From NCBI GenBank assembly GCA_009733715.1, contig WMKJ01000053.1, forward strand, positions 29,175 through 93,174: a DNA stretch of 64,000 bases, given 5' to 3'. The position numbers and the translations under genes are program-made. The notes below the pieces were generated by a model that was not told where the DNA came from, made no database searches, and was given only the letters and a program-made list of their open reading frames with translations. Positions within the stretch are counted from its first letter, which is position 1. Each line of letters begins with the position of its first letter. Positions 1 through 64,000 of the stretch are shown here, in pieces. The stretch comes from Herpomyces periplanetae. Its lineage: Eukaryota > Ascomycota > Laboulbeniomycetes > Herpomycetales > Herpomycetaceae.

Positions 1-141
1 ATCGAGATCAAGTGTTAGCGATACGTAGATTTGGAAGGAACGACTGGAGAAAATGGGTAAGCCGATCAAATTAACGATGGTACGGACCAGTAAAAGCGGT
101 TGAAATAAACCGTATTGGGACGGAATTGTGAACAAATCCAT
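1..141 (-). CDS. Possible 5' end of a gene running off the left edge, function unknown
   Basis: An open frame of 47 codons starts with ATG at 141 on the minus strand and is still open at base 1. The predicted start is hydrophobic (MDLFTIPSQYGLFQPLL then a second hydrophobic stretch), so it could be a signal anchor or membrane segment. No family was recognised. An open frame this short occurs by chance fairly often, so this is only a candidate. A stretch of AT-rich sequence without a CACGTG element lies upstream. Confidence 0.25.
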   Translation of the reverse strand, partial: MDLFTIPSQYGLFQPLLLVRTIVNLIGLPIFSSRSFQIYVSLTLDLD

Positions 142-540
142 AGCACCTTCCTTTTACGCCCAAACACACATTTCAATTCAAAAACCGTTCGTTTCCTAAT
201 TAGGCAATCTAATTACTTGGTTTTACCTAAAAGAGTAATTTCCCGTTAAGGTCACGTTTAAATTACCCACTTCCTTCACCCTCGACAACGCCACTGCCTG
301 TGGCGTGGCCGAGGAAGCCGGCCGTGCGCCACACAGAGGGAGTTTGCCTGTGGCGAGAAGAGCGTTTCCGAGGCATCGGGTTAACTAGTTATTCCTGGCA
401 ACTCGGTGGTGGGGTTTTGATTTCGCTTGCTGGGCTTCTCTCTCACGTTACACCATTAGAGTTACTCGTTGGGGATTCATGGTTGGCTCTCACTCGCAAG
501 TGTATTGGAGGGAGAAATTGAACTTGTGCATTTGCATTAA

Positions 541-651
541 CATGTGTGTGTGCGTGAGTGTGTGCGTGTGCGTGTGCGTGTGCATGTACGTGTACGTCTA
601 CGTCTACGTCTACGTGTGCATGTATGCCAGTATGCCAGTATGCCAGTATAC
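541..651. repeat. GT / ACGTCT microsatellite
   Basis: Alternating GT and GC dinucleotides change into TACGTC hexamers and then into three copies of TATGCCAG-like units. It is imperfect and graded, as expected for an old slipping repeat. Confidence 0.8.
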
Positions 652-1071
652 CCATCTGCATCCTATTCCCCCCTTCCCTTCCAATCTTCGCTAATTCAAA
701 TAATGGACATCCTTTACTCTTTCAAAAATTTATTATTCCCTTCTGTAAACATTTCAAATCTTATCAACTTTTTTGCCCATTTCTCCATCACAATTAGCCC
801 CTCCATCAGTACCTTCATCTTCGTCATCATCGCCATTATTACCCATATCTTTCAAGCACTCTTTGTACATGGATCCCTATTTCCATTTACAAACTACCTC
901 AATCTAATAATCTTAGTTTATTCCAATCATCTTTGCTCGATTACACAACTCAACTTCACCAGCTATAAAATCCTATCATTCTTTTGCTAAACGACATTTT
1001 CAATCTGTTTCTCACTCTGTAGTACAATTTAATTAATCCTTACTCAAAATAACTCTTCAATCCAAGTCATG

Positions 1072-1076
1072 AGTGA

Positions 1077-1113
<37 letters not shown>

Positions 1114-1147
1114 AGTGTGTGCGTGTGCGTGTGCGTGTGCGTGTATG
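1072..1147. repeat. (GT)n microsatellite
   Basis: GAGT units pass into about twelve uninterrupted GT units and then into GTGTGC units. Confidence 0.85.
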
Positions 1148-1867
1148 TACATCAGATATTATTTCCCACTCATTCCTCTCCTTCTCTCTGTCCAATGAAA
1201 TTCTTGTTTTCCTTTCACCCATACTAAATTATTTACATGTCTCATGATATTTAATTCATTAATAACTACACTTTTCTTCACTGTAGCTGTATCATTGTGA
1301 TCCTCGTCTTCATTACCTCCGTAGTAGCTCATTCGACATTCTACGTAAACTTCATTCGCTAATGCACACCGGGGTCGAATTGGTCGGGTTATTCATCCGG
1401 TTTTGCTTGTTTCAATAATCCCTCACTCTGTTGCGATACTTGCTACTAACTCCTGTACACCTCTTTACACACTCCATCATTAATGAATGTATTCGTAAGT
1501 AAACCCCTTGAATGACTTACCGTACCAATCCGCGTAAACTTGGCAATTCTTTTAATATTTCCCTCCACCCTTTTGATAACAAATCCTCCAACTACCAACT
1601 ACATTCAAGCACAGTTACTTCGCCACAAATAACTTTTAACCATCAAGTCATATTGAACCATTTCTTTCTCTTTTTCTCTTTTGCTCATCATTACATGCAC
1701 GTATAATTTTCCATGAAATTTTAACATTCCAATCCCTACCTCATGTCACCTCCCACTACATTCGTATACTGCACGTGATGGTCCAATCCCTTTATGGCGC
1801 TCTTACAAGGTAAGTTTATACGACTCTCCCGACTGTTCAACAATTTCTCTTTTCATACCAAATGATT

Positions 1868-2062
1868 TTCATTCTATCCCACTCTATACCATGCCATCCT
1901 ATCTCGTCCCGTCCTGTATAGTTCCATCCCGTCAGTCCCAACCCAACCCAACCCATCTCATCTCATCTCACCTTAACTAGATTCCTCTCTACCCAACCCA
2001 ATCCAATCCAATCCAATCCAATCCAATCCAACCCAACCCAACCCAACCCAACCCAACTCCAC
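1868..2062. repeat. Degenerate 5-bp array, CCCAA/TCCAA/TCTCA type
   Basis: Units of five bases (ATGCC, GTCCC, CCCAA, TCTCA, TCCAA, CCCAA again) follow one another with drifting sequence but constant period. The minus strand reads TTGGG repeats, so it could form G-quadruplexes. It is not a TTAGGG telomere repeat. Confidence 0.8.
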
Positions 2063-3254
2063 GTTACCTTAGCTCCACCATCACATGATCTGCCCCTCCG
2101 ATCTTATATGCAAACGTTCTTCCCTTCGTATATTATCTAGTTGTTGCATGTTCTAATGCCGCTTGTCACTGGATTATTTATTCATTGCTAAAATGGGATT
2201 AACTCTTTGATTCATTTTTACGTTAACGTACTCACTTTTAACACTTTTCCATTAACATATCCATACCATTCATAAATACCCTTTGCTAATTGTTTCGCTG
2301 AACTATTATCTTGTATTACTCGACTATTCTCTCGTAATCCTTGCCCGTGCATTTGATTTATCCTGCACTACTTATCACGATAACAAGGTAAACGCAAACA
2401 ACTTCTACAATCGTTGTTTAATTGCCTTTTTTATTTCCCTTTTTCATCCAGAATTATAAACCGTACTTTTTTCCCTTTTGCCTCTCCCATCATTCCATAT
2501 TATCATCCCTTGCATACTTAAAACTCCTAAATTGCAAGATACTAACTGTACACCAATGTATTCCTGTATGACCCTTCGGAAATGCATGTACGAAAATCGT
2601 GTATCAATTATGCCATATCCCACTACACACATTTCCGTATCATTTTATCCCTAAATCCGGTTTTTTCCTTCCCGCAAAATCCCAAATTTACACAACCCCA
2701 TCATACCTATTCTACTATATCCCATTCAACTTACTCGTATGCTTCATTCTCCCGTAAATATGGTCTATGTTAATCCCTTTTCGGCTCGGCTTGGCCCGAC
2801 ACAACCTTCGGATTGCTCATCCTTCCATGCTAGTCGGCGCGAAGCTTCGGGGGATGATTCTGATCCACAAAATTGGTCTTGTCAAGCTCGAATTTACCCA
2901 AAAATTCCCTTTCCAACATTTTACTTTCACACATTGAATTTCTTTTCTGTATTCTCATTATGTTTATCTTATTATTCACTTTCTCTTCTCCCTTTCCCCT
3001 GCCATTTATACTTACTGTTATACCCATAATCAAAATTCCTTTAAAGTTTGATCTTTTCATTATCCATTCATCCACTAACTCACTTTAACCCCTCCTCCTT
3101 CTGCAACATCAATATCGGGTTTGTCAAGCTTCGGCACAGGTCTACCTTGGTTAATCGTGGTCCCTTAATCGCGCACTCTACAACATATGTAAATAAGCTA
3201 TACGTTCCTCCCAATTTTATAATTAGCATACAACGCGCTTAAGTAACATGTTAT

Positions 3255-3306
3255 TCATTCATCAATTCATCCATTCATCCATTCATCCATCCATCCATCC
3301 ATTCAC
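3255..3306. repeat. ATTC/ATCC tetranucleotide array
   Basis: About a dozen CATT and CATC units in tandem, mildly degenerate. Confidence 0.75.
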
Positions 3307-4920
3307 TAGTTTTCTCGGTCCCATTTCAAGCTTGTACTCGCAACATTTATTTTTCTAGTTTACACACTCCTCTTTCCAAACTAGCTGTTACTTATCCATT
3401 GCAAAATTCAATGCTGCCAAACCAACGGTATGCATTTCTACTTCAAAATAATCCGATACTTTGATACTCTTCTTTATCATCTCCTCACGATTATCTAGTC
3501 CAGCGTTTGATTTGAACATTCTGGTAAGCCACCTTACTTATTAAAGTAATTAATCACCTTTACTTGACTATTCCACCTTTGAAGAATTCATCATAGCTTC
3601 AGGACATATTTATGCATGTCTCGACCTTGCATACTACTAAGATGATGTATGGCGTTTCATGCTTATCGATAGTTTGCCCCTAGTCTGACCTTCATTATCG
3701 CGCTGTTTCTCCTCTTTTTATTTTCACTCGGCTTAGCTTGTCATATCATCATTTACACATACCCACGCGTATTCACGGCTATACTTTACCGTGCCCGTCC
3801 GCACCACACATAGTCTATATAGTAAGGACTTTAAACACGCCATTGCGTGTGGTACGACCAACTGGTCTTGAATGCTCATACCACCAAATATACTGCCAAT
3901 GATAACGCACCGTTATTTTTCAGACTTTTACCTTGACAAATTATTCCTCTTATGAACCTACGAACTGCTTCATCAAGTCGTTTCCGACAAGCCCGATTAA
4001 TTTAGTGGCAAGACATATTTGCTCAAGTTAATAGTGCTCATTTTCCTTTGTAACATAACCTTTTTACTTTACTAGCGTATTTCATTCACAAGCCGAATCT
4101 GATTCATCTTTCATCTGCGACAAAGTACTACTAATTAAATAAATTTTTGCCTACCAACGAACCTCTCAATTACATTAACTACTTTTTTCTATTGCCATAC
4201 TTGTAACTATCCGCCCATCAAGTTCCGTCATTACCTAATCTCAAAATCGTCTGCAAATTAAGCATTAAGTAATAGTAGCAAATGTTTACCGCTAATGCCC
4301 CAATCACATGATAAAAATACTTGAACAGTATTACTAAGTTATTTATTCTACTTTTGTATGAAGCACAGGGCAGAGACTTTGAAGGGTGGGTATAATACGC
4401 ATAGACAAATGTTCACCCACGAATATTAACCATATAACATACATTGACCGGGATACACTTAATAAATCAATCATGATGAGTTAATTTACGGAGTTTTGTG
4501 AGCATAACCATCGACCATGTGAAACAGTTAAATTGCCGAGGCATACAGTTTAAACAAATTTGTACGCACATCCTAAAAACACGTTGACATGACCTTACAC
4601 TCCCGAACATCACCAATAATTCCCATTGACACAACTCATTACAATTTATCCTTATATATTAACAAAAGAATGTATTGCAAGAATAATCTTTTCTTAATTA
4701 TTCAACCTTTGACCATTACCATTGCCATTGCCCTCTCCCTCACCACCATTCTCCCCCAACGCCCCTCAACTATGCCTCCCACGTGACCAATCACCTAATC
4801 ACTGCGTCATTTAGATAGGATGCCGGAAGGGGAGTATATCCGAACATTTTGGTGTGGTTGGCTTGGTAGATTTTTCGAGTTGTTAAAAACTATTCAAAAT
4901 ACTGAATTATTTTGGGAATA

Positions 4921-5146
4921 TCATGCTATGCTATTCCATGTCATGTCATACCGTACTATGCCATGTCATGCCATGCCTTGCTACGCTGTGCCATGCAGCT
5001 CCATGCGATGCAATGCTATGCAAAATAATGCTATCCTACACCCTTCCCATACCATATCGTGCCACGCCACACTACACTATACCTTGCCATGCCATGCCAT
5101 GCCATGCTGTGCAATGCAATGTAATGCAATGCCATGATGTTTATAT
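4921..5146. repeat. Degenerate 5-bp array, ATGCC/ATGCT/ATGTC type
   Basis: Over 220 bases most units are CATGC/CATGT variants in a 5-bp period. Because five is not a multiple of three, all three frames stay open for a while, which explains short apparent ORFs here. They are not genes. Confidence 0.8.
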
Positions 5147-6792
5147 ACTCTTTTAAAATGAATTTACTGTTGCTGCACTTAATAGTTGGACTTTGGTCAC
5201 CTTTGTCCAGTTAAACATTCACGGATTAACGAAACGCTGTAACCAATTGATTCAGGGGAACCGGGTAAGCACAGTACATATTCAGTGGAACTGCGTTTAT
5301 CAAGGATAAAAATGTTTGCTAATCCGTGGACTTGATGCATTAAATATAATGATATAAATTTTATTTAGGGAAAATGAAGAATTTTTCATAAACTTGTATC
5401 GGTCGTATACCCATTTCTTCGAGAATGGTTTATAACCCAATGTCACTGTCGTTATCTTTACTGTATTAAATCTTTTCATGAACGGGATTTTCCTTGTCGA
5501 TCACACCGGAACGAGTCACGCGTACATCCCCTTGGTGTTCAAGTGAATCATGCGCGTAGCTAAAAGTGCAAAGTTGATTACTGCGCCTTGCTTTTACTGG
5601 CTGGTCAATAATCCTCATGCGCCGGCAAGCCTAACCTTCTTCCACGTTTACGAGCTACGTTTCATTATCACCGTGCATAAGAGAAGTTTTCTTCGAAATG
5701 TTTTTTTTTCCCCTACTACCCTACGGTATGCTAACCGCTCCTTAAGTTAACCTCTGCGGCCGTTATATGACAACGCTGTTCGTAACATTGATATTATGTA
5801 TAATCATCTGGAACGATTTGTGAGGTCACACGTTACAGTGGTTTTGTCATTGCGTAATATGTTGGCAAGACTAATTTACGGTTGTGTCTGAGTTGACGTT
5901 ATATCTTCAATGTTTAAACCCTGCTCATGCCTTTAACGTGTACGTGTAACTTTGAAGCGTGAATTTTCAATGAGTGTGCAAGTAATAGTTAATTGCATGC
6001 ATAAAGTAGTCTACATCTACGAATAACGAATCACCTTTTGCCTACAAGCTTACGCTGTGAATAACGATAACGAACATATACAAGCTTGTCACTCCATTCG
6101 TCGCAGACTGGGGTGTGCTCATTTTACACAATCCCGATTAGCGTTACACGCGTGCGTACGCTTGCCGCGAAGACCACTGACGTACAAGTTGAGCGCTCAG
6201 GTACAAATTAATAGTGTAAATGAACGGGTTCACATGTTCGGGGAAATTACCTCGGAGTTATGCTAATAACTTGTAATGTACAAGTCACAATATGGCGTGT
6301 GTCTATGTGTATGCGTACGGTCGATTGTCAATTGAGACTATGACTTGGGCAAGGGAACTTTGACACTGTTAACGGGATAAATAGTTTGACGCTACTTAAT
6401 GTCTTACACCTAAAGTCGCTTCAAACAACAATACTAGTGTGTGAGTAGGCAAGTCAAATTCCCCGATTTCATAAAACTCACCGACAAACGCAAGGCTCAA
6501 TAATACAATTTGCTTAACATGGATAGGTGATGAATTGTATTGTTTTAAATGTTCAAGTTAAACTGGGATTGACGGTTTAAAAACTTCGGATTGAATTATG
6601 CAGGAACAAAGGATTTTTCCACTTGCGAGCCCCAGTGAACAAAAGGAATGGGTAAAGAGTGAGAGTTGAAGGTCCGGAGTGTGCATGCGCATGCACATGC
6701 GTATGTGCATGAAAGTGTGCATGTGCATGAGTGAGAGGACGAAGATTGGTATGAGTGAGAATGAGCATAAGTAGCTGAACGGATTGATGCAC

Positions 6793-6948
6793 GGGTGTAT
6801 GGGTGTATGGATGTATGGATGTATGGATGTATGGATGTATGGATGTATAGATGTATAGATGTATAGGTGTATAGATGTATAGGTGTATAGATGTATAGGT
6901 GTATAGGTGTATAGGTGTATAGGTCTATAGGTCTATAGGTCTATAGGC
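6793..6948. repeat. 8-bp minisatellite (GTATGGAT / GTATAGGT)
   Basis: About nineteen tandem 8-bp units. The unit changes stepwise along the array from GTATGGGT through GTATGGAT and GTATAGAT to GTATAGGT and finally CTATAGGT, a pattern typical of local unit spread. Confidence 0.85.
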
Positions 6949-8569
6949 TCCAGTCTACACGTGCACAAACACACTTGTCCTCACCCGCTCCCTCCCCTCA
7001 CAAGAACTTTTCGGGCTCCGGCTTGTTATCCGTTTTCTGCACGGTCTCAGGCACCGCGGGCCGTGGTTCTGGACATGCCCTGGCAATAGATAGGAACATG
7101 TGATACCGGGTTCGGGCCGGTTGGAAATGGCGGTACTGGGCGGATGCCGAAGAATTTCCCGGATGGCCGAACTTTGTTAGTCGGCAGTTTAGGTCTCTAA
7201 CCAAATAGAAATGTTGATTTATTCTTGTACGGGGTTAAACAAGACATTTTAAATGGAAAATACTGATAATGAAGTTCTTTAACTAATTAATTCGTTTAAA
7301 TCAAGTTATTATGTATGAAAGACTCTTGTTCATTAATGTTATACACATGTCCACTTCAATTCTCTTGTATACCAATGATATGTTTAAGATGGTTCACAAT
7401 AATCCATGTATAAAATATTATAAAAATACATTTTAATCATCACACACTCTCTATGCATCCTGTATAAATGTTAATATATGTCAACAAGTCAATGTACAGC
7501 CAGTAATGAATTCATAATGTGAATTGAGCTATACGGACCTGACCTGGCGTAATTTTGGAAATATCGTTCATGTATAGCCGGGTAATTAAAGGGATCGTCG
7601 GTTCACGATCCAGTAATGTGTGCTTGCTAATGAGAATAAATGGAATGGGACATTCCGATTTAATTAAATTAATTATTGAAGAACACAGAAAATATATGCA
7701 TCTTTGAGGATTTTGGTATATCCTTGAATTGGTAGGGTAAGTTTAGGAGAAATAATTGCATTAAAAGTAAGTAAATCAGTACAATATACTACAAAAGCTT
7801 ATGACAACAATCGTATCGATCAGGACATTCACTCACGGATAAATCTAGGTTTCAAATTCCCCCTCAGTTCACACCCCGTCTGACCGATTAACCCGATCCA
7901 ATGGCATAAGAGAGATAACCATACAATGATAAGTTCCAGTCGAATGATAAGCGGTGTGAAATAAACGGGAACTTCTTGCATTCGTTCCGGGTAACTTGAC
8001 GCAGCAGTTACGTTGAACGTATTAAAAATGTTGCAACCCGTCGCGTGCTCGTACACCATTAACAAAAGCCTTTGCTACAAGAGTCTGCGTGTATCACGAA
8101 TCGCGCTTGCACTAATCTACATCATGTTTAGTTTGTTTTCACAAAATCTAAAATATCTATGCAAATGTATCCGTTAAACGGCAAAATTCAATAAACTTGC
8201 AACACCGTGCCCTAATATGACGTAGGACATGAATCACTTACTTACCTTAAACATTTATCTTACGCCTTCACGTTTAACCTTTCCTAATTAATTTTCCCCC
8301 GCTTAATTTTCCCTTGTTATATTTACTTTGATACGAATCATGATCATTATCATCATCTCGTCAACCCATTCTAACCATCAATTTTATCGTCATACCTACC
8401 TTTCCCCCATTTCACGATACCCCCCCAAACCTTCCCACCACAAACCACTCCCCCAGTGCCCCCAACCTACTCCACCCATTTTCATCACGTGCTCCTTCCT
8501 AAAGGGTACCTATTCCCTGCCGCCTGCCTCTCCTCTCCACTTACATAATCCGAGACCTCGGCCCGTTGG

Positions 8570-8601
8570 CACGTGATTCATTTCATCCCTGCGACCACGT
8601 G
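8570..8601. promoter_or_regulatory. Two CACGTG(A) elements upstream of ERG26
   Basis: CACGTGAT occurs at 8570 and again at 8596, 26 bp apart, in a pyrimidine-rich stretch about 250-285 bp before the ERG26 start. CACGTG is the core bound by bHLH factors (E-box, Cbf1/Pho4/USF type). A regulatory role is inferred from recurrence in front of other genes in this window. Confidence 0.45.
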
Positions 8602-8806
8602 ATCCTTTGTTGGAAAAAATTTGGAATTTTACATTTTACGGTTAACCAGCGTGATAATTGATAATGGAGATTTTGAATTTCTATGCTTGTTGTATTTTTT
8701 GCATTGCACATGATTTTATTGTATAAATTTTTGTGGGTTGTGTTGGTGAAAGCTGACACGTAAACGTACGGGGAAAAACAAACCTTTATATCAAAAGGTT
8801 CAAGTG

Positions 8807-8857
8807 ATGGTTTTTTTGTGTCGCCACGTCACGTTTGGTATAACGAACGGAAAATGA
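8807..8857 (+). other. Short upstream ORF ending on the ERG26 start (ATGA)
   Basis: An ATG at 8807 opens a 16-codon frame whose TGA (8855-8857) overlaps the first in-frame ATG of ERG26 (8854-8856) as ATGA. It is only meaningful if 8854 is the true start and the transcript begins upstream of 8807. Confidence 0.35.
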
Positions 8858-10125
8858 TAAAGTCTAAAATGTCGAATTGTGACAATGGTATGGGTAAAAC
8901 GGTATGGTTAAAGGATTATTTTGATCAGTATACATGGTCAAGATTATGGGGTCAAAAGGTTCATAATAATATTACCATTGATATGAAATTTGGGCATGTT
9001 GTGGTAACGGGCGCATGTGGTTTTCTCGGGAGTCATATCATTCGAATGATTCGTGAGAGAACAACAGACACTATTATTTCGGGTTTAGATGTTAACGCGG
9101 CGGCTGTAAGCTCGGCAAACTCTGAACATTCAATGGACAAGGCTGAACAAAGTGTGTTAAGCTTACAGTATTATGTGTGCGATGTAGCTTCGATTGACGC
9201 TGTACGCGAATTATTTAACGAATTGAACCGGGAACGTGGTCAAGTTACGGTAGTAATTCATACAGCTTCACCGCAGTTAACGGCTTCAGATGCAGTCTTA
9301 CGTCGTGTGAACATTGAAGGAGCGCGTTCCATAGTTCAAATTTGTCAAGAAGCTAATGTGCACGCTCTCGTTTATACAAGTTCGGCCAGTGTTGTCATGA
9401 ATCACTCAATGACTCTCGTTAACGCTAATGAAAGTTGGCCGGTACAAGTTGACGCTGACCAACCTGAATATTACGCTACAACTAAAGCGTATGCTGAGCG
9501 TATTGTACTTAATGCAAATCGAAAACAGAATTATCTATTAACGTGTGCATTACGACCATCGGGTATGTTTGGTGAAGGTGATACGCAGATGTTGCCCCGG
9601 ATGATTGAAACTTCACGTCGGGGTAAATCACGGTTTTTAATCGGATCTGATGATAATTTATTCGATTTTACATACGTTGGCAATGTCGCACACGCTCATT
9701 TACTCGCTGCTACAGCGTTACTCCAAACCTATAAGCTTCGACCAACGATACCGTTAGATATGGAGCGTGTAGACGGTGAAGCATTTTTCATAACTAATAA
9801 TCAACCTATGTTCTTCTGGGACTTTGTACGTGCTGTATGGAGAGAGTTAGGAGATTATGAAGCTTATGCACACATGTGGAAAATTCCCGCGTGCTGGCTC
9901 AGTGCGTGTATTGGTGTATCGGAATTTTTTCTCGGGTTAACGGGGAAAAGGCCTAAATTGACCCGTAAGCAGATACGGTTTGCAAGTTTAACGCGCTTCT
10001 ATTGTATCACTAAAGCGCGGCAACGGCTAGCTTACGAACCCATAGTGTCATTAGACGAGGCAATAAAGCGTAGTGTTAGATGGTTTGTGGAGCGTGAAGC
10101 TACCGAGGACATTGGGAAAACGTAA
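8854..10125 (+). CDS. ERG26: Sterol-4-alpha-carboxylate 3-dehydrogenase (decarboxylating)
   Basis: This enzyme oxidises the 3-hydroxyl of 4-carboxysterols with NAD(P)+ and releases CO2 during C-4 demethylation in ergosterol synthesis, at the ER with Erg25 and Erg27. The sequence shows a Rossmann glycine motif (VVTGACGFLG, about residue 50), a catalytic YxxxK (YATTKAYAERIV, about residue 207), the family stretch ALRPSGMFGEGD and the LFDFTYVGN motif. A hydrophobic segment lies near the C-terminus (about 9890-9950). The frame is open upstream to 8818, but the first ATG is 8854 (423 residues). A later ATG at 8983, directly before the Rossmann strand, would give about 380 residues, closer to the usual size, so the first 43 residues may not be translated. 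Single exon. TYW1 follows on the same strand after about 300 bp. Confidence 0.88.
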   Translation: MIKSKMSNCDNGMGKTVWLKDYFDQYTWSRLWGQKVHNNITIDMKFGHVVVTGACGFLGSHIIRMIRERTTDTIISGLDVNAAAVSSANSEHSMDKAEQSVLSLQYYVCDVASIDAVRELFNELNRERGQVTVVIHTASPQLTASDAVLRRVNIEGARSIVQICQEANVHALVYTSSASVVMNHSMTLVNANESWPVQVDADQPEYYATTKAYAERIVLNANRKQNYLLTCALRPSGMFGEGDTQMLPRMIETSRRGKSRFLIGSDDNLFDFTYVGNVAHAHLLAATALLQTYKLRPTIPLDMERVDGEAFFITNNQPMFFWDFVRAVWRELGDYEAYAHMWKIPACWLSACIGVSEFFLGLTGKRPKLTRKQIRFASLTRFYCITKARQRLAYEPIVSLDEAIKRSVRWFVEREATEDIGKT

Positions 10126-10429
10126 CCGAGTATTTTGGGGGAAGATGATAAGGTAGACAGGCGTAGGTGGGTAACGGAGTTTGGGATACCTTGTAAAGCA
10201 AATGGAAAGGCAGAGATGGGTGATTATTTTGGTGGGTGTAGGCACGAGACTTCTTCTATAAATGGGAGGGATGTGAGGTGTGTTTAACCAATTTAATAGT
10301 TAACCGAGGAAGGGTAATCACTGACACGCTTAGGTTCGTTCTCATGATATTTTTTGCCAAAACCTAGACTTAACTTGTCTTGCGATACACTGAATTAAGT
10401 TGTAGTGTAAATATCGGGAGACTACGTGA
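10126..10429. other. Spacer between ERG26 and TYW1
   Basis: About 300 bases without a supported gene. It probably holds the ERG26 3' UTR and the TYW1 promoter, and possibly a small TYW1 first exon that could not be identified. Confidence 0.5.
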
Positions 10430-10441
10430 TCATGGGTAACG

Positions 10442-12643
10442 TTGAAAGTGTCTGCGAAGAGTCGTTTGGAGCGATGGCTAACGTTTGTAGACACGATTAT
10501 CCAAGTGTGGCATGAATATAGATGGATTATCGTAGTGTGCACGATAGTTATTTTCACGGTGTATAAAGGATTATATGATGGAGTTGATGAAGGTACAACA
10601 GATTCAAGAAGGGTTAAGCCGTTGGGGATGGGGATTAAGGGCGGGACTACAGGTACATTGGATGGGTTAAAAGAGATTGAATCTGTGACTAAAACGCCCC
10701 GTAAAGTTATACGTGGGAGTGGAGTAGTCAAGAAGGGGATGATGAAGTTGGGACAGGTGAGCGATAGTGGTGAAGTTGCGATACGAATAATATTTAGTAT
10801 TTTCTACGTTTCAATAACGGGAAATAGTCGCAAGATAGCGCAACGGATTGCACAGCAGTTAAGAGATTGTCGTGATATGAAGATTGAAGAAGTGCGGGTT
10901 TACGATATTGCAGATATTGAAGTGGATGATTATTTTACCAAGGTTGAAGATTCGCAAAGCGTATACTTGTTGGTGGTACCGTCGTACAATGTGGATACGA
11001 TGGTGAGTGAATTTGTACAAAGTTTACGGGAAACATGGTATGATGTACGGCTTAATGCAGGCTCTCTATCGGGACTTTTGGGCTACGCAGTATTTGGGAT
11101 TGGAGATCGTGAAGGATGGCCGAATGTTAAGGAAGGATTTTGCTTTCAAGCGGAAGAAGTTGATAGGTGGTTGGGTCGATTAACGGGAAAAAAGTCGATA
11201 TATTCAGTTGGAATGAGTGATATTGGAAGTGATGGGTGGGAAAGAGTTGACACCTGGATTTCCGGTGTTAAAAGTAGGGTGAATGGACAATTAATGCGGG
11301 AAGATATCCGGGAAAATGATAACGCAATGGATAGTGAAGGCGATGAAGCCCAAATAATGGAAAGAGAAATCTCCATAGCAGATATGGAAGATTTAGGCGT
11401 GAGCGTGAATGCCGCAGGACAAATTGAAAAGCTTCAAAGTAAAGAAATGGTGAACCAAAGTTCTATAACGTATAAAAACTTGACAAAACAAGGATATAGT
11501 ATTATAGGATCTCATTCGGGCGTTAAAATCTGTCGATGGACCAAGTCCGCGTTAAGAGGAAGAGGATTTTGTTACAAGTATACATTTTATGGAATTAAAT
11601 CGCATCTTTGCATGGAAACGACTCCTTCTCTTTCATGTAGCAATAAATGCGTATTTTGTTGGCGACACGGGACAAATCCTGTTGGGACAAGTTGGAAATG
11701 GAAAATTGATGAACCCCAAGATATCTTTCGGGGCGTTAAAGATGCTCATTATCGTAAGATTCGCCAGATGAAAGGAGTCCCGGGAATTCGGCAAGATAGA
11801 TTTGCTGAAGCCCAAAAAATCCGGCACTGTGCTCTTAGCTTGGTTGGCGAACCTGTATTCTATCCTCGAATCAATGAATTTGTCGATTTACTTCACGCCG
11901 AACAAATCAGCTCATTTCTGGTTTGCAATGCTCAACATCCCGACGAACTATCTCGACTTAACCGAGTCACCCAACTCTACGTTTCCGTAGATGCTTCAAA
12001 TCGTGAAAGTTTGCGGCGCATTGATCGTCCACTACACCGGGATTTCTGGCAACGATTTCTTCGCTGTTTATCCATCTTAGCCCTCAAAAGATTTGAACAA
12101 CGAACTGTATTTCGACTTACTCTTGTCAAGGGCTTCAACATGAACAACGAAGTCGCAGGATACGCCGATTTAATCGCTCTGGCACTCCCCTGCTTTATCG
12201 AAATAAAAGGTGTTACTTACTGTGGAGTAACCTCCAAAACTTCTCCAGGCTCGATTTCCATGTCCAACGTTCCGTATCACGAAGAAATCTGTGAATTTGC
12301 TCGTCAACTTGTCCTTCAACTTGACCTCAAAAATCTTCATTACGGTATCGCAGCTCAACATGCTCACAGTTGCTGCGTACTTATCGCAAGCCATCGCTTT
12401 CGCCGTAACGATAAATGGCACACCTGGATTGATTATGACGCCTTCTTCTCTCATCTCCGCTCTGGCGCCCCTTTTACTCCCGAAGATTATATGCATCCTG
12501 ATCCAACTCCTACTTGGGCCTTAAATAATGCCCTAGCTGCCGGTTTCAGTCCTGATGATCAAAGATTTTATCGTCGTCAACCTATTCCGCAAACTTCTCC
12601 TCCCGTTATCCCTCCCATCTCCCCTGCTACCCTACCCTTATAA
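10442..12643 (+). CDS. TYW1: tRNA wybutosine-synthesizing protein 1 (4-demethylwyosine synthase)
   Basis: TYW1 makes the tricyclic 4-demethylwyosine from N1-methylguanosine-37 of tRNA-Phe with pyruvate, a radical-SAM reaction at the ER surface. A flavodoxin-like domain (from about 10,780; FYVSITGNSRKIAQ) is followed by the radical-SAM core with the CxxxCxxC cluster site in CSNKCVFCWRHGTNP (about 11,634), and by a C-terminal TYW1 region. The frame is open from 10430 and begins with a predicted membrane helix (WIIVVCTIVIFTVYKGLY), as in yeast Tyw1, but has no ATG until 10628. The nearest upstream ATG (10432) is out of frame. So the true start probably lies in an unrecognised 5' exon; the left boundary given is the start of the usable frame. 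It ends 36 bp before the stop of convergent IPMK. Confidence 0.87.
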   Translation: MKVSAKSRLERWLTFVDTIIQVWHEYRWIIVVCTIVIFTVYKGLYDGVDEGTTDSRRVKPLGMGIKGGTTGTLDGLKEIESVTKTPRKVIRGSGVVKKGMMKLGQVSDSGEVAIRIIFSIFYVSITGNSRKIAQRIAQQLRDCRDMKIEEVRVYDIADIEVDDYFTKVEDSQSVYLLVVPSYNVDTMVSEFVQSLRETWYDVRLNAGSLSGLLGYAVFGIGDREGWPNVKEGFCFQAEEVDRWLGRLTGKKSIYSVGMSDIGSDGWERVDTWISGVKSRVNGQLMREDIRENDNAMDSEGDEAQIMEREISIADMEDLGVSVNAAGQIEKLQSKEMVNQSSITYKNLTKQGYSIIGSHSGVKICRWTKSALRGRGFCYKYTFYGIKSHLCMETTPSLSCSNKCVFCWRHGTNPVGTSWKWKIDEPQDIFRGVKDAHYRKIRQMKGVPGIRQDRFAEAQKIRHCALSLVGEPVFYPRINEFVDLLHAEQISSFLVCNAQHPDELSRLNRVTQLYVSVDASNRESLRRIDRPLHRDFWQRFLRCLSILALKRFEQRTVFRLTLVKGFNMNNEVAGYADLIALALPCFIEIKGVTYCGVTSKTSPGSISMSNVPYHEEICEFARQLVLQLDLKNLHYGIAAQHAHSCCVLIASHRFRRNDKWHTWIDYDAFFSHLRSGAPFTPEDYMHPDPTPTWALNNALAAGFSPDDQRFYRRQPIPQTSPPVIPPISPATLPL

Positions 12644-12679
12644 CCTAACCTTTTAAATTGTTACTCTTAATCAAGTCAA

Positions 12680-14029
12680 CTATTTCTCATCTTTAATTTC
12701 ATCTTCTATCACCCTATTAAAAGTTTGAATAAAATTATCAATCCCCTTGAGTACATTTTCATCACATCCTCGTCCCGGTTCAAAGTGAGCATGCGCAAAA
12801 TCAATTAACTTGACTATCGTAAATGGTGGTCGTGATTCAATCTTCACATCTGAATCCCCCGTTGATTCCCCCTCCATATCATACTCTCCCCCATTTGCTT
12901 CCCCGTAAACTTCACCATTCGTATTCATATCGGTATCATCATCCTCCTCCTCCCCGTACCCCTCATTCCATGTCCCTTGAAAAACTTGGGCATCCCCTTC
13001 GTACACAAATAATAAACTTGCCGAATACATTCGCACCTCATGTCCTGCAATTACATCCCGTACTCTCCGTACCCTTCGTACAAATGATTCCATTATCCTC
13101 TTTTTATACGCTTCTGTAAATCCTTTTCCCTTAACATTTACAAATTCTCGTAGTCCATAATGTACCGTAGACCGTGTAAAGTGTCTTCCATAGAATTTAC
13201 TATACACTCTATATCCAGATTGTTTATCATAAAATATATATTCCCCACCTAGTCCCCCCGCTGGATCATGCTCAACTTCAACACATTTTGTCATCTGGAA
13301 TAATTCATCTCCGTGCAATGAACTCTGCTTCGTATTCACCACACTGACATCTACACCATTCCATACCCGCATTCCCGTTAATCGAAACCCTAAACATCCA
13401 CTCGTAGTTTCTCCCGATACACGATCCAGTTTAACCCTTTTATCATTACTTGCATCATCATCCCATAATCGTGCTCCCAGTTTAACATCCAGTACACACG
13501 GTCGACGAAAATCCGCCGTTAAATTCCCCAGTACTATACACTCATCCGTATCTATTCCCCGACCATAGATCCCATTTTCACTCACTTCATTCGTAAAACT
13601 TCGCTCATTTAACCGTAACGTTCCCATAAAAACCGGCATACACAACGCTAAACTCGGAAATTCCGCTGTAGCTCGTTCATAAAATTCCACCTCCGTCCGT
13701 GTACACGGTTTAATCACCAGATCTCCATTATCATTGCTCATAGCACCACCACTGTAGTTACCCTGACAAAGGAACCGGTACGGCTTGCCCGTCTAACCGG
13801 TTTTGCCAGCTCGTGTGTGGACGTGGTATACGGCCACGCACGAGCTGGCACCGTCCTGGATAAGTTAATGATAAGCTTAAAAGTTCACAATCATAATTAA
13901 CCCCTACAAAATCTCCCCTACTAAATTCTTCCATAACCATACTATACCATACACAAATACTTACTGTCCAGCTGCCGCATGTTCAAACTTTCGCAACCCT
14001 GATGTTATATCTCCCGTATCTGAATTCAT
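12680..14029 (-). CDS. ARG82: Inositol polyphosphate multikinase (two exons)
   Basis: IPMK phosphorylates inositol trisphosphate to higher inositol phosphates; yeast Arg82 also works with the ArgR-Mcm1 transcription complex. Exon 1 is 14029-13965 and ends in KFEHAAAGH, the conserved start of the family; the donor is GTAAGT. Exon 2 is 13751-12680 (acceptor TACAG). The join completes the His codon and continues GGAMSNDNGDLVIKPC. Together they give 378 residues. Hallmarks are the PxxxDxKxG inositol-binding motif (PCVLDVKLG), SLLFVYEG and the metal-binding IDFAHA near the C-terminus. An acidic stretch (EEEDDDTDMN) precedes the last motif. The 213-nt intron carries two strong hairpins. The gene is divergent from La-Arb1 and convergent with TYW1. 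Confidence 0.9.
13773..13802. other. Small hairpin within the IPMK intron
   Basis: AACCGGT (13773-13779) pairs with ACCGGTT (13796-13802), and the inner ACGG/CCGT extends the stem. It lies directly beside a longer hairpin. Confidence 0.5.
13804..13850. other. 17-bp perfect-like hairpin within the IPMK intron
   Basis: The left arm TGCCAGCTCGTGTGTGG (13804-13820) pairs with CCACGCACGAGCTGGCA (13834-13850), 16 of 17 positions Watson-Crick and one G-U/A-C type mismatch depending on strand, with a 13-nt loop. It is much more GC-rich than its surroundings. It could be a processed intronic RNA, a transcription-factor palindrome or a splicing-related structure; the sequence alone does not decide. 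Confidence 0.65.
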
Positions 14030-14456
14030 TGTATATATCTAACTCTGTTATCCCAACCTTTATCCAATCCAAATAACTTTAACAATGCTCCCACAAAGAA
14101 TTATACACAACTGAACTAACATATAAGGCATACTGAACCATCACCATACGACACTCTGTGCGCTTGCGAGGCGAAGCGAAACCAAAAAAATATTTCCCGA
14201 CGAAACCTCCACCTCAGCCCTACCCGGACCCACTTTTACCCCTCATCTCGTCTCATCTCAACCGTTTATCGCTACCTTCCCTGCTCCCCCCCCTCGCTCT
14301 TTCCCCCAATCGTCCCCCTCCACATGTTCCCCACGTGACCCCCACAGTCACATGTATACCTTCGGGTGCCGAAAATCTTTTTTTTCGTCGTTAAATTTTT
14401 GCTTGGAATGATAATTAACGGTAAAAAATGTCTCATGAATTTCTTCAATTTACATT
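14030..14456. promoter_or_regulatory. Divergent promoter region between IPMK and La-Arb1
   Basis: About 430 bp lie between the two start codons. CACGTGACC is at 14332-14340, 120 bp before the La-Arb1 start, within a long plus-strand pyrimidine-rich tract (14190-14340). A second related site, GTCACATG, follows at 14347. Confidence 0.45.
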
Positions 14457-14460
14457 ATGA
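14428..14460 (+). other. uORF overlapping the La-Arb1 start codon
   Basis: ATG at 14428 opens a 10-codon frame whose TGA (14458-14460) shares two bases with the main ATG (14457-14459), giving ATGA. This arrangement permits termination-coupled re-initiation and may lower or regulate expression; that is inference. Confidence 0.5.
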
Positions 14461-16335
14461 CTTCCGTGCAAATTGAAAGTTCTCGATTGGAAAAAATTCG
14501 TCGCCAGGCAAGTGCTCATGTGTGTACCAAGTCTTTCCCTACTGTTCCCACTAACATAATCTTGCAAGGAAAATTATCAAAAACCTTCACAATTAGGTAG
14601 AATATTATTTTTCAGATCAAAATTTAGCCCGCGATGTCTACATGCTGGAAGCCTGTGAAGGTTCGGAAAACGTCCCCGTCCGTTTAAGCCAAATTTGTTC
14701 GTTTAATCGTATGAAACGTTACAAAAATCGCGACCAAATTATCACAGCACTTCGTACAAGTCAGTTTATCGAACTTGTTCAATTCGATGATTCCCATACG
14801 GATAACCTGGCCGTACGTCGTATAACTCCCGTTAACGAAGCCCATCTTGATACCTTGCGTGGTCTGGTCAATGCAAATAATCCAAACCCTCATATTACTC
14901 CCAAGGTTAGTAGTTAGAATTTGCCCTGTACTCAACATATATTATGCTCACCACATCATAATGTCATTAACACTTTTCCCGTACTCTGCACTTACTCCCG
15001 CAGGCTAAGAGAAAACCTAAACCGGTCGATTTTTTGGAAAATTTACCCGATAATCCAGTCACCCCCACCGAATTTGCTGAAGATAGGGAAATTTATACAC
15101 TAGACATCCCCTTCAGTACTCGAATTGAAATCGCCGTGCAACGGTATACGCAAAAGCGGCATTTTCCTAACCTTGCATCCCATTTATTTAACGCTTGGCT
15201 ACGCTATGGCGGTTGGGAAACCGGTCCACGACAATTTACCGGTAAAGATCCGCGTGAACTCGCTGGTCATGATCCTGCAGATGTTGCTTTACTCATGGCA
15301 ACTCATTTTGTCGGCTCTGATAAAGATGATCCTGTTGAATGGGTCGTCGACTTTCCCGGTGTAGTCAGCGGATTTCTTACATCTCACTTTGAAACTGTTA
15401 CACCTATTACTCTACAGTCAATTCAATTGGCATGTAGGATTATTCGAAACTTTCTTAATTATCTATTACATCGCAACGTTTGTCCCGATTATTCACATCA
15501 GGTTAACACGGCTCGACAAATTTGCGATCAAGCTTGTCACCAATACACTAACTTACTCACCCTTAAGGCTGGTTTACCCGGTCCATTTAATACCGCAGTT
15601 ATCATTGCTCTAGGGAAAAATTATGATTCTACTACTGCCCCCGATGAGATTAACCCTTACTTTGGCTATCGAGTTCCTTCACCTACGTGTGAATGGCAAC
15701 CTGAACCACATCCCTTGGATACCTCGACGGCCGAATGTATTCTGTTAGCTGGATTGCAGGCTGTCAATTCCACAGCTATACAATCATTTCTCGAATCGAC
15801 ACCTCGTGTTGAATGGGCCAAAACATTGGCTAGTGAATGTTCAATACAACGATATGAGGTAACCTTAACCGTTAGGGAAATTCACTTACCATCCCGTGAA
15901 ACTATACTTTGGTATGAAAAGGTAAATAAAGATATTAAACATAGTACTCTTAATACTTCTCCACTCCAACCCATTGGTTCGTTAGTATGCGGTTACTGGG
16001 ATTTACCAACGTTTGAATGTTGGGGATTACCATCGCCTGAAAAAAGAGAAGGTTTATGGTATCCGGGGGCACGGGGGATTTTACGCCAGAGTATAACTAT
16101 TTATTTGGAACAGTATCTACTGGACAAGTGTATAATTGGTATGAAATTTACGGGTAACGTGGTTCACTTGAGTATGACGAATGGATTGAACGTATGGTGT
16201 TTAGAACGTGTTAACAATGTTTACCCAACTTTCTACACTTTACTTTACAACGAGGTACACATGCAAGAACAAGAATTCCAAAAATGTCGCTGGGGCAGTG
16301 CCACGTCTTCCAAACAAAAGGATGTCGATGGATAG
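14457..16335 (+). CDS. La-motif / Arb1 (argonaute siRNA chaperone) fusion protein
   Basis: Three exons: 14457-14507, 14597-14905, 15004-16335, 563 residues. Intron 1 is a GC-AG intron (CAG then GCAAGT ... AATTAG); intron 2 is GTTAGT ... CGCAG. Exons 1-2 form a La motif: IRRQ joins VEYYFSDQNLARDVY, then SFNRMKRY and a winged-helix end, about residues 14-90. This fold binds RNA 3' ends. No RRM follows. Exon 3 matches the Arb1 family: a GGWETGPR stretch, VEWVVDFPGVVSGFL, then NFLNYLLHRNVCPDYSHQ. In fission yeast Arb1 with Arb2 holds duplex siRNA on Ago1 before RITS. I know of no La-motif/Arb1 fusion. The alternative, two adjacent genes, would leave a La-motif-only protein of about 124 residues and an Arb1 without start codon. 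The stop lies 13 bp from that of convergent GH72. Confidence 0.8.
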
Positions 16336-16348
16336 GGGGTACATTTCT

Positions 16349-18201
16349 TTAAATTGAATAATACCCTGCCCAAAACAGAACGAGTAAAGCAATTCCGGAA
16401 TTAAACGAAACGGGGAACTTGTGAAGGGACGCCACACTACGTTTAGCGCTATGGGGAGGGGAATTGGTGCGATTATTTGGGCGGACGTTTGTAGTGAGTT
16501 TCGAAATTGACGGGTATTCAAAGGATGAATTTGAAGGTGTTGACATTGAAGCCAGGGCTGAGACTGAATGTGCTTGTATCAAGGGGAATCCAGCAGGAAA
16601 AGCTCGAAGAGTTGATGTGAAGGGTAAAGTTGACGGGGGCGGGGACGGGGACGGGGACGGGGACAATTCAACGGGAAGAGTATTCCAGGTTTCGGAGAAA
16701 TACTGAAACCTATTTCGTGGTAATGAGGATGAAGGAGGAAGAAGACGTCCGATTACGGGTTTCGAAACACCCCGATCGATTAAACGTTGAATCTCAGGAG
16801 AAGGCGGAATTAGGTTAAAGTGGCGTGAAAATCGGGAGGATTTAATCAGAGATGGAGAGCACATTGGAGCGGTTACGGCATTCGTGGGAGGGGATGATGG
16901 AGACTTTGACCTTTGTGAATTGATGGATTGTATATCACGATGGGATATTTCGGTAAAATTTAGGCGTTTTATCTGGTTGGCAAGATTTGTAAAATCGGGT
17001 CGAAGGTGAACGTTTCCATCGGGCAAAATATCAACGAGTCCATAATCGGAAGATTCTTGAGAGTACTCGTAAACCAGACCACCACTGAATAAATCCATCT
17101 GGGGACTGAAAATTGCCGCGATTTCATTGAAGGGACGGGGACGAATTACGTTACAGCCAAATTCCGAAAAGAATACCGGAATGGTTGTATTTTGGAAAAC
17201 TTTGAGTAGTTGATCGTAGCCGGATTGTTCAAAACTGGTATTATCACCACACCACGAGTAGGAGTTTAGACCAAAAAAGTCCGCATTGGAAATATTATTT
17301 GGGTCCAAAGAGCACTGACTATACTGCCACATATCGTGTAAAAGTTCACGAACATCGGCAGCCGAGTACCCCACGGGGATTTGACGATTAGCATGCTTTG
17401 AGATGTACATTTTAAGATCTCTTTGAAGGGCCTGGTTGAGGGTTAAAAAAGGGTATTGAACGGGATAAAGTATAGAACTTACTCGTATAAACGGAGGGTT
17501 TATCATGGCAGTATCATGATCATTTATTACTTCATTAGTGGCAAAGAAACCCAGTAGATTTGGGAAATTTTTAAAGTTTTCAACGACTCGAAACGTGTGA
17601 GATAGATAATGGGCATTGTACGAATTGGCGGGATTGAGGCGATCCAAACTTTCTCCAGGAAGGGGAGAATTAACGTCAATTAGCATATAAATGCCTGCAT
17701 TGTTGAAGATAGTAGCGCATGCACTGTGATCAATTTGGGGGTCTACGTTATACACTCGGATCGTATTAATCTGTATAGACCGTGAAGAGACAAATCAGTT
17801 CTACCCGATTATTTTCGCCGACTAGAGATGGGAACGAACTTACGCCGATTGTTTGTAATAAGTTTGCATCTCTTGTACAAATGGTTTCATTGGAAAGGGG
17901 ATCCATTTTGTTGGTGGGCATATACGCAGCTTGACCGCCTGGTTGATAACTGAAGGAGAAATAAGGTGAGAAAAAAATTTGCTTATGACCGGGTTAAATG
18001 AAAAGGTTGAACGGCTTGTACCAAAATAAAAGCCATAGTGACGGGCGTGGGAAAGGTTTAAACTTACTCTACACCCATGATTCTCATGCGAGTTTTACTT
18101 TTCGAATTAATAAAATGGGGACCGTTGATTGTGATGGGACTAAGTGCCCATGAAGTCCACATCAGACCAAGTACTCCCAAACTCCAGTATGTCCATATCA
18201 T
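16349..18201 (-). CDS. GPI-anchored 1,3-beta-glucanosyltransferase, GH72 (Gas/Gel family)
   Basis: It cuts beta-1,3-glucan and transfers the new end to another chain, lengthening wall glucan at the cell surface. Exons: 18201-18068, 17949-17844, 17770-16349; 553 residues. Exon 1 encodes a hydrophobic signal peptide and PITINGPHF; the join to exon 2 gives GVDYQPGG, and exon 3 starts INTIRVYNVD. Catalytic glutamates sit in TNEVIND (acid/base) and SEFGC (nucleophile). After the catalytic domain there is a Ser/Pro-rich region, including an SP repeat encoded by GGGGAC units at 16635-16664, and a hydrophobic C-terminus (LLVLFWAGYYSI) fitting a GPI signal. No Cys-rich X8 (CBM43) module is visible. 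Introns are 118 and 73 nt. It converges on La-Arb1. Confidence 0.9.
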
Positions 18202-19321
18202 GGTATTAAGAGATCTTGTTATCGCACGAGATGCTGAGATTTGGATAAATCTACCCTACACACGGACGTTAAAATGTCGTTAGCAGTGTATACTTGGTAC
18301 TTTGTTTCAGCCCGTTTAAAGTAACGTATACATATAGGTACGTGTGTACGTTGGGTTGTTCAGTGTATAACTTACCATGGTCAAAGTATACGTGTTAAAT
18401 CGGTTGAATAAATCATTTAAATTGTACGGGTTATACGTTCAAGCGTATGGAAATGGGGGGGGAGGGGGAGGGGAGCAAAGAAGGAAGAAGGAAAAGAGAA
18501 CGTAACAAGTTAACTTGTCAACTGGCTTTAACCGGTGAAAATAAAAGCAGTCTAGGACGACAGATGGAAAATGGACAAAACAATTTAGAGCAGATTGTCC
18601 ATGCAAGAAAGTGCGGATTGGCACGATTTTGTACTTAATTCAGAGGCCATACTGACGAGGGGAAGCATGCATGCGTAAACCCGTGAGGAGCTCCCGTCCA
18701 ACAGAATACACAAACCCAATCAATCAATACTACCTACATACACGGCCAATTCAAACAAGCCAGCGGAATTGACTAAACATGAGGGGAAATTACCCAAATA
18801 TCTTCATTCCCCTCCCGCTACACATTCCTACTACTTAAAAACCACCAATCCCCTCACCCGCATCCATCATACTTTACCCGTTTATCCCGTCTCACCGCCA
18901 AACTAAAAACACTATCAAACCAACACCTAACACTACTAAACCCAAATTACACAGCACAGCACTAAACCAAGCTAAACAAACACCCTCCTACTTCCCTGAC
19001 CCATATACCAACACCCCCAAGCTCAACCTCTCTACACACACTTCACGATGATGCCCCCGTAACATAACCACCAATACCCACCATCTCAGGCACCAATCCC
19101 ACCTCCGATTCCACCTCCGTCAGGCTCCCTCCGCAACCCCGGCAACCGCCTCTCGGCCCGATCCCGGAACCACGCCGGCCCGATCCCCGTCCAACATCCC
19201 GCGGCCACGTGCCCGCGCGGCTGTTGCCGGGGTTACGGACCACCCCTGTCACGTGCGGCAGTGTAAACACGGGTCGCAATTTTTTGGGTTTTGACGAATG
19301 CGCCGGAATGCAAAAGTTTTG
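18202..19321. other. Spacer between GH72 and EZH2
   Basis: About 1.1 kb, no supported gene. It holds a CACGTG at 19206 and 19250, a GC-rich inverted repeat (separate entry) and A/C-rich sequence at 18700-19030. It should include the GH72 promoter and the EZH2 3' UTR. Confidence 0.5.
19131..19238. repeat. GC-rich inverted repeat, 20-bp arms
   Basis: CCGCAACCCCGGCAACCGCC (19131-19150) is repeated inverted at 19219-19238 with two mismatches. The 68-bp spacer contains two copies of CGGCCCGATCCC and a GGCCACGTGCC palindrome. A further CACGTG lies at 19250. It may be a small non-autonomous element or a regulatory patch. Confidence 0.55.
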
Positions 19322-21484
19322 TTACGCTTCGTTTTGGCGAGCAGTGATGCTCATTTCGCAGGATTTTTTGGCCATGCGAAACGGTGATTCGCCCTTTTCC
19401 CAGAATGCTTCTTGCTCATTTGACGAACAGCATCCGTAATTGAAAAATAGTTCTTCGCCGGCCACTATGTTTCGTTTGGCAAAAAATCCAATTCGATACA
19501 CTCCATTACAAAATAATACTTTGGGAACACAATTTATATTCTCGTCCCGGGATGAATGATTGATAAACCGAAATTTATTTCCGCGTTTCGTACTATCAAT
19601 TTCTTGTCGCATATTCAACGAAAATAAATAAAGGGTCCTATAGTGATGATATACAACTCCGCGACGAATGGCTTCCTTACTACTCACTATTTCGCCTTTA
19701 TACTCGCCCAAAAAATCGCCCATTTTAACATTCTCCCCTGCAAATAATCCAATTCCGTGTACTTGACTCGCTCCGATAAACATCTTTTTAGGTACATCCC
19801 GCTGCAAATTAACATTCTCACAAACTGGTTTATCCCTCGACCCCGTCCCATGCCAATCCAATGTTTCCTTACACAAACATCCCTTACACATATCAGGATC
19901 GCATTCCCGATTTAAATTAAAACAATCACAATTCTTATCATTCCAACATATTCCTCCCGCTCCCGACGAATTATTACCCGCTGTACTCGAGCATGAACAT
20001 CCCGTAAATCGATATCGACACGCCGAATCACACTGGCAAAACTTTTCACATAAAACTCCCTGCTCATAGCATGAACAATTCGACGATTGTTCACATTTCC
20101 CCGTATGTGAACATGGTACCAATGGCCCTCTCTCATGTAACAAACTCGTTTGACTAAATCGAACCGAATAATTCAATGATGTATTCCACGCTCGCCTCTG
20201 TAACCCTGTACTATTCGATCCATTAACATCTCCATTATTCATTCCTTTGGCCCATTCTCCCGATTTTGTTATCAAACTTTTATTGTTAATTCTCCGCGAT
20301 TTAGCATACATCATCCCCCGCTTCTCTAATAACCCCCATTTTTTATACCGCTCTCGACTCTCTTCCTTCATCCTCTTCACCGTCCACCTCTTAACCCTTT
20401 CACCACACGACCTTGAAGATCTCGTTGAACTACTACTACTTTCCCCATCACTATCTCCATCACTTTCATCCCGATTCTCCCCGTGTACCGTACAAAAGTG
20501 AACATGACATATCTCACATGCCAGCCCCGAAAAGTCTGCTTCGCTATCCTTCCCTTGCTCTAACTCTTTCACTACCTCCCCTCCTTCGTCTACCACATCT
20601 CCAATCCCCATATACGCTACCTTGCGTCGTACCAAATGCCATAAACTAATCCCCATAACCTTCAAATACGCTCGACACGCCAAACCTGCAATCTCCAACT
20701 CATCATCCTTAACCCTTTCACAATATTCAAGTAAAACTTTCCAGTATTCATACTCTTTATCAAAATCTTCCACCCTCCCACTACTACCCCCCTTACTATC
20801 TTCGTTTGCCTTAATATACCCTAACCGTTTAGCATTTTTACTCCCTTGCCGCAAAAATTCCACCAGAATCGCCTTCCACGAACACCCCACATCACTTATA
20901 AATCGCTCTGCATAAACTTCAAATTCTTTGCAATGCTCCACAACTCTAATAAATTCCACTTGTTCATCACATCGTAAATTGAATGATTCTTGTAAATCTT
21001 CGTATAATCCATCTTTAACCCGTGCAAGTGTTTCTTCATCGTTGGAAAATGTAGGCCAATATTGAAGTTCATCATTATTTTCCGCAATCCGATTCTGACT
21101 TAGGCTAACGTACATGTTAAATTCCGGCAGGTTTATCGTTTCATCGTGAATTCGCTGAATTTCTCCGTAAATTTCACTCTTACTTCCCCTACGTCCGTCC
21201 AATATATCCTGCGTAAATGCTAACCAGTCAATTCCTTCCTTACCGGCACACTTGCCATTGTTATCTCCCCCCTGCTTTAAAAATGGTGATTCTACCGCAT
21301 TGCTAAAATCTCGTTTGCCCAATTGTTCACGAGCCAAACTTAAGGCTTTCCGCACTCGTCTTTCATGGTCTTGATGATAAGTTTTTTTATGCTTCATCAA
21401 TAAACCCTCCACTTCATAAAGTTGAACTCCTCCCCTACCAAATCCACCACCCCCCATCTCATATCCCATCGTTTCTTCTGCCAT
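19322..21484 (-). CDS. EZH2/E(z)-type histone H3-K27 methyltransferase
   Basis: The catalytic subunit of Polycomb repressive complex 2, trimethylating H3K27 to hold facultative heterochromatin. One exon, 720 residues, close to animal EZH2. Parts in order: an N-terminal region with a basic start; a SANT-like/central region with the CEICHVHFCTVHG zinc motif; acidic and Ser-rich linker; the CXC pre-SET (CSCYEQGVLCEKFCQCD and CWNDKNCDCFN); and a C-terminal SET domain with VHGIGLFAGENV, FRFINHSS and GEELFFNYG. Pre-SET CXC followed directly by SET is diagnostic for this family against SUV39 or SET1. The ATG at 21484 follows pyrimidine-rich DNA; CACGTGAT at 21897 is 413 bp upstream. Confidence 0.92.
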   Translation of the reverse strand: MAEETMGYEMGGGGFGRGGVQLYEVEGLLMKHKKTYHQDHERRVRKALSLAREQLGKRDFSNAVESPFLKQGGDNNGKCAGKEGIDWLAFTQDILDGRRGSKSEIYGEIQRIHDETINLPEFNMYVSLSQNRIAENNDELQYWPTFSNDEETLARVKDGLYEDLQESFNLRCDEQVEFIRVVEHCKEFEVYAERFISDVGCSWKAILVEFLRQGSKNAKRLGYIKANEDSKGGSSGRVEDFDKEYEYWKVLLEYCERVKDDELEIAGLACRAYLKVMGISLWHLVRRKVAYMGIGDVVDEGGEVVKELEQGKDSEADFSGLACEICHVHFCTVHGENRDESDGDSDGESSSSSTRSSRSCGERVKRWTVKRMKEESRERYKKWGLLEKRGMMYAKSRRINNKSLITKSGEWAKGMNNGDVNGSNSTGLQRRAWNTSLNYSVRFSQTSLLHERGPLVPCSHTGKCEQSSNCSCYEQGVLCEKFCQCDSACRYRFTGCSCSSTAGNNSSGAGGICWNDKNCDCFNLNRECDPDMCKGCLCKETLDWHGTGSRDKPVCENVNLQRDVPKKMFIGASQVHGIGLFAGENVKMGDFLGEYKGEIVSSKEAIRRGVVYHHYRTLYLFSLNMRQEIDSTKRGNKFRFINHSSRDENINCVPKVLFCNGVYRIGFFAKRNIVAGEELFFNYGCCSSNEQEAFWEKGESPFRMAKKSCEMSITARQNEA

Positions 21485-22507
21485 TTAACCTTTCTGTTTC
21501 CCGTATTTTTTCCCCGACATTTACCCTTCATAATACTTCCACTACACCCTATAAATCAACCTTGACTGGACCTTCAAAAAACCTAAAAAAAACCCCTTCG
21601 CCAGAATGTTCACATAAAACAAATATATCCCAATATAATCCTCATTATACGCGTGGCATAATTTTCCTTCAATCATCCTTCTGATAGCTTCGTACACACA
21701 ACTCATAATCCATTTCTCGCCATCCCCAAAAAATCTTCCTTATTTTCAACCTCTCCCAACCGTCTGCTTATTTCCTAGACAATTTAAAACTCCATTAATC
21801 CTCTTCCAAAACAATTCCCTCCCCTTCAAGTCCCTTCATCGTTCCCCATTTATACCCAAACTACTCCCACCCCCCTACCCACTTCCCCCACCTACCCACG
21901 TGATCTAATACCTCCCGTCACCTGACCCCATCTGCGTGCCGACCCTCGCTTATCAACCTTCTGCGCCACCTCCACGCCACACATAGCGCCTTCCCTCGCC
22001 GATACACTCTCTTTCCTTAATCGGCTTTTTGTCCGATTCTTTCCTTCCCTTCTTCGTCTCGTCTGATCTACCATTCATTGGCTCTTTCCTTCAATTCCAA
22101 ATCATAATTGCTTTTTACCTTCGAGAACTTTGTTCATTTTTCTTCCATTTTAAACGTCACTTCTCCCCTTCTAATATCCTCTTTTTTCCCCCAAAAAGTT
22201 TTATACCTTCTTGCTTCTCACTCACCTTTTTGCGCTCTCATTTCCTTCCCCTTCCCTTTCCTCTCCCTCTACTTATCCACACCCTCCACCTCCTATTAAC
22301 TTATCCCTTCTACCCTCACCCTCAATCAAAATCAGGCCAACTATATTCCTTAACTTTAACGGGACAAAATCCTTTTCTTATCGCTCTCTAGTACGCGCCC
22401 GCACACACACGCATACTACCAAGCAAACTCGCACTTAAACATCCCTTAATCTCCCTACTACCGGTTACACGTGTCTACGCACTCATTCACCGTGCGATAC
22501 CCTAACA
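21485..22507. promoter_or_regulatory. Divergent promoter region between EZH2 and eRF1
   Basis: About 1 kb without a gene. CACGTG occurs at 21897 and at 22468, the latter 34 bp before the eRF1 ATG. The plus strand from 22030 to 22330 is strongly pyrimidine-rich, a common feature upstream of plus-strand genes in this window. Confidence 0.45.
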
Positions 22508-23921
22508 ATGTCCTTTCAGCCTACTTCGTCCGATGCAGAAAAAAAAATTGAAATATGGAAAGTTAGAAAACTTATAAAGCGATTGGAAGCCGCGCGTGGT
22601 AACGGCACTTCAATGATTTCTCTCATTATCCGTAAGATATTCTTCCCCCTCTTCCATCCTCTCGTATCGTGCATGCTAACTCTTCCGTCCCCACGCGTGC
22701 TTCCCTACAAAATCTTCAGCTCCCAAGGACCAAGTATCCCGTGCCGCAAAAATGCTCGCCGAAGAGTACGGTACAGCTTCAAACATTAAATCTCGTGTTA
22801 ATCGTCTATCCGTTTTATCCGCTATAACTTCAACCCAACAACGCTTAAAGCTTTACTCTAAAGTCCCCCCCAACGGTCTTGTCGTTTACTGTGGTGAAAT
22901 TATCACTGCCGAGGGCAAAGAACGCAAAATTAACATTGACTTTGAACCTTTTAAACCCATCAACACTTCTCTTTACCTTTGCGATAATAAATTTCATACC
23001 GAAGCTTTGGCTGAACTACTCGAATCCGATCAGAAATTCGGCTTCATTATCATGGACGGTAACGGCGCCCTCTTCGGTACATTATCCGGTAACACCCGTG
23101 ATGTATGTCATAAGTTTAGCGTTGATTTACCCAAAAAACACGGTCGTGGTGGTCAATCTGCCCTTCGGTTTTCCCGTCTACGCGAAGAAAAGCGTCATAA
23201 CTATGTACGAAAGGTCGCCGAAACCGCCGTTCAAATCTTCATTTCAAACGACAAAGTTAACGTTGCCGGTCTTATTCTCGCCGGTTCCGCAGACTTTAAA
23301 AATGATCTTAACCAATCCGATATGTTCGATCAACGTTTACAGGCTAAAGTTATCAAAGTCGTCGATGTATCCTACGGTGGGGAAAACGGCTTTAATCAAG
23401 CTATTGAACTAGCCTCGGAAACCCTATCAAGCGTTAAATTTATACAGGAGAAAAAGTTGATTAATCGTTTCTTCGATGAAATTAGCCAGGACTCCGGAAA
23501 AGTTTGCTACGGAATCGATGATACGTTAAAAGCTCTTGAACTAGGTGCATGTGAGGTTCTCATTGTTTACGAAAATCTGGAGGTAACTCGTTGGACTCTT
23601 AAGTCTAGCTCCGGTTCTGAATTTATCCTTCACCTTACCAAGGCCCAAGAACAGACCGACCGATCCCCCTTCATGGATAAAGATACAGCTCAGGAAATGG
23701 AAGTCGTTGATCAAGTATCTCTACTTGAATGGCTTGCTGATAAGTATCGTGATTACGGTGCAACTCTTGAATTTGTTTCTGATCGAAGTTGTGAAGGTAA
23801 CCAATTTGTTAAGGGTTTCGGTGGCATTGGTTCCATTTTGCGCTATAAGGTTAACTTTGAACAATTAACCGAACTATCCGATGATGATGAATATTATGAT
23901 GGCGCTTATGAGTCTTCATGA
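22508..23921 (+). CDS. SUP45: Eukaryotic peptide chain release factor eRF1
   Basis: eRF1 recognises all three stop codons in the ribosomal A site and, with eRF3, triggers peptide release. Exons 22508-22631 and 22720-23921, 441 residues, with an 88-nt intron (GTAAGA ... TTCAG). The join restores the conserved SLIIPPKDQ. Domain 1 carries the stop-codon decoding motif [13 protein letters not shown] and LYLCDNKFH; domain 2 carries the catalytic GRGGQS loop; domain 3 binds eRF3 and the C-terminus is acidic (LSDDDEYYD). With the universal NIKS and YxCxxxF motifs intact there is no sign of a changed stop-codon code, in agreement with ordinary use of all three stops here. Confidence 0.96.
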
Positions 23922-24426
23922 ATTAGTTACTTTTTACCCTGAAGCAAGTTTACTCGGCATTCCATTGCTCAAGATTAACACACACAATCCTCAAAATCTC
24001 CCTATTAGCACTGCAATCCCGAATTTTCCCTTTAATTCTGCAGTGATAAACTGGATGCGCCAACACACATCTTTTACACATTAAAAAAAACTTCAACTAA
24101 CTCCCACCCCCAATTCATCACCACTTTCTCTCGTCCGCCCGACAAACTCTGGACGGGATGCTACGCCACACTGCGCCACCGACTTCCACGTGCCGGGAGC
24201 GTGTCCCCAACAGCTCCTTCCTGTTTTGGGTTCCCCGCTTTTCCTGGAATCGCTGTTGCTCCTTCCTGCCGGTCCTACTTCGGCTCAGCCCTACAGCCCT
24301 ACGGCCAAAAATACAAATTTGTCAATTTAACTCAATCCCATCCTTTTTCATAAATCTTTTTCCCTAGCCTTTCCTTTTTTTGTCTCTATCCATTCCCCTC
24401 CCCCCCCTCCCTTTCGTCATCTTTCC
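23922..24426. other. Intergenic region between convergent eRF1 and AVT1-like
   Basis: About 500 bp. A GC-rich patch at 24125-24300 with a CACGTG at 24187 interrupts otherwise AT-rich 3' sequence. No gene found. Confidence 0.45.
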
Positions 24427-26229
24427 TCAACTGTTTCGTCCCATTAATATAGTTGCTGCTGTGCTTGCTACGCTTATCCCTATACTTAATATCATGGCAA
24501 AGCGTAATGCGTAAATTCGAAATATCGTCATTCGATGTGCAAAAAGTCGTAATTGAAAGGCCAATGGTAACGTTATACATAGCGTAAAGCAGCATAATGC
24601 TCCTATAAGTGCCATTGTTCGCTCAAATCCCGGAAACACTATTGCAATCATCGTCATACTACACGTTACTCCCGTCGAGAGTACATACCGAACTATCGTT
24701 AACTGATTCCATGTACTACTCTTTGTATTCATTAGTCCACTCGATTTACCCTTGGCTCGTCGCTTTACTATCCCATTAAGCATACCCTCCAGCATGCTCA
24801 CCGCTGGACATGTATTCAAGGGAACCTTGGTAAGTGGTATAATAGCAATAAATGTCGCAATAAGCGCCCGTATAGTTCTGGCGTACTCTTTCACCTGTAG
24901 AATATTCGTCGTAATTTCATCTTCCACACCATTTCCAAACATAAGCCATCCCGCCGTTCCAACACTGGCATCCAACGTTAACGTTAACGCAAATACCACG
25001 CTTAAGCAATATCGGTATCGTCGTGATAGTTTACTACTCCCGTTATTGCTCATCATAATCTCTTGTTGTAATCGTCCGTTGACGTTTCCACTACCCAATC
25101 CCGGCTTAAAATCTCGGTATATATGAGGAAACACTCCGTGCCCACCCCACGGACTCATAATAAGCCCGATACCTATCAATAATGATCCAACCCCTTGCGG
25201 AAATACCGTAGTATGTGCCGGTTCTCTTAAACTACCGGGTGCGTGATCTCGAGAAAATCCCGCCGTAAGTAAAGCACTGAACGTTCCCATGCAGCAAATC
25301 ACACCGATAATCGAGACAAACGATAGTGATCGTAAAGGCAAACAGCTCAACGGTACAAGAATCATTCCACAGATAATCTTCCAGTATAATAAGCTTAACC
25401 CAGGCGCTAATGTCTGCATCGTATCCGCGAATAGGATAATCATAGCCACGCATATCCCCATAATCTCCGTGAACAGTAACACTGTCGTAAAAATTCGTCC
25501 AACTTTCCCGTAGCAAGCTGACGCTATATCCACAAATGAAATAAGCTCATCATTATCATCTAGACAATCTGCCAATATACCCGCTGTGTATCGAGTTACC
25601 CCCGCCGCTGCGACAAGAAGGCCTAGTCCCAACAACCAACCACTGCGCATAAATGCCATGGGTAATGAAAGTAAGCCCACACCCACGAGTACGTTGATCG
25701 AGTTAAATGTAGTCTGGTAAATAGTAGATCGTTTCCGCACTGACTGTAATGTGCCCCCCGAATATTCCTCATTTTCTCCGTTAAAGTCGCTTCCATCATC
25801 ATCCGCTATACTACGACCATGATCATCGCTTGGCACGTCTTTGCTTAAAAGGGCTTGTTGTTCATCACACGAGCTATCCAGACTTGTATAGCCACGCCAT
25901 GCAGATGTTTCAAATGATGCTGCATCCTGTGAAATTTCTCCGTGGAAAAAGCCGCGTGTCGCCTGCGTACTGTCACTGTGAAGCGGTTCCATTACCTTGT
26001 TCGGCGTTGTCATCGGTTCATTTAATCTTCCGTCGTTGCGCCCAAATAAGTTAACTTGAGATTCCCGTTCAATTAACAATTTGTGAGATTTACGCTCCAC
26101 TGGAGCGTTAACGGCATTTTCCATGCCTACACCTAAACTATGCTCAAGCGTGTGACATATAGACTGTGAAGTTGTCTGTGAGCATGACCCAACGTCTGAT
26201 TTCCAAACTATTCCAATCTCTGCCGACAT
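24427..26229 (-). CDS. Vacuolar-type amino acid transporter, AAAP family (Avt1-like)
   Basis: Members move neutral amino acids across the vacuolar membrane with protons. The 600-residue protein has a soluble, Ser/Asp-rich N-terminal part of about 170 residues and then about ten to eleven membrane segments. The first one carries the family signature FNSINVLVGVGLLSLP; later ones include IGIGLIMSPWGGHGVFPHIY. The frame is open up to 26247 but begins there with GTG; the first ATG is 26229. The substrate is not predictable from sequence. It is convergent with eRF1. The upstream region has a CA repeat and no CACGTG. Confidence 0.85.
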   Translation of the reverse strand: MSAEIGIVWKSDVGSCSQTTSQSICHTLEHSLGVGMENAVNAPVERKSHKLLIERESQVNLFGRNDGRLNEPMTTPNKVMEPLHSDSTQATRGFFHGEISQDAASFETSAWRGYTSLDSSCDEQQALLSKDVPSDDHGRSIADDDGSDFNGENEEYSGGTLQSVRKRSTIYQTTFNSINVLVGVGLLSLPMAFMRSGWLLGLGLLVAAAGVTRYTAGILADCLDDNDELISFVDIASACYGKVGRIFTTVLLFTEIMGICVAMIILFADTMQTLAPGLSLLYWKIICGMILVPLSCLPLRSLSFVSIIGVICCMGTFSALLTAGFSRDHAPGSLREPAHTTVFPQGVGSLLIGIGLIMSPWGGHGVFPHIYRDFKPGLGSGNVNGRLQQEIMMSNNGSSKLSRRYRYCLSVVFALTLTLDASVGTAGWLMFGNGVEDEITTNILQVKEYARTIRALIATFIAIIPLTKVPLNTCPAVSMLEGMLNGIVKRRAKGKSSGLMNTKSSTWNQLTIVRYVLSTGVTCSMTMIAIVFPGFERTMALIGALCCFTLCITLPLAFQLRLFAHRMTIFRIYALRFAMILSIGISVASTAATILMGRNS

Positions 26230-26353
26230 CGTGCGCTGTCCTATCACTTCTTGTTAACGTGGACAGAACTAAATATACTCACTGATCCCAGCCCTAGCTC
26301 GTGAAAATGCATTTGCTAACTTGATCTAAGATACAACACATGCACCCGTACGT

Positions 26354-26388
<35 letters not shown>

Positions 26389-28067
26389 CGCACGCACACA
26401 CACACACAAGACACTTCAAACTAGTCGTATAGGTCTTGAATTTATCGCTAGACTGCCCATGAAACTTGGCTCAGTTAGCTGGCTGGTTCATCAGTCTGCC
26501 GGCTGACCCGATGGTTCGCTGGTTTATAACCCCACAAAACCTGACTTGACAGTTAGGGAAAATCAGTGGGAAAGACTATCCTTTAAGGGTCATCTAATCA
26601 ATACACGCCATACATAGAGTTCATAAGGAGAGAGCAATTAATCCATCCCAAATAGACATCCGAGTTTGAGAACACTAAATTTGCCATACAATCAGTCTGT
26701 ACGCACATGGCATTTTACCACAACACGCTATCTATATTAACGTTACAATGCAATAAGATATACCATTGGGGAGAGAGAGGATGAGAGGATTGCGGGAGCC
26801 GGTTAGGTTGATGAAGATGATCCCCTCCATTAACCATTCCATCAATTCATAATTGTTTTCCACTTAGTCACGGTAAATGACAATCCTACGAGGATCTTAC
26901 ACGGCTCGTGGTCCATACCAGAGCCGGTAATGGTGCAACAATAACTACCGTCCGCCATTAGTGGGCGATTCTTACACTTCACATCTTGATAGCATCCTTC
27001 CCCAGCCTAGTACAGCATTAACAGTGTGTAGCGCGAGTCATCAAGATCCATTCAAAGCATATTATTCCCGTGAAAATTAGCAAACTGAATCCTGCACTGT
27101 AGTACGGGTTGATATCGCGTGGTTAAAGTTTGGTATATGTTATATTCATAAGAGGAATACTCAGGCGTAGAGTCTGCGTGTAAATGAACCAAGTACGGGA
27201 ATAAAAGTGAAAGGGGAATCGTTTACGGTATACCCGTGGTGAAACAATTTAGGTCGGTCGGAGTATCAATTAACGGGCAGCTAAGCCCTAGGATTTATAC
27301 TGGCGGTAAAAGTATTTTTAGATTGTAATGTATAGAATAGGTGTAAGTAAACAAGAGTCCACAAATCGAGCATCAAATCCAGTATTATTTCTTTGAACTT
27401 TTTGTTACTCGAAAAAGCTACCAATGGACGGTTAGTGAATGTTTTAAACGACCAAAGTGAGAGTACGTGTATGCGCGCGTATGTGAGTAGTAGTGAACAT
27501 TGAATATTCCAAATCAGGGGAAAATGAAATATAAATTAATTCAGACCAAAGTAAATTCTGATAAAAGCTGAAAGGGGAGAAAAAAATGGGTAGAAACCAG
27601 AGGAAAATGAAAAATGGAATTTTCATCTTTTTAAACGTTAACGTGAAGCAAAATCGAGTCCGTCCGGCTCGGCAAAACCTTTCCGGAAGAACACGTGACG
27701 AGTGTAGAATGACTAAGCCGTGCGCACAAAAGCGTCCAAAAATTGCGATGAGCGAATTTGACGATGTTAAAAATTATTTTTCAAGGTTCTTTGGGGAAAG
27801 TTTTTAGAAAATTTGGTTCGAGGGGATTTCGGTTTATGTGGAGGGCGATTGATTAAATTAAATTTGATCGGTGTGAAAGATTTTGTTGCATTGTGAAAAA
27901 TATTATACCGTGTACGTTTCCGCTGAGTGCGTGTATGCGTATGGGGGAGGGGTTTTTGGGATACGTCCACTAACATGAGCTATAGTACTCGCGTGCTAAA
28001 GGGTTAGGTTGATTATCGTGAACGAGGATATTTAATCAACAAAAGCGCGCGAGTTTACAGCTAATAC
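26230..28067. other. Intergenic region between AVT1-like and uL23
   Basis: About 1.8 kb that should hold two divergent promoters. It contains a (CA)n microsatellite (26350-26408) and a CACGTGAC at 27692, 370 bp before the uL23 start. Short open frames such as 27586-27807 have no recognisable product. Confidence 0.5.
26350..26408. repeat. (CA)n microsatellite
   Basis: CA dinucleotides with a few AACACG interruptions, 120 bp upstream of the AVT1-like start. Confidence 0.85.
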
Positions 28068-28945
28068 ATGGCTCCTAAAACCGAAGACAAAAAAGGTAAG
28101 TACACATATATATAATATATACGATGGGCAAATTATTTTGGATCAATTGTCAAATATGTTCATGTTGCGTGTGGATACTACTAGCTGCTGAAGAGTTTGT
28201 TCAAGTTAAATGTAACTGGCACAATACCTACTGTTAATTGACTCGGTAATTATTAGGGTCGTCTGCGTCGACGGCAAAAACGGCGGCTAAATCCACTAGT
28301 AAACCAACAAAACCGAGCACTTCAACAAGTAAAACTGCCTCTGGGAAAGGCAAAAATTCCGATGGCTCATCCAAAGTCGTCGGTAAAGCTAACGCTGCTG
28401 CTAAAGCGGCTTTACGTGGTGTACGTACCTTAAACTACCCAAGTTTAGTTATGGGATTTTGAAGGTATACATTTACGGGGTAACTTACACATATACTATT
28501 GAGCAGGTCAATTCTCATAAAGTAACTAAAGTTCGAACCACAACATCGTTTTACCGACCTAAAACGTTGAAACTTGCACGAAAACCAAAGTATCCACGCA
28601 AGAGTATTCATCATGAACCTCGTATGGATGAACATCGTGTTATCATTCAACCCTTGAATACGGAAAACGTGATGAAGAATATGGAATATAATAATACACT
28701 TGTCCTCATCGTCAATATCCGGGCTAATAAGCGTCAGATTAAATCGTCCATTAAAAAGTTTTACGGAATCGATTGCATGAAAATTAACACATTGATTCGG
28801 TGAGCAGTTGCGCGCGCGCAGACGCATGTTCTGTGAAACCTACTAACAGCGTTGTAGGCCGGATGGAACCAAAAAAGCGTTTATCCGACTAAGTCCGGAT
28901 GTAGATGCATTGGATGTTGCGGCGACAAAATTATCACTTATTTAA
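28068..28945 (+). CDS. RPL25: 60S ribosomal protein uL23 (four exons)
   Basis: uL23 binds 25S rRNA near the peptide exit tunnel and is the docking point for SRP and chaperones. Exons: 28068-28095, 28257-28420, 28507-28799, 28858-28945; 190 residues. Introns of 161, 86 and 58 nt have GTAAGT, GTACGT and GTGAGC donors; the last has a perfect TACTAAC branch site. The N-terminus is long and rich in Lys, Ser, Thr and Ala, as usual in eukaryotes. The body contains the family stretch [18 protein letters not shown] and ends in [16 protein letters not shown] and a DALDVA motif. The first exon is only 28 bp, typical of ribosomal protein genes with 5' introns. It converges on TIM8 with 170 bp between stops. 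Confidence 0.95.
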
Positions 28946-29115
28946 CGTTACGCGTAAACTCTACGGGCGGAGGATTGAGTACGCATGCGCTGGCTAGTGA
29001 GGCTAGATCATGGATTTTTGTCGTAAGATCGAGTCGTAGATAACCTAATTGCCTATAAAACTCTGCTAGATAGTTACACAATCCGTTTCCTTTGCATAGC
29101 GTAAACTGTTTAAAT

Positions 29116-29589
29116 TTACTTGCGCATACTCTGCATATGTTCAACTATTAAGCGACTACTTTCTAAGAACCGATGTACACACGCTTGTAAGCAAGAATCT
29201 TCCGAAGCCGTTAACGTGGCCAGTGTGGACGATGATTCAGGGGAAATGCACTTTTCGAAACACATGTCGGTAAGAGTGTGAACCGCTGTGTATAGGTTGG
29301 CATGCGTAAAGGTTTAAATTAGCCATGATATCACGAAATAAAATGTAAAATCATGCTTGATTAAAGACACAATATTCAAGAGTATCGTGAATATTAACTT
29401 ACACGCTTGAATTCCAGCGCGTTGAGTTTCAGCTTGAATGAAGGCTTTTAGTTCACTCCGATCTTGAGCGTTAAGTTCACCAATGTTGGCACTAATGTCA
29501 GCCGCATCGGATTCATCCATGGACATGGACGAAGAACTGCTTTTATCAATTGGTGACTTTTTGTTCTTTGGTGTAAAAAAGTCAAACAT
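29116..29589 (-). CDS. TIM8: Mitochondrial intermembrane-space chaperone Tim8
   Basis: Tim8 with Tim13 forms a hexamer that escorts hydrophobic precursors through the intermembrane space to TIM22 or SAM. Exons 29589-29403 and 29285-29116, 118 residues, 117-nt intron (GTAAGT ... ACACAG). The join gives QTQRAGIQA-type sequence (AETQRAGIQASVHTLTD), followed by the twin CX3C pair CFEKC and CLQAC that defines small TIMs and closes two disulfides. The first 30 residues (Ser- and Lys-rich, MFDFFTPKNKK) extend beyond the yeast protein. A CACGTG lies at 29633, 44 bp upstream of the ATG. Confidence 0.9.
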
Positions 29590-30201
29590 GCTTGTTTAAT
29601 CGACGTTGCGGTAGTAGTATCTGCAGCAGATGCACGTGTAACAATCAACGTTCCCACACTTGAACATACGCGCGCACGCCTCCTGGTCTAGGTTAACCGA
29701 TAGCCTAGAATTACTTGCCCAAATTTCAACGGTTAACATGGTAAAATCTAACGTGATCTTAGAGAATTCCTCGGGCTTAACACTGAGGAATTTTCCAATA
29801 ACGCGTTAAAACTTGTCCACACGTACAATAAATTTACTAACCACTTGTGAATGAGCCTTATCCGGTTAGGCTTTACTTTAAGAACGTTTTAACTAAATTT
29901 AGAATCCACCTTTCTAAACTTCCAACCTGATAACCATACTAAATAAACCGGAAAATATCCTGGACAACTCCATCAACAGATTGGAACCATAAAGACGTGA
30001 TGGCTTCACGACGCCCAACCGAATCCAGGGTGGCGGTGCGGGAAGACCGCGTGCGCCACAGCAGAGAGCGGAAAAAGGATTTGGCGGTACGGCTTAGTCA
30101 GGCGGGACCGGAATTAGGAAGGTGCGAGGCACAGGACAAGCGTTACTGGGGTGATGGCGGAGGTGTAGAGAGTCCGAGCTGATTGGAGGAAAATTAGGAT
30201 G
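29590..30201. other. Intergenic region upstream of TIM8
   Basis: About 600 bp: the TIM8 promoter with its CACGTG, AT-rich sequence, and a GC-rich purine-biased patch at 29995-30180 next to the CWC27 3' end. No gene supported. Confidence 0.45.
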
Positions 30202-31854
30202 TTACGTCATTGTTGTTGTTTTGGAGGTGTATTGATTGTTACGTTTCCATGCGGCGCAAACTTCGCAATTAATGATAAAATGTAAATCACACGTTCCATC
30301 TTCATCAATCTCACTAGAATAATGGTTTTCTTCATCATCCATTAATATATTTTGGTTAAATTTTGTAGTTGTTACCATATCTAACTTTTGCTTAAAATTG
30401 TAAAATGCTTCAAGACTTTTGGCTTCACAATGGGCCGTATTGTTAATTATATTGGTACTTATAGATCCTTGATTAGTTCGATTTCTAATTCGTCCTCGAA
30501 TGGCTGTTTCTGGTATCATATTGGTAAAAATATTGTCTTCTGGTATACCATTTAAATTATCACTTTTTCCCGAATGGTTTACCATAATTGTTTTTCCCTC
30601 TTCCTTTTGCTTATTATCTTCCATTACGATTTCATCGTGCCATTGTTTATCATGTAGTAAATCACGCTTCATAGACATCTTTAACCTTTCTATTTCTGCC
30701 AAAGTTTCCTCCAACTTTGTCTTTTTTGACATGAGGTGGAAATCCTCTTTTTTATTGTCATTACTACGCTTCTTAGCTTTTTCATTAATCCCTGAATTTT
30801 CCCTTTCAATTCTTGTTTCATGCTGGTTCTTTTGCTTGGTTTTTTCTTCCCGGTCATCAACTTGATTATCACCCTTATGCAAGGGAGAGGGTGGTAATGA
30901 AAGTTCATGTAAAGCATCATTTTCATCATTACAAGTAACATCGTGGGATAATACTGTTGACATGGAAGGTGAAGCAGGGGTGCGGGTTAATCTAGGGCGT
31001 ACGGCTATTGATTTACTCGACGTGCTTATCCCCATTTTCTCTTCCTGTGATACTGGCACTTCCCGCTTTAATGCGCCTTTATCATTTAATTCATTACCCG
31101 CGTATACTAACCTTGAGTTAAACTTCGGTTTGGTCAGTAAATGAACTTCCTCGCCAACATCATCTAATCCATCGTTAAAGCTAACTAGAGCTTTTCCGGA
31201 TTTGCGCCGTTGATTTCGCCTCTTCACGTTAGGTTTATGCGTGGAAGATACCTGGGCCTTGTTGACCCGAGTAAAATTTCGCTCAGAGTCGGTTACTAGT
31301 TTGCACCTTGAAAGTAATTGTATACCACCGTCATCTAAAATTTTGGTTGATAGTATTCTGGTTGGGTACAAAGGTTTTTCCGTACCTTCTACCAGTTCCA
31401 TTTCAGACATTTTCATGACAATGTATACGCTATCATCCGTCATGGCAACTCGACCAAATAAAGTGTTACGTCCGGTTAACTCGGGAGTGGGGGCTAATGT
31501 TATAAAAAATTGACTCTGATTATCATTTCTACGGCCTCCGTTGGCCATGCCGACTAACCCTCGGCGGTTAAACTTAAGTCGAGAATGAAATTCATCGCTA
31601 AAGGGATCCCCATTTTCAAAGCTACTTTGCCCTCCTTCACCCGTTCCAGTGGGATCACCACCTTGTATTATAAACCCTGGAACGAGCCGATGAAACACAG
31701 TATTATCATAGTATTCATTGGCGCAATGTTGCAAAAAATTTTGCGTGGCCAACGGTGTTTGACGACCAAATAACTCCAATGTTATCACACCAGCGGTTGT
31801 GTGTAATTCCACGGCCGCTGTTGGCGGTGCTTCCATATTATATGAGGAACTCAT
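30202..31854 (-). CDS. CWC27: Spliceosomal cyclophilin-type prolyl isomerase CWC27
   Basis: CWC27 belongs to the activated (Bact) spliceosome with CWC22. The 550-residue protein starts with the short MSSSYNMEAPPT leader typical of the family, then a cyclophilin domain: VFHRLVPGFIIQGGDPTG, DEFHSRLKFNRRGLVGMA and SQFFITLAPTPELTGRN. The rest is a long Lys/Glu/Ser-rich tail with a predicted coiled coil around KKTKLEETLAEIERLKMS. The open frame reaches 31878 but begins with GTG; the ATG at 31854 is used. CACGTG at 31876 sits only 22 bp upstream of it, so part of the element may be transcribed or the transcription start is very close. Confidence 0.92.
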   Translation of the reverse strand: MSSSYNMEAPPTAAVELHTTAGVITLELFGRQTPLATQNFLQHCANEYYDNTVFHRLVPGFIIQGGDPTGTGEGGQSSFENGDPFSDEFHSRLKFNRRGLVGMANGGRRNDNQSQFFITLAPTPELTGRNTLFGRVAMTDDSVYIVMKMSEMELVEGTEKPLYPTRILSTKILDDGGIQLLSRCKLVTDSERNFTRVNKAQVSSTHKPNVKRRNQRRKSGKALVSFNDGLDDVGEEVHLLTKPKFNSRLVYAGNELNDKGALKREVPVSQEEKMGISTSSKSIAVRPRLTRTPASPSMSTVLSHDVTCNDENDALHELSLPPSPLHKGDNQVDDREEKTKQKNQHETRIERENSGINEKAKKRSNDNKKEDFHLMSKKTKLEETLAEIERLKMSMKRDLLHDKQWHDEIVMEDNKQKEEGKTIMVNHSGKSDNLNGIPEDNIFTNMIPETAIRGRIRNRTNQGSISTNIINNTAHCEAKSLEAFYNFKQKLDMVTTTKFNQNILMDDEENHYSSEIDEDGTCDLHFIINCEVCAAWKRNNQYTSKTTTMT

Positions 31855-33379
31855 GAGGATAACGGGGCTGTAGAGCACGTGTTGTTTGTTGTGTATACAA
31901 TAAGATGTGAGTGTAGTACGATAAAATAAATGTTTAACTTAATCTCACGAGTATCTCGTTTTTAAAAGTTTGCCGGGTACCCCACTCGGTAAAATTTTGC
32001 TATACGACTCGTGACTGTGTAAGTTTTGTTACGCATACCCGGCTTGGATAAGGATAATTTTGACTGAGTAACTCGAAATAGTTAATCGTATTCTTATTAT
32101 GATACTTTAACGGAGCCCCTGACAAATTAGAGAAATGACAAGAAGTAGCTCACTCGGTAGATGGAAGCGAAGGATATCGTATAGTAGAAAGAATAAAGTA
32201 TGGTGCGGTAAGGTAGGGTTGGGTAGGGTAGGGTAGGATAGAACAGGACAGGGTGAATAATTTTAGTTGATGTATGGCGTAGTACTGTATTGTATTGAAT
32301 AGAATCGTATAATATCACGTCGTGTCATTTAATATCATATAAAGTAATAGAATAGCACAAAGCGCGGTTTGTAGGAAAGGTGACTTGAGGTGTGCCAAAT
32401 CATGCTGTACATGGCAGAATTGCAGTGTGCCGTATTTTTCCGTGATGCGTTGTGCAATTCTGTGCTGTGCAGCGTTGTGCCATGGTACAGTATGCTGTAG
32501 TGTGCTAAACTAGATAAATTCGCGTCAATTCGTTTTCCAAACTCATTTTTACCTTTTTCGCATCACGCAAAAAACATTTCTGACTAATCAACACTGGCGG
32601 TGGATTATTAAGCCGTGATCGGGTCGGATGAAGAGGGAAGAGCGACTTGGCGCGGGATGGGGAGGATCGGAACGGGATCGGAAGGATAACGGATAAAAAG
32701 ATTTTGCGATATTCCGTGGGTCGAGTTTGAAAATTCGAAAAATGCAAAATTAAGTTTTTTGGGGAAAATAACGTTTAATCTAATTATATTAATGTTAGCG
32801 ATTTATTCTTGTATATGTTCTTGTTAGCTTGAAGATTTTCCTGTGGGTTGATTCGATTTCTTCTTTTAACCATGGTTACCTTGTATTCACGATGTTGCTC
32901 TTTTACATGACGGGCTAACGTAGGCTAAGAAAAAGGTCCACTGACTGGTTAAAAGATTAAATGGTTGGTTAATGCGTATAGAATTGTTGTTTACGCTTAC
33001 TATTGATTAGGAATTCAAGGCAATAAGACATGCTTGGTTGAGTATATGCGAACAAGTCTAATCTAGCGATATTTTATGATGGTTAGATAATGTACGAAGA
33101 GTACTTACCACGGTATAATGAGGAAAACAACAAAAGTTCATAACACGATTCATACATTGGAAAAAATTGGTTTCATCAAAATCATGGGAATGAATCATAA
33201 AACAGTAGACAGGATAAACGAAAATTCGAACAATATGAAAAAGTGATGGTTAAATTGAATAATGTATATAATATGGGCAGGATTGCCGAACAAGGAACAT
33301 GGTAGATTTGTTAAAGGTTAGATTGAATTAAGTCAAATATAATATCAAAGGACATAATTATGCATTCCGATTGCGTAAA
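31855..33379. other. Intergenic region, 1.5 kb
   Basis: It holds the CWC27 promoter and, from 32205 to 32510, degenerate 5-bp arrays (listed separately). No gene was found. The minus frame at 32505-32747 has no recognisable product. Confidence 0.5.
32205..32510. repeat. Interrupted degenerate 5-bp arrays
   Basis: TAGGG/TTGGG units (32210-32250) pass into TACTG/TATTG units (32280-32340), and GTGCC/GTGCT variants dominate 32390-32510. The 5-bp period is kept while the unit changes. Confidence 0.65.
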
Positions 33380-34852
33380 CTAGGAAACCAAGGTTATCGC
33401 AGACAACTGAGGACATGAGCGAGTTCGCTGCCGAGGACACGGTATATGCAACGAAGATTTTGATATTTGACGAAGATTCGGAGAGGATTTCATGGTAATT
33501 GGATTATCCGAAATTATAGGAAGAAAACATGATGTCCGGGTAAATTGTCCGAAACTTGGGAGAGGTGATGGTATAGCTGTCTTGAAACTGGCATTATCAA
33601 ACGTATTACAACTTGATAGTCGAGTATGCGTTGAGCCGGATGAATTAACGTTAAACTGTTCAAGTGGACTTGATGATTCTTCCGATGGGGATAAAACAGC
33701 ATATTTATCGATAAAATCTTCGGATTCTTCAATAACACCCTCCAAGTCACCAGCATGATAATTTGACGATGCTGACCAGCTTAAATTAGTCGTACACGTT
33801 GATTGGCTAGCTCGATCGACCGAAGTACTGGTAAATGATAGATGAGAAGAACTATTGGTCGTTGAGCATGATGATCGATCAGGATTCATCTTTGAATCAC
33901 GATACCAAGATGGCGGATCAAATATTGAGTGGGATATCGTGGAAAACGTCGCCCTTGATTGATACGATGATGATTCCGAAAGATGTTTGGTGCTAACTTG
34001 ACTAGGGTAAGAAGAACATGATAAAGTGGATGAACCACTTCCGTTGATACCTGAAGACATTGAGGAAGGACATGGCTCGCCTGTAAGTGGAAAATACGAT
34101 GAAATATGAGGGTAAAGTTGTAAATGAGGGCGATTAGATTGAAATGGTAGATGTTTAGAGTCGGATAATTGATTAGAGTATTGGGATAAATAAGTAAAAT
34201 CATGATGAAGGGAAGAAGATGGCGGTACGTAAGTAAATGAAGTTGACGATGTTGTTGCCGTGGATGTGGTTCCTGGGTTAACGTTTGAAGGTGTGTGTAT
34301 AGACGATAAAGATTTTCCTTCCGAATGGTTAAATTTTCGAACAATCCTCATGGTTAAATTGTTTAAAGGGTGTAAAGATTTTGTTAGACGGATTGAATGG
34401 AATGAATGATAATTAGAAGGTGAATGAGTATCATGGGGTGATAGTGTAGACTGTGCAAAAGATCGTGGTCGCAATGTGTTAGTTGATGACAACGGGGGAT
34501 TAGTAGAATTTGTGGTAGAATGATTTGTTGAATTGTGTTTTAACCGATTGTAAAAATTTGCTGTTTTTTGTGCGAAAGATGTTATAGATGATCTATCGAT
34601 CTTTGGGGTATGATGTGAAGCATATGATAAGGATGAATTTGTAGATGTATGATGTATGAATGGAGGGGGGCTTGATTCAAGTTTAATTGAACCGTTTATA
34701 AATGGTAGTGGAGAAAAGAGGAATTTTGGTAAAGTTGAAGTTCTTATCTTACGACGCCATGTTGAAGAAGTTGAAGAGGTTGAAATAGGTCTGGAAGTCG
34801 AAGAAGGAGAAGAGAAAACATCACGGTTTGTAAAAGATAGAGGTGGTGCCAT
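33380..34852 (-). CDS. Ser/Thr-rich protein of unknown function
   Basis: A 490-codon open frame from a good ATG at 34852, far longer than chance allows in this composition. By eye about a third of residues are Ser or Thr, with Pro and His. No signal peptide, membrane segment or known domain is visible; it is probably largely disordered. A more ordinary segment, ending LEGVIEESEDFIDKYAVLS, lies near residue 375, and the C-terminus is basic with Ser (RQRTRSCPQLSAITLVS), features seen in phosphorylated scaffold or regulatory proteins. It has no close neighbours: 1.5 kb lie downstream and 2.4 kb upstream. An antisense frame in the same place (33886-34344) is a shadow. Confidence 0.6.
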   Translation of the reverse strand: MAPPLSFTNRDVFSSPSSTSRPISTSSTSSTWRRKIRTSTLPKFLFSPLPFINGSIKLESSPPPFIHHTSTNSSLSYASHHTPKIDRSSITSFAQKTANFYNRLKHNSTNHSTTNSTNPPLSSTNTLRPRSFAQSTLSPHDTHSPSNYHSFHSIRLTKSLHPLNNLTMRIVRKFNHSEGKSLSSIHTPSNVNPGTTSTATTSSTSFTYVPPSSSLHHDFTYLSQYSNQLSDSKHLPFQSNRPHLQLYPHISSYFPLTGEPCPSSMSSGINGSGSSTLSCSSYPSQVSTKHLSESSSYQSRATFSTISHSIFDPPSWYRDSKMNPDRSSCSTTNSSSHLSFTSTSVDRASQSTCTTNLSWSASSNYHAGDLEGVIEESEDFIDKYAVLSPSEESSSPLEQFNVNSSGSTHTRLSSCNTFDNASFKTAIPSPLPSFGQFTRTSCFLPIISDNPITMKSSPNLRQISKSSLHIPCPRQRTRSCPQLSAITLVS

Positions 34853-37232
34853 TGTTCAGGAAGCATAAGTTAGACAGGGAGATAAAGAAGGGAAAAAAAG
34901 TTACTGTTAACTTGAATAAAGTGAACAATGTGAAAAACGGGTAAAGAGAAAGTAGCGGAAAGAAAGTAGAATGATCAATTGGAAGGAAATGGTCGGGTTT
35001 AAGAAGTTAAGGCAGCGCACAATAAACTAAGGTAAAATAAATTTTGCAGGGAAGGAGCGGATTATTAAGGATTGTCTATTTGTTGGTTGAGGTGCGTTTC
35101 GGGAAGGAACCATGGGAATTAATGAGTTACCTCCAGTTTGAGGAAGGTACGATGTTAGACGCTGCCAAGATCCAATTTGGGGTGTGTGTAGTGAGTGTGG
35201 TGTGGAATTTGGAGAAAGTGGAGGGGAAGATGTCAAATTGAAATTTTCCTTTTTTCCATATTAACAGATTTATTATTTTGCTAAACTATACTGTTCTACT
35301 CTGCTTTACTCTACTCTCATTCAATCCACTTATTCGCCATTTACTTTTCCATTTCTCTCAAATTCCTGCTCTCTACCTAGTTCTTCAAACCGTTCCTTCC
35401 TCGGTTTTCCCCGTTCGGGAAAATTTCTATTGTCGTCTGGTCTGTTGACAGTCGCTTATACTGACTCGTCTGATTTTTCTCATTCTTCCTTCCCCCCTTC
35501 CACTTTCTCAACCTCAACATTTCCCTTCCTTTCCCATTTTGGTTTGTCGTCTCAACTTATACTTGCCTGTCTGGGAAAATCTGTTAACCTCAATTACCCG
35601 TTTTATCTACCCCACTTTTTAATTTTTTTATTTTACCATCCCAACCCTCGAGTCTACTTGCGCCTCGCTTTTACAATGTTGTCTGTCATTTTTATAAAAA
35701 AAACAAAGCCATATCGATACTTTGAAACACTTGAAAATAATTCTCTCTAGCCATCACTTTTTTATATATTTACCTACATAAATTTGGTTTCTCTAATATC
35801 TCCTACAAAAGATTTATATAAACATTTCCTCCAATCCCACTCTACACCCTCTCCCCTCGTATAGATATTCACCTACCTTCCTCTTCAAGCGGTCCAGCCC
35901 CCATTGTCTACCTCTAACTTCCCCGTAAATCCAGCACCTCTTTCCCCATCTACGTCATCTTCACACTCTCCCCATTATCCCTCTTGCCCATTCCCATCTA
36001 GATTCATTACCCCTCAATTACACCTCTTTCCTAAACCACCACTCCTCCCCATTCTTCTGCCCTACTACCTTCCCTCTGACTAATGGTGACTACCCTTTTC
36101 GGTACTCGTCTTCGTATACTCTTCGTAGGGCTGAACTCATCCTCGTTAGTCTGTGTTTGGTTTGGATTGTAAGGCGGGTTTTTGGGGGGTATTTAAAGGT
36201 TTGACTTTCCACCTTTTTACCGTTAACTCGTGCTTTTTGAGCATGTTTTCCTTGCTGTTTTCATGATTACCTCTGGCTCTGCTACCCAATAATTCTACGT
36301 TTATCATTTCTAACTTTTATTACCCTACTTACTCTACCCTTTACTACCAATCTCTGTTATACTTACTTCTTTACCCTTTACTATACAATTCAAACTATTT
36401 GACTATATTTAGTTTATTTCATACCTTTCAATAATTTAATGTATTCCTTAACTTATCACTATTTGTTATTTTATGCATTGATTGAAATATCATCTCTTAC
36501 ATCCTTATATTTAGTAATTTGTTTATTGCTATTATCACCATCAACTCCAACTCCAATATTTCCACTACTTTACTCTACCGTTCTCTTCGTGTATTCACCC
36601 CCCCCCTCTTTAATTATCTCCTACTCCTCGTCTTCCATTACTTTCTCATTCTTCTCCTTATATCTCACTAATACCTCTAATACACCACACCACACCACAC
36701 CACACCACAGCTCACCCCGCCCCACCCTCTTCCAACCTCATACTCTAATCAACTCTGATTCCAAACCCTCTCCCTACAAACTACTTCATATTCTACCTTC
36801 ATCTCTACTACCCATCTTCCCATACCGAACTTTATCAACCCTTTTCTAATCATCCTAATCATACCCCTTATTCTGTAGCTTAATCTAATCAGTATTCAAT
36901 CCATTTTTCCTCGAATCCCTACCCTTAATAAATCATTAACTACCTATTACTTCACTCTATCTATTAACATACACATACAATTTCATTGCTATGCACCCTC
37001 TTGGACGACCTTTAAACATTCCAACCTCAAACCATCGTTCTGTAGACAAAATTGTTTATATAAAGCTCATTATATACGTCTCTCAATGCACCTATTTACC
37101 CTAACTTATCCTTACCAATACCCATGCTCGCCCTCTCACTTACACGCAAAACCACCAGACACACAACGCAGTACAATGCCCACTACAAAGAGAGTCCACC
37201 CAAACCTGCTCAATGAAGACACTGGCTTGGCT
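34853..37232. other. Intergenic region, 2.4 kb, pyrimidine-rich on the plus strand
   Basis: Between the Ser-rich gene and VPS45. From 35270 the plus strand is strongly C/T-rich with TACTC/TTACC-type 5-bp periodicity (35280-35330, 36300-36350) and an ACCAC array at 36680-36708. Open frames of 106 and 136 codons here have low-complexity products (Ser, Leu, Pro, Tyr) and were not accepted as genes. Confidence 0.5.
36680..36708. repeat. (ACCAC)n array
   Basis: Five to six perfect ACCAC units, again of 5-bp period. Confidence 0.75.
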
Positions 37233-39407
37233 TTACTTGTTCACCATAGGCGGCCACGTTTCCACCGTACTCTCCACCTCCTCAATGAAACTTCGGCTAT
37301 TATGAACGTACGTTCCTCCTAAAACTATTCGTACACCCGGTTGTGTTGAGTTAATTTTGGCTACAACTTTCGCTTCAGCATACGTTGCTCCACCCACGAT
37401 AAAAACGATCACATCCTGCGCTTTGTCGCGCGTTTTCCCTCCACCCTCGACAAACGGATACATTTGCTCGCGCAACCTTCCACGCAACAAATCCTGTATT
37501 GTCGTCTCCAACTGGGGTGAATGTTGTGTGTAAACATTTTCAACGCCTTTCAAACCTCGAAACTTTCCCCTAGCTCCCGCGAAAAAATTTCCCGTTTGAA
37601 ATAAATCGGGAAATCCTACGCTAGTTGTACTAGGAACGGGTAAAAGTGATTCATGATACTGTACCAACTTTTTAATGGCTGATATACGCTCCATGTTTAC
37701 ACGTCCCATCGTTTTCAATAAATCCAACAACATTCCTAGCCCATTGGAAGCATGCTTGTGATAGCGTAAAGCATACATTGCTACGAGACGTAATATATTT
37801 TCGCCTGGTATACTTGTATTTTGCATAAGTTTTTGTATCATCTATACTCATCCACCCGTAGTTTTACAAATTGGTTAGCAAAGTTTTGTAATAACAAATA
37901 ACCACCCGCACAATCACTACATCAGCGGAAAAGCCACTTTCTGTTACTTACCTTTAAATCATTATTATGATTATCCTCGCATACTATCTGTTGTTCCAAT
38001 TCACTCACGTCAAGCAAGCAGTCCTCACTAACCCGCCGACTAAGCTCTCCAACTAGTGTAATATGCTTTGTTACACTGCTGGATAATTTGCGAAATTCCG
38101 GATACTCTTCCACAAACCTTTTCATATCATCAATTGATTCCAGATTATAATTATTTTGACTCTTAGAAGCGAATTGTTCAACGTAATCCTTAGCATTCTG
38201 ACCAAGATCGCCAAAGTTAAGATACATATTATCCTTGAAAAACGTGTCTTGATTTGCTACGAGTATAACTTCTTTTAACTCGGGCCGAACATCGGGAATA
38301 TGCATCAGATCCACACGACCATTTCGAATCTCGAGTAATTCATGAACCATAGCCTGATAAGTCCACTGTGTTAAAAGGGGAGTAACGGGGTCAGTTCGGC
38401 GATCCAATATTAGCAGAACTGCCGGCGTATCTGTTTTTCGAAAATCAAACAACTGTGATAGTTGATTAATTTGGTAGTTTAATTCCGTTGCTAATTGAGC
38501 ACAGAGTACGCTGGATTTAACAAAACGTATGATTGGACGCTTTTTCAGGGATAATAGAACGGCCAAGAGTCCTTCAGTACACCGTTGCAGAGCATCCTGA
38601 TTCCAAAGCTCTGGTCTGCTACCCCAGATGCGATGTTGGGGGGCACACAAGTTTAGGGAGAATAAATCCGGATTAACTGTGATATAATCAGCGTAGTACT
38701 CATGCACGGCTTGAACGACTTCGTTATCATCCGACTCGGCCAGTCTTTCCAGCGAGGATTTTTTAACTATATTACTAAAAACTAGTATCGTGAACGCTCA
38801 CGTTAGCGGCGTATGTTTCAAGTTTGCATGTATGTTGAAACATATCTCATAACTCTTGCTACACTGTTCAATCCTTGTGTAGCCAGATTAGCGCCGGTAA
38901 TCTTACATATAAAGTATTCCCCATACTTTGGGGTTCGTAATTCTTCACATAGGTATTGTATAATTTCCGGTTCAGGCCGAACGAAGCAAATGCAGCTTAA
39001 ATGTCGCATTTTTTCCCTATTCGAGTTATCCACACGGCTGTGTGAATTGTTAATAGGTGAAATTTATACGGAGAACTTACCCAATTATACAAATTATGAC
39101 ATACGACAACGTACTCAGTCAGGTAAATTTCATGGTTTAACAAAGTGGACTGAGTAGTAACGGATGATAAAACGGCCAGCTACTTCGATTCCACTCATTG
39201 AAAAGTATTAATTTAACGTAGTAATTGCGTATACACGTACCCGTGTAATGAAGCTCCATTGAATAACTGAAAGTCCACAAGTTTGAATTTACATACCGTT
39301 TCCTTGTCCAGTAAAAGAATTTTCATTTTTGACGTTCCATTTTCGCTTGCCTTGGACGTTGCAAACATTCGGGAGATATAGGAAGAAACAGCTTGGGATA
39401 AGTCCAT
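37233..39407 (-). CDS. VPS45: Sec1/Munc18-family protein Vps45 (five exons)
   Basis: Vps45 chaperones the syntaxin Tlg2/Pep12-type SNARE complexes for transport from Golgi and plasma membrane to endosomes. Exons: 39407-39297, 39179-39115, 39037-38907, 38781-37952, 37841-37233; 581 residues. Introns (117, 77, 125, 110 nt) have GTATGT, GTACGT, GTAAGA and GTAAGT donors. Family landmarks appear in order: MKILLLDKET, TTQSTLLNHEIYLTD, RHLSCICFVRP, YGEYFIFFSN, LERLAESDDNE, AVLLILDRRTDPVTPLL, MYLNFGDLG, EEYPEFRKLS and finally VYTQHSPQL and VIVFIVGGATYAEA. Several of these cross exon joins, which supports the model. CACGTGAC at 39634 is 227 bp upstream. Confidence 0.94.
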
Positions 39408-40754
39408 CACCTATACATGAGAATAATTTTTTGTTTGTTCCCTTTAAAACAAATATTCAATACAATAATTGAGAAATAAAATCCTACAAGATAACTTTCA
39501 CAAAGTATACATATCGACTGAAACACTAAATAATTTGACTAGCCAGTTAAACGCGGATAATCACCGAAATTTCCAATCGACTTCCATCGTGAACGCGTTC
39601 GTTACCACACAAAAGTCACATTCCCCAGATGCTCACGTGACATCCCGAGAGAGATCGGCACGATGAGTCATGCAAGCCAACTTAGGAATTTCCGAAAGGA
39701 AAGGGCAGTGCGGATTGGTGGGTCGGGCCGGCTAAACTAGTAGGCTCGGGATGTCCTAATTATTAGTCATGATTTTTTGATTTCCGAGAAATTTTTCGGG
39801 GAAATTATCGTGAAGTATGAAATTTATGGAATTGTCAAATTTGTTTTCCTTAAATAGTCTACGTAAATTTCAAAAAAATTTGTCAGGACTGGTTTATTTT
39901 ATTCTTGAAGAAGAGGGAAATTAATTGAATTTAATTCATAATGAAAATATTTGCAGGTAATTTAGCGTATGTGATGGTCTATTGTTAACCTATCCCTATA
40001 CAATTTATTCCGGGTAACACAGCGTGTATAGAAAAATTTGGGAAATATGAATGTTTTGATATTCTAAAGGTTCAAATGACAATATTGCAAAGTTAAAATA
40101 CATTACCCGCCAAAATATGACTAGTAAGAGCATTAATACACCAAGGACATGATAGCGGGTTTTGATCAAATAGTTCTTGACAACAAACGAAGTATTGGTG
40201 CATTAAAGACTGGACAATTTTAACTTTATAAATGCTTTAGAACGATAAGTTTTGCATGTTCGATTACACAAAAAGATTTTTGAAGAAACGGATACACCCG
40301 GGAATATGTTCACACTGCTGAGGGCCATTGAGAGATTGTTTACAGTTGTGTGGTAGAATGCCATACTCTGCAGTTGCACTACAGTACTTTGAACTTAGTT
40401 GTGCTGTACTGTACTGTACTGTACTGCACAGCGCAACACAACACCACATGGCGCAACACAGCTCTGTACTGCCTTTTGCGCTGGTAACAGCTCACTAATT
40501 GATCCGTTAAGAGCAACTAAATGCGTCCGCTGTAGCCGTTGTTTTCATTGCACATTTCACTTGAGCTCTGGTGTTAACCAGCCCAACCAAGTAGCGATTA
40601 GCCAATTACGCTCATGTTTACCCTTCAAACTTGACTTTATCACTACGGCAAACCCGGTTATCTCAAGGATAAGATTACTCAATACTGCGCGTTATTCGTA
40701 AAATTTTGTACATTCTGATCCAACATTTTCATTTATCATCCATATGTTAATACT
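39408..40754. other. Intergenic region between VPS45 and a secreted orphan
   Basis: About 1.3 kb with the VPS45 promoter and CACGTG at 39634. A 5-bp array lies at 40395-40475. No gene seen. Confidence 0.5.
40395..40475. repeat. Degenerate 5-bp array, TACTG then CAACA/CACAG
   Basis: Four perfect GTACT units followed by drifting CACAG, CGCAA, CACAA and CACCA units. Confidence 0.7.
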
Positions 40755-41834
40755 ATGCAATTAACCGGGAAAATTATCTTAACAGCCTACTTATTCACAG
40801 GCCTTTGGTTTCATGTGGTCTATGGAAGATCAAATGAAACAGATTTTGACAATAAACAAATTCAAGGATATCAAGGCAAAAAATTCAAATATGTAATCGC
40901 AGTTGATGCACCCGGAAGCATTATACACGAAGCAGCATTGGTGGATTGTAATGGTTACTTTTTAACAGCATTGACCATAAGTGTAGGAAATTCTGAATAT
41001 TTCGGCACGAGAATAGAATACTAATATATTTTTAGTCTAAGCCTGGGCGAGACGAAGTATATCAAGATACACTAGCAAGTATCGACGTGGAAAAAACTGG
41101 CAATGATGATTCCGGGACGGATAACCAAGTGATAACGGATAAGGAATACAAGGATAGGCAAAAGCTAAGAGAGTCTGCCGAATCCCTACAAAATAGCGAC
41201 TGGATCAATGTTGAATCTAATCATGATCCAGGCTCGGAGGAAAAGGTGGATAAAGTGAAGAAGTTAAAGTGGACGTGGCTTAAAGCATCCATGTTAACAA
41301 GTCAAGATGAAAATTGCTTGCGCAAACGACCGGCAGTTTTCAATGAAAAGGAATTGAACGAGGTTAGTTTATGCTTAGCAATAGAATAAAATGGTCAAGT
41401 TATGTTAACAGCGAAAAATCATTACTATGCAGATTACTGAAACTCAGTTAAAGCCTCGCAATGGAACTTGTTTTAATGAGTCTGCGTCTTCCCTGGCCGA
41501 TTCTCCCAAAAAAAGTGCCTTTCGAATGAGAAAGGGTGCCAATTATCAACATCAAGTTAACCCATTGGAAAATCCCAAATCCCAGGTTATCCAGTCTAAA
41601 CACAAGTCCAAAATTGCCCTGGGTTATTGTATGAATTTGCTTGGACTTTCTCAGCGCTCTAAATGGGTAGCATGTCCTGTGCAGGCGAAGGATCAAAAGC
41701 GTTCTAATATTTTTCGTATCATGAACGTACATCGTACTAATGCTCAATACCTTGGAAATGTTATGAGAATGAAAATGGTATGCCGAAAGGTCGATCTCAA
41801 GTTTCGACCTATTACGAAGAGGTATAATCATTAA
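40755..41834 (+). CDS. Predicted secreted or ER-entering protein, unknown family (three exons)
   Basis: Three open frames of matching phase join through splice sites: 40755-40982, 41036-41362, 41433-41834; 318 residues. Intron 1 is 53 nt (GTAGGA ... TACTAAT ... TTTTTAG) and intron 2 is 70 nt (GTTAGT ... TATGCAG). The first donor is weak and alternatives nearby exist. The N-terminus is a clear signal peptide (KIILTAYLFTGLWFHVVYG), followed by an Asn-glycosylation site (NET). The middle is Lys/Glu-rich; the last exon is very basic (Lys, Arg) and ends RPITKRYNH. No domain was recognised. Basic C-terminal sequence is unusual for a secreted protein, so processing or nuclear targeting of a different isoform is possible. 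Confidence 0.5.
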
Positions 41835-43100
41835 ATTAACCCCTTCGCTCCCATTACCATGATATTCTTCCAGATAGTTTTGCTTTTCGTACTTTATCCT
41901 TAGCACAATTAATCCTCAATTCTCCCAATTTCTTTGTGTATATAAAGTTTATTTTTTACTGCCCATTTTTCCGCCGCAAAATCCGAAACCCCTTCATGGG
42001 CACGTGACTTTTGCTGTTGGATTGGACTGCTAGAGTAGAGGTGTGCAGATGTGGTTCTTTAACGAATTTTCGCCTGCATGAAAAGGAATTTGTTGAACGT
42101 AAATTGAATGATTCAACCAGAGGTATTTATATGACACGGATAATTGTGTTAACCCTTGAAAATGTGTATTTGTGTTATTAGGGGGGAAGAGGATGGCATA
42201 CATGTAGTATCAAAGATGACGTGCATGTTGCTAGACTCAACACCGACAAACAATTATTAAAACCTCGAAAAGAATAAAATTAATGGGTGAAAGAATTTTA
42301 TGAAAATTTATTCACAACAATCTGATATAGGGTAATCCGTTAAATTTAAATGCTCAACTTTCTATTTCACGATACCGTTTAACCGCATCACCATTTTTAC
42401 CCGAGATTACCTAATCCTTTTGATTGTCAGTTTAAAGATACGGATCTTACGCACATGTGTATGTGTATATTGAGGGATGATATACGACTAATGAAACAAA
42501 CAAAAGGAAGTTTTGAATATCATTAATTTACAGTCGCTCATCTCGATTCATTCCTTTACGTGTCTTCCATTCCTTTTAAAATGTTCCCTACCCTACTCTC
42601 GTATCTTGCTCACTATAGTCGCTTACTAGACTACCATGTAGACGGATCACGTGCGTGTAAGTATGAATAAGTAATTTATTGTAGAGTTTTGGGGATTGAA
42701 GGCTCGGATAAGTTTGGGGAATATTTTACTCTTGAAATTTTTACTATTCAAGCTAATCCAAAGATTTACTTTGTTTATCGAATATTTTTACCATGGTTTT
42801 CAACCAATAGAGAATTTAATTATATTAATTGATAAGAATTAATATAGTTTTTTTTTCCCTCCATTTCACAATAATTAACTGCATTTTAAGGCTGACAGAT
42901 TTATGTACACGTTATCCAATTTAAAGCTATTCCTTACTATTTATATTTAATGGTGAAGGTGAATTGAAGATTTGCTAATTCATTTTGCCATAGAAATAAT
43001 TAATCAAGTATTACATTTACGCTTCATTCTCACTTATATCTTCCCACTCACTACCAATTGGCGTCGGCGCGTCGAGGATCTTACGCACTTTTGCGTTAAC
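41835..43100. other. Intergenic region upstream of the RBR ligase
   Basis: About 1.2 kb, AT-rich. CACGTGAC at 42001 and CACGTG at 42648. The frame of the downstream gene is open back to 42972 without an ATG. Confidence 0.45.
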
Positions 43101-45119
43101 ATGGTCACCAACCGAACGGGCAGTGACTTACTGGCAGTCACGTGCGAGGAAGAAAACCGTTTGGTGGCTCAGGACGATGTAAAAACTCAAGAGTTAAATG
43201 ATGCCTTGTCGATGCTACAGGAAATTTTTCCACAAATTGAAATTAACACACTTCGCACATTAACGGTTATAGGTCATCATGAGAGTTTATTGCAAATAGC
43301 GGCAGATCGAGTATTACATAGATTAAGCACAGGCTTATCGGTCAACAATGTTTTACCCAATATTGTATCCACATCCAATGTCTTGGACCCTGAAACTGTC
43401 GATAGATTTCGCTCGGATACGTACAAATCAGCAGTGAAACATGAATTTACCAGTGAATTTGGAATTTTATTTCACAATAAAATCATTGAAATCCTCGAGC
43501 AAAATAATTATTCATATACTAAGTGTAGACCTTTACTTATGGAGGCAGCGGCACACTCATGGCGTTCGGCCATTTCTAACTTTTTGATGCGTCGCAAAAG
43601 ACATAATAATCCATACGTTCTTGAAAATCACCCTCTAATAATATGGAACTCTGATCCATTTAAAACTACGGTTAAATGGACATCAAGTCCGGATTTAAAT
43701 CGGGAGTTATGGCAAACTTTAATAGTACCGCTACGGTCTCAGGCTAGGCTTAACCAATTAAAAAATGATTACAGCGTTTCTCTGCGTATAGCCATGGAGC
43801 AAGCCACGGAAGAAGGAGAAATTTACGAGTGTAAATGTTGCTTCGGGGAAACTATATTTGAGCATTTAGTAGCCTGCGATAGTGAAAACCATTTTATTTG
43901 TACAGGCTGTGTTCAGCGTGCAGCATGCGAATTAGTACATGGACAAAATTGGCATACCGGATTTGATCATGCGCGGGGAACAATCCACTGTTTTGCGGTT
44001 TGTGGTAATAGAAAATGTGATGGATGTATTCCATTGGGTCAGTTTGAAAATTGTCTTGCTAAATCGGAACAATTTGTTAAAGTTCTTCATCAAATACATG
44101 CAAGGTTAGCAATGGAAGCCCTTCAAAAATTAATGATTCCTATACTCCAATGTCCCTTTTGCAGCTACATTGAAATTGATCAGATTAAGTTGACGTGCAA
44201 TAGTTTAATTCAAATGCTTTTCTTACGCTTTCAACTTGATAAAGCCATTTATCCACGAATTAACCATCCCGCTTTACTCAGCATTAGCTTGTTCTCCATT
44301 ACTTGTCTTCTCTATGAATTATCTCAGGCGGGACTAGCCAAACCTATACTTTTGGGGATTACGTTTTTAATCACATTAAGCACGCTTTGTTGCCGTATTA
44401 TTGGACGAATCAGGTTTGGAACCCGGATAGAACTGATGGAGAGTTTTAATGCGTATAGTATACTTAAAAAGGCAATATTTCAAGTACTTCGAAAGCGACA
44501 AGGCTTTAAATTTAAATGCAAATCATCTCAGTGTGGAGTCTATTCATGTTTTAACTGTTCCAAACCTTGGATTGATCCTCACCATTGTCCCCATGATACC
44601 ACAGATCTTACTAGGGTACTTGAAGAGGCGGCTACTTCAGCTATAACTCGAATTTGTCCCAATTGTAACATTTCCTTTATCAAAAGTGACGGCTGTAATC
44701 GTGTCACGTGCGCTTGTGGTTATGCAATTTGTTACGTTTGTCGAAAGAAAATTAGTATGTCGGAAGGGTATGGACATTTTTGTACACATTTTCGTGAACC
44801 AGATGGACCTTGTACAGAGGGTCCAAGGGGCCAACCGTGTGGGAAGTGTGAACTCTATCATGTTGAAAGTGATGATGTGGCAATAAATAAGGCTAAGAAC
44901 ACGGCTTATGCCAGTTGGTTAAGTGGACCTTTGAATTCCAAAAGTACTACGGTTAATCAAACTTCACGGTGGTGGGAGGATAATATAATGAGTCTAAGTC
45001 TGGCTTCATGGTTAAATGGAAGTTATGGTAATCGATTGCTTTTACTTTGCTGCAAAGTTTTTAGGATGTTTATCCTGGAAAATATGATTAATCAAGTTGT
45101 TCAGTTTACATTAAAGTAA
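43101..45119 (+). CDS. RBR E3 ubiquitin ligase, RNF216/TRIAD3-like, with predicted membrane segments
   Basis: RBR ligases take ubiquitin from E2 on RING1, form a thioester on a RING2 cysteine and pass it to substrate. In the 672-residue product an N-terminal CUE-like segment (ALSMLQEIFPQI, about residue 35) may bind ubiquitin. RING1 starts at CKCCFGETIFEH (about 243) with HFICTGCV. IBR contains CKSSQCGVYSCFNC (about 473). RING2 is CPNCNISFIKSDGCNRVTC (about 519), and the tail CGKCELYHVESDD matches RNF216. Between RING1 and IBR (44267-44400) lie two hydrophobic stretches (SISLFSITCLLYEL, LLGITFLITLSTLCC), unusual for the family. The frame is open from 42972 but the first ATG is 43101. Confidence 0.85.
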   Translation: MVTNRTGSDLLAVTCEEENRLVAQDDVKTQELNDALSMLQEIFPQIEINTLRTLTVIGHHESLLQIAADRVLHRLSTGLSVNNVLPNIVSTSNVLDPETVDRFRSDTYKSAVKHEFTSEFGILFHNKIIEILEQNNYSYTKCRPLLMEAAAHSWRSAISNFLMRRKRHNNPYVLENHPLIIWNSDPFKTTVKWTSSPDLNRELWQTLIVPLRSQARLNQLKNDYSVSLRIAMEQATEEGEIYECKCCFGETIFEHLVACDSENHFICTGCVQRAACELVHGQNWHTGFDHARGTIHCFAVCGNRKCDGCIPLGQFENCLAKSEQFVKVLHQIHARLAMEALQKLMIPILQCPFCSYIEIDQIKLTCNSLIQMLFLRFQLDKAIYPRINHPALLSISLFSITCLLYELSQAGLAKPILLGITFLITLSTLCCRIIGRIRFGTRIELMESFNAYSILKKAIFQVLRKRQGFKFKCKSSQCGVYSCFNCSKPWIDPHHCPHDTTDLTRVLEEAATSAITRICPNCNISFIKSDGCNRVTCACGYAICYVCRKKISMSEGYGHFCTHFREPDGPCTEGPRGQPCGKCELYHVESDDVAINKAKNTAYASWLSGPLNSKSTTVNQTSRWWEDNIMSLSLASWLNGSYGNRLLLLCCKVFRMFILENMINQVVQFTLK

Positions 45120-45856
45120 ACTTGACATGGATAATATAGCCTGAAAGTTCGAAATGTTGTGTTTAACGTAAAACCTGCTAGACTACCATTTCATGCTTTT
45201 GACATTTAAAAGCAAACATTAAACTTCCAAACTGTCTTGCTTCATCATACACGCTTGTATTATCCTACATCTTACAACTAACCCAACAAGCCAAAACCTG
45301 CCTAAACAGTCACGTGATGTGGTTGGCAGGCGGGACTTTTGACGCTTGTTCGGCAGATATGGTCAAAAATCAAATATTTGTGAACATCCACGAGAAATGA
45401 TTCTGGGTTTAATTACATAGTATAAATAAAGTTGAAATGTATAACTCCACTCTTCCGGTTTAACTTTGTGTTCCACCAAATTAACTCGCAGCTACAAACT
45501 CTTCGCCTCCAAACAGTCGCCTCCGCAGCCGCATTACGTAAGCGCCTTGGCAAAATGACGTAATGGTTTATGGGGAAAACTTGGCAGACCAGAATCGTGA
45601 AAGTGTTCTTTTACTCGGGAAAGTAAATTTTTTCCAGAGTTTTGGCACGTTTATATTTCGATTTTCTCGGAATATTTTTTCTACATATTTTGCTGTGATT
45701 GATATGGATTTGTAAATTATTCCAAATCATCTTGATTAAATATATTACTTTTACATTAAACTAATCAGTGCCGAAGACCATGTTCCCCGGCCTACAGTGG
45801 TGTTCTAGTAAATCAGGGCCCTTTTTATTCGGCATAAATTTAGCTGATCGATAAAG
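45120..45856. promoter_or_regulatory. Spacer and presumed SEC12 promoter
   Basis: About 740 bp; CACGTGATG at 45311, 541 bp before the SEC12 ATG. No gene. Confidence 0.4.
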
Positions 45857-47648
45857 ATGGCGCGGGGAGTTCAATCATCGACTATTTGTCTCAATTATCC
45901 CGTGTACGCGGCAGAATTTGACCCTCTTAATCGTGGTTATCTACTCGTTGGAGGTGGTGGTGGTGAGGGCAAAAACGGCGTCGCTAACAAACTGGTAAGC
46001 TCGATAAACTTTGCCAAGAGTTCTCGGTATTCGGTGACAAATTTTCCCGGTTTAATTGACGCAGTTTTACGAATCAGTCTTCGCTGACTCGAGGGAATGT
46101 TACCCATGATTAATTGCGCTACCTATATAAATATATACATACATACATACATACCTGCATACACACATACTCATGTTAACCAATACTTAGACACTCTTAA
46201 ACGTGGGTCGTATTGACCATATCACAGTTGCCGGCGAACTGGAACTTGCTTATAACGAGGATAATGTTACTTGTTTAGCCAATGCTAATTCTACGACATT
46301 TCACACTCAGACGACTTATTCCTTTTACACACTGGCTGGTATTAATTCAAGTTTATCAGAACGCTTAAATGGAATCAATCAACACTTTCGTACATTTAAA
46401 CATGAAATTAATTACAGTGGACCGGCTTCCTCTGATACACTACAACATATTCATTCTGCAAGAATCGAAAAGATCAGCCAAACTTCACTGTTCTCAACTC
46501 TAAAGGATGAATCTTCAAAACGATATGCATACCAACGGATTATACGAATTGCACGTAAATTCAACGGGCAAAATTCTCCACACAGTGTAGGAATTGTAGT
46601 GTCTAGTATGGCAAAGAGTGAAAATGAGTTGGTATTATTTAACACAATTTTACCCAATACACGGAGCAAGGATGGGGGAATATGTGAGGTAATATCGCGA
46701 TTCAAGTTATCTCAAATTGTTAAAGCATGTGAAAGCGATAGTTCAAATTATGGAGAGATTGAAGATGTGGATGTCATTGAATCCAACAGTACAGATAACC
46801 GTAACAGTGCTATTAACATTCAGGTTTCCGTTTGCTCTGGTAATCACATTTTTTTTTCACAGGCTCGGTACGATATTCGCAAAAAGCATTTTAAAGGGAA
46901 ACCATTGAACTGGGGTGAAGTGTTGTCGACGCGAGATAACCTATTTGGTGGGGATAAGCTGTATAAGTTTCGCATGACACGGTTTCTTATGAAGGACTAC
47001 CTTCTAATTTATGCTCATACTCTGAATCGTGAGATTAATGAATTGTTAATTGTAAAAGTTGACAGTGTAATGAATCAAGTTGTTCATACATCCCGCTTTA
47101 GGCTTCCTCGTAAGTTAGGATTTGGACTTACAATGGATGTTTGTGTCCTTCCGGAAGCAGAGAAGCAATCTTTGGCAAAGCGACAGTATATTGTAGGAAT
47201 CAGTGGACAAAATTTATCAATTTCTTTGCTGACCATGGACTTTTTGGCAAATGGATCATGCGAAGATAATTGCAAAGTGAATAATGGTTCATTTACAAGA
47301 CCGCAAGTGTACATGACATTTAACAACGCTCATGCAAATTCGATAACTAGTATATCAATGGGGATATTGAGACAAGATGATCAAGTTAATTGTTGCCAGG
47401 ATCGATTGATGTTAGCATCAGTTAGTTTTGACGGAAGTGTTTGCGTTCGATATATCGATATACACCAATCTGAAGAATCCATTCGGGATCGTACTACTGG
47501 CAGTTTGACATTTGTTAAACGTCCTATATTGATTCCCATAAAATCCCATGTTCTGTATAACAAGCTATTTTTGGTCATGTTTATCATTGTGTTAAATCTT
47601 GCACTGCTAATTCGCTTTTATTTAGCCAACCAATTGACTAGTGCCTAA
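45857..47648 (+). CDS. SEC12: Sar1 guanine nucleotide exchange factor Sec12 / PREB
   Basis: Sec12 is an ER membrane protein that loads Sar1 with GTP to start COPII coat assembly. Exons 45857-45994 and 46191-47648, 531 residues; the 196-nt intron (GTAAGC ... CTTAG) holds an ACAT repeat. The N-terminus LNYPVYAAEFDP leads into LLVGGGGGEGKNGVANKL, the glycine-rich loop with the potassium-binding Asn that Sec12 uses in catalysis. A beta-propeller (DNVTCLANAN onwards, ending near SVSFDGSVCVRYI) follows, then a C-terminal membrane anchor (LFLVMFIIVLNLALLIRFYL) with a very short lumenal end. Yeast Sec12 has a long lumenal tail; this one resembles PREB in lacking it. Confidence 0.92.
46135..46162. repeat. 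(ACAT)n repeat within the SEC12 intron
   Basis: Six to seven ACAT units between AT-rich and CACATAC sequence, 30 bp before the acceptor. Confidence 0.75.
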
Positions 47649-48411
47649 ATTTTAGATTTTTTTTTTTTGTTAATAACTTTATTATTATATTGTACGCTTG
47701 AAGGGTATTCTCCAGCAATCTTTTTTACATTATTTATCTTTTTAGTCGTAAATTTTCCTTCAAAACTCTGCGCCCCACCTGAAAATTTACCCGGTGTATT
47801 ACCGACGACTCCGACAAAACCCTCGATCACGTGATACATTTCCGGCAGGATTTCCCTTTTTTTCCGAGCCAAGCCAGATCGGCCCGGCACAATTGTTTGA
47901 ATGGCATTAGACGTACCCGAATCATACACGGGATTCGGACTTGGCAGAGTTAATCAGATGAGATAACCGGACTAAAGTTATTCCATGGGAACAAAATAGT
48001 TTGCGAGGTTGAATTTATGGGGAAATACTAGTTTTGCACGGATTAGGATTCTTTTAATTTACAAAATTCTTTATTCAAGATAATCCGTGTACAGTTTAAT
48101 GGATACGTACGCGTACTCCATTATATTCTGGCTTTGACTGAAGGGCGGTTTACCGTATATAAGGATTTTTGCGCGCGCCGGCGCGCGGGTGGGCGTACAT
48201 GTTAAATTGGTTGTATACGCGAGGTGCTTTGTTCTTCTTTTATGCCGCCGGAGAGATTCATGTGGTCAGTTAATTAAAAAGGGGAAAGTGATTTATGGCT
48301 TAGGGTTGGGTGGATTGGTATTCTTTTGAAAGGACGATATATGAAATTCGAAAACTCAAAGGTGAACTTGGCGTAAGCCTTACGTACAATAATACATCAC
48401 AAGCTTCGGGT
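47649..48411. other. Intergenic region between SEC12 and SEC8
   Basis: About 760 bp. A 12-T tract just past the SEC12 stop (47658-47670), CACGTGAT at 47828, and a CGCG-rich spot (GCGCGCGCCGGCGCGCGG) at 48170-48187. A minus-strand frame of 94 codons here is discussed under rejected items. Confidence 0.45.
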
Positions 48412-51400
48412 ATGGATGGGCATGAGAATAAGGGAAGTTATGGAAGTAATCGTCGAGATCAGGTGAAATTTCAAGCAGAGGGAGTGGATTCAAGCGGAGA
48501 TGAAGCGGGAAAAAATTCAACGGGACGTGGATTATCGAATCGAGAATCAAAGGTTCGAGCACGCTTAAGCGATTTTGATACATCAAGCCTAACAATGGGA
48601 AAGTCGGGGTATCGTGGAGGACAGAGTGGGCTGGGACGATTTCAAGGTGCGAGCAATGTTACTACACCGGTGGTTGAGGAAAAAAATTCAGTAATTACGC
48701 GTATAAACTTTCCGGCGGAGCTGAAGAAAGATCGGGCCAATTTTTACACTAATCTCCCCAAAGCACCGGGTTCAGTGGGCAGTGAAGGGAGTGGACGGGT
48801 TAAACAAAATGCTACGAGTAATGTGAGCGACGTGGCAGGATTCGTTGGGCGGAAAGGTCTCGCAATATCATCGGGAAATGAACGGTTGGATGGGGTTCTT
48901 GAACGAATACGACGGAATTGGAGCTTTATGGCAAGTGAGAGATGCGTTCCAGTACAGGTAGCATTACAATTATTAGACACTAGTTCGCTAGGCTTAGCAT
49001 CACGATCAGAATCATTTTACGAAATTTATGAAGAACTTAAGGTGGCATTAAAGAGTATTGTTAACGAAAACTGTCACGGATTTAATAGTGCTATATCAAT
49101 ATATCATGATCTTCAGGCTAGCATGCAAGCGTCATTGAATCGACTGCGTTTGTTACGCTCTACATTGTGTAAGGCTAAATCGAGTTTGTCGACGAGTAAA
49201 CCGGAGTTAAGAAGTTTGGTTAGCGCATCGAAGAATCATGAGGATGTATTACATATTCTGCGAATGATTGAAAACGTTCAGAGTATACCGGAGAAGTTGG
49301 AAACGTGGATATCGGAAAAAAGGTTTATGGGAGCAGTTGACATACTTGAGTATGGGCTTGAAGTGATGAAATTACCGGAGCTCAAGTCTATCAATGGATT
49401 ACGGGGAATTCAGGCGTACTTGAAGGGACAAAACGGTACACTTGTGGATATAGTGGTGGAAGAATTGGTGAATCATTTATACTTGAAGTCACCGTATAGT
49501 GAAAGTCGATGGAAAGTGTATATGCCGGTAGGAATGGGTAATGGTATGGAAGGGAGTGAAAGTAATAGAATGAGTTTGGTTAAAGGGAGATCTCGAAGTT
49601 ATGCGATATTTCTGGGGCAGTTGGATAGTGAAGATGGGATGGTAATGACGGATGAAACGATGCGAAATCCTGAAGCGGACAACTTTGAGTATATACGGTT
49701 GTTAGTTGGAGTGTTGGGACGTATGAATAAGTTGGAAATGGCCTTGAATATGATCAAGGAGCGGAGTAAGGATGAATTGAAGCGGATTATGAATAAATGT
49801 TACGGAGAAGTTAATCAAAGTTTGGTAACGGGAAGCGGATCTTCATTTTCAGAGTATAACATTGCGATAGGACGGGAATTGACACAATTTTTTCCGCAAT
49901 TACGGGTTCTAGGGGACTTTTTATGGAGATATTTTGCGCGACTTGAAGCAATATTAGAAGCGCATCGAGTTATGTTTGAAGTAATGGGGCGATTAAAGGT
50001 TATGAAGGGAGAAGAAGTTGATGGGCAGGATGTTGTCAAGCAGGGAATGGGGGAAATTTGGGGGAATTGTGAAGTTGAAATAGGGAAAATTTTGGTGGAA
50101 TATATAACCAAACGAGCCAAACATGGAATCAAGGAGGGAGATTTAATTCAGGGCAGTGAGATAAGTAACGTTTACTCAAAACGAAATCGAGATACATCAC
50201 AATGGCTATTCAAGTTATCGGAAATGGAGAGTAATGGTACAGCGAAAGAAGGAAATGAGAATGGAGAAGTTGTTGATGATTTGGATACAATATTAAAGTA
50301 TTGTGTGCCTGGATTGATGTCGGAAATTCGGCCGTCAAATAATGTTAAAATGGAAAAACAGAGTGCAAGAGGTAGATGGCGCGAAGGAGGTGATGATCGA
50401 CAGGGTAAATTGTTAATTGAGACAACCATTTTTAACATTGGACCATTACTGGAGCCTACGGCCAACTTTTTATCACGAATTAAAGATATTGTAGGATGTA
50501 AGGGAAGTGGAATAACCCGTAAAACGTTGAATCGAACGTTGAGTGAGTTTATCGAAGGGGAGTTTTACGAACAGGTTTCCGAAAGTCTACATACAATCAT
50601 CGAACGGGTATTTAGTGATGGTGAATCATTTCAAGCGGATTTACAGTGGAATCGACGAGAGCCTAAATCCCTGATGACGGGCGTAGCAAATCTTACTCGA
50701 GTATTCGAAACCTTTTGCTGTTTATTGAGTCGATTGACGTATCGTCGCAAGTTTAGTGAATTGTTAATTGAGCGTATGGAAGCATGTTACGGAAAGTTTG
50801 AAGGCTATTTTAAGAGTAAGTTGACAAAATCAGTTTTGAATCTCGATAAATCCGTTTAATCCAGTTAACATGGGGGTTGTGCAACATTGCAATAGCTTTG
50901 ATATCTAAATCTGCATTATTGGAGAAACGAGACGACGATGTTAAAACATCCGCAGTCCTGGCCAATGAACCCGAGTTTAAACAAGTACTGAATGCATTGG
51001 CCATTGCTGATGAAGATCAGGTTGGGGAATTAATTACCCGCGTAAGTTGAAGAGTAAAGCACAAATAGGATTGTTGGGTTCATGATATTGACGCCGACAA
51101 TAGGAAACCGATTTGTTGATTGGACGGTTGAAAGATCACCAGTTTCATGATTCCGATGTTATACTCAATAGAAAAACAATTGCGTCAATGTGTTTGTTGT
51201 TCAATAGTATGAAATGGATGGGGGCCAAGTTACGATCTTTGCGAAAAATCGTCAGTTTAGGAGATGAGCTGAATCGAGGAATCGTTGCAATGGAATCCCA
51301 TGAAATGATGACTCGGGCTTCCTTTGCGTTTTCTTCAAGATGGGATCTATCATCAGTGCTGCGCATTAGTGAAGAAATCATATATTTACGCATTGACCAA

Positions 51401-51790
51401 GCCTTGACCGAGCCCTACGAACGAATGGTGACTCGGTACGAAGCTCTGGCTACTCGCATTTTACGTATTCTGCGCCTCGAGTTTCGCACTCGCGTTATGC
51501 TGTACTTGCGGAAGCCCGTCTGGACCAAGTACCAACATGAGCAAATTGTCGACGATCCCGAGCCAGAGGTCATTGCTCTGAATGCAAAATTGATTGAATT
51601 CGACGATGAAGTATGCGCTTATTTTGCTTCTCCCGAACATGATTTTATTGTGGACGGTGTTGAGTCCTTTATGGATCAAGAAATCGTTGATCGACTGTCC
51701 CATGTAGCCGCTCTAAATACGTCTGGATGCGCACGCATGCAGCTTAACATTCTTGTTTTACAGCAGAATTTGAAGAATATAGTGTCTTAG
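48412..51790 (+). CDS. SEC8: Exocyst complex subunit Sec8 (EXOC4), three exons
   Basis: Sec8 is a core rod of the octameric exocyst that tethers secretory vesicles to the plasma membrane. Exons 48412-50815, 50896-51041 and 51104-51790, 1078 residues if the first ATG is used. The frame is open from 48304 and the GTG at 48310 is unlikely, but a small upstream exon cannot be excluded. The first 160 residues are Ser/Gly-rich and disordered; the family body starts at WSFMASERCVPVQVALQLLD and continues GFNSAISIYHDLQASM, IPEKLETWISEKRFMGAVD, and VVEELVNHLYLKSPYSESRW. Introns are 80 nt (GTAAGT ... CAATAG) and 62 nt (GTAAGT ... CAATAG). The last exon includes NRKTIASMCLLFNSMKWM and ends near a run of Leu/Gln helices. 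Confidence 0.92.
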
Positions 51791-51914
51791 CATGATGTTC
51801 GACTTTACATTTACTTTAATTCTTGTATTATTTGCCTCAAGCCTGCCCACCTTTCTCCCGCCCGCTTTCGCCCGTGTCTACTTATACCTCCTTTTTCCCC
51901 TCCCCCTGTCCCCC

Positions 51915-52057
51915 GTCTCCATGGTCTAGTTGGTTATGACGCCGGTCTCATAGCTGCGGTCGCCCCTCCCCCCCCCGGGCCCCGCCCCTGGCCTATGATC
52001 CGACGGCCCAACGTCGGAGCTATCCGGAGGTCGCGAGTTCGATCCTCGCTGGAGGCA
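51915..52057 (+). tRNA. Elongator tRNA-Met (anticodon CAT) with 69-nt intron
   Basis: Acceptor GTCTCCA (51915-51921) pairs with TGGAGGC (52050-52056), discriminator A. The D arm contains AGTTGGTTA; anticodon stem CCGGT with loop CTCATA (CAT at 51949-51951). The intron starts after position 37 (51953-52021). The 3' exon gives TCCGG of the anticodon stem, then the T arm GCGAG-TTCGATC-CTCGC. The terminal anticodon pair is T-T. A TTTT Pol III terminator is at 52064-52067. CAT with this body is elongator, not initiator, Met. The intron contains a run of ten C and is much richer in G+C than its surroundings. Confidence 0.87.
51953..52021 (+). other. Intron of tRNA-Met
   Basis: Begins directly after the purine 3' to the anticodon, the canonical position for eukaryotic tRNA introns. 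It contains CCCCCCCCCCGGGCCCCG and a CCGACGGCCCAACGTCGG stem-loop (about 52000-52017). Confidence 0.75.
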
Positions 52058-52247
52058 GGTCTCTTTTGCACGTGACAGTCGCGATGACTGTTGGCCGGTG
52101 TTTTGCCGGGCGGGCGGTTTTTTTTTATTTTTGGCGGCGGCGGCGGCGGCCATTCTACGACGGGAAAATTTACAAATTTATTGACAAATCTTGTATTTTC
52201 AACTGCTTCTAATCCTATACACCCTTTCCCTCTCTCGCTCCCTAAAA

Positions 52248-55200
52248 TCACGGCAAAAGTTGCGCTGCAAGAAAAGAATGCGGCCGTGCCAACTGTCGCA
52301 ACCGTCGATCAGTCGTCTCCTGAATTAAATTTGCATCTCGATACAGTAAACTGCCATCCTCATTATAAGTACGGCAATTCTCACACAATAAACGAACATC
52401 CTTCTGAAATGCTGCCAACGATGCATACTCTCGTCGATTTATCCGCTTTTTTATCATGTTCATACATATCGGCTGCTGGATAATAATATAATAATCCGGA
52501 TAATCCCGCTTATCAGGAAGCTCCAAAAATGGATCAATTATAGGTCGAGTCGGTTGAGGTTCGTCATCCTCATCATCTTCATCGGGTGGCAAAGGCTCAT
52601 CCAAACTAGTTAACGTATCATAAACTGCTGTCAAAACCTCCTGTAATGCTGACCGTTTGGCCCCATCTAAAGGATCAGGCGGTGTAGATTTACCCCGCTT
52701 CTTAGGCGGATGATGATGTGTCGATGTTACCAACGTCGATTTGGTATTTTGCTGTTGCTGTTGTCGTTGAGGTGACGATGTCTCATAATCCGATTGATCA
52801 ATCTTCCGCTTCTCTACCGAACCAGGCGTCATCTGTCCACTCATTCCACTATTACTCGATGATTTTAATCGCTTAGAGCGACTTTTACACTTGGAATTCG
52901 CCCTCTGAACTGTCTGTGCACATTGCAAAACTTCTGATTCCCGTTCAACCTCCCCTTCAGGTTCAGGTGATGAATCCGGTGATGGTCGTACATCAACTTT
53001 TTTATCTCGACGTGCTTGTCTTTTGGCTAATCGTGCTTCCTTTCGTGCAATCGCATCCTCTATCGTATCATGATCATCATCAACTGCTTCAAGCCACTGC
53101 TCCTCCGTTAATCCATCATCATACCTTATCCTTTGTCTCTCCCGCGCCCCTCTACCTAATGAATCTTCTTGTCCTTGTCCATTTGTTCCATCTCGAGCTG
53201 ACGCTGATGTTATAGCATCATCATTCAAATATATATCCGGTAATTCTCCATCCGAAAAAAGTCGCGGATACTGTTTCCCAGGTCCATACTTATCAAACTT
53301 TCGTCGATTCTGATCAATCTCTTGAAACACCAACAATTCCTCTTCCGATCTCATCATTATCTGATTCAATTCATCATCTTCATCATACTCATCTCGATCC
53401 AAAATCTCGGGATTTCCTTCATTTGTCGATCCATCTTCAACACTTTCCAGCATAATTCTTAACATCGCATCCCGCTCTTCATTAGTAGATTTATTATCAA
53501 ATTTACCCGCTTGAATAACCTTTCCATCCATGTCAAGCTTAAAATTCGCTCGCTCAAGGATTTTTTCTTCCACTGAATTATTCGTAATAAGACGTAAAAT
53601 CTTAACTTCATTCTTCTGTCCAATTCGATGCGCCCGATCTTGAGCTTGTAAATCTTGATGTGGATTCCAATCCGAATCATAAATAATCACTGTATCAGCA
53701 CTTTGTAAATTCAATCCTAATCCTCCCGCTCGAGTCGACAACAAAAAACAAAAATATTCCGATCCAGGATCATTAAATAACTTGAGTAAATCCGATCTTT
53801 CATCCGATTTGGTCGATCCATCAAGTCTTAAGTACTTATACCCTTTCATCCGCAAAAAATCTTCCATTATATTCATAATTTGCGTCATTTGAAAAAATAT
53901 TAAAACTCGATGTCCCGTTGCCGCAAACTTCGGAAGTATCCGATCCAATAATTCGAATTTTCCAGATGTACGCCATAAAAGATCGTTTGATTGACGTGAC
54001 GGATTAATTTGATCTTCAACTTCTTCAAAAACAAACGGATGATTGCAAAGTTTTCGAAGCTGCATCAACATATTACTCAATCCACGCAATCCCGTTTTAC
54101 CTCCTTTACCATCACTAACCATCAACTTATTATGATTGACCATTTGCTTGTAAAGTTTCGATTGTAATGATGAAAATGAACACTTGATAACCTTTTCCGT
54201 TTTATCCGGTAAATCCTTTTCAACATCTTTCTTAAGTCGCCGTAAAAGAAACGGTCGAAGTACTTTATGTAAACGTCGAATAACTAATAATTGTTCTTCT
54301 TCACTTAATTCAATCTTATCCTGACCTCCCGTATTAGCAAAAGGTGTATTAAACCATTCATCAAATGATTTTGCCGATTTGAAAATGTTCGGCAATACAA
54401 AGTTAAGCATTGCCCATAATTCTCCCAAACTATTTTGTAACGGTGTTCCCGTTAAAATTAATCGAAATCTAGTTTGATAATATTGTGCAATCGTACTGCT
54501 TAACTTGGATTGTGTATTCTTCATACGATGTCCTTCATCTACTATCATATGAATCCATTTAACTCGAGATAGTATCGGTCGATCTTTTATAATGAATTCA
54601 TAAGTAGTTAATAAAACTTGAAATCTTCCGTATCGAATTTCTTGTTGAAGTTGTTTGCGCATTCCAGGTGGTCCTTTATACACAATCCGTCGTACACTAG
54701 GTGCCCATTTTTCAAATTCATTATTCCAATTAGTTAACGTACTTAATGGTACTATCACCAAAAATGGTCCACTTTCTCCCTTTTTTTCTATAAGATAAGT
54801 TATCAAACTAATCGTTTGAATCGTTTTACCTAGGCCCATCTCATCCGCAAGAATACCGTTCAAATTATTGTTGTATAAAGATATCATCCATTGAAGTCCT
54901 TTAAGTTGATATTCCTTAAGTTTGCCTCCAACAAGATTACTTGATTGTTCAGTAACCTCTTCTTTAATTCGATGAGCTACTTCATAATAATCCACACGAC
55001 CACTTTCTTCACTACCACTGTCATCAACGTCCATATCACCATCACTCCATGTATCATTTGTATTACCACCGCCTCGTCGTTGTTGCTCTTTAACTGATGC
55101 TGCAAGTTGTTTTAAGAATCCATCCGTTTGCTTTAATAAATGTGATATACGACTATCTTTTGCTTGTCCGAGAAGTTTAAGATACGTTTCTTCATCATTG

Positions 55201-56639
55201 GCTTTAAGCGCTTGTAATCTTTGTCGTGCTGTACGCTCTACACGCTTTTCTTCTTCCTTTTTAATATTTCCATGTAAAATTATCATCAATTGACCCAATT
55301 TAACCACCCGTCCTCGTTTAGCCATTTCATAATTCCGAATATCTTCACATCGCTTGATAATTCCTCCTAGGAATCTAGCATGACGTTGTTTCTCCTTGGA
55401 AATCTTTGCTCCTCTTTGCTGCTTTTCCAATTTTTCCGTGATTCGAGCTTCACGTAAGTGTTGCTTTTTAACTCTTCTGTAGGCTCCACGATTAGCCGTC
55501 ATACCTAAACAATCTCCGTACATAATCTCTCGACTAATTTGTTCGCGTAAACTTCTTTGCTTCCCGAGTAAACTTAACATTTTATATTCAATTAAACCTT
55601 TAAGTTTGACATTTTTCATGTCTTTCCACGTCCCAATATTAGCCCCGACACTGGCTAATTCCTCTTTGCGTTTTTCAATCATATTGTAAATGTAATTTTC
55701 TCGTTCTTCCAAGTAACCTTCAACATCAACACCCATACCCATTATACTGGGGATTATGCCACGACTTTCACGTAAACAATGTTCCCAATAACTGATTTTA
55801 CCCTCATGTCCATAATCAACTTGACATAGATTGTCATTACTAGAGGGGGGTGATGCAGTATTAGAGGCCGGGGTAGTGACGGCATCTGGGACGGAATTTT
55901 GGTTAGCCCCAATGGGACGAGGAATGGAGGTTGTAGTGCCAGTAACCAAAGAGGGAGAAGTTTCATCGGAAGAAGTTGTATCAATACCACTGATAATTTG
56001 GGAAGGGAAAATTTGTCTTTGTAAACTACTTGGAACCGGAAGATTTTTTGCGAGAGCTTTGAATGCTGCAATTTGGGCGCGTAAAATAGCCAGTTGTTTG
56101 CTGGACACCACATCAACAAGGCCTGGTGTACTGGTACTTCGACCTAGATCATCTATGTTGGTGTCATTTTGGTGATGCAATAGCTGCGGTTGGAGTGGAG
56201 CGGACGCCTGCGTCTGTGCTTGAGCTTGAGCATGAGCCTGAGCCTGAGCCTGAGCCTGAGCTTGGGCCTGAGCTTGGGCCTGAGCTTGGGCCTGAGCTTG
56301 GACTTGGGTCTGAACTTGGGGATGAGGTAGTTGATGGGATTGTTGTTGTTGCTGTTGCTGTTGTTGTTGCTTGAGGAATCTTTGTTTTTGAGCGTGGGCT
56401 TGTTGCTGAAATGAGTAGAGTATATTTCGAACGTTGATGAATTCAGGGTCATTTTCGCTGACGCCCTGTTCTTTCATTTGTTGAAATCGCTATATACGTT
56501 GACAAAACGGATTAGTATACGTTGACATTTTAGCCTTGTACGTACAAACATGCTAACATACTCGGAAGATTTCTTGTAACTTTTCCTTGGACATATATGC
56601 ACCACCTCCCACGCCCATTCCTCCTGATTGTACACTCAT
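52248..56639 (-). CDS. SWI/SNF-RSC family ATP-dependent chromatin remodeler (Snf2/Sth1/BRG1)
   Basis: The motor subunit of a SWI/SNF or RSC complex, sliding and evicting nucleosomes. Exons 56639-56562 and 56489-52248, 1439 residues; the 72-nt intron has GTATGT ... TATATAG. Domains in order: MSKEKLQEIFRRFQQM start; Gln and Ala-Gln repeats (56220-56380); QLQ (LRAQIAAFKALAKNLPVP); HSA (about 55,330-55,540); SNF2 ATPase with ILADEMGLGKTIQT (about 54,830) and VDEGHRMKN (about 54,530); helicase C with STRAGGLGLNLQSADT and DRAHRIGQ; SnAC (ERANFKLDMDGKVIQAGKF); acidic and basic linkers; a C-terminal bromodomain (DYPDYYIIIQQPI, YNEDGSLLYRDA). QLQ, HSA and bromodomain together exclude ISWI, CHD and INO80. 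It cannot be assigned to Snf2 or Sth1 by eye. Confidence 0.95.
56220..56385 (-). repeat. Gln and Ala-Gln coding repeats in the Snf2-like gene
   Basis: CAA/CAG run (56340-56372) and GCTCAGGCTCAG-type hexamers (56215-56300) encode poly-Gln and about thirteen Ala-Gln dipeptides in the N-terminal region, before the QLQ domain. Confidence 0.85.
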
Positions 56640-57235
56640 TATATTTTAGTCGGCTGATACGTAGGGGTTTAAGTTAAGGTAGGCCAAACTTTAAGGGTAA
56701 ATGGTGATAGATAAGAGATGGAAAAACGGTTCCGAGATAAGAAGTTCGTAACCACTGGATCTCCACCTTGAATATTCAAGAGGTGTACTCTAGCGTAGAG
56801 TAACCGGACCAGAAAAGACTTTGAAACTTAATCTAACCAAGGATAGAAAACGCGTTTTGGCGCGTACACGGACACCTTTACACACACGTAGGCACGTACA
56901 AACTCACACGATGAGGGAGAAGGGCACGAAGAGGGAGGACACGAGGATGGACACGAAGATGGACACGAACAGACACGCACACGCACACGCACACATACGC
57001 ACAAACACACACACCCAGACTTATAGGCACGCACCCAGACTCAAAGACGTACGTACACACACACGCACGTACAAACAAACTTGATAAAACGAAGATTATT
57101 ATGCAAGATATATAAAAGGAAGAAAAGGAATAAATACTTCCTGATTACATTCGATCAAGACGTGAACGACGACGTGAACGCGCTTTGACTCCTTCAACCG
57201 GCAATGACTAAGCGGGCAGGTGAATAAGCAGCTGA
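56640..57235. other. Intergenic region upstream of the Snf2-like gene
   Basis: About 600 bp. From 56870 to 57075 an irregular CA/ACG-rich microsatellite (ACACGC, ACACGA, ACGTAC units). No CACGTG was seen here and no gene. Confidence 0.5.
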
Positions 57236-58670
57236 CTAAGCAGAAGAGCGGTGGAAAGGTTCGGGGTTGAGGCTGGGGGGAAGGGGAGGCGGCGGAGGTT
57301 TACGAGATCTGGAAGGAGGTGGCGGTGGCGGGGCTTTTTTGGGAGTGGACGACAAGCCACGCACAGGAAGAGAAGATTCAGCCACAGCACAAGCCTCTTT
57401 CAGACCAGCCAAATTAACGGCAGGATGTAAACCCGTTCCGGCGGGGCTTGAAACGTTTCGGAGAGAGGAACCAAATTTTTCCGAGGCGTTGGACAATCGC
57501 AAACTGGAATTTTGATTTCCACGATCAAATTGTGAATTTGTCGTATTGGATCGTGTCCTCTGTGTCATTACAATACTATTCTCGTGTAATCTATCATTCC
57601 TGTTATGAGTATATCCCTATCAGTACGAAACTCTATGATAACATCAATATTCCTCAAACTAAATCATCGTATTAATATTTACCCATTATTCCAATCATCA
57701 CGTAAATTCCGTAAAATTTGACAACATTGTTCATGAAAGTTTAACTGAGCTTCAAGAAATTCCCGTAAACTTTCAACACTATCACCTTCGGATTCTTGAA
57801 CCTCTTGCATCTTTCGCATTGTATCTTCATTAGATTCATCATACTTGGCTTTTTGAACCCGTAAATCTTCCTCAATACGGAAATCTTCCTTTTTAGCCTT
57901 TTGAACTTTACTTAAACATGCATCATACGCTAATCGTCTTTGTTCAAGCTTTTTTCGACTTGCCTATACATCTCATTATCCATAATATTTAAAATGTTAA
58001 CATGTAAAATAATTGGATTGTATAGTTCCTGATGCATGGCATGGCATGGCATGCCGTGCCTACTTATACTTTATACTAACCTGATAATCCTTTAATTGAG
58101 CTATTGAATGATCTAAAGACTGTAACCATGTTGCACTAGCTCTTGCAACAAATACTTCCTGTTGTCGACCTAGCGATTCAAGTACACGACCAAAAGCTAA
58201 TTAAGATATTCTAGTTAATGGGCAACTGGAAAATCCCGGTTAGAAAGTAATACACGGGAAAACTCACCTATCAAACTACGACCAAAAAGGCTATCTGCGT
58301 GAAAATCCTGTCCATGAGATATCATTGTAGAACCGAGGTAACTAACAGCCGTTGCTTTTTCGCCTTCATCTGCTTCACATTTTTTCGAAATCCACTTAAC
58401 ATAGTGGTTCATGGACTTATGTAGTCTTTCCATGCCTAATATACTCATATAGATCAACCCTCATTAACCCACCACAAGTTATCATACCTGATTCACAATA
58501 TTAAATTGTCAAACACAATATACATTGCAAAAAAGAAAAAATAACTTACCATCTTGACGAACTGCCATTTCAACTTCAAGAGCTTTAAAATCTTCCGATA
58601 CATTTGTGATAGCATCACCACCCATTCTTTCACCCGCCCATTGTCGCAGTTTTTCCAATTTTCGGTTCAT
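57236..58670 (-). CDS. BAR-domain protein with proline-rich tail (five exons)
   Basis: BAR dimers sense or bend membranes, typically in endocytosis or Golgi/vacuole traffic. Exons 58670-58550, 58435-58268, 58196-58081, 57963-57683, 57575-57236; 341 residues; introns of 114, 71, 117 and 107 nt. The N-terminus MNRKLEKLRQWAGERMG is an amphipathic helix as in endophilin-like proteins. The BAR core contains MERLHKSMNHYVKWISKK, STMISHGQDF, FGRVLESLG and the highly helical RRLAYDACLSKVQKAKKEDF followed by REFLEAQLNFHEQC. The last exon encodes a disordered tail ending in two poly-Pro runs (PPPPPPSRSRKPPPPPLPP), ligands for SH3 domains; no SH3 domain is present in the protein itself. CACGTG at 58894 is 224 bp upstream. 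Confidence 0.87.
58020..58056. repeat. (CATGG)n array in a BAR-gene intron
   Basis: Four CATGG units and an ATGCCGTGCC end lie in the intron at 57964-58080. Confidence 0.65.
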
Positions 58671-59868
58671 TTTACCCGGTACAAAGTCGATACTGCTCTT
58701 AATCCTTTAAAGTGGAGCAGTTAGTATTGGTGAAAGTACAATCTGAATGTGTACAAGTTGGTGCTGTATAGTATAAATATATGAAGGTTACGAGTAAATT
58801 TTATCAAGTGTATAGTATACGCTTAACAGGAAGAATAACCGCGTGTCCACGCGCTTCTTTGTATACCTTCACCCGACCACTTGAATATGTGAACACGTGC
58901 AACCAACAAAGTCGTAGCCAAGTCGTGGACGGTGTGTTTGCTGCTTTGCAATTCCTAGGTTGCCTAAGTAAAGGGTTAGATTGTATTTTATGGTAAATTA
59001 GTACAAAGCGTTCACACTTTGGAAAGTTGTCTAGATTGATATGAAACGGTAATGCAAAAGCTCGGCTAGTGAAATGTAGAGGTGAAAAATATCTCGTATT
59101 GCGTGTGTACAGCGTACTACTTTATATACCTGATATTGCTAGCCCATATATCCATGTTAATCCAGCAGCCCTTAGCCTGGAACTCAGGAACAGACTGTCG
59201 CAAAATGCCAAATATTCAAATGGTCAAACCCCTACTCAAAAGTTGTATTGAGCAGTGAGCCATAAGTTTTGCGTCATTGCTTACCCGGGGAAAGACTATA
59301 CAAAGTAATGGGTACAGAAGTTTCCGGGCAACCTATAAGTTGGTTAAGAGTCGTTTTAGAGCCGAGGAGACATGGAGACAAATTAATGGAAAATATCGTA
59401 TTAGACGCATGCATACGATGGGCAAGGGGGAGAGGGGTATACATGAATAGGTTGGATTTGGTTGGAAGAGGGAAGAGGAGAGCGGACGGGAGAGAAGCGG
59501 ACGGGAACGGAGGAGAGGTGAGAAGTTTGAATAACTGAAAGAAATAGTACATGTGATGGAGTAGAGAAGGGGGGCAAGGAGAGAGGAGGGCATGGCGATA
59601 GAGAGAGATGTAGCGCAAGGCAAGGCAAAGCAAGGCAAGGCAGGGGATGGAGGGGAGTAAGTATAACATGGAATGACATTGTACTGTAGCGCATGGTAGC
59701 GCATGGTATGGCATAGCATGACATGTTAGAGTCCCGCAGCGCACCGTACTGCATAACAGCACATAGCATGGTAGCGCATTGCATCGCATCGCATCGCATC
59801 GCATTGCCCCGCACCGCACCGCATCGCATCGCATCGCACGACGCCACGCCACAGCCCACTGCACCGCC
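58671..59868. other. Intergenic region upstream of the BAR gene
   Basis: About 1.2 kb. It carries CACGTG at 58894, purine-rich sequence at 59450-59590 and the 5-bp array listed separately. Open frames in the array (up to 196 codons on the minus strand) are products of the repeat. Confidence 0.5.
59595..59868. repeat. Degenerate 5-bp array, GCAAG / GCATG / GCATC / GCACC type
   Basis: A 270-bp stretch of 5-bp units beginning with GC. The unit moves from GCAAG to GCATG/GTAGC to CGCAT and GCACC. It ends directly at the uL2 stop codon (59869-59871). Confidence 0.8.
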
Positions 59869-60950
59869 TCACTCCTTCACCTTCTGAGTTCCCCGAAGTA
59901 AACCCGTACGGCGGGCAGCAATCAAACCGGCTTTTTGGCCGTGGGCCGCATAACGGGATATGGTAGACGCCTTCCCGATATGTTGATGGTTACCTCCACC
60001 GTGTGGCTAAAGCCAGTCAGCCAACCAACCCAAAATCGCAGCCACACCAAATACTCACATGATCGACGGGATTCATAGCCACACCACGTGTCTTTGGCCA
60101 GCAATTTCGTTTGACGGCAAATTTGTGTTTGGCACGTGACGCCTCTGATGGTACAAGAAAAAATTACCGGATTAGGAAATTTTTGGGATGGTTAGTTTAG
60201 TAAAAATGGGAATAAAATGTAAAATTCCGTATTAAATGATTCTCTTCCTATAAATTTCAATAACTCACTCAATAATGGTTTGTCTGTACGCCCTCCTCCC
60301 GCTACTACACCAATCATGCCTCTCGCTGTATTCTTTATCACCTTCTTCGATCCACTTGGTAATTTAACCCGAGTAATTCCTTCATCGGGATTTTGTCCTA
60401 TAACTGTAACATAATTTCCAGATGTTCTTCCCAATGCACCTCGATCACCAGATTTCTCTTCAACATTCGTTATAACTGTACCCTCAGGAACTGAACTAAG
60501 TGGTAACACATTTCCCACATTCAATGAAGCCTTTTTACCACAGTAGATAAATTGTCCAGTATACATGCCTTCATTGGCAATAAAAGTTTCCGATTGTAAT
60601 TTATACCTATACGGACTTCGAAATACTACCCTCGCCAATGGCGCTCCGCGTCCCGGATCATGAATAATTTCTTTAACAATTCCTCGTATATAACCATGTC
60701 GTTCCGCATAGTCCAAAGATCGAAATTTAGCCGGATTTTTATTTAACCGAGAGTGCGACTTGAAAATTGATCCTCGACTACACGATATTCCCATTAGTTT
60801 AATATGTAGGTATACACTCTGAATAAATTATCGTTACAAACCCTTTTCGTTGATTACGAATAACGCGTCCCTGAACTCTTTTGTTAAATTCCTTTAATTT
60901 TATCGTAATCTTCATCTTTAATATATAAAGATATATATATAACCTACCAT
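59869..60950 (-). CDS. RPL2: 60S ribosomal protein uL2 (five coding exons, first is ATG only)
   Basis: uL2 lies at the subunit interface next to the peptidyl transferase centre. Exons: 60950-60948 (ATG alone), 60870-60842, 60777-60269, 60144-60059, 60006-59869. Together 254 residues, the same as yeast. Introns are 77, 64, 124 and 52 nt (GTAGGT, GTTTGT, GTGAGT, GTGAGT donors). The joins give [18 protein letters not shown], then FAERHGYI-type sequence ([20 protein letters not shown]), [31 protein letters not shown] and [14 protein letters not shown]; the last carries the conserved His loop important for peptidyl transfer. Without exons 1-2 the open frame at 60794 would begin MGISCSRGS and lack the conserved first residues. 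CACGTG at 61263. Confidence 0.94.
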
Positions 60951-61999
60951 TTTCCCACGTTCAGTTTAATGTGTATCTTAACTCGGTTGATGTCGCTACG
61001 GTAAATGGACGCGATATCTCCAAGTATTCTTTCTAGCCTATAAAAATCCCTCATTTTATTTAGCTGCCAATCATTTTATCAATTAATCTCAAATATTTAC
61101 TCACTAACCCGTATATTTTGTTTCTTCAATTCTCTCAAGCTAACCTTTCCCTTCCAAAATCCCAAATCTTTCAATCAAGAAAACTCTCTCCCTTCCACTC
61201 CCCAAATCGCCCCATTTTCTACCTGCTTACTAACCCCATGTGTGCGTCCTAAGCGACTCCATCACGTGTTCTCTCATTTCTCGCTACTGCGGTCATGTGA
61301 CTTGCTGCTGTGTTCCGCATACTTGCTTGGTATAAATTGTTTGGTTTAATGCAGTAAAGCTCTCCCCAAAAGTTAAATCGTCTTTTTTACCTTACCTTTT
61401 TTGGCGTCTTTGGCTTCGACTTCAATTTTGCGTATAATTATTCGATTGGTTGGCATTTTCTCCCACCATTTATTTCAAATTATCCCCATCTCTTCTTCTT
61501 ACCTTACCCGTCTGTTTCCAAATCCTTCTTTATTACGTGTTTCCCCATTATAACTTTCCCCTCACTTCACCATTTTCACTAATTTACTTACTATACTATA
61601 GTAATTCGAAACAATTCTTTCACTTAACACTCCAATTAAAATATTCCATTCATTATCTTATTATATACTCCCTTGATTTACTCATCTATATCTTTATGCT
61701 TCATCCATCCACTTTCCCCTCCCCCATCCTTTCTTCCCCATCCCGTGATCTCTCTCTCCAATTTCTATTTTTACCACTCAATTGCTATATTTATCCCCCC
61801 CTCCCCCTACCTCCTTCTCCCTCCACGGAGAAATACCGGCTCTCTCTCTCCGCTTGTCACGGGACTTTTCCTTGACTTTTTTAGTGAAATTTTTTTTTTT
61901 ATTTTCTTTTAAACCTTTTCCCTTTTTTCCCTTCTTCTATTCCACCTTTATCTTTATTTCTGCTACGTGCATGAAACTACTCCTTTACCTACCCTTAAC
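60951..61999. promoter_or_regulatory. Divergent promoter region between uL2 and the MFS gene
   Basis: About 1 kb. CACGTG at 61263 and CATGTGAC at 61295 lie on the uL2 side. From 61440 to 61990 the plus strand is strongly pyrimidine-rich; apparent ORFs there are low-complexity and not accepted. Confidence 0.45.
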
Positions 62000-62024
62000 A
62001 TGCCCAATTCTATATCTACGCTAA
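61971..62024 (+). other. uORF overlapping the MFS start codon
   Basis: ATG at 61971 opens a 17-codon frame that runs past the main ATG (62000) in another frame and stops at 62024. If transcribed, it would reduce initiation at the main start. Confidence 0.4.
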
Positions 62025-63624
62025 CTGAGCGCCGCTTCGACCATCACGTAGCATCTCATGAACCACTCTTTCGTAAACGCGTCCTTCGCGTTCTCGTCCT
62101 CTCATTACTCTTAGATTTGGTACCCTTTACATTTCTTATCCTTTCTTGCCTTCTACACTTCATACAGGCTAACTTTTACTTAACGTATTCCCAATTACTT
62201 TCCCTCTCATAGATTTCCTTTACCTTTATCCTCCCCCTTTTCCCTAAACTTCTGGAATTTTACCGGAATGTGGACGTCAAATCTCGTACATGTTACAAAT
62301 GGCAGCCGAATTGTACTCGCCAAAATACTCTCCTCAACAGCATTCTAGTTGGTGTCAATGCGTATAAAAATGCCTTTTCTCGCCCTATCAGCAGCTCATT
62401 CGACGTTATACTATTGGGTGGTGCTCTTGGTTCTCTATTTTCCTTGTGTCAAGCTGTTGCTTCACCCGTCATCGGTCGTTTATCCGACCTCTACGGTCGA
62501 CGCAAAGCTTTACTGGGCTCGATGGTCGGTAATATCATCGCTGCCTCACTTTGGTACTCTGCTACCAGCTTCCCAATATTCTTAACAAGTAGAATCATCG
62601 GCGGTTTAAGTGAAGGAAACGTTCAACTTGCCATCGCCATTGCTACGGATGTGAGCAATGAATCTCAAAGAAGTTCAACTTTGGCTCTTGTCGGTGCTTG
62701 CTTCAGTATAGCTTTCATCTTTGGTCCTGCTATAGGCGCTCTATTATCCACCATCACCATTTCCCAGTCTAATCCCTTTGCTTTAGCAGCTGCTTTTTCC
62801 TTGCTATTGGTCTGCGTTGAAGCTATTTATCTTTACCTCTTTTTACCCGAGACTCGCCCTATCAATCCACCCCCTTCCAATCCATCTGCTCCCCTTTCGC
62901 CTCAATCATCTAAACCTTCAAAAATCAAGGCTGTCAAATTCGCCTTAACCCCCAATGAAACCTTTCAAAATTCTCCCCTTGATACCGTCTCCCAAACATC
63001 TTCACGATGCCTTCTTAATTTTATTCACCTCTTTTTCATATTGTCCTTTTCCGGAATGGAATTTTCCCTAACTTTTCTAACCTACCAATACTTTGACTAT
63101 AATTCTAAGCGTAATGGTTGGTTACTCGGTTTTATTGGAATTGTCTCTTCCTTTTTTCAAGGAGCAATTACTCGAAAACTTCCCCCTCTTCGTGCCGTTC
63201 AACTGGGTGTTATTTCAAGTGTCATTGCCTTTGCCATGTTGGCTCGACTCGAATCCGAATTTTTACTTTATTGCGCATGCTTCTTAATCGCCATTAGTAG
63301 CGCTACCGTTGTCACGGGTTTAAACAGTTTAAGTTCCTTTGAAATGAACCCTCACGAACGCGGTAGTAAATTGGGAAATCATCGCAGTTTTGGTATGTTA
63401 TTTATCATAAATCTTCTTGTTTCTTGACTAACTTTGTCCCAAAAGGTCAAATTGGTCGAACTCTAGGTCCCATTACCTTTTGCTCTATTTACTGGTGGGC
63501 TGGTCGAACTTTTGCATATTCTATAGGATGTTTGTGCATGCTTGTTGTTGCTCTTTTTACCTTTCGATACACTCCATCTTCCCGTCCTCCAATAACCCCC
63601 CCCAAACTAATCCATTCCGACTAA
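62000..63624 (+). CDS. Major facilitator superfamily transporter, MFSD10/TETRAN-like
   Basis: A 12-segment transporter, 492 residues, exons 62000-62119, 62213-63392 and 63446-63624. Introns are 93 nt (weak donor GTACCC ... CTCATAG) and 53 nt (GTATGT ... AAAAG). The first join yields LLLDL then ISFTFILPLFPKLLEFYRN, as in MFSD10; then LLGGALGSLFSLCQAV, the loop 2-3 signature GRLSDLYGRRKALL, and FLTSRIIGGLSEGNVQL. The large loop between halves is Pro/Ser-rich (NPPPSNPSAPLSPQSS). The last exon gives QIGRTLGPI, a conserved family end motif, and one more membrane segment. Relatives export organic anions or drugs, and bacterial ones tetracycline; the substrate here is unknown. Confidence 0.86.
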
Positions 63625-64000
63625 AGTTTTTTCGCTTTTTTCGCTTTTTCCAAAACCCCTCCCCGGTCTCTCCTTCCTCATCCGTCCGTCCCTGCCTATC
63701 CCGCCCCTCCCGCTCACGTAATCCAACTCACGTGCACCTTCCCTATTTAACCGAGTAGTCCGCCGCTCTTTCCCCCTCCTCCCGCCTGCTTCTTGAAAAA
63801 ATTTCTTCTTTTTTCCCCAAAAATCCCTTTTATTTTCTTCCTTAAATTCTTCTTCACGTTCATCCTCTTTTTCCTTTCTACTTCAACTTTTCCCTTAAAT
63901 CTTCTTCTTAAACTTCCCTCTTGTTAATGTCGTAACCTATCCTTGCTATCCTCTTCCCCCCCCCCCCCTCCTCCCCTCTTCCCCCTCCCCCCCTCACCCC
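63625..64000. other. Pyrimidine-rich right edge of the window
   Basis: MFS 3' sequence, CACGTG at 63729 and nearly unbroken C/T sequence to the end, finishing in an 11-C run at 63957. It resembles the promoter tracts before other plus-strand genes, so a plus-strand gene may start just beyond the window. Confidence 0.35.

Follow-up and report, generated by a model that had tools for sequence, protein, structure and literature searches.

In S. pombe, Arb1 and Arb2 have been reported to be required for the loading of siRNA duplexes on Ago1 and to inhibit the release of the passenger strand (PMC5985592). Purified Arb1 inhibits slicing by Ago1 in vitro, as stated in a review (PMC13136243), which also describes the products of Dicer as ending in a 3'-OH with 2-nt 3' overhangs (PMC13136243). 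As for La motifs, that of LARP1, which functions without an RRM, was described to bind RNA via the free 3'-OH and the last two nucleotides (PMC9458460), and the corresponding pocket of LARP6 is used for a stem-loop, independently of the 3'-OH (PMC4288179). The La motif of Tetrahymena Mlp1 alone does not bind uridylate RNA according to the account of this protein, but needs its middle domain, too (PMC9705548). A La protein has also been connected with RNAi: in Drosophila, La reportedly enhances the turnover of RISC (Liu et al. 2011, as cited in PMC7528652), and disruption of the La orthologue of N. castellii is stated to have little effect on RNAi (PMC7528652).

Here, a window of 64,000 nucleotides of the fungus Herpomyces periplanetae (contig WMKJ01000053.1, positions 29,175 to 93,174) was analysed, in which a La motif and an Arb1 domain are predicted to be parts of a single protein, termed La-Arb1 in the following. 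With the Arb1 subunit of the S. pombe Argonaute siRNA chaperone (ARC) complex it shares the Arb1 domain (Pfam family PF09692), here nearly full-length (positions 4-399 of the 403 of the profile), and it differs from this subunit by its N-terminal La motif; we know of no La motif in S. pombe Arb1. LARP1 resembles La-Arb1 in having a La motif without an adjoining RRM, and in LARP1 this motif binds RNA 3' ends by itself; however, LARP1 is tied to poly(A) mRNA and carries different regions at its C-terminal side, whereas the partner in La-Arb1 is Arb1 and a tyrosine occupies the position of LARP1 F348. In Tetrahymena Mlp1 and the alveolate La proteins, the La motif is likewise followed by a non-RRM domain, but this partner consists of a middle region and DUF3223, and the RNAs are pre-tRNAs. 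Drosophila La is a La protein acting in RNAi, in the turnover of RISC, yet as a separate protein, in trans and unfused to an Argonaute partner.

Besides La-Arb1, the window carries GH72, a TYW1-like gene, IPK, Sec1, Sec8, SNF2 and an EZH2-like gene. The latter, a SET-domain gene on the minus strand (19325-21484), ~3 kb from La-Arb1, is most like EZH2/EZH1 (best chain 4mi5, E 2.2e-45), with a SET match at E 2.1e-21 and a CXC domain slightly below its cut-off; EZH2 and EZH1 are Polycomb H3K27 methyltransferases. Among structure chains, the two best for a fragment of uL2 reach 315.6 and 312.5 bits, and we take them to be from Chaetomium and Neurospora, respectively; a third chain, presumably from S. 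pombe, is lower at 273.3 bits, and the chains nearest the eRF1 of the window are presumably human. By these comparisons, the DNA probably stems from an ascomycete-like fungus. On the plus strand, an Rfam tRNA match of 44.4 bits at 51915-52057 stretches over 143 nt, for which reason this tRNA probably contains a long intron; ARAGORN, run with bacterial settings, lists none.

Organization of the La-Arb1 gene

The predicted gene lies on the plus strand and comprises three exons. Exon 1 (14457-14507, 51 nt) holds the start codon and encodes 17 residues, of which the last four are IRRQ in the joined translation. A GC-AG intron of 89 nt (intron 1, 14508-14596) separates it from exon 2 (14597-14905, 309 nt), whose 103 codons encode the remainder of the La motif and a linker. 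After a second intron of the GT-AG type (14906-15003, 98 nt), exon 3 (15004-16335, 1332 nt) encodes the Arb1 domain and ends with the stop codon. Spliced together, the three exons translate into 563 aa and then the stop, the frame being unbroken throughout; upstream of the start codon, there is an in-frame stop at 14436. Exon 2 is in phase 0 at both its 5' and 3' ends, so that skipping of this exon would leave Arb1 without La in an intact frame.

A uORF of 10 codons (MSHEFLQFTL, 14428-14460) runs into the gene, its TGA overlapping the La-Arb1 start codon (ATGA). At the other end, 13 nt (16336-16348) separate the La-Arb1 stop (16335) from the stop of the convergent GH72 gene (16349); in a discussion of the RNAi genes of S. 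pombe, most of them are described as lying in convergent pairs and as self-regulating that way (PMC3900390).

In the Pfam scan that the initial annotation had proposed, La and Arb1 both score above their curated cut-offs on the joined protein: (i) La (PF05383) matches residues 14-70 with an E of 6.1e-19 and 68.1 bits (cut-off 37.1; profile positions 1-58 of 59), and (ii) Arb1 (PF09692) matches residues 121-541 with an E of 2.1e-85 and 287.8 bits (cut-off 25; profile positions 4-399 of 403). Besides these two, no family appears in the joined protein at E up to 1. Exon 2 by itself reaches just 63.2 bits for La (E 2e-17), and the score rises to 68.1 bits once exon 1 is joined, with IRRQ as the first four residues of the match; exon 1 thus contributes La sequence. 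Exon 3 by itself reaches 287.9 bits for Arb1 (E 2e-85, profile positions 5-399 of 403), and since this match opens at the second residue of the exon, intron 2 marks the border between the La and the Arb1 part. The initial reading of the locus, three exons in one frame encoding a La motif and then Arb1, is hence borne out by the joined translation and by Pfam, and so is its remark that no RRM follows the La motif: Pfam finds no RRM in the joined protein at E up to 1, and the alignment of the La part to the solved chain 2m5w stops at residue 97 while the Arb1 match opens at 121, which leaves a linker of ~23 residues, too short for an RRM. At the sequence level, an architecture of La motif and Arb1 without RRM is well supported.

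Further searches with the predicted protein returned little. NCBIfam gave 0 families for the first 202 residues, and the solved structures matching the Arb1 domain by sequence amounted to three weak hits only, the best at E 0.69. AlphaFold modelling, likewise proposed at the outset and carried out in single-sequence mode, yielded a mean pLDDT of 39.3 for exon 2 and of 34.5 for exon 3, too poor to use.

Splice signals and the number of genes

The donor of intron 1, CAG/GCAAGT, is strong apart from its GC; the intron ends in TTAG and has a CTAAC site at -46. Joining this donor to 14596 yields IRRQVEYYFSD, of which QVEYYFSD recurs unchanged in 2m5w, a solved La chain. This intron was chosen among 19 in-frame donor/acceptor pairs (GT or GC donors); the others were rejected, as they add, lose or alter residues of this stretch. 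Intron 2 begins with GTTAGT, ends in CCGCAG and shows a TTAAC site at -37. It has 14 in-frame pairs with GT donors; combining its donor with the acceptor 15009 instead would produce a possible alternative of 561 aa.

The donor of intron 2, GTTAGT, ranks first of the 109 GTs in the gene when scored with a donor matrix, although its 7.75 bits fall towards the bottom of the scores of the training introns (7.4-12.5). The matrix was trained on eight other introns of the window (49 to 124 nt), which were chosen by eye in conserved genes, namely Sec1, GH72 (two introns), eRF1, Sec8 (two) and uL2 (two), and whose junctions were fixed by reading frames rather than by an alignment of relatives. One of the eight, in uL2, has a GTTTGT donor and thereby a T at the third position, as in intron 2. 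Because the matrix is small, it supports the predicted intron 2 without proving it.

If intron 2 is read through, translation encounters a TAG at once (14915-14917), and a transcript form retaining the intron may exist. The locus could therefore be read as two neighbouring genes, one for a small La-motif protein of ~123 aa that terminates at the TAG 14917, the other for Arb1. An ATG of its own for the Arb1 part, which the initial annotation had associated with two genes, was looked for; however, the first one in the exon-3 reading frame is at 15295, well within the Arb1 match. The two ATGs that intron 2 holds open frames of just 5 and 15 codons before a stop. First exons outside the La exons were sought with ATGs at 13801-14456 and 14906-15294, allowing eight donor tetramers and introns between 40 and 700 nt, which left six combinations: five require introns of >600 nt, and the sixth relies on an exon of 20 nt and would encroach on the Arb1 start. 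When the scan was widened to ATGs from 13901 onwards with any GT donor and introns between 40 and 400 nt, 98 combinations were obtained, of which the best 25 all start inside exon 2. Two separate genes are thus very improbable, since Arb1 has no ATG in its frame before 15295 and the intron-2 donor is top-ranked, and this model, in which Arb1 would be left without a reasonable start, was dropped; almost certainly, as far as can be judged from the sequence, La-Arb1 is a single fused gene. A join introduced by the assembly was rejected as well, the G+C content showing no step between the exons (0.412 in exon 1 and 0.421 in both exons 2 and 3, with 0.382 and 0.398 in the introns), which is weak evidence, composition alone being compared.

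The La pocket and its putative RNA ends

The pocket of LARP6 makes its contacts by Q99, F102, Y103, D112, F114 and F135 as listed for this protein (PMC4288179), and Q20, Y23 and D33 are named as pocket residues of human La in the Tetrahymena paper (PMC9705548). By the spacing in LARP6, the pocket of La-Arb1 is formed by Q17, Y20, Y21, D30, Y32 and F53. For the spacing match, Y24, F35 and F55 were assumed to be the further counterparts in human La. Q17 is the last codon of exon 1, and the GC-AG intron 1 interrupts the La motif straight after this pocket glutamine. Q17, Y20, Y21, D30 and F53, five of the six residues, are identical to those of the La chain 2m5w, and Y32 replaces a phenylalanine. 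Measured from Q333, this site corresponds to F348 of LARP1, reported to be among the three most critical residues (PMC9458460), and the change from F to Y may therefore affect function. As to the class of LARP, the La motif matches chains of La, LARP7, LARP6 and LARP1 within 38.1-31.2 bits among the best seven hits.

The tyrosine in the pocket and the lack of an RRM partner, together with the failure of the Mlp1 La motif alone to bind uridylate RNA (PMC9705548), could be taken to indicate that the fusion is real, but that its La motif has lost the binding of RNA 3' ends and serves as a module for protein contacts or localisation instead. Such a loss appears unlikely, given the identity of five of the six pocket residues with 2m5w and the ability of the LARP1 La motif to bind by itself (PMC9458460). 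The La motif of La-Arb1 is thus read as a binder of RNA 3' ends, a property that we regard as likely. An RNA-3'-end module of its own for siRNA or siRNA precursors is plausible for this protein, considering the pocket residues that are kept and the precedent of LARP1.

With respect to the RNA that is bound, the La motif might recruit Ago1 and Arb1 to RNAs with a U tail, to RNAs made by pol III or to other precursors, rather than grip siRNA on Argonaute. Genuine La was described to bind the 3' UUU-OH of nascent pol III transcripts (PMC4288179), but its high-affinity specificity for U also needs RRM1 (PMC9705548), which is absent here, and we are inclined to doubt this kind of recruitment. That the bound RNA is an siRNA or an siRNA precursor can be suggested tentatively, at somewhat less than an even chance.

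A proposed role in the ARC complex

The predicted protein probably acts as Arb1. La-Arb1 would then be the Arb1 subunit of the ARC complex, together with Ago1 and Arb2: its Arb1 part, going by what is known of the family, would help to load duplex siRNA and hold back the release of the passenger strand, and its La motif may, with less confidence, grip the free 3'-OH end of the small RNA within the complex. The likeliest RNA end would be that of the passenger strand with its 2-nt 3' overhang or, alternatively, the tail of a precursor; a grip on this end would tether the duplex, slow strand release or protect the end from exonucleases. In the simplest joint reading, the La motif would hold a Dicer-type RNA end and Arb1 would hold Ago1. 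Taken as a whole, an Arb1 subunit of ARC with its own 3'-end-binding module is the best explanation that we can offer, if a tentative one. Counted against it are the tyrosine at the site of LARP1 F348, the N. castellii result (PMC7528652), the use of the LARP6 pocket for a stem-loop (PMC4288179) and the behaviour of Mlp1 (PMC9705548).

As the Mlp1 La motif binds uridylate RNA only with the middle domain, the comparison suggests that Arb1 could fill the role of RRM1. Carried further, Arb1 might stand in for RRM1 such that La motif and Arb1 form a composite pocket reading the 2-nt 3'-OH overhang left by Dicer; the loading complex would thereby verify a genuine siRNA end and keep the passenger strand by it until it is cut. 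This elaboration is decidedly unlikely.

The initial annotation was aware of no description of this architecture, and this stands for the literature covered: in open-licence full texts, no pairing of Arb1 with a La motif or La domain was found, and the excerpt of an open-licence text naming PF09692 makes no mention of La. It is likely that the La-Arb1 architecture has not been described so far. This arrangement could nonetheless be old and widespread in this fungal lineage, an overlooked standard form of Arb1, in that the collections scanned for relatives consisted of viruses and prokaryotes; there, 5 stretches in viral contigs and 23 in prokaryote genomes matched the Arb1 part and 0 were confirmed in either, as expected for a fungal gene. 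On the other hand, the 403-position Pfam model of Arb1 begins after the La motif, which implies a family alignment without it, and the open-licence literature is without the pair. A widespread La-Arb1 form is accordingly a serious possibility, albeit the less probable course. We know of no structural-level explanation for the maintenance of double-stranded siRNA on Ago1 by ARC, and a natural fusion of Arb1 to a domain that holds RNA 3' ends hints at the portion of the RNA on which the chaperone may act.
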